From Acidobacteriota bacterium (GTDB taxonomy: Bacteria; Acidobacteriota; Terriglobia; Terriglobales; Acidobacteriaceae): 33,909 nucleotides of DNA. The position numbers and the translations under genes were made by a program. This document shows positions 1 to 33,909 of the stretch, in pieces; the stretch's first letter is position 1; each line of letters begins with the position of its first letter. The notes beneath the pieces were generated by a model. It did not search any database. It was given only the letters and a program-made list of their open reading frames with translations, and was not told the origin of the DNA. The stretch is taken from positions 619 to 34,527 of the forward strand of contig QIAB01000039.1 in the NCBI GenBank assembly GCA_003225455.1, read 5' to 3'.

Positions 1-1
1 C

Positions 2-229
2 AGAGAAATTGACTGGGCGCAGGCGTCCGGCAATTACGTGGCATTGCATGTAGGTCGGAACACGCACCTACTCCGAATAACCATGACCAATTTTGTTAAC
101 AAGCTTGGTGCAGATCAATTTGTCAGAATCCATCGCTCGACTGTGGTAAATCTCGACTGCATCCAGGAAGTAATGCCCTGGTTTCACGGCGAGCATGTCG
201 TGAAGCTGAAGAAGAGCCTTTCGACGTAG
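2..229 (+). CDS. LytTR-family response regulator, C-terminal fragment
   Basis: The reading frame is open from the window edge to a stop at 227-229 and covers most of a LytTR DNA-binding domain: an I-D-W-x-x-A-x-G-N-Y-V start, a central L-x-R-x-T segment, and the typical V-R-I-H-R-S-x-V-V-N recognition region. Proteins of this family are two-component transcription regulators; the receiver part would lie left of the window. The domain ends early: after V-V-K-L-K the usual final S-R-R-plus-helix segment is missing in this frame. A neighbouring frame at about 205-235 encodes F-R-R-R-L-S-D-F, which resembles the missing end, so a frameshift near 200-210 is possible. Family assignment is fairly sure; intactness is not. 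Confidence 0.75.
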   Translation, partial: REIDWAQASGNYVALHVGRNTHLLRITMTNFVNKLGADQFVRIHRSTVVNLDCIQEVMPWFHGEHVVKLKKSLST

Positions 230-340
230 GCTCAGCGACTTTCTCGCAAATCAAAGTCAATAATGCATTGTCGATCTAAAGTGTTAGAACGCCTCGATCT
301 CCGACTCGGATCACGCCGGTTGTATCCGGATCAGATTAGA

Positions 341-1408
341 CTAGGGGGCGTGGGCGGCAACGGCGGCGATGTCTGCAATATTGTCGCCTTTTTTGAGGGA
401 TGGGACCGCGTTGATGTGCAAGATGACACCGGAGACGGGAGCGCGGGCTTCGAGTATAAGTTTGCCGAAGTAGTCGGTGACCAAGCCGATTTTCATGCCC
501 TCTTGAACATAGGTACCACGCTTCACAAGCGGGTACCAAATGCCAGGGCCGTCGGACAAGACATCCACGACTCTGTCGAGCCAGACAGGATTCTCGACGT
601 GCCGAGGGTTTCCTGAAAGCATCTTGAGAGCGCGCATAGTGCTGAATGTCCCGTCGACGAGAAGGGCGACGTCATCCGCATCGACGGTGCCCGCATAGCC
701 AGCTTCGACGACGATGGAAGGTTTGCCGCGAGCAGTAGAGGTGTTGTCGAGGTAGCGAGTGGCGGCTAGGTCCATGGGACGGTCGCGCCATATAATGATG
801 TGGTCGAGTCCAAAAGCGAGGACCATCTCTTTGGATCTTTGGTCTTGGGTCTCCTTGCCAGTGGGTGCCCAGTATGCGTAAGGGCGGAGGCTCTCGTCGA
901 GATCGCCGCCGTGGTAGTCGATAAGATAATCACATCGATCGACGACTTGTTTGGTGATAAGAAAGGACGCACGTTCAGTTTGCGTCCCATCGGCTTTCCC
1001 AGGGTAGAAGCGGTTCATGCTCTTGTTATCGATGGGGTTAACATGGGGGACCTTTTGTTCGAAGGATTGAATGTTGACGAGCGGGACAAGGATAACGGTG
1101 CCGGCGATTTGAGCGGGATCAAGTAGGTTGATGAGTTTTTCGATCGCGATGATGGAGGTGTATTCAGTCCCGTGGGCGCCAGAGACAAGAGCTAGGACAG
1201 GACCGCGCTTTTCGCCGTTGATGACGATGACGGGAATATTGGTAGCAGCGTCGACACCCGCGGGGACTTCCAAATAGCCCGTTGATTTTTGGCCCGGAGC
1301 GGCAGAGGCAGTGCCGATCGAAAAAGACAAAGCCTGTGCCTGGACGAACAGTGGGAATAACAGAAAGATCCCGGACGAAGCAAAGGTGCGAGCAAAAGAC
1401 CTAAGCAT
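341..1408 (-). CDS. Secreted succinylglutamate desuccinylase/aspartoacylase-family metallohydrolase
   Basis: A 355-residue zinc carboxypeptidase-like protein of the AstE/AspA family, which hydrolyses N-acyl amino acids or related amides. The expected zinc ligands are visible: H79 and E82 in S-G-A-H-G-T-E, and H166 in D-Y-H-G-G-D. E235 in I-V-V-E-A-G-Y is the likely catalytic glutamate. Residues 1-25 form a signal peptide ending near V-Q-A-Q-A, so the enzyme acts outside the cytoplasm. I chose the ATG at 1408 because a clear GGAGG lies seven bases upstream; a longer open frame to 1636 adds a non-conserved head. The C-terminal 80 residues contain a biotinyl-like beta barrel (G-T-Y-V-x-x-G, then A-P-V-S-G), usual for AstE-type proteins. 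The substrate cannot be told from sequence. It stands alone, convergent with the LytTR fragment. Confidence 0.85.
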   Translation of the reverse strand: MLRSFARTFASSGIFLLFPLFVQAQALSFSIGTASAAPGQKSTGYLEVPAGVDAATNIPVIVINGEKRGPVLALVSGAHGTEYTSIIAIEKLINLLDPAQIAGTVILVPLVNIQSFEQKVPHVNPIDNKSMNRFYPGKADGTQTERASFLITKQVVDRCDYLIDYHGGDLDESLRPYAYWAPTGKETQDQRSKEMVLAFGLDHIIIWRDRPMDLAATRYLDNTSTARGKPSIVVEAGYAGTVDADDVALLVDGTFSTMRALKMLSGNPRHVENPVWLDRVVDVLSDGPGIWYPLVKRGTYVQEGMKIGLVTDYFGKLILEARAPVSGVILHINAVPSLKKGDNIADIAAVAAHAP

Positions 1409-1566
1409 AGATCCTCCATGGGGTGGATGAGGATACCGCGAGGGGAATGATTTGAGCAATGCACAGAGACTCGCTGAATTGGCCAAAACGACGTTAGTTG
1501 AGCGACCCATACTCGCCGCTGTGCGTCGTGATGAGTATGCGCGCCAGCGCATTCGGAGCAAACCAT

Positions 1567-1830
1567 CGTCGCTGGGGCGCAAATGGGAAGGAAATCTATT
1601 ATGTCGGCTCCAAGGGCATGTTGACTGCGGTTCCAATCGGTGAAGATGGAACTTTCACGACCGGCGTGCCGCATCCGTTGTTCCGCATCCACAGCCGTGC
1701 ACCGATCTCCTCAACCGATCTCTTCACTTACGCCGTGTCGGCTGATGGGCACCGCTTCCTTGTAAACCTGTACGTCAAGCCCGGTCTGATACCGCCTTTG
1801 ACGATCGTCTTGCACGCGACCTCAAGGTGA
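1567..1830 (+). pseudogene. C-terminal remnant of a TolB-like beta-propeller protein
   Basis: The frame ending at 1830 encodes R-R-W-G-A-N-G-K-E-I-Y-Y, then L-T-A-V-P-I and Y-A-V-S-A-D-G-H-R-F-L-V-N. This matches the last blade and tail of the TolB/WD40-like propellers that Acidobacteria fuse to protein kinases or winged-helix regulators. Only about 87 residues remain; the preceding blades and the N-terminal enzyme or regulator domain are absent, and the sequence upstream belongs to the 5' region of the divergent hydrolase gene. I read it as a truncated remnant with no credible start. The stop at 1828-1830 is followed in the same frame by the deacetylase remnant, so two unrelated genes have been joined here. 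Confidence 0.6.
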
Positions 1831-2493
1831 CGTCGACCTGCACTGGATCTACAGCCGCGGCGCAAAGTTGCCGCCTTCTCGATTGGTGGAGACGATTCGC
1901 TGCGGAGTCAGACCACCTTTGCAATCCCGCTCATGACTCAACGCGGGATCTTTGGTACATGGTGGGTAAACACAGGGCGCGGGCACAACGAACTGGGTTT
2001 CGACTTTATCGACGATCAGGCTTACTGGGTCGCAGCTGTCAGAGCTGGACATGATCTTGCTAACCACACGTTGCATCACACTGGGGCTCGCGACGCCAGC
2101 GATGCCGAGTGGGAGATCGGCGAGAATGCGCGCCGAATCTGGGCCATCCAGCCTGAAACCAAAATACTGCTCTTCGACAGGGGCGGAGGAACAGTGTGGG
2201 ATACGAGCGAAGAGCAGATAAAACTGATTTTGGCCAAGTATCATTGCGTGGATGGAAGAGGAGCACACGCGATCGATATCCCCGCCTGGCAGATCAATCA
2301 CTCCGCTGCCGAGTTTCGGAGTTTTGTTGACACCGCAATCGAAGAGGGCGGCTATTACACGTTCATTCTCCACGGTATCGGTCGCAACTCGGAATGGGGC
2401 GTGCAATCCGACGGGGATGCATTCACCGCATTGCTGGATTACTTAGTCGAAAAGAAAGATCTGGTCTGGAGCGACACCTTTACAAAAACCTAA
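1831..2493 (+). pseudogene. Polysaccharide deacetylase (NodB/CE4-like), 5' part of a frameshifted gene
   Basis: The frame encodes a NodB-like deacetylase domain, which removes acetyl groups from sugar polymers such as peptidoglycan or chitin. V-A-A-F-S-I-G-G-D-D at about 1873-1902 stands where the metal-binding T-F-D-D motif belongs. G-T-W-W-V-N follows, and G-H-D-L-A-N-H-T-L-H-H at 2050-2082 gives the H-x3-H ligands. An F-I-L-H-G segment near 2365 fits the late catalytic histidine. Homology starts directly after the upstream gene's stop, with no ATG, GTG or TTG between that stop and the first motif; the first ATG, at 1933, would cut motif 1 away. The frame closes at 2493, but the protein continues in the next frame (see the following entry). 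Removing one A from the run at 2484-2488 restores it. Signal peptide and promoter are missing. Confidence 0.65.
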
Positions 2494-2494
2494 G

Positions 2495-3697
2495 TACGCG
2501 GAAGAACGAGACAAGTCCAGCATTTCGCCCAAGGAAATCTCGCGCAACCAGCTCCGCCTGGCGTTGACCTCCGATCTGGATACCTCCAAAGGCATGTTCG
2601 ATTACCCAATTACCTTAACCACAGAAGTGCCAGCCGAATGGAAAACCTCGACGGTCACACAAGGAGGCAACTCCACGACGTATCCGGTGACAGCAGGGGT
2701 GGTGCAGTATTCCGCAATTCCGAATGCTGGGAACATCACGATCGTGCCGGGCGGCACGCCTTTACCTCCACCCACTCCGGCACGAATGCTCCCGCCGCTT
2801 CCACCATCGCCGCCAGCCTCGCCTGTGCTTCCCACACGAGTTGTCGAAGATTTCGAATACGCCAGCGATGTCGAATTGAACTCCGCCTGGTGGGTTTTGC
2901 CATGCGGCAACGATACGATGATATCTCTTGATCCAATCGCCAAGACCGAAAGCGAGCACACTATGAAGTACATCCATGCTGCCGGTGACAAAGGGATCTC
3001 GGGAAGATTGCGCCGGAATACGTCGTTGGATCTGAGCTCGTACGGCTACATCTCGATGTGGGTGAAACCCTCGAATACCCGTGACACGATTACGTTCCAG
3101 TTCATGGAGGCCATTCAGAGCGAGTTCTGGGAAACCAGCTTCACCCCGAATAGCACTCTTGGCAAGACCGTCGTCATCCCACTGACGAAGGAATATTTCC
3201 GTCGCCCAAACTGGTTCACGGGTGCCCGAGCCGACGGTGTTATAGACCTGAGTAACATCAAGCTGGTGAGTCTCTACGTGAGCGGCAACGGAGGTGGCAC
3301 GGTCGTCTTCGACAAAATCAAGGCCTCCAAGACGGCGCCCGCGTCAGCATATATTCCGTCCCCCGCGACTGCATCCACACCTGCGCTGACAGAAACCGGC
3401 AGGTGTGCGATCCGAGAATGGCGCAACGGAAACGAGTTATGCAACCGACGATCGAGTGGCCATCCACGAGTGCAATTCCATCGAAGTGGTAAAAATGTAT
3501 TTCGCCTGTTTCAAGGCTTCGTCTACGGGCGATTTGTCGCATTGTTTCAGGTGTGTTCACTCCGGTGTTGGCTAAGCATTCGAAGTCGTTCGCGCTCATT
3601 GATTGCATCTCAGTGGGTGTCGATCGGATGCAGCGGAACTTCGAACCCGTGCGGAAGCAGGTGGAAGCTTGGCAGCGAAGCGAACTCACGGATGTGA
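2495..3697 (+). pseudogene. Polysaccharide deacetylase 3' part with proline-rich linker and carbohydrate-binding-like domain
   Basis: This frame carries on the deacetylase: K-Y-A-E-E-R-D-K-S at about 2492-2518 is the helix that normally follows V-W-S-D-T-F, then comes the beta-rich segment common in acidobacterial deacetylases (L-R-L-A-L-T-S-D-L-D). A proline-rich linker lies at about 2761-2835. Next is a domain of roughly 160 residues (V-V-E-D-F-E to V-V-F-D-K-I-K-A) that looks like a galactose-binding or CBM11/CIA30-type jelly roll, probably for polysaccharide attachment. Past about 3345 the frame runs into sequence with no family resemblance and overlaps the DUF932 remnant, so the original 3' end is also lost. 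A TTG at 2564 could start an independent protein but would begin inside the domain. Confidence 0.55.
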
Positions 3698-3941
3698 CAG
3701 CCAAGGTTGTGATTTACGAGGCGTTCGTGGAGGGCAAACTTGAAGCTCCAAAGCATCTGGCGTCGCGCGGTCCACGATCTCTACTTCGAGCCGACGTACG
3801 AGGAGTTCCGGCCACGGACGATCTGGGAGTCTTTCCAACGCATTCACTTCGGCATTCAAGGAACTGGATCCAATTCCCCAATTTAAGGCGACGGCCAAGC
3901 TGGGCGAGTTTCTCGAATCCCGGTTCTCTCAGTCCTTCTAG
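3553..3941 (+). pseudogene. DUF932 (phage/plasmid-like) protein, C-terminal fragment with two frameshifts
   Basis: Read across three frames, this stretch gives a coherent C-terminal half of a DUF932 protein. Frame 1 runs from F-T-P-V-L-A-K-H-S through D-R-M-Q-R-N-F-E-P to E-A-P-K-H-L-A. Frame 2, from 3770, encodes V-H-D-L-Y-F-E-P-T-Y-E-E-F-R-P-R-T-I-W. Frame 3, from 3828, encodes S-L-S-N-A-F-T-S-A-F-K-E-L-D and ends at a TAG at 3939-3941. Each shift is one extra base, at about 3769 and 3827. DUF932 proteins are common on plasmids and integrated elements; their molecular role is unclear. The N-terminal half is not visible. This is a decayed mobile-element gene and supports reading 1500-4334 as the end of an old island. 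Confidence 0.65.
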
Positions 3942-4294
3942 CCGCGCGTGGCGGCGAATTCTGCTCGGCAGCGACGCATACGAGGCAGCCGAAAAGAATG
4001 ACCTTGCGAAAATCGAGCTTGGCCGTCGATGGAAGGAACTCAGCCAATCCACCGATTTTCCTAAACCTGGGGATACTTGATTTGCCGAGCATGGTCCATC
4101 AGAAGCTGTGCAGCAGATCGAACGCCAGTTAAGAGGAGCGACAGCTTCCAAAATCTAATCAGTTGTCAGCACGAGGAGATTCATTCGAATTGGGTAACAC
4201 ACTAGGTAACAACCTCGCCTAAATCTGCCTACTTGTGCTCACTGGAATCGTTGGGAAACCGTTGAAACCATTGATTTGTGGTTTGTTGATCGAA
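3942..4294. other. Gene-poor stretch before the tRNA fragment
   Basis: No convincing gene is seen. One frame has a short helical segment (Y-E-A-A-E-K-N-D-L-A-K-I-E-L-G-R-R-W) at about 3978-4035, which may be a last scrap of a lost gene. Antisense frames over it look random. Confidence 0.4.
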
Positions 4295-4334
4295 AATCAG
4301 TAGGTTGAAGGTTCGATTCCTTCCGCGCTCACCA
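4295..4334 (+). other. 3' fragment of a tRNA-Lys gene, probable attachment (att) site remnant
   Basis: The 40 bases contain the 3' strand of an anticodon stem, the variable loop, a full T-arm (GAAGG / TTCGATT / CCTTC) and an acceptor 3' strand ending GCGCTCACCA. They match the 3' half of acidobacterial-type tRNA-Lys genes. The 5' half is absent: the bases before 4293 do not form a D-arm or acceptor partner. Integrases of the tyrosine family often recombine in tRNA 3' ends and leave such a duplicate at the far end of the element. With the decayed DUF932 and recombinase genes nearby, this is best read as an att duplicate. Confidence 0.65.
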
Positions 4335-4522
4335 AATCTCTCAACAACTTGCGACTGGTGCGGAAATCGTCTGAGCCTCCACTGTAGGGGAAAATGTAGG
4401 GAGGGCTGCTCTCGCGTTTTTCTGACAGCTTCCAGTTTTCCGGCTGAGGATTATGAGTGCTATAGCGATTTTTCGTCAACTATCAAAGGCGTTCCATCCC
4501 TGGCTCGACAAATTAAACCGCT

Positions 4523-5971
4523 CTAACTTGACCTTGAATCAGAATCGTGGCCATTGCCAACCAGCTTGCTGACAGCTTTCTCGATCTCTTCCCGACGAAC
4601 GGTTAAGGCGGGATTGTCGTTGAGCTTGTATTTCTCGCGCAACTGTTTCAAATTGTCTCGCTCCTTGCGTTCTTCTTGTGAATAAAAGCGAGCTTTCTCA
4701 AATTCGTGATTCGCGATGGAAGCCTCCATCCGCTGCACGATGAAACGAGTGCGTTTCTGAACTTCGGCGACCTCCTCTGGAAGTGAACCCTGCTGCAGTT
4801 GGGCAGCCGAACCCGCCTCGTCGATGATGTCAACGGCTGTGCCCGGCAAACTTCTATTCTTGATGTACTTGTTGGCGCAGAAAACGGCATGTGCAATGGC
4901 ATCGTCCGGATAAGAGACATTGTGGAATTTCTCGTAAGCTCCTTTGATGCCTTGCAGCACCTTGATGGCGGTCTCTTCATTGGCCGGAGCGACCTCGACG
5001 GCTTGGAAGTATTCCGCAAGCCAGTGCCTGTCTGCCTGCAACTTGGCGAATGTTGCCGGTGTGGATGTACCGATGCACTGAATCTTACCCGCCATGATCG
5101 GTCGCTGCAGCAATTCGGTGACGTGAAACAAAGCTACCGGGGAAATTCCTCCAGGCCGGTCATGCATCCGGTTCACAAAAAAGATTTTCCCATCCTCTGC
5201 CGCCGCTACCAGGGCACGATCCAGTCTCTCGTGCCATGAACCATCCTTTTCTAGTACGCGAAGCGGAGGTAGATCGAGGACGAGAATAGCTTTTTCTGCC
5301 AGCGATTGAGGAACATTACCATCCGCTATGCGCCGAGCCAGCCCGCCGACGATGGTTCGTTTGCCAACCCCTCGCTTTCCCACCAGCACCGGATTCTTCC
5401 GAGTGAAGCGGCATAGAAGCTCTATGAGCCGATCAAGTTCATTCTCGCGGCCAACGAGCGGATGAGTTTGTTCCACCAGATCGCTGATATAAGGACTGAG
5501 TTCATCGAGCACGGGGGGTCGTTTTTGCCCGTGAGCCGACTCGTGCGGCTGCTGTGCGAGTTCCTCGCGAACCTGGTTCAGCCGGAGATCCCGTTCCATC
5601 AAAATCTGCGCCGCAAAGCATTTCTCCTCGCGCAACAGGCCAAGCAGCAGGTGCTCCGTGCCTATATGTTTGTGGGAGAGGCGCTCCGCTTCTTCTCCCG
5701 CATGCGCCAATACACGTTTGGATTCGTTGCTCAAAGGAAGGTCGACTGAAGTCGAAACCTTCTCCCGAACGTTGGTGTGTCCCTCGATCTGCTTCCGGAT
5801 TGACTCCACAGACGCATGGGAGTGCAGGAAACGATTGGTGAGAGCTTTGTCTTCGCGCAGAAGGCCCAGCAGCAGGTGCTCCGTCTCGATGTAGGGAGAA
5901 CCAAATTGGCTGGCTTCATAGCGTGCAAAGAAAATAATCCGACGCGCTTTCTCCGTGTAGCGTTCAAACAC
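4523..5971 (-). CDS. ClpC-derived protein: Clp N-domain, one degenerate AAA domain, UVR motif, no second AAA domain
   Basis: A 482-residue protein related to the ClpC unfoldase. Residues 2-140 hold two Clp-N repeats (each with an E-H-L-L-L-G-L-L-R-E core), the adaptor and substrate-binding part. An AAA (D1-like) domain spans about 165-390, and a UVR motif about 405-445 (A-N-H-E-F-E-K-A-R). The second AAA domain, the ClpP-binding loop and roughly 330 residues of normal ClpC are absent. Walker A is kept as G-K-R-G-V-G-K-R (K204). Walker B is I-F-F-V-N267-R268-M-H instead of the usual F-I-D-E-L-H. The arginine-finger segment reads L-A-E-Y-F-Q instead of L-E-R-R-F-Q, and the L-P-D-K segment reads L-P-G-T. 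It may bind ATP but should hydrolyse poorly. GTG start at 5971 with AGGA upstream; a TATACT box lies on the same strand at 6011-6016. Confidence 0.85.
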   Translation of the reverse strand: MFERYTEKARRIIFFARYEASQFGSPYIETEHLLLGLLREDKALTNRFLHSHASVESIRKQIEGHTNVREKVSTSVDLPLSNESKRVLAHAGEEAERLSHKHIGTEHLLLGLLREEKCFAAQILMERDLRLNQVREELAQQPHESAHGQKRPPVLDELSPYISDLVEQTHPLVGRENELDRLIELLCRFTRKNPVLVGKRGVGKRTIVGGLARRIADGNVPQSLAEKAILVLDLPPLRVLEKDGSWHERLDRALVAAAEDGKIFFVNRMHDRPGGISPVALFHVTELLQRPIMAGKIQCIGTSTPATFAKLQADRHWLAEYFQAVEVAPANEETAIKVLQGIKGAYEKFHNVSYPDDAIAHAVFCANKYIKNRSLPGTAVDIIDEAGSAAQLQQGSLPEEVAEVQKRTRFIVQRMEASIANHEFEKARFYSQEERKERDNLKQLREKYKLNDNPALTVRREEIEKAVSKLVGNGHDSDSRSS

Positions 5972-6231
5972 TTTTGCAATGTCCTAAATCTGAAGAACTG
6001 TCGCCAAACGAGTATAAACAGACCCCAACGAAGTTGTTGTAATCAGGCGTGGCTGTCGAAAAACTCCTTCTTGCTAAATTCGCAAAAATAAAATTGCGTC
6101 AGGATGCGTTATGGGCGATCTTCTCGGATCGCAAGGCATTTTCTATCCCCCTAACTTTGACTTCTTCCGGACAAAAGTGAGTTTTTCAACAGCCACAGGC
6201 GTTAACACTTCAAAACCCAGGCTATACGATT

Positions 6232-6435
6232 TCAGTTTTTCCACTGCGCTGTTTGTCCCACTCCCGAATCAGATCGGGCATTCTGTTCTGCGTCCGCCAT
6301 CTCTAACGCCGCGCGGAAATCTTCCATCCGCCTTTGAGCTTCTCCCAAGTGTTGTTTCGAGAGATGCACGTAACGCTGAGTTGTTTTTAGATCAGCGTGT
6401 CCCATAAGCTTTGCAAGCGTGTGCGCCGGTTTCAT
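6232..6435 (-). pseudogene. Tyrosine recombinase (phage-type integrase), C-terminal stub
   Basis: The 67 residues begin M-K-P-A-H-T-L-A-K-L-M-G-H and continue to T-T-Q-R-Y-V-H-L-S. This is the end of a tyrosine recombinase catalytic domain: the L-M-G-H histidine (H13) and the tyrosine nucleophile (Y22) remain, but the first arginine, the lysine and the H-x-x-R box are gone. Sequence upstream is the unrelated beta-propeller gene, whose stop overlaps the ATG as ATGA. The stub therefore cannot be active and is a leftover of a deleted integrase. It points toward the tRNA-Lys fragment at 4295-4334. A GGGAG precedes the ATG, inside the last codons of the upstream gene, so the stub might still be translated. 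Confidence 0.7.
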
Positions 6436-8699
6436 CTCCCGCGAATCACTGTTTTGGCGGAGACCATGTTGTCATAGCGATCATAGACACGCACCACGAC
6501 AACGTGCTCGGCGTGCTGCGTGGAGGCAACTGACGGCTTCGCGCCTGGAGGATCTGGCTCGGCCGGCGGCGCGATGCGGAAATCGTAAGCTTCCGTCTTA
6601 GCGTCAGAGAGTTGGCCGACTGGCTCAACAAACTGCCAATCGCCGGCGTCGATTGAATATTCCGCGCGCTTAATCGAGGAGAAGGTGTCGGCGGCGCGGA
6701 AGTTGATATGGATTTTTTCTCCGTCCATCCCCGCGTTGAGATTCTGAATCTGCGGCGGAGTGGTATCTACCTCAAATCGCGCGCTCTCTTTTTCCGCGGT
6801 CAGAGCCTGATCAGGGGAATGAGAGGGCGCGTCAGACGCAACCACTTTGATGGTGTATCCGCCATCCGGCAACAGTGATGCGTCGAACGAGTAGAACTTG
6901 TCAGTCAAATTGTCTTTGAGCAGCAACCAACGCGTCTCGCCGTCGCCGCGGTAGTAAATCGAATAGACCATCTGATCGTCGTTGTCGTCGTGAACGGTCC
7001 AGCGCACGCCAATGGCGTCACGGTCGTGAACGGACGGAGGCATAACATCAAAGCGCTGCTGGTTGCCGGCCGCCGCGCTGCTGTCACTCACCGGCTTGGG
7101 AATTGATTGATAGCGCAAGCCGACCGAGACCATGACGTCGTCAAAATCGGGCGCAACGTTTTTGGGAAGATAATTCAGCGTGACGCTGTCAACGCGCGGC
7201 GCCGGATCGCCTGCGTGCAACACCGCCTTCCATTGCACGAAACGAGCGGGAGGTACGGGCATTTCAGCATCCTTCCGCAGATCAACTTTTCTCCAGGGGC
7301 TCCAGTTGCGGTCGGGATTGTCCACATTCCCGCTGCGCGTAAATAGTTCTGTATTGCCCGCGCTGCGCACCTCAGCCCGTCCCCAGCGCGAAAAGATGCG
7401 AGCATCAAAAATATCGCTCTCGTAACTTCCCTGTGCCTCCGGTGCCCCTCCCAGCAAAAAGACTTTTCCCAGATTGCTGGTGGACGCGTAAATTCCGCCG
7501 TCCGCCGTATCGGCAAATGAGGTTACCTGGCTGGCGCTTGCCTTGAGTAAGTCGGTGTAGTTGTCTTCTCCAATGATTGCGAAAATGTGACCGCGATTTC
7601 CCGTGCCAGCCAGCAAGCGTCCGCGTTTGTCAAACGCCAGCGCGTAGACCAGATCATCGCGGGATGCCCAGATCCGGCTGGGAGAGCCGTCGGGGGCAAT
7701 GCGGTAGATTTCCGAGCCTCCGGCAGAACCGCCTGCCGGGAATGGACCGAGCGCGGGTTGCGGGTTGAGCGGGGGCGTGGCGCTCGAAACCGTTATCCCC
7801 GGCTGCGCTGCCGGCGCCACTGAGGCGGGCGGCTGGTTAGGGGCAGGTACCGGGAAACTTGGAGTGGCGCTGCCACCGCGCTTTTCGCCTCCCGCCGAAG
7901 CATAGATGTTGCCAGCCTTATCGATTGCCAACGCTGTAATCTCTTTTTTTGGCGCGCTGTATAGAACGAATCCCTCACCTTTTGGCGAAATGCGGTACAC
8001 GAGACCGCTGCCATCCGAGCCGGCAATCAAGTTCCCGTTAGCGTCGAGCGCCAGCACGCGGATGTGAGCTTCGTCACTTTTGAAAAAAACTGTATGAGTT
8101 CCCGCCGGGGTGACCTGGAAAATCTCGCCGCGATCGCCCGTGGCAACGTAGAGATTACCTGCTGCGTCGAGTACGAGATCCCAGATGTATTTCGTCTTCG
8201 GATCAAAATAGACGGAAGCGGAAAATTCGCTCGCGGAATGGTTCTGATCCGCGGCAGTTTTGGACGACTCGGAAGAACTGGCGCGGCGCTCGATGCGGTA
8301 GACCTTGCCGTCGGGATTCGTGGCTGCGTAAATCACGCCCTTCTTGTCCACGACGACCGACTGCACCTGCAACTCCTGAGGTTCAAAAATCGGTGCGGAA
8401 TTCCCCGCGAGCGTAATCCGGTAGACGCGCGCTGGCGCGCCGGTCGCGGCGTAAATGACGCCGGCAGAATCTGTGGCGATTGACCATATATAGGTGGATG
8501 GAGTCGTAGATACGGGCTTGAAGGCGGGCGCCAGCTCGAGGCCTCCCGTGCTTCGTACGGCGACGCCTTTGGGCGTGCCTTTGCTGAGATCATCGAACTT
8601 CGACTGCTCCCAGGTGCGAGTGCCTTCACCATAGAGAGCGCCTGACGCCACAAGAGGAATGAGGAATGTAAGCGAGAGCTTACGCGGATGAATTGCCAA
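6432..8699 (-). CDS. Secreted beta-propeller protein with C-terminal immunoglobulin-like region
   Basis: A 755-residue exported protein of unknown role. A signal peptide covers about residues 1-24. Residues 60-410 contain repeated propeller strands of the pattern D-x-x-G-x-I-Y-A-A-T-x-x-G-x-V-Y-R-I (for example V-D-K-K-G-V-I-Y-A-A-T and A-G-N-L-Y-V-A-T-G-D-R-G), interrupted by a proline- and glycine-rich loop at about 285-330. After residue 420 the pattern changes to beta-sandwich-like segments with Y-S-I-Y-Y-R-G-D-G and D-T-T-P-P-Q-I, typical of extracellular Fn3/Ig-like domains. I accept the TTG start at 8699 because GAGG lies eight bases upstream and the signal peptide follows at once. It lies 124 bases downstream of the S55 peptidase gene on the same strand, so the two may be cotranscribed. 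Binding partner or enzyme activity cannot be told. Confidence 0.8.
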   Translation of the reverse strand: MAIHPRKLSLTFLIPLVASGALYGEGTRTWEQSKFDDLSKGTPKGVAVRSTGGLELAPAFKPVSTTPSTYIWSIATDSAGVIYAATGAPARVYRITLAGNSAPIFEPQELQVQSVVVDKKGVIYAATNPDGKVYRIERRASSSESSKTAADQNHSASEFSASVYFDPKTKYIWDLVLDAAGNLYVATGDRGEIFQVTPAGTHTVFFKSDEAHIRVLALDANGNLIAGSDGSGLVYRISPKGEGFVLYSAPKKEITALAIDKAGNIYASAGGEKRGGSATPSFPVPAPNQPPASVAPAAQPGITVSSATPPLNPQPALGPFPAGGSAGGSEIYRIAPDGSPSRIWASRDDLVYALAFDKRGRLLAGTGNRGHIFAIIGEDNYTDLLKASASQVTSFADTADGGIYASTSNLGKVFLLGGAPEAQGSYESDIFDARIFSRWGRAEVRSAGNTELFTRSGNVDNPDRNWSPWRKVDLRKDAEMPVPPARFVQWKAVLHAGDPAPRVDSVTLNYLPKNVAPDFDDVMVSVGLRYQSIPKPVSDSSAAAGNQQRFDVMPPSVHDRDAIGVRWTVHDDNDDQMVYSIYYRGDGETRWLLLKDNLTDKFYSFDASLLPDGGYTIKVVASDAPSHSPDQALTAEKESARFEVDTTPPQIQNLNAGMDGEKIHINFRAADTFSSIKRAEYSIDAGDWQFVEPVGQLSDAKTEAYDFRIAPPAEPDPPGAKPSVASTQHAEHVVVVRVYDRYDNMVSAKTVIRGR

Positions 8700-8823
8700 A
8701 TTAATACCTCAATTATGCCTGAAAAATTAGGGTATCACGGAGAATGCACAGCGGAGGAACTGCCTGAACAACAGAACTCTCGCTTCACTCCAGATCGAAC
8801 ATCTTTAGGACAGCGCGGGCCGT

Positions 8824-10605
8824 TCACTTAATTGTAATCGTCAGCACCTGCGCGCCGGAAACTACGTAATCCAGGGCCTGGCTCGACGCCTCGCCCACGG
8901 AAGACTCGCCCAGCACCACCATGTCCTGCGTTCCCCGCATGCCGTCCATCACGTTCATGACGGAGAGCGGGAGTGTCGGCATAACCTTGTCACCGACCAT
9001 GGCTTCCGGATCGCCTTCGAGCAGCGATACGTAAACGCGGTTGTTTACGTGTTGCTTGTTCAGCAAGGCAATCGTCGAGGGCAAGTCCAGCCTTCGCCCG
9101 AGCAGCGGCGCGCCATGGCGTATGCGGTCCAGAGTGTCGCCATCACTTACCAAGATCCGCAGTGGGCCTTTAGAAGTAGACCTCTGGATATGAATCGGAA
9201 CTTGGCTGAGTATTCCTTCGCCGCGATATGGACGAAGGACGGCTTCAATGGTGATGTCGTCTCCTGGGCGCGCTTCGGTGAGATCGGTGCGGGCGCTCTC
9301 CAGACGTGCGGCGCGGCGGTCGCGGACAAGGTCGAAATCCAATTGCACCCCGCGAATATCCGGCACGTTGTAGGGATTATCGTAAATACGGCTGAAGCGG
9401 TCACCGAGCGAAAGCGCTGCCAGCACGGCGGCGGGTTGTCCGCCATCGGCCGCGGCGAACATATTCTCAACCCCCACGTCAGGATATCCACCAACGCTGA
9501 TCCTGCCGTTCATGCGATAGGTAATGTCCTCGCCGTACTCGTTCATCCCATGCAGGGCATTGAAGACGGTTGCCATCATGGCCAGCGGGCTGAGGTGGGC
9601 ATTGTTCAGCACTTCGTAATGAAACTGCTTGGTCGACGGCCCGCCATGAATGTTGAGAGTCACCGGGATCATGTCGGGCTTCTTGCCGAATTCGCCCATG
9701 ATGCCAGTGTGGCGATCCTGCACAAACGCGCCTACGGGTTCAGTGGCATTCACAATTTTGAACGCGTTCAACGGTGAAGCAAGCGTAGCCACGACCTGGG
9801 CCTTGGTCATGGGCAGATTGACGGACCCGAACTGCATCAGCGGATGGCCGCAGGCCAGAAGGTGCACGGCATCCATGTAGGTCACGCTGCAAGTGGCGGC
9901 AATGTCCATATCACCGCGGACCAGGATGGCGCTAACTGCCGAGCCGGGCTCGAGCGGCTCCGGCTGCTTGGCGTTGCTGACCGAACCGACACCCATCACT
10001 GGCACGATGCCGGCCGCGGCGAATTGCGGCGCGAATTGTTTGAGCGCGGATTCCGAAAATCCATTAAAGACCAGGGGCGCTTCAATTGGCTTCAAATAGT
10101 TCGCATAATTGGCAGAAGGCACACCGCCGGGCGTTGACGTCCGGGTTGGAGCCTCGACGCTCGCCTTGGCATCGGTCTCGGGCGACTCGGGCTGGCGGTC
10201 CAGGGCGCTGATCTCAAGCATCTCTGCAATCGGCGTCACTCCGGCAATCGGCTCCTTGGAGAATTCCCCAATTCGAAATGCCAGCGCGCCAGCCAGCTTG
10301 CCGTCGAAATACACCGGACTGCCACTCATGCCGGCGACCACACCCGTGTACTCGGCTTTTTTCCCGCCCAGGCGGACCAAAATAACGTCACCCTTAGGTC
10401 CGTTGGCATTTTTCAGAACGCCCAGAACCTCTACCTGCATGGCTTCGGGCTTGGTGCCTTCAAAAACGGTGTATGCGATGCCATGCATGCCCGGGCGAAT
10501 CTGGCTAACGGGAATGGTCTCAACTGGTTTGAAGGTTTGCGCGAAAGTTGCGAAGGAGAGTAGAAGCGAATACACCACACCGCTGGCGAGAGGCGCACGT
10601 CTCAT
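8824..10605 (-). CDS. SpoIVB-type (peptidase S55) secreted serine protease
   Basis: A 593-residue exported protein with an S55 peptidase domain. Residues 1-22 are a signal peptide (M-R-R-A-P-L start, cleavage near F-A-Q). The domain starts I-P-V-S-Q-I-R-P-G-M-H-G-I-A-Y-T-V-F-E-G, a conserved entry to this family. G-M-S-G-S-P-V-Y-F-D-G-K at about 92-103 holds the catalytic serine, and L-L-A-C-G-H-P-L-M-Q-F-G further on probably supplies the histidine. S55 proteases cut specific partners; the Bacillus prototype SpoIVB signals in sporulation, but in Acidobacteria a non-sporulation envelope role is more likely. The last 300 residues are beta-rich and unassigned. ATG at 10605 was chosen over one 12 codons upstream because GGGGA precedes it and the signal peptide begins there. 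The VWFA gene is divergent from it. Confidence 0.85.
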   Translation of the reverse strand: MRRAPLASGVVYSLLLSFATFAQTFKPVETIPVSQIRPGMHGIAYTVFEGTKPEAMQVEVLGVLKNANGPKGDVILVRLGGKKAEYTGVVAGMSGSPVYFDGKLAGALAFRIGEFSKEPIAGVTPIAEMLEISALDRQPESPETDAKASVEAPTRTSTPGGVPSANYANYLKPIEAPLVFNGFSESALKQFAPQFAAAGIVPVMGVGSVSNAKQPEPLEPGSAVSAILVRGDMDIAATCSVTYMDAVHLLACGHPLMQFGSVNLPMTKAQVVATLASPLNAFKIVNATEPVGAFVQDRHTGIMGEFGKKPDMIPVTLNIHGGPSTKQFHYEVLNNAHLSPLAMMATVFNALHGMNEYGEDITYRMNGRISVGGYPDVGVENMFAAADGGQPAAVLAALSLGDRFSRIYDNPYNVPDIRGVQLDFDLVRDRRAARLESARTDLTEARPGDDITIEAVLRPYRGEGILSQVPIHIQRSTSKGPLRILVSDGDTLDRIRHGAPLLGRRLDLPSTIALLNKQHVNNRVYVSLLEGDPEAMVGDKVMPTLPLSVMNVMDGMRGTQDMVVLGESSVGEASSQALDYVVSGAQVLTITIK

Positions 10606-10729
10606 GGAATGTCCCCGGAGGACCGCCAACCGGTCCGCCAAAAATTACTCTTCGCGCGTTTTGTTTCCTTTGCCCGGTGGGAGAGTATCTAAAGCCAAGC
10701 AAAACATCCCAATCGCGAAGCTGTGCGTC

Positions 10730-10735
10730 TATACT
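10730..10735 (+). promoter_or_regulatory. Possible -10 box of the VWFA gene
   Basis: TATACT lies 25 bases before the start codon in the 155-base divergent spacer between the S55 protease and VWFA genes. No good -35 hexamer is visible at 16-18 bases, so this is only a weak call. Confidence 0.25.
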
Positions 10736-10760
10736 AGCATAGGGTTTTCTGAGGAGTTCC

Positions 10761-11984
10761 ATGTTTTACACTGGTTTTTTTGGGCGCAGAGCCATTAGTT
10801 CCATCGCGGCATTTGCCCTCCTTCCGTTCATGACTGCAACTTTGGTGATCTTGACATTGTCACCAATTTCGGTTATCGGCCAGGACCAACCTGCCCAGGC
10901 TGCACCGCCCAGCGGGCAGCAGCAGGAGCCGCCGCCCGCCGCCGGCGGCCCGCAAAGCGATACCGGTCCCTACGCCATTCCCAAGAAGAAAGAAGAGCCG
11001 CCGGCGCCTCCGCCCGTCGAGAAGCCGAAGAAGATCGAGGGCATGCCGGATTACTCCATCCGCGTCGATGTGCCGCTGGTGAACGTGGACGCCTTGGTGA
11101 CAACCAAGAATGGACAGTTTGTTCCCGGACTAAAGAAAGAGAACTTCAAGGTGCTCGAAGATGGCGTCCCGCAGACAATCAGCAACTTCAATGTTTCCGA
11201 AGCGCCTATAACCGCAGTGCTGCTGGTCGAATTTGCTTCAACAAATTACTACTTCATGGTCGATGCGTTGAACGCCAGCTACGCCTTCGCGAACTCTTTG
11301 AAAAAGAATGATTGGGTAGCCGTGATCTCGTACGATATGAAGCCGCATATCCTGGCGGATTTCACCCAGGATAAACGCGCGGTCTACGGGGCGCTGAACC
11401 AGTTACGCATTCCCGGTTTCGCGGAAACTAATTTATTCGACGCGCTCTACGACACGCTCGACAGATTGGACCAAATCGAGGGCCGCAAGTACATCATCAT
11501 GGTTACTACGGGCGTGGATACATTCAGCAAGCTCAACCTTGATCAGATTATGAAGAAGATCAAGGCGACCAAGGATGTGACTATCTTTCCAGTAAGCGTA
11601 GGATTTGCGGTGCGCGAATATTGCGAGACGCATCGCTGCGGCTACACCCACGGCGTTGGCATTCCGGTCAATAACATGGATTACCTTCAGGGTGATAACG
11701 AAATGAATACCTTCGCTCGCCTCACTGGAGGCCGCGCGTACTTCCCGCGCTTTCAGGGCGAGCTGCCGGAGATTTTTCATGACGTCAGCGGTGACATCCG
11801 CAACCAGTACAATCTCGCCTATCGCCCGACGAACCCGAAGCTCGATGGTACCTACCGCAAGCTGAAAGTCGAGGTAGTTGGCCCCGACGGCAGTCCGCTG
11901 AAGGTGCGTGATCAGAAGGGCAAAGACGTGAAGTACCAGATCCTCGCGCGCGACGGATACACGGCCAAACACACGGTCGAGTAG
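10761..11984 (+). CDS. VWFA-related acidobacterial exported protein
   Basis: A 407-residue protein of the acidobacterial VWFA-related type. An N-terminal hydrophobic signal or anchor spans about 11-40, followed by a low-complexity Q/P/G region and K-K-E-E-P-P-A-P-P-P (about 45-92). The characteristic segment V-D-V-P-L-V-N-V-D-A-L-V at 102-113 and N-F-K-V-L-E-D-G-V-P-Q at 128-138 precede the von Willebrand A domain (150-350). The metal-ion site D-x-S-x-S is replaced by E157-F-A-S-T, so metal-dependent ligand binding is doubtful. Such proteins are abundant and secreted in Acidobacteria, with no proven function. Start ATG has GAGGAG seven bases upstream. It faces the ZIP transporter gene, ending six bases from it with no visible terminator hairpin. 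Confidence 0.88.
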   Translation: MFYTGFFGRRAISSIAAFALLPFMTATLVILTLSPISVIGQDQPAQAAPPSGQQQEPPPAAGGPQSDTGPYAIPKKKEEPPAPPPVEKPKKIEGMPDYSIRVDVPLVNVDALVTTKNGQFVPGLKKENFKVLEDGVPQTISNFNVSEAPITAVLLVEFASTNYYFMVDALNASYAFANSLKKNDWVAVISYDMKPHILADFTQDKRAVYGALNQLRIPGFAETNLFDALYDTLDRLDQIEGRKYIIMVTTGVDTFSKLNLDQIMKKIKATKDVTIFPVSVGFAVREYCETHRCGYTHGVGIPVNNMDYLQGDNEMNTFARLTGGRAYFPRFQGELPEIFHDVSGDIRNQYNLAYRPTNPKLDGTYRKLKVEVVGPDGSPLKVRDQKGKDVKYQILARDGYTAKHTVE

Positions 11985-11990
11985 CGAGTT

Positions 11991-12722
11991 TTAGTGCACG
12001 TGGACAAACTGGTCGAGCAGGAATAACAACCCCACGCCCAAAAAGACTACGAATGCCATCCGTGCGCCTGGCTCCCGGTTGACCTCAGGCATAAGATCGG
12101 ATGCCGCGACGTAGATAGTCACGCCCGCCGAGAGCGGCAACCCGAAGCTCACTTGGGCGCGCAGCAAAGCCATGGCCATCACGCCGGCGAGCGTGGCCGC
12201 CCCCAGCAGCATCGAAGCACCCCAGGCAATGCCGCGGCTTTGTCCGCTGGCCAGCATAACGGAGGCAACGGTGAATCCTTCTGGAATCTTGTGAAGGAAA
12301 ACCGCAAGAAAAATGATCCATCCCAGCCAATTGGACACGATGAAACCCGATGCGATGGCGATCCCATCAAAAAACGTGTGGATGATCAACGCAAGCAGCA
12401 CGGAGTAGCCGTGATGGCCGCGTATAAATTGATCGGGATGGGTTTCTTCTCCGAAGTGAAAGTGCGGGGTGACGGTGTGCTCAAAGAAATGAATGATTAG
12501 ATAACCGAGCAGGATGAGAAAGGCGGCGTCCTTGCCCCGCAGTTCGAAACTGATGGGAACGATTTCTACGATCGCCGTGGCCAGCATGAAGCCAGCGCCC
12601 AGAGCCACGAAATATTTCAGATACGAACGTTCCCAATGCTTCTGAACGATAATTGCGCCACCAAAAACGTTTGCCGCAGCGGCGGTCAGGCCCAGCAGAA
12701 GACTCAAAAGGATGGGGTGCAT
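11991..12722 (-). CDS. ZIP-family divalent metal transporter
   Basis: A 243-residue inner-membrane protein with about eight hydrophobic segments, full length for the bacterial ZIP family. These carriers bring zinc, iron or manganese into the cytoplasm. The transport-site residues are visible in two helices: H115-T-F-F-D119-G in the fourth, and H144-K-I-P-E148-G in the fifth. The cytoplasmic loop before helix four is histidine-rich (T-P-H-F-H-F-G-E-E-T-H and R-G-H-H-G), as usual for metal capture or sensing. The N-terminal helix has the family's L-G-L-T-A-A-A-A-N-V-F-G-G pattern. ATG at 12722 has no strong ribosome site. No metal regulator lies beside it. Which metal it carries cannot be decided. 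Confidence 0.9.
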   Translation of the reverse strand: MHPILLSLLLGLTAAAANVFGGAIIVQKHWERSYLKYFVALGAGFMLATAIVEIVPISFELRGKDAAFLILLGYLIIHFFEHTVTPHFHFGEETHPDQFIRGHHGYSVLLALIIHTFFDGIAIASGFIVSNWLGWIIFLAVFLHKIPEGFTVASVMLASGQSRGIAWGASMLLGAATLAGVMAMALLRAQVSFGLPLSAGVTIYVAASDLMPEVNREPGARMAFVVFLGVGLLFLLDQFVHVH

Positions 12723-13211
12723 GGTGCCGCAGGATAATAACAGTTCTGGAGGGACTACTCCGTGAGCTAGTGGCGCATGCTCTCGTAACGCTTACCGGCA
12801 CTCAAGACCAGCCCTCAATTGCGAGATCTCAGATCTCAGAATCTAAGCCGCGGAGCGGATCGGCAATTCGTATCTGTCAAATTTAGAGGTCTTCGTGCGT
12901 GAGTCCGGTTTGCTTCGCGACTCAAGCACTTCGGGTCCTATTTCTTCGGACTTATGGAAAGACCATGTGAAGTCCTGAAAACCTGGGGCGCTGAAGTTGA
13001 ATGGGAACCACATTCTGCATTTTAGGCTGCCACCAATCTTCAGAAGAGCGCGATAAAGGCGAGTTGCTTTGGTGCTCGCCCGCCAGTCCGCTGACTCGAG
13101 TGCAGAAAGGCAAAAGGAAACCCGTGGCCGGGAACGCAATTAAGCGACCACGGCACGAACAAGCAACGCGCCGGTTAGACAGCACGCAGATTTGGCATAA
13201 AATGGCTAGCC
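12723..13211. other. Gene-poor spacer upstream of the three-gene operon
   Basis: 489 bases between the divergent ZIP gene and the operon starting at 13212. The open frames here (for example 12843-13139 minus) lack family resemblance and look random. The spacer holds a heptamer repeat at 12824-12841 and probably the promoter of the operon, but no clear box pair was found. Confidence 0.5.
12824..12841. repeat. Tandem heptamer (AGATCTC)
   Basis: Two exact copies of AGATCTC followed by a partial, diverged third, in the spacer after the ZIP gene's start. The unit resembles the TCTCGGA-type heptamers found inside imuA at 28705-28732. Confidence 0.6.
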
Positions 13212-13490
13212 GTGCTCGCTACTCTGACCGCTGCCTGGCAAAGTATAACGAAAGTGCTCCCTTGGCTATGGAGTCGGCTTCATGCAGCCTTCGTTACGCC
13301 AAGATTCGCTAGGATTCTGAGCAACTTTCTTGCTGAGGTGGCGGTGCTCGTTTTTGTCTTTCCCGGCCTTGAGATCATCATAAGAAACGAGCCGAATCGG
13401 CTTAACACCGTCATATTTTGGAGTTGGGCGATAACTGCGATTTGCTTAGTGGCAGCAGCTATAATATCTATGATTGGAGATCTGTCATGA
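13212..13490 (+). CDS. Small two-helix membrane protein, unrecognised
   Basis: A 92-residue protein that I do not recognise. It has two strong membrane segments, about residues 38-56 (F-L-A-E-V-A-V-L-V-F-V-F-P-G-L) and 66-88 (V-I-F-W-S-W-A-I-T-A-I), separated by a short charged loop (R-N-E-P-N-R-L-N). The N-terminal 35 residues are amphipathic and tryptophan-containing. The start is a GTG at 13212 without a strong ribosome site, so an alternative start is possible. Its TGA overlaps the next gene's ATG as ATGA, the arrangement for translational coupling. It is the first gene of a three-gene unit (13212-14410). Membrane-segment quality and the exact coupling argue that it is a real gene. Confidence 0.6.
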   Translation: MLATLTAAWQSITKVLPWLWSRLHAAFVTPRFARILSNFLAEVAVLVFVFPGLEIIIRNEPNRLNTVIFWSWAITAICLVAAAIISMIGDLS

Positions 13491-13744
13491 CAACGGCATT
13501 CGTTGGATTATTGCTCGGTGTGCTAGCCGTCTCTTTCGTGGGCATCATGTCCGCACGAGCAGCGGCGAGACGTCAAGCGGCGAGGATGATAACGTCTATC
13601 AAAAACTCACAGAGAAGCCTCTATACCGCGAACGCAAATGAAGACAACCGTAACCCTATGAAATTGGCGGAAGTTGGCGCTGAACAAGATAATAAATCCG
13701 CCAGAGGCACACGCGACAAAATGGCAAGCGTCGGGACGAACTGA
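13487..13744 (+). CDS. Small single-helix membrane protein, unrecognised
   Basis: An 85-residue protein starting at the ATG that overlaps the preceding stop. One membrane segment at about 3-20 (A-F-V-G-L-L-L-G-V-L-A-V-S-F-V-G-I-M) is followed by a basic stretch (S-A-R-A-A-A-R-R-Q-A-A-R-M), which by the positive-inside rule puts the C-terminus in the cytoplasm. The remaining 50 residues are polar and probably disordered. The next gene starts three bases after its stop. I find no family for it. A longer in-frame start at 13418 exists but would overlap the first gene by 73 bases, so the ATGA start is preferred. Confidence 0.55.
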   Translation: MTTAFVGLLLGVLAVSFVGIMSARAAARRQAARMITSIKNSQRSLYTANANEDNRNPMKLAEVGAEQDNKSARGTRDKMASVGTN

Positions 13745-13747
13745 AGC

Positions 13748-14410
13748 GTGCAACTCTCGGCCGTCATTCTCGCTAGAGTCCTTGGGTACATTGAAACATT
13801 CGATCTCAGCCCACGTGGAACAATCTTCTATCCAGAGGTCGTGCCGCAGATCGCGGAGCGGTACAGATTTCAAAAGTTCCCCACAAGCATTGAAGAATTC
13901 GATGAATCAAAGGGCATTGAATTCCATGAGGGCAAGGCCGGAAATAAGGTCATACAGAAATTCACGATTTTCAACACGCTTCTGGTAGTCGAGACTCGCT
14001 CTAGTACGGATGACTCGAAACAGATTATGGAAGAGATGTTGGCATGGGGCGCGGACAAGTTAGGTCTCAACTACAAGCCAGGAATGATAAACAGGTTTGC
14101 CTACGTTAGCGATCTCAGCTTCTACAGCGATGTCCCGATTTTAGGTGTCAGTCATGCGGTGACAAGGTTAGCTGACAAGACTAGCAAGGCGTTGTCTGAA
14201 ATCTGGCAGGAACCCATTCGATATGACCCGATCAATGTCATGGTTGGGCATGATCCCTTGTCGCGAAAATATGGAATAGCCCCTTTTTCAATCTCGCGCA
14301 GAGCAGAAGCGCGTTTTGCCGAGAACAAGTACTTCTCTGAGGCTCCGCTCCCGACAGATATGCATTTGGCAATGCTTGAAGAATTTGAGGCTGACCTTAA
14401 GCGTATATAG
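13748..14410 (+). CDS. 220-residue soluble protein of unknown function
   Basis: Third gene of the unit, GTG start three bases after the previous stop. The protein has no signal peptide or membrane segment and has the mixed hydrophobic-charged pattern of a folded cytosolic alpha/beta protein. Notable segments: S-P-R-G-T-I-F-Y-P-E-V-V near the start; a core of F-T-I-F-N-T-L-L-V-V-E-T-R followed by an acidic helix (S-T-D-D-S-K-Q-I-M-E-E-M-L-A-W-G); and P-F-S-I-S-R-R-A-E-A-R-F-A-E-N-K-Y-F near the end. I do not recognise the family or any catalytic motif. The context, downstream of two small membrane proteins with coupled translation, suggests a membrane-associated complex; a stress, defence or toxin-type role is possible but unproven. 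Confidence 0.75.
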   Translation: MQLSAVILARVLGYIETFDLSPRGTIFYPEVVPQIAERYRFQKFPTSIEEFDESKGIEFHEGKAGNKVIQKFTIFNTLLVVETRSSTDDSKQIMEEMLAWGADKLGLNYKPGMINRFAYVSDLSFYSDVPILGVSHAVTRLADKTSKALSEIWQEPIRYDPINVMVGHDPLSRKYGIAPFSISRRAEARFAENKYFSEAPLPTDMHLAMLEEFEADLKRI

Positions 14411-14461
14411 GATAGCCACGAACAGCTTTGCACGGCAACACTGTTTCATAGCAGTGCCGAC

Positions 14462-14496
14462 AACTGAGAACTGGCAACTCAGAACCGGGAACACCC
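14462..14496. repeat. Five tandem heptamers of the AACTGAG family between convergent genes
   Basis: Units of seven bases, each starting AAC: AACTGAG, AACTGGC, AACTCAG, AACCGGG, AACACCC. They fill most of the spacer between the unknown operon and the end of ychF, stopping two bases before the ychF stop codon. The first unit is a circular permutation of the GAACTGA heptamer seen at 22399, 22434, 23867 and 26665. Confidence 0.7.
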
Positions 14497-14498
14497 CT

Positions 14499-15584
14499 TC
14501 AACCAGAGTGCCGTATGTGCATCACGTCGCCGTCTTGCACAATGTAATCTTTGCCTTCCAGACGCAAGGTGCCGCGGGCGCGGGCATTGGCTTCAGAACC
14601 GGCTTCGAGCAGTTGATCCCAACGGATGGTTTCAGCGCGGATGAAATGCTTCTGCAGATCGGAGTGAATGGCCCCGGCAGCCTCTACAGCACGTGTATGA
14701 ACGGGAATGGTCCAAGCGCGGCACTCGTCTTCGCCCGTGGTGAAGAAAGAAATCAGGCTGAGCAGGGTGTAAGTGGCGCGAATCAGGCGAGCCAAGCCAC
14801 TTTCTTTTAAGCCGTAGCTGGATAGGAATTCTGCCGCGTCGGCCTCAGACATCTCCGCAAGCTCTGCCTCCACTTTGCCGCAAATTGCTGCAGCCGCGGC
14901 ACTGGGACGTGAAGCCACTTCTGTCAGCTTGTTTTTGCTGACGGCTTGGTCGAGATCATTCCCCAGTTCACTGCTTTCGGTGATATTCAAGACATACAAC
15001 ATTGGCTTCTCGCTGAGAAACATGAAGCCGCGCAGGCGTTTCTTATCCTCCGGTGTCATTTCCATTTCGCGTAACGGCCGCTCGGATTCCAGGTGCGCCT
15101 TGGCCCGCTTGAGCAGATCGAATTCTTTTTCAAGATCAGCCGAGCGCATCTTCTTTAAGTCTTTTTCCACGCGCTCGAGCCGTTTCTCAATCTGACCGAG
15201 ATCACTGACCATCAAATCAAAATCGACGTTCTTGATGTCTCGCAGCGGATCGATGGGCCCAGCATGCGGAACGGAGGGATCATCAAACGCCCGCACCACG
15301 TGAGCGAGCGCATCGACCGTTCGCAAATTACCAAGATAGGCGCTCTCTTTAAGAGCTTCTTGGCCGATCGCGCCGACGTCAACGTATTCCACCGAAGCGT
15401 GCGTGAGCTTCTTAGGATTGAAAAGCGCCGCGAGCCGGTCGAGTCGGTCATCTGGCACTTTGGCAATTCCAACATGTGCCTCGCGCGGATTCGAATAAGC
15501 GTGTTCCGCGAGATGCGCCTTGGTCAGAATACGAAAAAGAGATGTCTTGCCCACCTGTGGCAGGCCGATAATGCCCGTTTTCAT
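14499..15584 (-). CDS. ychF: Ribosome-binding ATPase YchF (Obg/TRAFAC family)
   Basis: A 361-residue cytosolic P-loop protein, full length for YchF. It binds ribosomes and hydrolyses ATP, and in other bacteria affects stress responses and translation. The P-loop G-L-P-Q-V-G-K-T-S is at 7-15. The modified G4 region around V-L-N-I-T-E-S-S-E (near 200) is the N-x-x-E variant that favours ATP over GTP. A coiled-coil helical arm covers about 130-180 (E-K-R-L-E-R-V-E-K-D-L-K-K). The C-terminal TGS domain ends in E-G-K-D-Y-I-V-Q-D-G-D-V-M-H-I-R. G7-L8-P9-Q10-V11 has glutamine where many homologues have asparagine, a minor variation. ATG at 15584; no operon partner is close downstream, since the convergent unknown operon ends 88 bases away. 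Confidence 0.95.
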   Translation of the reverse strand: MKTGIIGLPQVGKTSLFRILTKAHLAEHAYSNPREAHVGIAKVPDDRLDRLAALFNPKKLTHASVEYVDVGAIGQEALKESAYLGNLRTVDALAHVVRAFDDPSVPHAGPIDPLRDIKNVDFDLMVSDLGQIEKRLERVEKDLKKMRSADLEKEFDLLKRAKAHLESERPLREMEMTPEDKKRLRGFMFLSEKPMLYVLNITESSELGNDLDQAVSKNKLTEVASRPSAAAAAICGKVEAELAEMSEADAAEFLSSYGLKESGLARLIRATYTLLSLISFFTTGEDECRAWTIPVHTRAVEAAGAIHSDLQKHFIRAETIRWDQLLEAGSEANARARGTLRLEGKDYIVQDGDVMHIRHSG

Positions 15585-15668
15585 GAGAGGCTTCTTGCTA
15601 CTAGCTCCTAGCTTTTGGCTGCTTCAACTTCGGAGATTAAACGATCGTGTGGTAAGGAGCAAAAGCAG

Positions 15669-16139
15669 TCAAAAACGGCGGGCGGTCAGGTAAACGACCG
15701 CAAGCCCCAGCAGAAGCACACCGCTCTCCAGTCGCGTCGACCAGGCGTGCAGCGCATTAAATTGAGCACGGGCAGGATTCGTCACCGCAACAGAATCGAT
15801 TTCTCCCATAGAAGCTCGCAGAACGGCCAGTTTTGGTGAAATGCCGAATTGCGAAACCAAGGTCAGCGCCAGCATGAAATAAATCAGCAGATGCCGCACC
15901 GCAAACGGCTGAGCCACGCCGTTTGTCGATCGCGAGTAAATCATCGAACTGATCAGAAAAATCGCTCCCGAGAAAATCCCCATCCAATGCAGTTTCGTGA
16001 GCATTGGGGCTACCACCGATCCGGCGAGGTGGCGAGTCGGTAGCACCGAGAAGAGCGTAGGCGCCAGTATGACAAAGAAGATTATGCCTCCCAGCCAGAC
16101 GATCAGCGACAGCAACATAAGAAAACGAAGGAAAGTCAT
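15669..16139 (-). CDS. DUF4149 (TMEM205-like) membrane protein
   Basis: A 156-residue inner-membrane protein with four hydrophobic helices. It begins with the family pattern F-L-R-F-L-M-L-L-S-L-I-V-W-L-G-G-I-I-F-F and carries the L-H-W-M-G-I-F-S-G segment in helix two. The family is widespread, with no established bacterial function; animal TMEM205 is linked to drug resistance, which does not transfer safely. The start is placed at the ATG at 16139; an in-frame TTG two codons upstream is equally possible, and neither has a clear ribosome site. It lies downstream of MoxR on the same strand and upstream of ychF. Confidence 0.75.
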   Translation of the reverse strand: MTFLRFLMLLSLIVWLGGIIFFVILAPTLFSVLPTRHLAGSVVAPMLTKLHWMGIFSGAIFLISSMIYSRSTNGVAQPFAVRHLLIYFMLALTLVSQFGISPKLAVLRASMGEIDSVAVTNPARAQFNALHAWSTRLESGVLLLGLAVVYLTARRF

Positions 16140-16204
16140 AGCCAAACATTATGCTGGCAGCGCGATGGGAAAGCCAAACTGGGAGAGCTGGAGTGAGAAC
16201 TGTT

Positions 16205-17167
16205 TTAGAGCGGTACCGGTACGCTATCTACAATCTCGGTGATCATCTCCTCTGCTCGCTCATATTTCTTTCGGGCAGACGAAGACGAATTTCCGTTCAG
16301 CACCACGCGGTGTGCAAAGACCGGTACCGCAAGCGGCTTGAAATCTTCCGGCGTGCAAAAGCTACGGCCATCGAGAAAGGCCGTAGCCTGGGCCGCCCGG
16401 TAGAGCATCTGCGAGCCACGCGGCGACACTCCCAGCGAGAAGTGCTGCGTGTCGCGGGTCTTACGGACAATAGCAAGCGCATAGTTGACCAGCGAATCAT
16501 CGACGCGAACCTGCGTAACTGCCTCCTGCATTTCCAGGACATCGGCGCCGTTCAGCACCGGTTCCATTACGTCCAATTGGCCCGCGCCGACTTCTGATCG
16601 CAAAATCTCCCGTTCAGCGTTGCTATCCGGATAGCCCATGCGAACACGCATCAGAAATCGATCGAGCTGCGATTCCGGCAAGGGATAAGTTCCGTGCTGT
16701 TCAGCGGGGTTCTGCGTGGCAATCACCAGGAACGGCTGCGGCAGCGAATAGGAATGCGAATCCACTGTGACCTGTCCTTCGTTCATAGCCTCAAGCAACG
16801 CCGACTGCGTTTTCGGCGTGGTGCGGTTGATTTCGTCTGCTAACAGAATATTAGTGAACAGTGGGCCGCGCTTGAACTCAAACTGCTGTTCCATCGCAGA
16901 GTAGATTGAGATTCCGATCACGTCGGATGGCAGCATATCACTGGTGAACTGCACTCGTTGAAAGCGGCAATCGATGGCGCGCGCCAGAGCCTGCGCTAGA
17001 GTGGTCTTTCCAACGCCGGGAACGCCTTCGATCAGCAGATGTCCGCGCGCAAGGATCGAAACCAGAGCCAGCCTAACCACGTCATCGTTGCCGCGAATGA
17101 TCTTTCGCAGTGCGGCTTCAAGCTGTGACGCACGACTTGCAGCGGCCGTGGCGGTTTCCGGAGACAT
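16205..17167 (-). CDS. MoxR-family AAA+ ATPase
   Basis: A 320-residue cytosolic AAA+ protein. MoxR proteins are chaperone-like ATPases that help mature or insert metal centres, often beside DUF58 and VWA proteins. Walker A is G-V-P-G-V-G-K-T at 48-55 and Walker B I-L-L-A-D-E-I-N at 107-114. The stretch F-T-S-D-M-L-P-S-D-V-I-G (74-85) is a MoxR signature, and A-T-Q-N-P follows as sensor 1. The C-terminal lid contains G-V-S-P-R-G-S-Q-M-L, also typical. The usual DUF58 partner is absent: the next gene is DUF4149. I start it at the ATG at 17167; a GTG at 17218 would add 17 residues that look unconserved. Confidence 0.9.
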   Translation of the reverse strand: MSPETATAAASRASQLEAALRKIIRGNDDVVRLALVSILARGHLLIEGVPGVGKTTLAQALARAIDCRFQRVQFTSDMLPSDVIGISIYSAMEQQFEFKRGPLFTNILLADEINRTTPKTQSALLEAMNEGQVTVDSHSYSLPQPFLVIATQNPAEQHGTYPLPESQLDRFLMRVRMGYPDSNAEREILRSEVGAGQLDVMEPVLNGADVLEMQEAVTQVRVDDSLVNYALAIVRKTRDTQHFSLGVSPRGSQMLYRAAQATAFLDGRSFCTPEDFKPLAVPVFAHRVVLNGNSSSSARKKYERAEEMITEIVDSVPVPL

Positions 17168-17248
17168 TGAACCGATTCTACCTTTGGAGAACGCAGGAGG
17201 GGTGGTTACTTGCGTCACATAAGAGCTGTCAGCTCGTTAACTGAGAGC

Positions 17249-18094
17249 CTACTGTTGAAACTCCGCTGGTCTTCCGGTGAGCCGCTCGATGCGCTTCGCA
17301 ATCGGAGGATGGGTCGAAAACAGGCTCCCGAGGCTCATCCCTAGAAACGGCTGAACGATAAATAGATGAGCCGTGGACGGAGTAGCAACCAACGGCATGC
17401 GTTTGGAATAGGCATCCAGCTTCGCCAATGCGCTCGCCAGCGCATACGGATTGCCGGTGAAGTGCGCGCCCGTGGCGTCGGCTTGATATTCTCGGGAACG
17501 CGACACGGCAAGCTGAATCAGCATGGCCGCAATTGGGGCCAGAATGAGCATCAACAAAGCGCCGATGCCTCCACCGCGCCGTTCGTCGCGATCGTCCCCG
17601 CCAAAGAAAAACCCGAAGCGAGACAGGAATGTGATGGCGCCTGCAATTGTCGCGGCGATCGAGCTGATGAGAATGTCACGGTTGTTCACGTGGCCGAGTT
17701 CATGAGCCAGCACCCCAGCCAGCTCCTCATCATTCAGCAAATTAAGGATGCCCTCTGTTACAGCTACTGATGCGTGCGCCGGATTTCGTCCGGTAGCGAA
17801 AGCGTTTGGCGAGTCCGTCGGAATAACGTAAATCTTGGGCATCGGCAAACCGATGCGCTGCGTCATGCGCTCGACGACCTCATACACTCGCGGCAACTGC
17901 TCGCGCGTCACAGGCTGCGCCCGGTAAGTAGCAAGCGCGATCTTGTCAGAAAAGAAGTAAGCGACGAAGTTGGTAACCGCCGCGATGCCCAGCGCCAACA
18001 GCATCCCGTTCTGGCCACCAAAAGCGCGGCCAATGGCCAGGAGAAGCAAAGTGAGCGAGGTCAAGAGAAATGCAGTTTTAAATGTGTTCCCCAT
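17249..18094 (-). CDS. htpX: HtpX-family membrane zinc metalloprotease (M48)
   Basis: A 281-residue membrane protease. HtpX works in inner-membrane protein quality control and degrades misfolded membrane proteins. Two N-terminal helices lie at about 7-25 and 30-48. The zinc motif H-E-L-G-H is at 131-135 with the third ligand E202 in S-R-S-R-E-Y-Q-A-D. Two more helices (about 145-165 and 178-197) lie between them. P-N-A-F-A-T-G-R-N-P at 96-105 is a conserved substrate-cleft segment. A short acidic-basic loop (G-G-D-D-R-D-E-R-R-G-G-G) sits in the cytoplasmic region. ATG at 18094 has AGGGA upstream. Length is normal for the family. It lies between the cytochrome c maturation block and MoxR on the same strand. 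Confidence 0.93.
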   Translation of the reverse strand: MGNTFKTAFLLTSLTLLLLAIGRAFGGQNGMLLALGIAAVTNFVAYFFSDKIALATYRAQPVTREQLPRVYEVVERMTQRIGLPMPKIYVIPTDSPNAFATGRNPAHASVAVTEGILNLLNDEELAGVLAHELGHVNNRDILISSIAATIAGAITFLSRFGFFFGGDDRDERRGGGIGALLMLILAPIAAMLIQLAVSRSREYQADATGAHFTGNPYALASALAKLDAYSKRMPLVATPSTAHLFIVQPFLGMSLGSLFSTHPPIAKRIERLTGRPAEFQQ

Positions 18095-18217
18095 ATATTC
18101 CCTAGCTAAGTAGATGTTCCGTCAGCTCGCGGGATTCAATACCCCTGATACGCGAATCGCGTCCATATGGTTCAAGTGCGAACTGCTGCGGTTGCATGAA
18201 GATACGGGCTGCGGCTT

Positions 18218-19477
18218 TTAGATCGCTGGTTTCGGTGCCTTCCGTTTGAGCGCCCGCTCCAGGGTCTGGTCGAGCGCCGCTTTAGCTGTTTCATACTCTT
18301 GTTGTGAGATATGGCCCTGCTTGCGGTCAATTTCGAGTTGGAAGATCTCTTCTTTAAGCGCTTCAAGCAATAGAGTAGAACGACTGGGGTTGGCTCTTGG
18401 CGCCGCAGACGCGTCCGCATGCGACGGAGCGAACTCCGCAATCGCGCCGCGAGGCCGCTTGGCAATGTAGACCGCGCCTGCAGCGAGCACCACGCCAAAG
18501 CCGCCGAGAATGTACCAGCGATATTTCTCGAGTGGATCGGGAGCGTCGATCGGAGGGCCAAGGCCGCCGCCCGGGCGCGAATCGCGTCCAGCCACTTGCC
18601 CTTGGCCGCCTGCCTGGCCGGCGCTTGCTTCTTGACTTTCGTCTGTGAGCACACCTGTGCCCGAGATCGTAAATGCCAGCGGCTGCCCCACCCGCGTATT
18701 CGAGGCAACCTGTACCAGCGCGTCCGACTGCCGCGGATCTTTCATGGATTGAAACGACGTGCCCGCGCCCGCCGAGAATTGCATGCTCTTCGGCAACATG
18801 ACCACGAAGTGCTGGTCTCCGTATAGGGCTTTGGGATCGACGCTTAGTTGGCCGCTGTACGGCATGTGGAAGGACACCTGGAACTGAGTCTCTCCTGGCC
18901 GCAGAGGAAAGACGTATGCATAACGGTTCTTCTCTTTCTGCGGCACTGGTGCGGAATTGATCGGCTGGCCGCCCGCTGTCATCGCCATGCTTTGATCTAC
19001 AGAAGCACCATCCGGCAGGTAGAATTCGAAATTCTGATCGTTCATCTGCGTGCGTGGCGGGTCGGAGTGATTGTCGACCGCAAATAAGCGGATGCCCTGC
19101 AATTCATTCCCCTGCGCCTGAAAACGCATCACGTCGGCAGTCACGCTGATTCCGGCAAGCTTCTTGCTCACATCGAACACCTGCAAGTCCACAGAAGCTG
19201 TGCCCGGCGGCGCCATTTTGTGATAGGTCACGCCCTGGTGAATGGCGCGAACCAGATGCGGGCCGTTGTCATCGAGCTTAAATGTGAAGTTGCCCTGGGA
19301 ATCTGCCTTGGTGCGAGCGGCTTCTTCCATGCCCTGGCTCAGCTTGATGAGCACGACGTCATCGCCCGAGGCGGGCTTCTTGGTTGTGCCGTTGGAGACG
19401 GTGCCGGTGAGAGTTTGAGCAGAAGCCGAGGCGATGAGCGCGAGAAGTGCTAATAAGTAAGGAAGAAAACGCTTCAA
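18218..19477 (-). CDS. Exported, membrane-anchored carboxypeptidase-regulatory-like protein
   Basis: A 419-residue protein, last in the cytochrome c maturation block. A signal peptide covers 1-20 (A-S-A-S-A-Q). Residues 22-100 form a carboxypeptidase regulatory-like beta sandwich (L-T-G-T-V-S-N-G-T-T-K-K-P-A, G-N-F-T-F-K-L). A longer beta-rich region follows, then a single membrane helix at about 325-345 (W-Y-I-L-G-G-F-G-V-V-L-A-A-G). The C-terminus, in the cytoplasm, contains a helical hairpin (L-K-E-E-I-F-Q-L-E-I-D-R-K-Q-G-H-I-S) similar to SHOCT-type modules. Its TTG start overlaps the TGA of the preceding gene as TTGA, so it is translationally coupled to the CcmI-like gene. A role in cytochrome c or periplasmic protein assembly is inferred from position only. 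Confidence 0.75.
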   Translation of the reverse strand: MKRFLPYLLALLALIASASAQTLTGTVSNGTTKKPASGDDVVLIKLSQGMEEAARTKADSQGNFTFKLDDNGPHLVRAIHQGVTYHKMAPPGTASVDLQVFDVSKKLAGISVTADVMRFQAQGNELQGIRLFAVDNHSDPPRTQMNDQNFEFYLPDGASVDQSMAMTAGGQPINSAPVPQKEKNRYAYVFPLRPGETQFQVSFHMPYSGQLSVDPKALYGDQHFVVMLPKSMQFSAGAGTSFQSMKDPRQSDALVQVASNTRVGQPLAFTISGTGVLTDESQEASAGQAGGQGQVAGRDSRPGGGLGPPIDAPDPLEKYRWYILGGFGVVLAAGAVYIAKRPRGAIAEFAPSHADASAAPRANPSRSTLLLEALKEEIFQLEIDRKQGHISQQEYETAKAALDQTLERALKRKAPKPAI

Positions 19478-19776
19478 ATCCGCACTCCCTTTCGTCCGCG
19501 CACAGCCTCCGGCGCCCGCTCTAGTCTTGCAATCTCAGCCAAGATTGCCGCCGCTTCTTCTTCCAAAGAGCTCTTCATAGACTGATAATCCGATTCCGGA
19601 AACTTGCCCGCCCTATATTCGAAATTCAAATCCCGCAGATTTTCGTAGACGGCTTCTTTGCGCTCACGGAGGTATGCCAGCCGCGTCTTTTCCGGTCCGA
19701 GTTGCAGTTTGCCGGGCAAATAGAAAACGTAGAACAGCACGGCCAGTGTGATTAGGGAGCAGAGCAGGAGAGTCAT
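19474..19776 (-). CDS. Short CcmI/CycH-like membrane protein
   Basis: A 100-residue protein with one N-terminal membrane helix (about 2-20) and a cytoplasmic helical hairpin: R-L-A-Y-L-R-E-R-K-E-A-V-Y-E-N-L-R-D-L-N-F-E-Y-R-A-G-K, then a second helix with E-E-E-A-A-A-I-L-A-E-I. That layout resembles the N-terminal part of CcmI/CycH, which holds apocytochrome or CcmH during haem attachment, but the usual TPR part is missing. It overlaps CcmH upstream by four bases and the downstream gene by four bases, so all three are coupled. The assignment to the cytochrome c pathway rests on this context and on the helical pattern, not on a strong motif. Confidence 0.65.
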   Translation of the reverse strand: MTLLLCSLITLAVLFYVFYLPGKLQLGPEKTRLAYLRERKEAVYENLRDLNFEYRAGKFPESDYQSMKSSLEEEAAAILAEIARLERAPEAVRGRKGVRI

Positions 19777-20252
19777 ACTTCCGTTTCCTTCCTGGCTTGC
19801 TCGCGAAAGCGCTCAAACTCAACCCCGGTCACCGGAGCCACTGCGCCCGCGTGAGCACGCAGCGGCCGCAATTTCCACGCCCTGACGACGAGCACGACTG
19901 TCGTCAAGCCCAGCACAAGCGCAAGGTAAGGCATGATCCAAGCGACTCGATTAAAGCCAGCGTTGGTGGGCGCAATCAGGACTGTCGGACCATACTCCTG
20001 AACAAACGACTGCAGAACCAGATCGTCGCTTTCAGCGCGCGACAAGGCAGACGAGAGTTCGCCACGCATGCGATCTGAGTACCGGCAGCCCACATGGTTG
20101 CATTCGAGGAGGACTTGATTGCAGCCGCACACGCACATCATTTTGTGGCCAACGGTGCTGAAGCGCGCGTCTTCATCTCCGGCGCCAAGGAAGGCGAAGA
20201 TTGTGAAGCACAGCAGTCCAAGAAGACACCCGCGTTTCAAAGATAAAACCAA
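19773..20252 (-). CDS. ccmH: Cytochrome c maturation protein CcmH (CcmH/NrfF family)
   Basis: About 159 residues: a signal or anchor helix (8-24), a periplasmic domain, and a second membrane helix (about 105-125). The active region reads C40-V-C42-G-C44-N-Q-V-L-L-E-C51-N-H-V-G-C56. CcmH proteins use a C-x-x-C pair to reduce apocytochrome before haem attachment; here five cysteines are packed in 17 residues, more than in the classical R-C-x-x-C-Q version. The following three-helix bundle is recognisable (E-L-S-S-A-L-S-R-A, F-V-Q-E-Y-G-P-T-V-L). I start it at the TTG at 20252, directly after the ccmF stop, because longer frames would overlap ccmF by 70 bases; a second TTG four codons later is possible. 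Confidence 0.85.
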   Translation of the reverse strand: MVLSLKRGCLLGLLCFTIFAFLGAGDEDARFSTVGHKMMCVCGCNQVLLECNHVGCRYSDRMRGELSSALSRAESDDLVLQSFVQEYGPTVLIAPTNAGFNRVAWIMPYLALVLGLTTVVLVVRAWKLRPLRAHAGAVAPVTGVEFERFREQARKETEV

Positions 20253-20253
20253 T

Positions 20254-22311
20254 TCAATCTCCCGCTCCCACCGGTTCGGCCTGCACTCGCACCGGCGCTG
20301 GGACGCGAACTGCCGCTGCTGCATTCGGAATCAAAGCGATCACCGTTCCCGCGATCATGATCCACACACCGACCCAAATCCACATCACCAGCGGATTCAA
20401 ATGCGCTTTGATGATTGGCCGCCCACTATCTTCATTCTGACCTTCATATACCAAGTAAAGATCCTCATTCGCAGTGGAGTGGATGGTGGGCCGGGTGTTC
20501 ATCTGCTGGCTGGCTTTGAAGAAGCGACGCTCAGGGTAGAGGGTGTCAATCTGGCGATCCCCTTTGAAGACGTCGATGATGGCCCACTCGCTCCCGTAAT
20601 TTGGTTTGTCCTCCTGAGTATAAGAGCGGCAGACGAGCGTATAAGGGCCGATCATCATCTTGTCGCCGAAACCCATCTCCTTCTCTCGGTCTTGATTAAA
20701 CGCGGCGCCGGCGAAACCAATGATGATGACGATCACGCCAAAATGGACGATGTAGCCGCCGTAGCGGCGGGTGTTGCGATGAGCCAGGCGGATCATCGAA
20801 GCCACAAGATTTTGTCCGGTATGGTGGCTGATGACGCGTCCGCCGCGAATGAATTCTGAAATCACGGTGAAGGCAACGAGTGCGGATAACGCAATGGCCA
20901 TCAGGGAGTAAAGAGAAGAGATTTCTCTCCACGGCCTCATGGCAAACGGAGGGCCCCAACTCACAGGTGTGACCATCAAGAAGAGCGCAATGGCCAGCGC
21001 GCCGAGGGATGGCCAGAGAAAATTCCGTTTTAAGCTCTCTATAGATGTCTTTCGCCAGCACAGCAGCGGTCCTACTGCGGTCAAAAGCAACAGCAGCAGC
21101 GCCACCGGGATCATTACTCGATTAAAGAAGGGCGGGCCAACCGTGATTTTATGGCCCTGTACCCATTCAGAAAGAATCGGGAATAGCGTGCCCCAGAGCA
21201 CGGCAAAGCAGGCGACCAAAAACAACAGGTTATTGAACAAAAAACTTGATTCCCGGGAAACCAACGATTCCAGTTTGTGTTCGCTGCGCAAGTGCTCGCG
21301 ATTCATCACGTAAAAAACGCCGCATACTAAAAAAATGATAGTCAGAAACACCACGAACCATGTGCCAATCGAAGACTGCGCAAATGCGTGGACGGAGCTG
21401 ACGACGCCGCTGCGGGTCAGGAACGTCCCAAAGATCGAGAGCATGAATGTGGCGAAGATCAGCCACATATTCCAGACCTTCAGCATGCCGCGTTTTTCCT
21501 GCATCATCACCGAATGCAGGAACGCTGTGCCTGTGAGCCACGGCAGCAATGATGCGTTCTCGACCGGATCCCAGCCCCAATAGCCTCCCCAGCCGAGCAC
21601 TGAGTAGGCCCAGTGCGCGCCAAGAAAAACGCCGCAGGTAAGAAATCCCCAAGTCACCATCGTCCAGCGGCGAGTGATGTGAATCCACTTTTCACCGGGG
21701 TAGCGCATGACCAAGGCAGACAGCGCGAATGCGAACGGCACCGTGAACCCGACGTAGCCCAGATACAGCATGGGCGGATGAATGACCATCTCGGGATATT
21801 GCAGCAGAGGATTCAACCCGTTGCCATCTTCGGGCAGCGAGCCTTGCATAATGGCAAAAGGATGCGCCGCAAAGTTCAAAAGCAATAGGAAGAAGACCTG
21901 AACCGCGGCAATGATTACCGAAGCGTGGGCAAAGAGACGGCTGTCGGTCTTGTGCCGCAGCCGCAGCACCAATCCATAAGCGGAAAGTAGCAGCGACCAG
22001 AATAGCAGCGAACCTTCCTGCCCGGACCACAGGGTCGCAAACTTATATGGCGCAGGGAGGTCACGATTGCTGTGATGAAAAATGTAGGCAATGGAGAAGT
22101 CATCCTGGAAAGCGGCAATCACCAGCACGACCGCAGCCAAAAAAACCACCCCAAACGCCGCGATACCGGCGCGGCGCGCAGTTTCTCCCAGACGTTCCGC
22201 CCTACCGTCTGCTCGCAACAAGGCCAGTAATCCTGCGACAAACGAATAAGCGCTCAGGGCGAGCGCAAGCAGGAGGGCAAAACTACCTATCTGTGCCATG
22301 GAGGGGTCCAT
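20254..22311 (-). CDS. ccmF: Cytochrome c haem lyase CcmF
   Basis: About 685 residues with some 14-15 membrane helices. CcmF, with CcmH, attaches haem to apocytochrome c in the periplasm (system I). The tryptophan-rich haem-handling segment W-G-G-Y-W-G-W-D-P-V-E-N-A-S-L-L-P-W-L is present, as are the G-S-L-L-F-W-S-L-L helix, the P-P-M-L-Y-L-G-Y-V-G segment and the W-R-K-T-S motif late in the protein. The periplasmic C-terminal domain has the expected G-P-Y-T-L-V-C-R-S-Y. I place the start at the ATG at 22311; an ATG four codons later (M-A-Q-I-G-S-F) is as good, and neither has a strong ribosome site. ccmH begins two bases after its stop. ccmA-E and ccmG are not in the window. Confidence 0.95.
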   Translation of the reverse strand: MDPSMAQIGSFALLLALALSAYSFVAGLLALLRADGRAERLGETARRAGIAAFGVVFLAAVVLVIAAFQDDFSIAYIFHHSNRDLPAPYKFATLWSGQEGSLLFWSLLLSAYGLVLRLRHKTDSRLFAHASVIIAAVQVFFLLLLNFAAHPFAIMQGSLPEDGNGLNPLLQYPEMVIHPPMLYLGYVGFTVPFAFALSALVMRYPGEKWIHITRRWTMVTWGFLTCGVFLGAHWAYSVLGWGGYWGWDPVENASLLPWLTGTAFLHSVMMQEKRGMLKVWNMWLIFATFMLSIFGTFLTRSGVVSSVHAFAQSSIGTWFVVFLTIIFLVCGVFYVMNREHLRSEHKLESLVSRESSFLFNNLLFLVACFAVLWGTLFPILSEWVQGHKITVGPPFFNRVMIPVALLLLLLTAVGPLLCWRKTSIESLKRNFLWPSLGALAIALFLMVTPVSWGPPFAMRPWREISSLYSLMAIALSALVAFTVISEFIRGGRVISHHTGQNLVASMIRLAHRNTRRYGGYIVHFGVIVIIIGFAGAAFNQDREKEMGFGDKMMIGPYTLVCRSYTQEDKPNYGSEWAIIDVFKGDRQIDTLYPERRFFKASQQMNTRPTIHSTANEDLYLVYEGQNEDSGRPIIKAHLNPLVMWIWVGVWIMIAGTVIALIPNAAAAVRVPAPVRVQAEPVGAGD

Positions 22312-22398
22312 GTGTATTTTTTCAGAAACAGAGGGCGCAGGCAACCGCGAGGAGGCTACACAGAGGGAGGCACGGGAATTGCCGAGCCCTCGCATTTC

Positions 22399-22419
22399 TG
22401 AGAACTGAGAATTGAGGGC
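22399..22419. repeat. Three tandem heptamers (TGAGAAC family) upstream of ccmF
   Basis: TGAGAAC, TGAGAAT and TGAGGGC in a row. The first is a circular permutation of GAACTGA. It lies 88 bases before the ccmF start codon, in opposite orientation to the array at 22434-22470, so transcripts could fold the two together. Confidence 0.65.
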
Positions 22420-22433
22420 CGGGGGTGTTAAAT

Positions 22434-22470
22434 TCAGTTCCCAGCTATCAGTTCCCAGCTCTCAGTTTGA
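22434..22470. repeat. 14-base tandem repeat spanning the response-regulator stop codon
   Basis: TCAGTTCCCAGCTA, TCAGTTCCCAGCTC and a partial TCAGTTTGA follow each other exactly. Fourteen is two heptamers, and TCAGTTC is the reverse complement of GAACTGA. The TCA of the third unit (22462-22464) is the stop codon of the response-regulator gene on the minus strand, so the repeat reaches into its 3' end. Confidence 0.7.
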
Positions 22471-22824
22471 ACGCAGCACTTTGCGGACATGGCGGATCAG
22501 ATCCTCAGGGAGGCAGGGTTTCGCGATGAAACCCACATCCAACCCTTCGTACTCCTCTTCCGCCTCGAGCATACCGCTGATGACAATAACTGGGACACCG
22601 CTGAAACGTCGGAGCTTGCGAGCGAAGGCGGCACCGCTCGGCCCGGGCATAACATGATCAGTGATGATCAGCCCCAAGGCTTTTCTCAGTTCAGGATGGC
22701 CCAGCGCTTTGAGAGCCTGACTTGCCGTTTCGGCGGTCCCAACGGTAAAACCGGCTTCGCGCAAAACCGCTTCGCGCAAACGCAACTGCGTAGGATCGTC
22801 ATCAATGAGCAGAATTTCGCACAT
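22462..22824 (-). CDS. Receiver-only (CheY-like) response regulator
   Basis: A 120-residue single-domain response regulator of two-component signalling. The acidic pair is D8-D9 in L-L-I-D-D-D, the phosphate-accepting aspartate is D56 in I-I-T-D-H-V-M-P, the switch serine is S83 in V-I-S-G, and the lysine is K102 in I-A-K-P. There is no output domain, so it would act by protein contact or phosphotransfer. GGAG lies seven bases before the ATG. No kinase gene is next to it. It lies upstream of ccmF on the same strand with 150 bases between them, largely repeats, so joint regulation is uncertain. The final L-R-S-N ends inside a 14-base tandem repeat. Confidence 0.9.
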   Translation of the reverse strand: MCEILLIDDDPTQLRLREAVLREAGFTVGTAETASQALKALGHPELRKALGLIITDHVMPGPSGAAFARKLRRFSGVPVIVISGMLEAEEEYEGLDVGFIAKPCLPEDLIRHVRKVLRSN

Positions 22825-22892
22825 TTGGAACTCCGTTTGTCCAAGCGGCGCGCACGCTCTACGGCCGAAGCCGGGAACCGGAGTTCCAGGGC

Positions 22893-23135
22893 CTAAGCGC
22901 TCTGCTGATGATTATAACGGGTCAAAACTTCGCGTTCCGCGACCAGCCAGTCTTCATGTTCCTGACCTGGTGTGCAGCCGCGCTGCTCGTATAACTCGTA
23001 GGCGCGGCGGCGGATCTCGCTCTCCAGGTCGACTGTGAAGGAACCCTGCTTCACGTCGGGTGCGGTCACTACCGGCAGGGTTGCGACCTCTGCTTTACGG
23101 GCATTTCCATTGCGAGGGGATTTTGCTCTAGCCAT
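22893..23135 (-). CDS. DUF2934 domain protein
   Basis: An 80-residue protein with a basic head (M-A-R-A-K-S-P-R-N-G-N-A-R-K) and a C-terminal DUF2934 domain: I-R-R-R-A-Y-E-L-Y-E-Q-R-G, then E-D-W-L-V-A-E-R-E-V-L. This domain is common in Acidobacteria and some proteobacteria and has no known function; the charged helical hairpin is its hallmark. I start it at 23135 because AAGGAG lies eight bases upstream; an ATG at 23195 would add 20 residues reading into a direct repeat. It stands between dnaE2 and the response regulator, in the same direction. Confidence 0.85.
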   Translation of the reverse strand: MARAKSPRNGNARKAEVATLPVVTAPDVKQGSFTVDLESEIRRRAYELYEQRGCTPGQEHEDWLVAEREVLTRYNHQQSA

Positions 23136-23162
23136 AATCGGATACTCCTTACAGATACCAGG

Positions 23163-23269
23163 TTCAATAATGAATCGAATTGATGAATCAGCCACATACG
23201 CGCTGGACTCCTCTCGTACGGGGCCCTACATAGATTGTGGCAGATGATGTCTTCAATAATAAACCGAAT
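23163..23269. repeat. Pair of 18-base direct repeats upstream of DUF2934
   Basis: TTCAATAATGAATCGAAT (23163-23180) and TTCAATAATAAACCGAAT (23252-23269) differ at two bases and lie 89 bases apart, in the 168-base spacer between dnaE2 and DUF2934. They may be binding sites for a regulator. Confidence 0.6.
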
Positions 23270-23303
23270 GGCTGTGGATGTGGGAGGAAGCAGAAAAAAA
23301 TTT

Positions 23304-26300
23304 CTAATAAAAATCGTGCGAGCTGGTTTCGGCTTGCGTGATGGCCAGCGGCAGGACACGCTCGGCTTTGACGGAAATCACATTATCCTGGTTCTGCAAA
23401 ATACCTTCGATCATCAGGAACTGCTCGGCGGTTACCAGTAACCGGTTTTTCTGAAACAGATCGGGATTGATGATGGCGTTGGCTACACCGGTTTCATCTT
23501 CCAGACTTAGAAATACAAATCCCTTTGCGGTTCCGGGACGTTGGCGGGCAATAACGCATCCTCCGATTCGTGCTCGCTGACCATTGGGGATCGACTTGAG
23601 GTCGATTGCTCTGCGGACTCCGGTGCTTTGTAAGCGCGCACGATGATAGGCCATCGGATGGGGGCCAACCGTCAGCCCGGTTCCGCGAAAGTCGGCCACC
23701 AGACGTTCTTCATTATTCATTTGCATAAGTGGCGATTTCGAATCGGGTTCCGGCAATTCCTCCAGCAGCGGTCCGGAGTAACGCACGGCGCGCTCGACTT
23801 GCCAGAGCGCATCTCTTCTATGCAGTTTCGAGTTTCGAGTTGTAACCGAATTACTGGGAACTGCGAACTGAGAACTGAGAACTGAATTCAATGCACCAAT
23901 TTCAGCCAGCGTATTCAGTTCATCTTTGCGTAATTCGGGGACGCGATGGACCAGATCATGAACAGAAGAAAACGGAGCATGATTTCGCTCGCGCACCAGG
24001 GCCTGCGCGGCTTCTTCGCGCAGTCCGCGAACATAGCGTAGGCCAAGGCGGAGCGCGGGCCTTTCGACTTCCCCGATTGCGGGATGGCCCTCCAGCCTAT
24101 CGTTTGAAGAATTCCCTCCATTTTCCTGGCCAACGGCCAATGACCAATGACCAACGACTGCATTCACGACTGTACATTTCCACTCCGACTTCATCACATC
24201 CACCGGCAATACCTTCAGTCCGTGGCGTTGTGCATCTTTGACGATCGTCGCGGGACGATAAAACCCCATCGGCTGATTATTCAGCAATGCAGCGGTGAAC
24301 GCGGCCAGGTAATGACATTTCAGATAGGCGCTGGCATAAGCAATCAAAGCGAAGCTGGCCGCGTGCGATTCAGGGAATCCATACAACGCGAAAGATGTGA
24401 TTGAAAGAATGATCTGCTCCTGCGCCCCGCGCGAAATACCATTGCGATCCATGCCGGCGCGCAGCTTGGTCTCAATCTCCCGCATGCGCTTTTCCGAGCG
24501 CTTGAATCCCATGGCACGGCGAAGTTCTTCGGCTTCGCCACCGCTGAATCCGGCTACCACCATAGCCATACGCAGCAGTTGTTCCTGAAACAGCGGCACA
24601 CCCAGAGTCCGCTTGAGCACAGGTTCGAGCGATGGATGCGCATAGGTGACCTCCTCGCGTCCCTGGCGGCGCTGTAAATAAGGATTCACCATTTGGCCGA
24701 CAATGGGCCCAGGACGAATGATCGCCACCTGCACCACGATGTCATAAAACTTCTTGGGCCTCAGGCGCGGCAGGCATGACATCTGCGCCCGGCTCTCGAT
24801 CTGGAACATGCCAATGGTGTCGGCTTTCTGCAGAGTCGAATAAACTTCGGGATCGTCCGCCGGCAGGTGAGCCAGGTCAACTTCTTCGTGGTAGTGATTG
24901 CGAATCAGTTCGAGCGAATCTTCGAGCACCGCCATCATTCCCAGCCCAAGCAGATCTACTTTGATAATGCCGAGATCAGCGCAGTCATCTTTGTCCCATT
25001 GCACGACGACGCGCCCGGGCATGGAAGCAGGTTCGAGGGGGACGACAGAATCAAGTTGCCCCTGGCAAATTACCATTCCACCGGAGTGCTGGCCGAGATG
25101 CCGGGGCAGATCCTGCACTGCCACGCACAGCTCAAAGTATTTGCGTAGACGAGGATGGCTGAGGTCAAGCCCGGCATCTCGGAAGCGATGGTCGAAGGTA
25201 TCGTTCGAATCGCGGTATTCCCAGGTAGAAACCGCAGCGGAAACTTTGTCGAGAGTTTCAGGGTCGAAACCGAGTGCCTTGCCTATTTCGCGGCCCGCCA
25301 TGCGGCTGCGATAGGTGATCACGTTCGCGGTCATGGCGGCCCCGCGCTCACCATATCGCTTATATAAATATTGGATGACGCGTTCTCGCTGGTCTCCGCT
25401 GGGGAGGTCAAGATCGATATCCGGCCACTCGCCGCGTTCTTCAGAAAGAAAGCGCTCGAAGAGCAGCTCCATGCCGACCGGATCGACCGCGGTAATCCCA
25501 AGCGAGTAACACGCGGCACTGTTGGCCGCTGAGCCACGCCCCTGCACTAGAATTTTTTGTTCCCGGCAGAAGCGCACCAGGTCCCAAACAATCAGGAAAT
25601 AGCCTTCAAGTTTGAGCTTTTCGATCAGGTGTAATTCGCGATCCACTTGCTGGCGGGCGCAGTTCTGCAAATCTGCCGTCGCTCTGCAGTATCGTTGCTG
25701 GAAACCCTCCCGCGTGTGCTCCCGCAGGAACGACATCATGGTCTCACCCTTGGGCACAGGGTATTTTGGGAATTCGTATCCGAGATCTTTCAGCGTGAAC
25801 TCGATTCGCGAAGAAAGTTCGGCCGTATTGGCGATGGCTTCTGGAAAGTCAGAAAACAACCTTTCCATTTCCTGCGTCGATTTCAGATGACGTTCGGAAT
25901 TGCGCGGCAGTAAGCGTCCCGCTGCAGCTAACGTGCAGTGGTTGCGAATGGCGGTAAATACATCGCACAATTCGCGTTCGCGTGGAGTGGCATAACAGAC
26001 GCCATTGGCCGCAAGCAGAGGAAGCTGAAGTGAACGGGCAATTTCAATAGCAGCATGGTTGCGGGCCTCCTGCTCGCGATGGAAATGCCGCTGCAATTCG
26101 ATATAAACATTTTCGCGTCCAAAAATATCGATCAACTCTTCGACTGACCGCCGCGCTTCCGCTATGCCGCCGTGGGCAAGAGCAATGGCAAGCGGCCCAT
26201 TTTCTCCACCAGTAAGGCAGATCAATCCTGCAGCGTGTTCCCGCAGTTCATCTTCGCGCACTGCGCCCTCGCCCTTTTTCGCGCGAAGCTTCATCTTCGT

Positions 26301-26612
26301 GATTAAGCGGCAGAGATTTTGATAACCGGCGCGGGAGGAAATAAGAACAGGAAGGCAACATGTTTCTATTTTTGAATTGTGGAATTTGTGAAAGTTTTTG
26401 GAAATCTCGTATGTCACCTCCGCCCCAATATGCGCTTTGATTCCTGCTCTTTTGGCCGCCATGTAAAAGCGCGGCGCGCCATATACGCCATCTCGATCCA
26501 GCAGCGCCATGGCAGTCATATCCAGATGTGCGCAGATCTCGATCAAGCTTTCAGGCAGAGAGGCGCCCTCAAGAAAACTAAAAGCAGAGCGAGCGTGAAA
26601 CTCGATGTACAT
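23304..26612 (-). CDS. dnaE2: Error-prone DNA polymerase III alpha subunit DnaE2 (ImuC)
   Basis: About 1,102 residues, a C-family polymerase used in damage-induced mutagenesis with ImuA and ImuB. The N-terminal PHP domain starts M-Y-I-E-F-H-A-R-S-A-F-S-F-L-E-G-A-S. The polymerase core shows the G-R-G-S-A-A-N-S motif and the catalytic acid cluster W-P-D-I-D-L-D-L. The finger, helix-hairpin-helix and OB parts follow (A-L-R-L-G-L-R-Y-V-R-G-L, then G-G-C-V-I-A-R-Q-R-P-G-T-A-K-G). Two stretches look inserted: one around V-V-G-H-W-S-L-A-V-G-Q and one around L-S-S-Q-F-A-V-P-S-N-S; both are encoded by tandem heptamers. The ATG at 26612 fits the family start; a GTG nine codons upstream is possible. 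It is the last gene of the imuA-imuB-dnaE2 unit. Confidence 0.95.
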   Translation of the reverse strand: MYIEFHARSAFSFLEGASLPESLIEICAHLDMTAMALLDRDGVYGAPRFYMAAKRAGIKAHIGAEVTYEISKNFHKFHNSKIETCCLPVLISSRAGYQNLCRLITKMKLRAKKGEGAVREDELREHAAGLICLTGGENGPLAIALAHGGIAEARRSVEELIDIFGRENVYIELQRHFHREQEARNHAAIEIARSLQLPLLAANGVCYATPRERELCDVFTAIRNHCTLAAAGRLLPRNSERHLKSTQEMERLFSDFPEAIANTAELSSRIEFTLKDLGYEFPKYPVPKGETMMSFLREHTREGFQQRYCRATADLQNCARQQVDRELHLIEKLKLEGYFLIVWDLVRFCREQKILVQGRGSAANSAACYSLGITAVDPVGMELLFERFLSEERGEWPDIDLDLPSGDQRERVIQYLYKRYGERGAAMTANVITYRSRMAGREIGKALGFDPETLDKVSAAVSTWEYRDSNDTFDHRFRDAGLDLSHPRLRKYFELCVAVQDLPRHLGQHSGGMVICQGQLDSVVPLEPASMPGRVVVQWDKDDCADLGIIKVDLLGLGMMAVLEDSLELIRNHYHEEVDLAHLPADDPEVYSTLQKADTIGMFQIESRAQMSCLPRLRPKKFYDIVVQVAIIRPGPIVGQMVNPYLQRRQGREEVTYAHPSLEPVLKRTLGVPLFQEQLLRMAMVVAGFSGGEAEELRRAMGFKRSEKRMREIETKLRAGMDRNGISRGAQEQIILSITSFALYGFPESHAASFALIAYASAYLKCHYLAAFTAALLNNQPMGFYRPATIVKDAQRHGLKVLPVDVMKSEWKCTVVNAVVGHWSLAVGQENGGNSSNDRLEGHPAIGEVERPALRLGLRYVRGLREEAAQALVRERNHAPFSSVHDLVHRVPELRKDELNTLAEIGALNSVLSSQFAVPSNSVTTRNSKLHRRDALWQVERAVRYSGPLLEELPEPDSKSPLMQMNNEERLVADFRGTGLTVGPHPMAYHRARLQSTGVRRAIDLKSIPNGQRARIGGCVIARQRPGTAKGFVFLSLEDETGVANAIINPDLFQKNRLLVTAEQFLMIEGILQNQDNVISVKAERVLPLAITQAETSSHDFY
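23824..23887. repeat. Heptamer arrays inside dnaE2 (AGTTTCG and ACTGAGA)
   Basis: Two exact AGTTTCG units with a partial third (23824-23842) and then five units ACTGGGA, ACTGCGA, ACTGAGA, ACTGAGA, ACTGAAT (23853-23887). ACTGAGA is a circular permutation of GAACTGA. The stretch encodes roughly 20 residues between the conserved E-I-G-A-L-N and H-R-R-D-A-L-W segments. Confidence 0.8.
24130..24157. repeat. Four tandem heptamers (CCAATGA) inside dnaE2
   Basis: CCAACGG, CCAATGA, CCAATGA and CCAACGA in a row. On the coding strand they give part of V-V-G-H-W-S-L-A-V-G-Q, just before the conserved P-A-L-R-L-G-L segment. The dnaE2 frame stays open through the array. Confidence 0.75.
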
Positions 26613-26643
26613 CGGACTCTCGACAGAGGCGTTACTCACAACC

Positions 26644-26685
26644 GAGAACTGCTTTTTGTAAAAATCAGTTCTCAGTTCTCAGTTT
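26644..26685. repeat. Heptamers and a strong hairpin between imuB and dnaE2
   Basis: GAGAACTG at 26644-26651 and CAGTTCTC at 26666-26673 are perfect inverted repeats; inside them TTTTT (26653-26657) and AAAAA (26660-26664) pair as well. The right arm is part of three heptamers: TCAGTTC, TCAGTTC, TCAGTTT (26665-26685). It sits in the short gap between the imuB stop and the dnaE2 start, where an RNA fold could change dnaE2 translation. Confidence 0.7.
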
Positions 26686-26690
26686 CCCAA

Positions 26691-28250
26691 TTAGTCATAG
26701 CTTCCTTCTAAGAACCACCTTCCACTGAGCAGATCGCGAACCAGGCGATATAGCGCAATTCCGCTTTCCTGCTGCACAGCGATGTCCCATTCATCGCGCG
26801 CCCATCCTTCGTGCTCCCACCAGTCTCCCGAAGAGCGCCAGGGGCCCGCACTCCAGAAAATTTCTCCATCTATGTGTTTGCGCTTGGGACAGGTGATTCG
26901 CGCAGGCACGCCGTCCCGTATGTTCACAATAGCGAATAGAGATGGGCGAATAATTCGCAGGGCGGTGACCGCGCCGTCTTTGCTCTGCAGATGTGCCGCC
27001 GAGTGCGGAAAACTTTCGGCTTTAGCCGTCGAGGTCTGTGGCTGAGAATTCTCTGGCATGAATCGCTGCATTTGAAATGTCTGCGGACGATGTGTATCCA
27101 TCATTTGCACAGCGCCCACTTTGTTTTCTCCAACAATGCCGGCAATTCGCGCCAGCGTGAGTTCAAGTTTTTCCGGTTCCGGTGAAGGAGGGAGAAATAG
27201 CCCATTTTGCGCGGCTCGCGGCCGCGCCGGCTCGGCTGATAACTGAATTTTGATGATAGGAGCACCTGGAGGATGCGCCTTCAAATCAAGCTGCAGGAGC
27301 TTGAGAAAAATCTTTTCATCGAGCAGAGGGACAGGAAGCCGGAGCGTGCGATGGAAAGTTTTGGTATGACTGCCGTTTTCGAGTTCAAGTTGCAGCCGTA
27401 TTTCTTGGGTGGCCAAAGCTCTGGCGCTCAAACGGCCACATAGTTGTTCCAGCATCCGCGCCAGCAGAAATGCGAGCGGCTCCAACAGAACCAGTGGGTG
27501 TTCCAGTTCGACCGCTTCTTCAAAAACCAATGGCGGTTCCACCGGAACGAGAGTGCGGAAGGTTACTCCACGCGCTAACTGCTGCAGGCGAACTCCTTCT
27601 TGCCCCAATCGCTCGCTAAGCGCGATCTCCGGTAAAGTGGCGAGAGCGCGTAGATTGCGAATGCCCCAGCGGCTGAGTGTTTCTAAAATTCGCACGCGAT
27701 CTAAATCAGCATCGAAAAACAGCACCTCCACGGGCAGGCTCCCCAACTGCTCCGCCTCTTTCCCGTCCGCAATCACAGTTACTCCGGAGAATCCACGAGC
27801 TGCAATTAACGCGGTGTCTGGATTCGCCGCCACAGCAACATTAGTTTCAAGCCCCAAATCGGAGGCACGCTGCGACACATCGCGGGCAATCTTCGGCAGA
27901 GGGCCGAAAAGCGATTCCATGCCGGCGAGATCAAGGATGATGGTGTCGCAGCCAGCATCTTCGACCCGCGGCGAGAACGCTTGCGCACAATCCAGCAACG
28001 CAGCATGAGCGGCGGTTTCCTGCAAAGGCGAGCGCGCCCGCAACGCAAGCTCAGAGCAAGCTTCCACTTGCAGTTTCGTCATTCCCACTTCCACCCCGGC
28101 ACGGCGCGCTTTTTCATTTGCAGTCAAAACTTTTTCGAGAGGCGCTTTGCCTTCAAGCACAACAACGGCTTGCGAGCGCAGTTCCGGTTCCACGCGCAGA
28201 AGCGCTTCCACAGGAAAGTCGGGAACGAAGATGCAGGCAAAAGCGGGCAT
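26691..28250 (-). CDS. imuB: ImuB, catalytically inactive Y-family polymerase homologue
   Basis: A 519-residue protein of the mutagenesis cassette. ImuB links DnaE2 and ImuA to the sliding clamp and is itself inactive as a polymerase. The Y-family fold is visible: I-F-V-P-D-F-P-V-E-A at the start replaces the metal-binding D-x-D-x-F-F/Y region, and I-I-L-D-L-A-G-M-E-S-L-F-G replaces the D-E catalytic motif, as in known ImuB proteins. The little-finger region and a C-terminal extension follow, ending R-W-F-L-E-G-S-Y-D; this end contains A-G-P-W-R-S-S-G-D-W-W, a feature of acidobacterial ImuB. The ATG at 28250 lacks a strong ribosome site and lies 37 bases after imuA. Confidence 0.93.
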   Translation of the reverse strand: MPAFACIFVPDFPVEALLRVEPELRSQAVVVLEGKAPLEKVLTANEKARRAGVEVGMTKLQVEACSELALRARSPLQETAAHAALLDCAQAFSPRVEDAGCDTIILDLAGMESLFGPLPKIARDVSQRASDLGLETNVAVAANPDTALIAARGFSGVTVIADGKEAEQLGSLPVEVLFFDADLDRVRILETLSRWGIRNLRALATLPEIALSERLGQEGVRLQQLARGVTFRTLVPVEPPLVFEEAVELEHPLVLLEPLAFLLARMLEQLCGRLSARALATQEIRLQLELENGSHTKTFHRTLRLPVPLLDEKIFLKLLQLDLKAHPPGAPIIKIQLSAEPARPRAAQNGLFLPPSPEPEKLELTLARIAGIVGENKVGAVQMMDTHRPQTFQMQRFMPENSQPQTSTAKAESFPHSAAHLQSKDGAVTALRIIRPSLFAIVNIRDGVPARITCPKRKHIDGEIFWSAGPWRSSGDWWEHEGWARDEWDIAVQQESGIALYRLVRDLLSGRWFLEGSYD

Positions 28251-28287
28251 TGCTTCAGTCGTTAGTCGTTTGCCCTCAGTTTGTGTG

Positions 28288-29226
28288 TTAGCCGGCTCGT
28301 ACAGTTTTCGTCCTGAACCCGGCCCTTACAGATTGTTGCGGCTTCCGCTCAAGCCTGGATCGCAAAATCTCTCCTTCCACTTTCAATCCTTCAAAAAGAT
28401 GCGTGTGTGAAGAAACTGGAGTTTGAGAGCCGATGGCTGAAAGCTTTCCCGAAGACTGACGATCGACGGCCGAAGACCATAATTTGAGCGACAGCGCCGC
28501 GCAACTTTGCGCGCACGGAGCTGGCGTAATCGCAAGCAGCACCGTAGGCGTGTGCTCCACCGCACGCTGAAAACGAAACCAGGAAGTCAGGGGAATGCGC
28601 CGGGCCACGCGGAACGGAACGTCACCCAAATCTATGGCCACCATGCCGAATCCGCCGCTTTGCAGTAGCAAGTCGGTGACTCGCAGCGCTTGCTCCAGCG
28701 CAGACATCGGATCTCGGACTTCAGATCTCGGCGGTTGAGGATCAAGTCCAAAGTGTGAACTCTGACTCCTGAAAGCTGATGGCTGACGGCTGACGGCTGA
28801 AGTCCGAGGTCCGAACTCCGCTCCTCCACACCGAACCCACAGCAATCGTTCAAAATCCACTCCCGCCGCGTCGGCGGAACCTGGGTCAAAAGCATCGCTT
28901 GCATCCACAAGAACGCAAACTTCTTGCCGCCGTGTAGCCACGGCAAGCGCCGCCAGCAGCACGCTGGTACGTCCCGAAGAGGTTGGCCCGCAAATTTCAG
29001 TTAAACATCCGCGCGGTAGCCCTCCGGTGAGCGAATTTAGTTCTTGAATTCCAATGGGAACCATTTCCGGTGCGGGCCTTATCTCCAGCCGGGAAGCGGG
29101 AGTGACGGCAGCAAGCCTCGACATCTGCGACAGCCGCTCCAAAACCAGCACCGGCCCAGGCTTTTGGGGAAAGTCAGGGGGACGGCCCAAGGCCATTTCG
29201 ACGCAAAACAAAGGAGAAGAAGACAT
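28288..29226 (-). CDS. imuA: ImuA, RecA-like mutagenesis protein with repeat-encoded insertions
   Basis: A 312-residue RecA/SulA-like protein, first gene of the cassette. The P-loop at 80-87 reads G-P-T-S-S-G-R-T: the lysine that holds ATP in RecA is arginine, a change I also expect in other acidobacterial ImuA. The RecA-like core continues with V-C-V-L-V-D-A-S-D-A-F-D-P and L-L-W-V-R-C. Residues about 134-175 interrupt the core before the conserved L-E-Q-A-L-R-V-T-D-L-L-L-Q-S-G-G-F-G and are encoded by tandem heptamers; a second such stretch lies near S-S-A-V-D-R-Q-S-S-G-K. The C-terminus ends in a basic tail. The ATG at 29226 has GAGG about seven bases upstream. Operator-like repeats and a TTGACA box lie upstream. 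Confidence 0.9.
   Translation of the reverse strand: MSSSPLFCVEMALGRPPDFPQKPGPVLVLERLSQMSRLAAVTPASRLEIRPAPEMVPIGIQELNSLTGGLPRGCLTEICGPTSSGRTSVLLAALAVATRRQEVCVLVDASDAFDPGSADAAGVDFERLLWVRCGGAEFGPRTSAVSRQPSAFRSQSSHFGLDPQPPRSEVRDPMSALEQALRVTDLLLQSGGFGMVAIDLGDVPFRVARRIPLTSWFRFQRAVEHTPTVLLAITPAPCAQSCAALSLKLWSSAVDRQSSGKLSAIGSQTPVSSHTHLFEGLKVEGEILRSRLERKPQQSVRAGFRTKTVRAG
28425..28478. repeat. Heptamer blocks in the 3' part of imuA (GANNNCY)
   Basis: Three units GAGAGCC, GATGGCT, GAAAGCT (28425-28445) and, after five bases, four units GAAGACT, GACGATC, GACGGCC, GAAGACC (28451-28478). They share the GA-start pattern with the 28757 array. The imuA frame stays open. Confidence 0.6.
28705..28732. repeat. 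Heptamer block in imuA (TCTCGGA)
   Basis: CATCGGA, TCTCGGA, CTTCAGA, TCTCGGC form a diverged seven-base period. It sits 24 bases before the longer array at 28757 and belongs to the same inserted region. Confidence 0.55.
28757..28819. repeat. Nine tandem heptamers (GANNNCY) inside imuA
   Basis: GAACTCT, GACTCCT, GAAAGCT, GATGGCT, GACGGCT, GACGGCT, GAAGTCC, GAGGTCC, GAACTCC: nine units without a gap, 63 bases, exactly 21 codons. Every unit begins GA. The array codes for the inserted segment between L-L-W-V-R-C and L-E-Q-A-L-R. Confidence 0.8.
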
Positions 29227-29296
29227 TCAAGGACCTCAGAATTTCAGGGAACAAATTTCGGTGAACATCGAGCAATCCAGAAAGGACTGCGCAAGA

Positions 29297-29366
29297 CGAA
29301 TTCAGCGGCAAATTCGCTTTTTATTCGCCTTTACGAAATACTGCTACTGGAGGAAGATTTTGTCAA
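29297..29366 (-). promoter_or_regulatory. Candidate promoter and damage-response operator of imuA-imuB-dnaE2
   Basis: On the minus strand a perfect TTGACA (29366-29361) is followed about 18 bases on by AGTATT, a poor -10. Just downstream lie two inverted repeats with the same half-site: TTCG-N6-CGAA (29324-29337) and CGAATT-N8-AATTCG (29297-29316). Mutagenesis cassettes are normally under LexA control; these repeats are the best operator candidates, but the LexA box of this organism is not known to me. Confidence 0.45.
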
Positions 29367-29486
29367 GAAGCTAACTGCTTTCTAATACCCATATCGGCGC
29401 TGTTTGCGGTCCTGAGTTGCCAAATGGATATCAGCTGAGAAGCGCAACGTATCGCTGAAGAAGCGGGGAGCCTTTGATGATTCATA

Positions 29487-29867
29487 ATGTCGACGATGAC
29501 GTTTTATTCTGTGCTTGCATCACTGGTACTGGCACTGCACCTCCTTTTCATTCTCTGGGTGGTGTTCGGAGCCCTTTTGACCCGCCATCGGCCGCTGCTG
29601 CGATGGCTCCACCTTGCCTCGCTGGTCTGGGGCATCGCGGTTGAAATCCTGCCTTGGCCCTGCCCGCTGACTCCAGCCGAGAACTGGCTGCGGGACCACG
29701 CCGGACTCGCCGCTTATCAGGGTGGATTTCTCCTTCACTATTTGGACACGCTTGTCTATCCGGATGTGCCGCCCAGCCTGCTGACCGCGGGTGGTGTCGC
29801 GGTTTGCCTATTCAACCTCGGAATCTACGCTGCACGCTTCCGGCACCGACATGTTGCCCGCCGGTAA
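29487..29867 (+). CDS. DUF2784 membrane protein
   Basis: A 126-residue protein with three to four membrane helices: 7-29, 38-56, and one near 98-114. The family pattern L-A-L-H-L-L-F-I-L-W-V-V-F-G-A-L-L, then W-L-H-L-A-S-L-V-W-G-I-A-V-E-I and C-P-L-T-P-A-E-N-W-L-R, matches DUF2784, a family with no known function. The tail is basic (R-F-R-H-R-H-V-A-R-R), so the C-terminus probably faces the cytoplasm. An ATG three codons later is equally likely as start. GGGGAG lies too far upstream to decide. No operon partner is close: the neighbour on the left diverges and the next gene is 149 bases downstream. Confidence 0.85.
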   Translation: MSTMTFYSVLASLVLALHLLFILWVVFGALLTRHRPLLRWLHLASLVWGIAVEILPWPCPLTPAENWLRDHAGLAAYQGGFLLHYLDTLVYPDVPPSLLTAGGVAVCLFNLGIYAARFRHRHVARR

Positions 29868-30016
29868 CTCGGGAACCCGTGACAATGGGTGTATCATATT
29901 GCCCAAGAAAGCTTGGCTTCATCCTACGTAGCGTTTTGGGGGCGGGGAGCTAGTACTTTGGCCTGCCGATTTTTTCTGTGAGCGGCTCCTGGACGCCTCT
30001 TTTGAAAAGGGGAGCT

Positions 30017-30466
30017 ATGCATCACCGAACTAAATCTGTTCCATCGCGTCGGTCTCGCAAGAATGTTTTCCTGCTGCTATTTCTCACGGTGCTCTTTGGA
30101 GCGCCAGCCCGTGCGCAGAAGAACCAAACAGCCTCAGCAAGCCCGCCCAAGTACGATCTGAAAACCGAGGCGAAGCTCAAGGGAACTGTGCAGGATCTGA
30201 AGCTGCCGCCGAAAGGAAGCGAGAAGGAAATTGCCCACCTCGTCCTGAAAAATGGCGCGGACGCGCTCGATGTTTACCTGTGCCCCCAGACCTTTCTCGC
30301 GGACATGGGATTTAGCTTCAGCAAGGGCGACGAAATCGCGCTTACCGGCTCGAGAATCAAACAAGGCGAAGCTGATCTGATCCTCGCACGTGAAGTGGTG
30401 AAAGGTAGCGACACACTGGTGCTCCGCGACGAGAAAGGGAGCCCAGTCTGGGGCTGGCATCGTTGA
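30017..30466 (+). CDS. Exported OB-fold-like protein, unknown function
   Basis: A 149-residue exported protein. Residues 15-33 form a signal peptide (N-V-F-L-L-L-F-L-T-V-L-F-G, cleavage near A-R-A-Q). The mature part has five to six beta strands with the rhythm of an OB fold: L-K-G-T-V-Q-D-L-K-L-P, A-H-L-V-L-K-N-G, A-L-D-V-Y-L-C-P, D-E-I-A-L-T-G-S-R-I and L-I-L-A-R-E-V-V-K. OB folds of this periplasmic sort bind oligosaccharides, metals or peptides; here nothing decides between them. I prefer the ATG at 30017 because GGGGAG lies just before it; a GTG at 29978 would extend the head with no conserved residues. A single-gene unit. Confidence 0.7.
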   Translation: MHHRTKSVPSRRSRKNVFLLLFLTVLFGAPARAQKNQTASASPPKYDLKTEAKLKGTVQDLKLPPKGSEKEIAHLVLKNGADALDVYLCPQTFLADMGFSFSKGDEIALTGSRIKQGEADLILAREVVKGSDTLVLRDEKGSPVWGWHR

Positions 30467-30584
30467 TGCTTGCCACGGCGACAGAACCCTTTTTCCGGGT
30501 TTGAGGTGAGAATCTATTAGATGTGCTCCTTGCTATCAGGGGCTTACATGGTTGGCTGGCGGCTGCACTGCCCAGCGGAATTGT

Positions 30585-31616
30585 TTACGGAGTGAAAATG
30601 AAGCCGTGGTAAGCCCAACCATCGAAATAATATCCCGTAATCTGGCCTGCCGAATTTATGCCGACCGGATACGTATAAGTTGAACTAGGTACATCAATTG
30701 TCGTGATGCTACCGTCCCGTTGCCGAAGGAAACCATGTATACGGCCATTCGGGTCTTGGTACTGTCCCGCAATCTGGCTTGCCGCATTTATGGCTTGGGG
30801 AAGCGTCGCACTTGAATTAAGCGCATCGAAAGTGGTGATGGTGCCGCCTGGCTGCCGCAGGAAGCCGTGATAAAAGTAGCTCGCATCCGAGTAGTATCCC
30901 GTGATTCGGCCTGTTGAATTTATGCCGACCGGGTACGTGTAAATTGAATTAGGTATGTGGAAGGCCGTGATACTCCCACTCCGCTGACGAAGAAAGGCGC
31001 CGATCGCGCCTCCGTACCCTGTGATTTGGCCTGCAGGGTTTATCGCTGTAAACACTGTGAAACCCGAATGGTCATAGAACGTGGTAATAGAACCATCAGG
31101 CTGCCTCAGAAATGCGGCTGTAGGACTTGGCAAGTCCGAGAACACGTACGACCCAGCGATCTGGGCTGCGGGATTGATAGCCGTATTCAACACATGATCT
31201 GCTGTCCCAATATCGAATGGAGTGATGGTGCCATCGCGATCTCGCAGAAAGCCGTGGCCCCGGGACTCGCCCGCCGGCACCGACGATTCGAAATAAGACC
31301 CGGCGATCTGGCCTGCCGAATTTATAGTTCGGGCAAATGTGAAGCTGGTGTACGTCAGAGTTAAAGGAGGGCCGTCGAACGTAGTGATGGTACCATCGGG
31401 TTCTCGCAAAAATCCGTGGGTAATTTGGTCTATTGTATCCTCGTAATATCCCGTGATCTGGCCTGCTGAATTGATAGCAGTGGCTATTGTGAAACCAGCA
31501 TTAGGCGCATCGAACGTGGTGACAGTCTGGGCATAGCCCACGGAAGCGAGACTTGCTAACCCAACCAGAACTCTCAATTCGACCTGGAAATTTACCCCGA
31601 ACAGGATGTGGCGCAT
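30585..31616 (-). CDS. Exported protein with seven HAF-like extracellular repeats
   Basis: A 343-residue exported protein made almost entirely of seven repeats of about 40-50 residues. Each contains A-I-N-x-A-G-Q-I-T-G-Y-Y, then H-G-F-L-R-x-x-D-G-T-I-T-T-F-D. This resembles the HAF family of probable extracellular repeats, which form beta-propeller-like structures with no proven function. A signal peptide covers about 1-29 (L-A-S-V-G-Y-A-Q). Repeats five and seven share long identical DNA, 264 bases apart (two units of 132 bases), pointing to recent internal duplication. The ATG at 31616 has GAGGAG upstream; a longer start at 31634 lacks one. It ends just after the last repeat (Y-H-G-F-I-F-T-P). 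Confidence 0.8.
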   Translation of the reverse strand: MRHILFGVNFQVELRVLVGLASLASVGYAQTVTTFDAPNAGFTIATAINSAGQITGYYEDTIDQITHGFLREPDGTITTFDGPPLTLTYTSFTFARTINSAGQIAGSYFESSVPAGESRGHGFLRDRDGTITPFDIGTADHVLNTAINPAAQIAGSYVFSDLPSPTAAFLRQPDGSITTFYDHSGFTVFTAINPAGQITGYGGAIGAFLRQRSGSITAFHIPNSIYTYPVGINSTGRITGYYSDASYFYHGFLRQPGGTITTFDALNSSATLPQAINAASQIAGQYQDPNGRIHGFLRQRDGSITTIDVPSSTYTYPVGINSAGQITGYYFDGWAYHGFIFTP

Positions 31617-31796
31617 AGTGGTTTCTCCTCGCAAAAATATTTTGAAAGCAAGAGGAGCTTCAGCACTTCCGGGGGGACTACATATTGATCGCGGGGGCTA
31701 CACAAGTCAATAGAAAAAAACCGGGTAACCGTCTCCTTCCAGCGACCCCCACAGCTGGTTTGTCGCCCATCAGAAAATTTCCTAGTTGGAAGGGGT

Positions 31797-31871
31797 TGGT
31801 AGCGCTACCGGGAATCGAACCCGGGTTTGAAGATTGAGAATCTTCCGTCCTAACCCCTAGACGATAGCGCC
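31797..31871 (-). tRNA. tRNA-Glu (CTC)
   Basis: On the minus strand the gene begins GGCGCTATCGTCTAGGGGTT and has a 7-base acceptor stem (GGCGCTA with TAGCGCT, one G-T pair), the CGTCTAG-type D-arm of glutamate tRNAs, an anticodon loop TTCTCAA (anticodon CTC) on a GAAGA/TCTTC stem, a T-arm with GTTCGAT, and an encoded CCA. 75 bases long. Confidence 0.95.
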
Positions 31872-32157
31872 TCGGATGCTTGCAAAATTATAACAAAGCA
31901 TCCGTTGAGCTGATGACCGGCGAGCGGCCACAACAGCAAAATCAGCGCAAAATTACCAAGCACAGATGTGAGATTCCAGTTGCTCGCGTTTTATGGACGC
32001 ACATGGAGGCAGCATCGGCGTCATAGGGTGGGAGAATTTGGGAAGCGCAACCTTCATTCGTACCGCCAGCATTTACAGTTAGTCTGCGCTTCAACGCCGG
32101 AGGTGCGCGTCAATCATCAACTTCAACGGTGGACTTCAACAGCGAAAGACCTGGTCC

Positions 32158-33000
32158 CTACTGCCCCAAAATCAGCGGCAGCCCATTTTTGCTGTTTCCG
32201 ATCACGACGACTTTCGAGTTCCCGCTCTTGGCCAGGGTCTCGGTTGCCTCAATTCCTTTCCATTCCAGGAGCGCGGGACTGATGCCTTGCGCGACGATCT
32301 GCTGAAAGTCGCGAATGCCGGCCGCTTCGATGCGCTTGCGTTGCGCCTCCTGGGTTTCTTTTTGCAGACGGAAGTTCATGGCGAGCGCTTCCTGCTCGGC
32401 CTGTTGTTTGGCTTCAATGGAAACTTTCAATGATGCTGGCAGTTGGATATCGCGCAGGAGCACACTTTCCACCACGATTCCTCGATTGCCAATTCTCTGC
32501 GCCAGTTGCTCATAGATTTGTTTGGCCACCATCTCCCGCTCGCCCGTGTACAAGGCATTCGCTGTGTGCGATGCAGTTGATTCGCGGATCCCAGCTCGCA
32601 AGTTGGGCTCGATCAAAACCTGCAGGTATTTTGGGCCTATCTCGTGAAAGACCTCTGCCGCCTTATCGGGATTCAGATGGTAGATGAGGGATGTATCCAG
32701 GTTCAGCACCAAGCCCTCACTCGAAGGCACGCTGGCGGATTCTTTGATCTCCTGAGTGCGGATGGACATCTCATTATTCGTCTTGAACGGACTCACCAGA
32801 TGCATGCCCTCCGGCAGCACCTCGCCGGTCACTCGGCCAAAGAGGGTGAGCACTCCGACATTTCCGGATTCCACCCTCGCAACCGATGAAAACAGCAACA
32901 ACGCCACCAAGAATCCGGCAACCGCAATTCCGAACAAACGGAACGCAGGACTTGGATTGCCGTCAATCACCCTGCCCCGGCCCTCAGAGAAAATTGCCAT
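32158..33000 (-). CDS. SPFH/prohibitin-family membrane protein
   Basis: A 280-residue protein with one N-terminal membrane helix (about 21-42) and a long SPFH domain (43-220): V-E-S-G-N-V-G-V-L-T-L-F-G-R-V-T-G-E-V-L-P-E-G at the front, L-Y-H-L-N-P-D-type segments in the middle, and G-I-V-V-E-S-V-L-L-R-D-I-Q-L-P in the third part. A coiled-coil follows (E-A-K-Q-Q-A-E-Q-E-A-L-A-M-N-F-R-L-Q-K). Prohibitin-like proteins build ring or cage scaffolds that organise membrane domains and guard membrane proteases. The ATG at 33000 has GGAGG seven to eight bases upstream. The tRNA-Glu gene is 286 bases downstream on the same strand; that spacer has no other gene that I can see. Confidence 0.92.
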   Translation of the reverse strand: MAIFSEGRGRVIDGNPSPAFRLFGIAVAGFLVALLLFSSVARVESGNVGVLTLFGRVTGEVLPEGMHLVSPFKTNNEMSIRTQEIKESASVPSSEGLVLNLDTSLIYHLNPDKAAEVFHEIGPKYLQVLIEPNLRAGIRESTASHTANALYTGEREMVAKQIYEQLAQRIGNRGIVVESVLLRDIQLPASLKVSIEAKQQAEQEALAMNFRLQKETQEAQRKRIEAAGIRDFQQIVAQGISPALLEWKGIEATETLAKSGNSKVVVIGNSKNGLPLILGQ

Positions 33001-33359
33001 AGCTTTTCCTCCCCGCGGCAATTGTAGTTTGGGCTGCGGTCTACCATAAGTGACTTGAAGAACACGCAGGCGAATCCCGCTCTGGATGCTGTTTCTAACG
33101 CAATTTTCACAATTCAGAATTAATTATTCCACCCCGGATCTCAATGATTTACAGAAACAAACAGCGCGGAAAATCGTGCTCACCATACCGCAATGCAAAC
33201 TGCTCCCAGGCGTTTGCACCATTTCCTGGCACCCCCTTGTGGAGAGGCTGCACTCGCTTGCAGCTAAACAACATACGCTTCTGCATTTTTCATTGACTCA
33301 ACATTTAAAGAGAGTAAAAAGATAATCGTTCTTTGACACGTTCTAAGTTTTCCCGGTTG
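33001..33359. other. Spacer upstream of the SPFH gene
   Basis: No gene is supported. The open frame at 33086-33325 plus lacks any family pattern. The stretch probably holds the SPFH promoter and, near 33340-33359, the DNA target of the element that starts at 33360. Confidence 0.4.
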
Positions 33360-33909
33360 GTGCGGCGTCCGGGGCTCGAGCAAGGTCACCTTCTACATCG
33401 CAAGATGACTGAAGGAGGGCTAGCAAGGGTCTATAGCCAAGCGCTGGTCGAGGCGAACAAGAACACAATGTCAAAGGCAGGATAGAGTCCCGAGGCGTTG
33501 AACTGGTTTATCTTGGCGGTAAGCCCGGAGCCCAAGCAAAGATCGCTCGTCGCGCCCGCAAGGGAAAGTGGTGAGGTCAGGTCGGCAAGGGTCTAAAGCG
33601 AGCTACTGGCCGAGACGAATGAGTTCAACATCACCTCGGGACTCTTTATTTGACGGAGTGTTTGAGACGCGGCTTTAGCGCGGCCAGTTGCTGACTCAGC
33701 TTCACCGAGGCGTTCCCCCTCGTGCCTGCCGTTAAAAACAACCCCCGCTTGGATTTCGCAGCCAGTCCGAATTTCTATCGCGTTGAGAATGATCAGGCTT
33801 GGTCCGTCCCACCACGAAAGCCAGTCCAGCGAATCGATCGTTCTCCCCGGCTAACTCTGTCGCTATCGGTGCAGTGCGAAAGCACTCACGGGCAGGATGG
33901 GGAAGTGGG
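33360..33909 (+). mobile_element. Probable 5' ribozyme part of a group II intron, cut by the window end
   Basis: The sequence starts GTGCG at 33360, the usual 5' end of bacterial group II introns, and has no open frame longer than short scraps. Several hairpins carry GNRA tetraloops: CATC-GCAA-GATG inside an outer CCTTC/GAAGG stem (about 33391-33417), CCC-GCAA-GGG (about 33555-33564), and AGTGC-GAAA-GCACT (33873-33886). AACTGG at 33501-33506 can pair (one G-T wobble) with CCGGTT at 33353-33358, just before the boundary, as an exon-binding site would. Two related segments (33423-33466 and 33585-33628) share GCAAGGGTCTA and a GAG-CGAA-type tail. The intron-encoded reverse transcriptase would lie right of the window. 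An alternative is some other structured RNA. Confidence 0.45.

Follow-up and report, generated by a model that had tools for sequence, protein, structure and literature searches.

A truncated ClpC paralogue with lost catalytic residues, very probably a pseudo-ATPase under selection

Introduction

The AAA+ unfoldase ClpC is held in a resting state by M-domain contacts through residue F436, as described in PMC5699869, and the account in PMC12583610 adds the N-domain anchors T7, R9, and K85, which act with D356/E359. The latter source also describes the binding of the adaptor MecA to both phospho-arginine (pArg) pockets and to the M-domain tip of ClpC. A crystallized complex of MecA (3pxg) contains an engineered ClpC fragment of residues 1–485. 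Phage SPO1 is reported to target ClpC with its protein Gp53 (PMC6873191). Two kinds of ClpC relatives have been described in other bacteria: mycobacterial ClpC2, a partial homologue (PMC10030653), and ClpI of Actinomycetota (PMC10149685). In the open-access literature, nothing was found that pairs a pseudo-ATPase with ClpC, and searches on truncated or paralogous ClpC, ClpC decoys, Acidobacteria ClpC, and AAA+ pseudoenzymes returned no such protein among the matches listed.

The gene presented here lies in a stretch of 33,909 nucleotides (the window, that is, the whole of the DNA that was analyzed) from the genome of a soil acidobacterium (Acidobacteriaceae), a draft of 4.99 Mb in 195 contigs. 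Its product, termed pseudo-ClpC, is very probably a pseudo-ATPase paralogue of ClpC that is maintained by selection.

Results

Gene and domain organization

The coding sequence of pseudo-ClpC occupies positions 4523–5971 on the minus strand. It starts with a GTG codon at 5971, which aligns with the ATG of the orthologues, terminates with a stop codon at 4523–4525, and encodes 482 residues. The ClpC N-terminal domain with its two Clp_N repeats (residues 1–140; 5552–5971, minus strand) starts at residue 1, so that there is no extra N-terminal dimer domain. It is followed by an AAA+ large subdomain that has lost its catalytic motifs (residues 169–330; 4982–5467), an AAA lid (residues 331–400; 4772–4981), and an M-domain or UVR-like coiled coil (residues 401–450; 4622–4771), all on the minus strand. 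The Phe at the tip of the M-domain, F436 in B. subtilis and S. aureus ClpC, is kept.

Pfam recognized Clp_N (PF02861) in two stretches, the best spanning residues 91–139, the AAA lid, and, below threshold, an AAA match. A preliminary description of this DNA, which gave no strand for the gene, had taken both the Clp-N repeats and the UVR motif as intact. The former is borne out by the two Pfam stretches and by 89% identity to the ClpC of the same genome; the latter holds by alignment with ClpC, on which the UVR/M assignment is based, whereas no UVR match was obtained with Pfam. Pfam found no MecA domain in the protein at E 0.001, the NCBIfam HSP100 models matched in part and far below their cut-offs, and PADLOC matched neither P0001 nor any of five further proteins.

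The protein ends at residue 482, and neither a second AAA domain nor a ClpP-docking loop is present. When the D2 half of the host ClpC was compared with the window by tblastn, nothing matched near the gene, in line with the earlier statement that the second AAA domain is absent. The best match was weak (16694–17044, E 2e-5) and fell inside a MoxR-like AAA gene, the other being at E 3.3.

The genome has its own ClpC of 814 residues on contig C135, 61% identical to pseudo-ClpC over residues 1–472, and a ClpB-like match on contig C81. Divergence from the host ClpC is uneven, with identities of 89% in the N-domain, 30% in the linker, 43% in the AAA large subdomain, 56% in the lid, 76% in the UVR/M region, and 31% in the tail. 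Over the same regions the host ClpC is 84–99% identical to the other ClpCs, in a set of 29 ClpCs (L024, whose start motif was not matched, was left out, and L003 is a ClpB).

The solved chains closest to pseudo-ClpC are those of ClpC. An AlphaFold2 model built with 38 sequences has a mean pLDDT of 79 and a pTM of 0.54, and replaces an earlier model from 12 sequences with a pLDDT of 50. The N, AAA, and M parts are all predicted, the M part as two helices (399–420 and 424–447). The fold is thus predicted to be ClpC-like, with a domain arrangement that is unsure at this pTM. Foldseek matches include 3pxg, with a TM-score of about 0.43 by query length and an r.m.s.d. of about 16.

Loss of the catalytic residues

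The Thr of the Walker A motif binds Mg. The motif reads GEPGVGKT in ClpC and GKRGVGKR in pseudo-ClpC (residues 198–205; 5357–5380, minus strand), where the alignment shows a retained Lys and an Arg in place of the Thr. The position of the Ser/Thr is occupied by Arg or Lys in all six known copies of pseudo-ClpC, each with the Lys retained. The Walker A motif, initially listed as present, is therefore preserved in its Lys and not in its Ser/Thr.

Both acidic residues of Walker B are lost in the six copies, Asp being replaced by Asn or Ser and Glu by Arg or Gln. They are Asn and Arg in the window, within the former motif IFFVNRMH (residues 263–270; 5162–5185, minus strand), and a search among the orthologues for an intact Walker B found none (0/6). 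The Tyr of pore loop 1 (GTKYRG) is deleted from every one of these copies. At the arginine-finger positions, Glu or Asp and Tyr are found in 5/5 copies with data; in the window, the two Arg have become E-Y in the segment LAEYF (residues 318–322; 5006–5020, minus strand). The LPDK motif of the lid has become LPGT in the window and LPG followed by Thr or Ala in 5/5 copies, without its Asp and Lys. The alignment thus reproduces the substitutions given in the preliminary description for Walker B, the arginine fingers, and LPDK.

All these catalytic positions are intact in the 36 ClpCs used for the comparison. The losses are shared by orthologues of four genera and so go beyond chance. Judged from its sequence, the protein is well supported as a pseudo-ATPase, as had been proposed at first, both by the shared loss of motifs and by the purifying selection presented below.

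Distribution of the orthologues

With residues 141–400 as the query, copies were found sporadically within the family, in 6 of its 398 genomes including that of the window, in four genera. The five other copies are 74–92% identical over the AAA part, two of them (G094 and G082) being partial. The remaining family matches listed are 45–49% identical, nearly all of them in open frames of ClpC length. Wider, overlapping draws that include the window's genome gave copies in 4/298 genomes of the order, 3/399 of the class, and 1/396 of the phylum (E ≤1e-66). The gene is present in 2/6 genomes of the genus of G077 and in 2/2 of that of G082.

A search of 61 genomes with the whole protein, the window's genome included, yielded no other orthologue; its matches were ClpC, ClpB, N-domain-only, or other partial ones. 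No relative of residues 141–400 was found in the viral contigs, where a match to the Walker B DNA pattern in L096 was dismissed as chance since tblastn found no relative there. Among plasmids, 2071 records matched, all below 60% identity (eight of the 2071 are listed).

Each of the six carriers also encodes a full-length ClpC (810–815 residues) with intact motifs. The four full copies, that of the window included, have 476–482 residues and share a common end point, with a poorly conserved tail. The G082 copy is truncated by the end of its contig and contains a masked stretch. The G094 copy (L051:6758–7822) has a frame that is disturbed inside the AAA part, by decay or assembly error, and runs off the contig end; it entered the residue comparison only from the P-loop onward, and is absent from the dN/dS analysis, the fourfold-site comparison, and the tree.

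Purifying selection

The dN/dS ratios over all sites, computed by the Nei-Gojobori method from five copies, range from 0.13 to 0.23 in 10/10 orthologue pairs. The five host ClpC pairs for which dS could be computed have ratios near 0.01, so that the constraint on pseudo-ClpC is much weaker than that on ClpC and far from neutral. The preliminary description had raised the possibility of neutral decay, and purifying selection was found instead. When the window gene was evolved neutrally at 0.05, 0.13, 0.19, and 0.35 substitutions per site, it stayed free of stop codons in 79, 3, 0, and 0 of 1000 runs, respectively. A decaying pseudogene or an assembly artefact, which the disturbed frame of G094 at a contig end, the draft state of all six carriers in many contigs, and the ratios of up to 0.50 in the lid and 0.40 in the M part of the window–G135 pair might have suggested, is largely refuted and very improbable in view of these simulations, of ratios well below 1 in all pairs, and of the four full-length open frames with the same end.

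A site was regarded as fixed in ClpC when it was shared by at least 97% of the 36 ClpCs. Overall, 176 such sites are kept in all copies of pseudo-ClpC, 55 have changed to one new residue shared by the copies, and 49 are both changed and variable. The N-domain retains 89 and has 3 changed in all copies; the M/UVR region likewise retains 19 and has 3 changed in all copies. In the AAA large subdomain, 45 are kept and 72 are changed in all copies, 40 of them to one shared residue. This subdomain is itself constrained, 89 of its 162 positions being invariant among the copies.

The ratios for the linker and AAA large subdomain (0.11–0.25 among orthologue pairs), together with an AAA fold predicted with fair confidence by AlphaFold2, are consistent with a poison subunit that would join ClpC hexamers via its AAA ring and block its neighbours for want of arginine fingers and a second ring. 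Such incorporation is improbable: the protein lacks the Walker A Thr and the Walker B Asp, and ClpC assembly is described as depending crucially on nucleotide binding (PMC5699869), and the 72 fixed AAA sites changed in all copies include the pore loop and the fingers.

Ligand-binding sites and proposed function

Ligand-site positions of the N-domain, a set picked by hand with partial guidance from the literature, are invariant among the copies at 27/29 positions, compared with 65/110 elsewhere in the domain (Fisher p 3e-4). Positions of the peptide groove and of the pArg pockets are nearly invariant. With residue numbers mapped through alignment with B. subtilis ClpC, the equivalents of T7, R9 (Lys here and in the host ClpC), E32, K85, E106, and E359 are conserved in every copy with data, and those of E435 and F436 of the M-domain in 5/5 copies. 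The equivalent of D356, the acidic anchor in AAA1, which is Asp or Glu in 36/36 ClpCs, is Gly in three of five copies, and Asp and Glu in the other two. The equivalents of R443 and E426 of the M-domain are absent even from the host ClpC.

This pattern, read from sequence, favours a protein that binds either ClpC ligands or ClpC itself, and pseudo-ClpC is probably a decoy or regulator rather than an enzyme. The chances are about even that its main mode is that of a sponge or decoy. Pseudo-ClpC would offer the docking platforms of ClpC, namely the N-domain with its peptide groove and phospho-arginine pockets and the tip of the M-domain, while lacking the motor and the ring that docks ClpP. It may thereby bind the usual ligands of ClpC, be they adaptors, hijacking phage or peptide factors, or proteins tagged for degradation, and such binding would damp or protect ClpC. 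The retention of the docking parts and the loss of motor residues in every copy with data point to this mode, for which the N-domain homologue ClpC2 provides a precedent as a cyclomarin sponge (PMC10030653).

Several observations argue against the decoy. Neither MecA nor ClpS was found in the six carriers (0/6 each; the controls were matched in 2/14 and 5/14 genomes, respectively), leaving no known adaptor there to be absorbed; the PF00217 profile for McsB had no match among the controls. The constraint on the dead AAA subdomain would be unneeded for a pure N-domain sponge, Leu and Ala stand at the cyclomarin positions F80 and E89 in both pseudo-ClpC and the host ClpC, and one copy, that of G094, has a disturbed frame.

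The lack of MecA and ClpS in the carriers would suit a delivery adaptor, whose N-domain, with its conserved groove and pArg-pocket positions, would bind substrates and pass them on to ClpC. It is nevertheless an unlikely role, as no ClpC-docking element has been added beyond the M-domain and the tail is poorly conserved.

It is conceivable, with the balance of probability against it, that pseudo-ClpC acts instead on ClpC itself, its M-domain, with the N-domain, joining the head-to-head contacts of ClpC and stabilizing or capping the resting state. This regulator would account for the conservation of the E435 and F436 equivalents in 5/5 copies, the resting state requiring F436 (PMC5699869) and the N-domain anchors (PMC12583610) according to these reports, and for the retention of the whole N-AAA-M span, which is superfluous for a sponge alone. 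Conversely, some copies may have an unanchored N-domain, with Gly at the D356 equivalent in three of five, and the R443 and E426 equivalents are missing even from the host ClpC. As the ligand sites of the N-domain double as resting-state anchors, their conservation fits a sponge and a ClpC-binding regulator alike.

Evidence for horizontal transfer

In a phylogenetic tree, the five copies form one group (support 100/100) on a long stem, and together with the ClpCs of the family they are separated from ten outgroup ClpCs (100/100). At fourfold-degenerate sites, similarity between the copies exceeds that of both ClpB and ClpC in 6/6 genome pairs, of which five link different genera and one lies within a genus (G082–G135), with p ≤5e-5 against ClpB and ≤0.02 against ClpC; these pairs are not independent. 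For the window and G082, dS is 0.43 between the copies and 1.21 between their ClpCs. The difference from ClpC is small in the within-genus pair G077–G194 (0.56 vs 0.51). Since the likeness at silent sites exceeds that of ClpC and ClpB, horizontal transfer of pseudo-ClpC is likely.

Between copies, homology detected by blastn ends no more than some tens of bases beyond the gene, the neighbours that Pfam recognizes are not the same from locus to locus, and the flanks in the window had no match at E 1e-3 to the five other orthologue loci. On the plus strand at 4295–4334, 188 bp past the stop codon of pseudo-ClpC, lies a 40-nt piece identical to the 3′ end of the tRNA-Lys(CTT) genes in L098 and L099. 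No intact tRNA was called at this place (Rfam tRNA 23.1 bits, cut-off 29), and the piece is possibly an integration (att) scar. The same 40 nt occur without a tRNA call in the IMG/VR loci L097, L100, and L101, which suggests attachment sites. On the opposite side, upstream of the gene, the minus strand carries a 67-residue remnant of the C-terminal part of a tyrosine recombinase (6232–6435; PF00589 at 23 bits, cut-off 27.1). Between this remnant and the gene sits an inverted repeat (6049–6196, assigned to no strand) with 25-nt arms at 6049–6073 and 6172–6196 that are 84% complementary. The region was not interpreted as an integrated element, as an intact tRNA-Lys was not located, seven open frames tested to the left of the tRNA-Lys piece had no Pfam match, and the flanks were unmatched.

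Elsewhere, the G194 copy has a tRNA-Asn(GTT) 173 bp upstream (L050:1148–1222). The window also contains, at 23304–29226 on the minus strand, a row of genes for a DNA polymerase III alpha-like protein, an impB/mucB-type polymerase, and a RecA-like protein, which we take to resemble an ImuA-ImuB-DnaE2 mutagenesis cassette.

ClpC N-domains in phages and other proteins

A ClpC N-domain of acidobacterial type is encoded by five IMG/VR contigs (L091–L095), which are probably one phage since they are 99.995–100% identical over their shared part. The protein has 183 residues (L095:10001–10552, plus strand; the same in L091–L094) and consists of the N-domain and, after it, a short stretch resembling the beginning of the second AAA domain; it has neither the first AAA domain nor the M part. 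Its N-domain is 88% identical to the nearest ClpC N-domain compared and 79% identical to that of the window. In L095, the gene lies between those of the terminase (5213–7459) and the portal (10827–12695), near that of the major head protein.

Clp_N-like stretches were also seen in 27 phage records, 15 of which are listed, all below 60% identity to the L095 protein; one example is gp251 of Mycobacterium phage Myrna (NC_011273.1). In genomes G158 and G082, the proteins at L065:1501–2289 and in L067 (open frame from about 949) combine Clp_N with a C-terminal part containing CxxC pairs, which looks like a zinc ribbon by eye; that of L065 has no Pfam match beyond Clp_N. These two proteins are another reuse of the ClpC N-domain.

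The phage protein suggests that the ClpC N-domain is a contested surface. It is tempting, if rather doubtful, to view pseudo-ClpC as a horizontally spread, dead N-AAA-M decoy that would soak up phage or peptide hijackers of ClpC, the phage-borne N-domain being the opposite move.

Discussion

It is unusual for a dead copy of an AAA+ unfoldase to be conserved. Should pseudo-ClpC prove to be a decoy or regulator, a truncated paralogue would join adaptors such as MecA and N-domain sponges such as ClpC2 among the means by which ClpC is controlled. Together with the phage-borne N-domain, pseudo-ClpC points to a contest in soil bacteria over the surface of the ClpC N-domain.

Pseudo-ClpC has the N-domain, first AAA fold, and M-domain of the ClpCs of B. 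subtilis (3j3s) and S. aureus (6em8), and groups with the ClpCs of the family against the ten outgroup sequences. It differs from them by the lack of the second AAA ring, of the catalytic residues, and of the pore-loop Tyr. The phage Clp_N proteins (phrog_35667; L095:10001–10552) likewise have a ClpC N-domain without the motor; the 183-residue protein is a separate derivative, devoid of the first AAA domain and of the M part. ClpI is, as reported, also a distinct class of ClpC-like paralogues, but is double-ringed with intact ATPase modules (PMC10149685).

Mycobacterial ClpC2 resembles pseudo-ClpC as a partial ClpC homologue that retains the N-domain and has no working motor, an intact ClpC being encoded elsewhere (PMC10030653). 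According to the same source, ClpC2 carries an additional dimer domain at its N terminus and is homologous to the N-domain of ClpC1 only, whereas in pseudo-ClpC the N-domain comes first and the AAA and M parts are retained. Of the cyclomarin residues (F2, F80, and E89), pseudo-ClpC keeps F2 and has Leu at 80 and Ala at 89. The ClpC fragment seen with MecA in 3pxg covers nearly the same span, from the N-domain to the M-domain; it is a laboratory fragment of an active ClpC, with 30% identity. Pseudo-ClpC is the natural counterpart of this 1–485 fragment used for studies of MecA binding.
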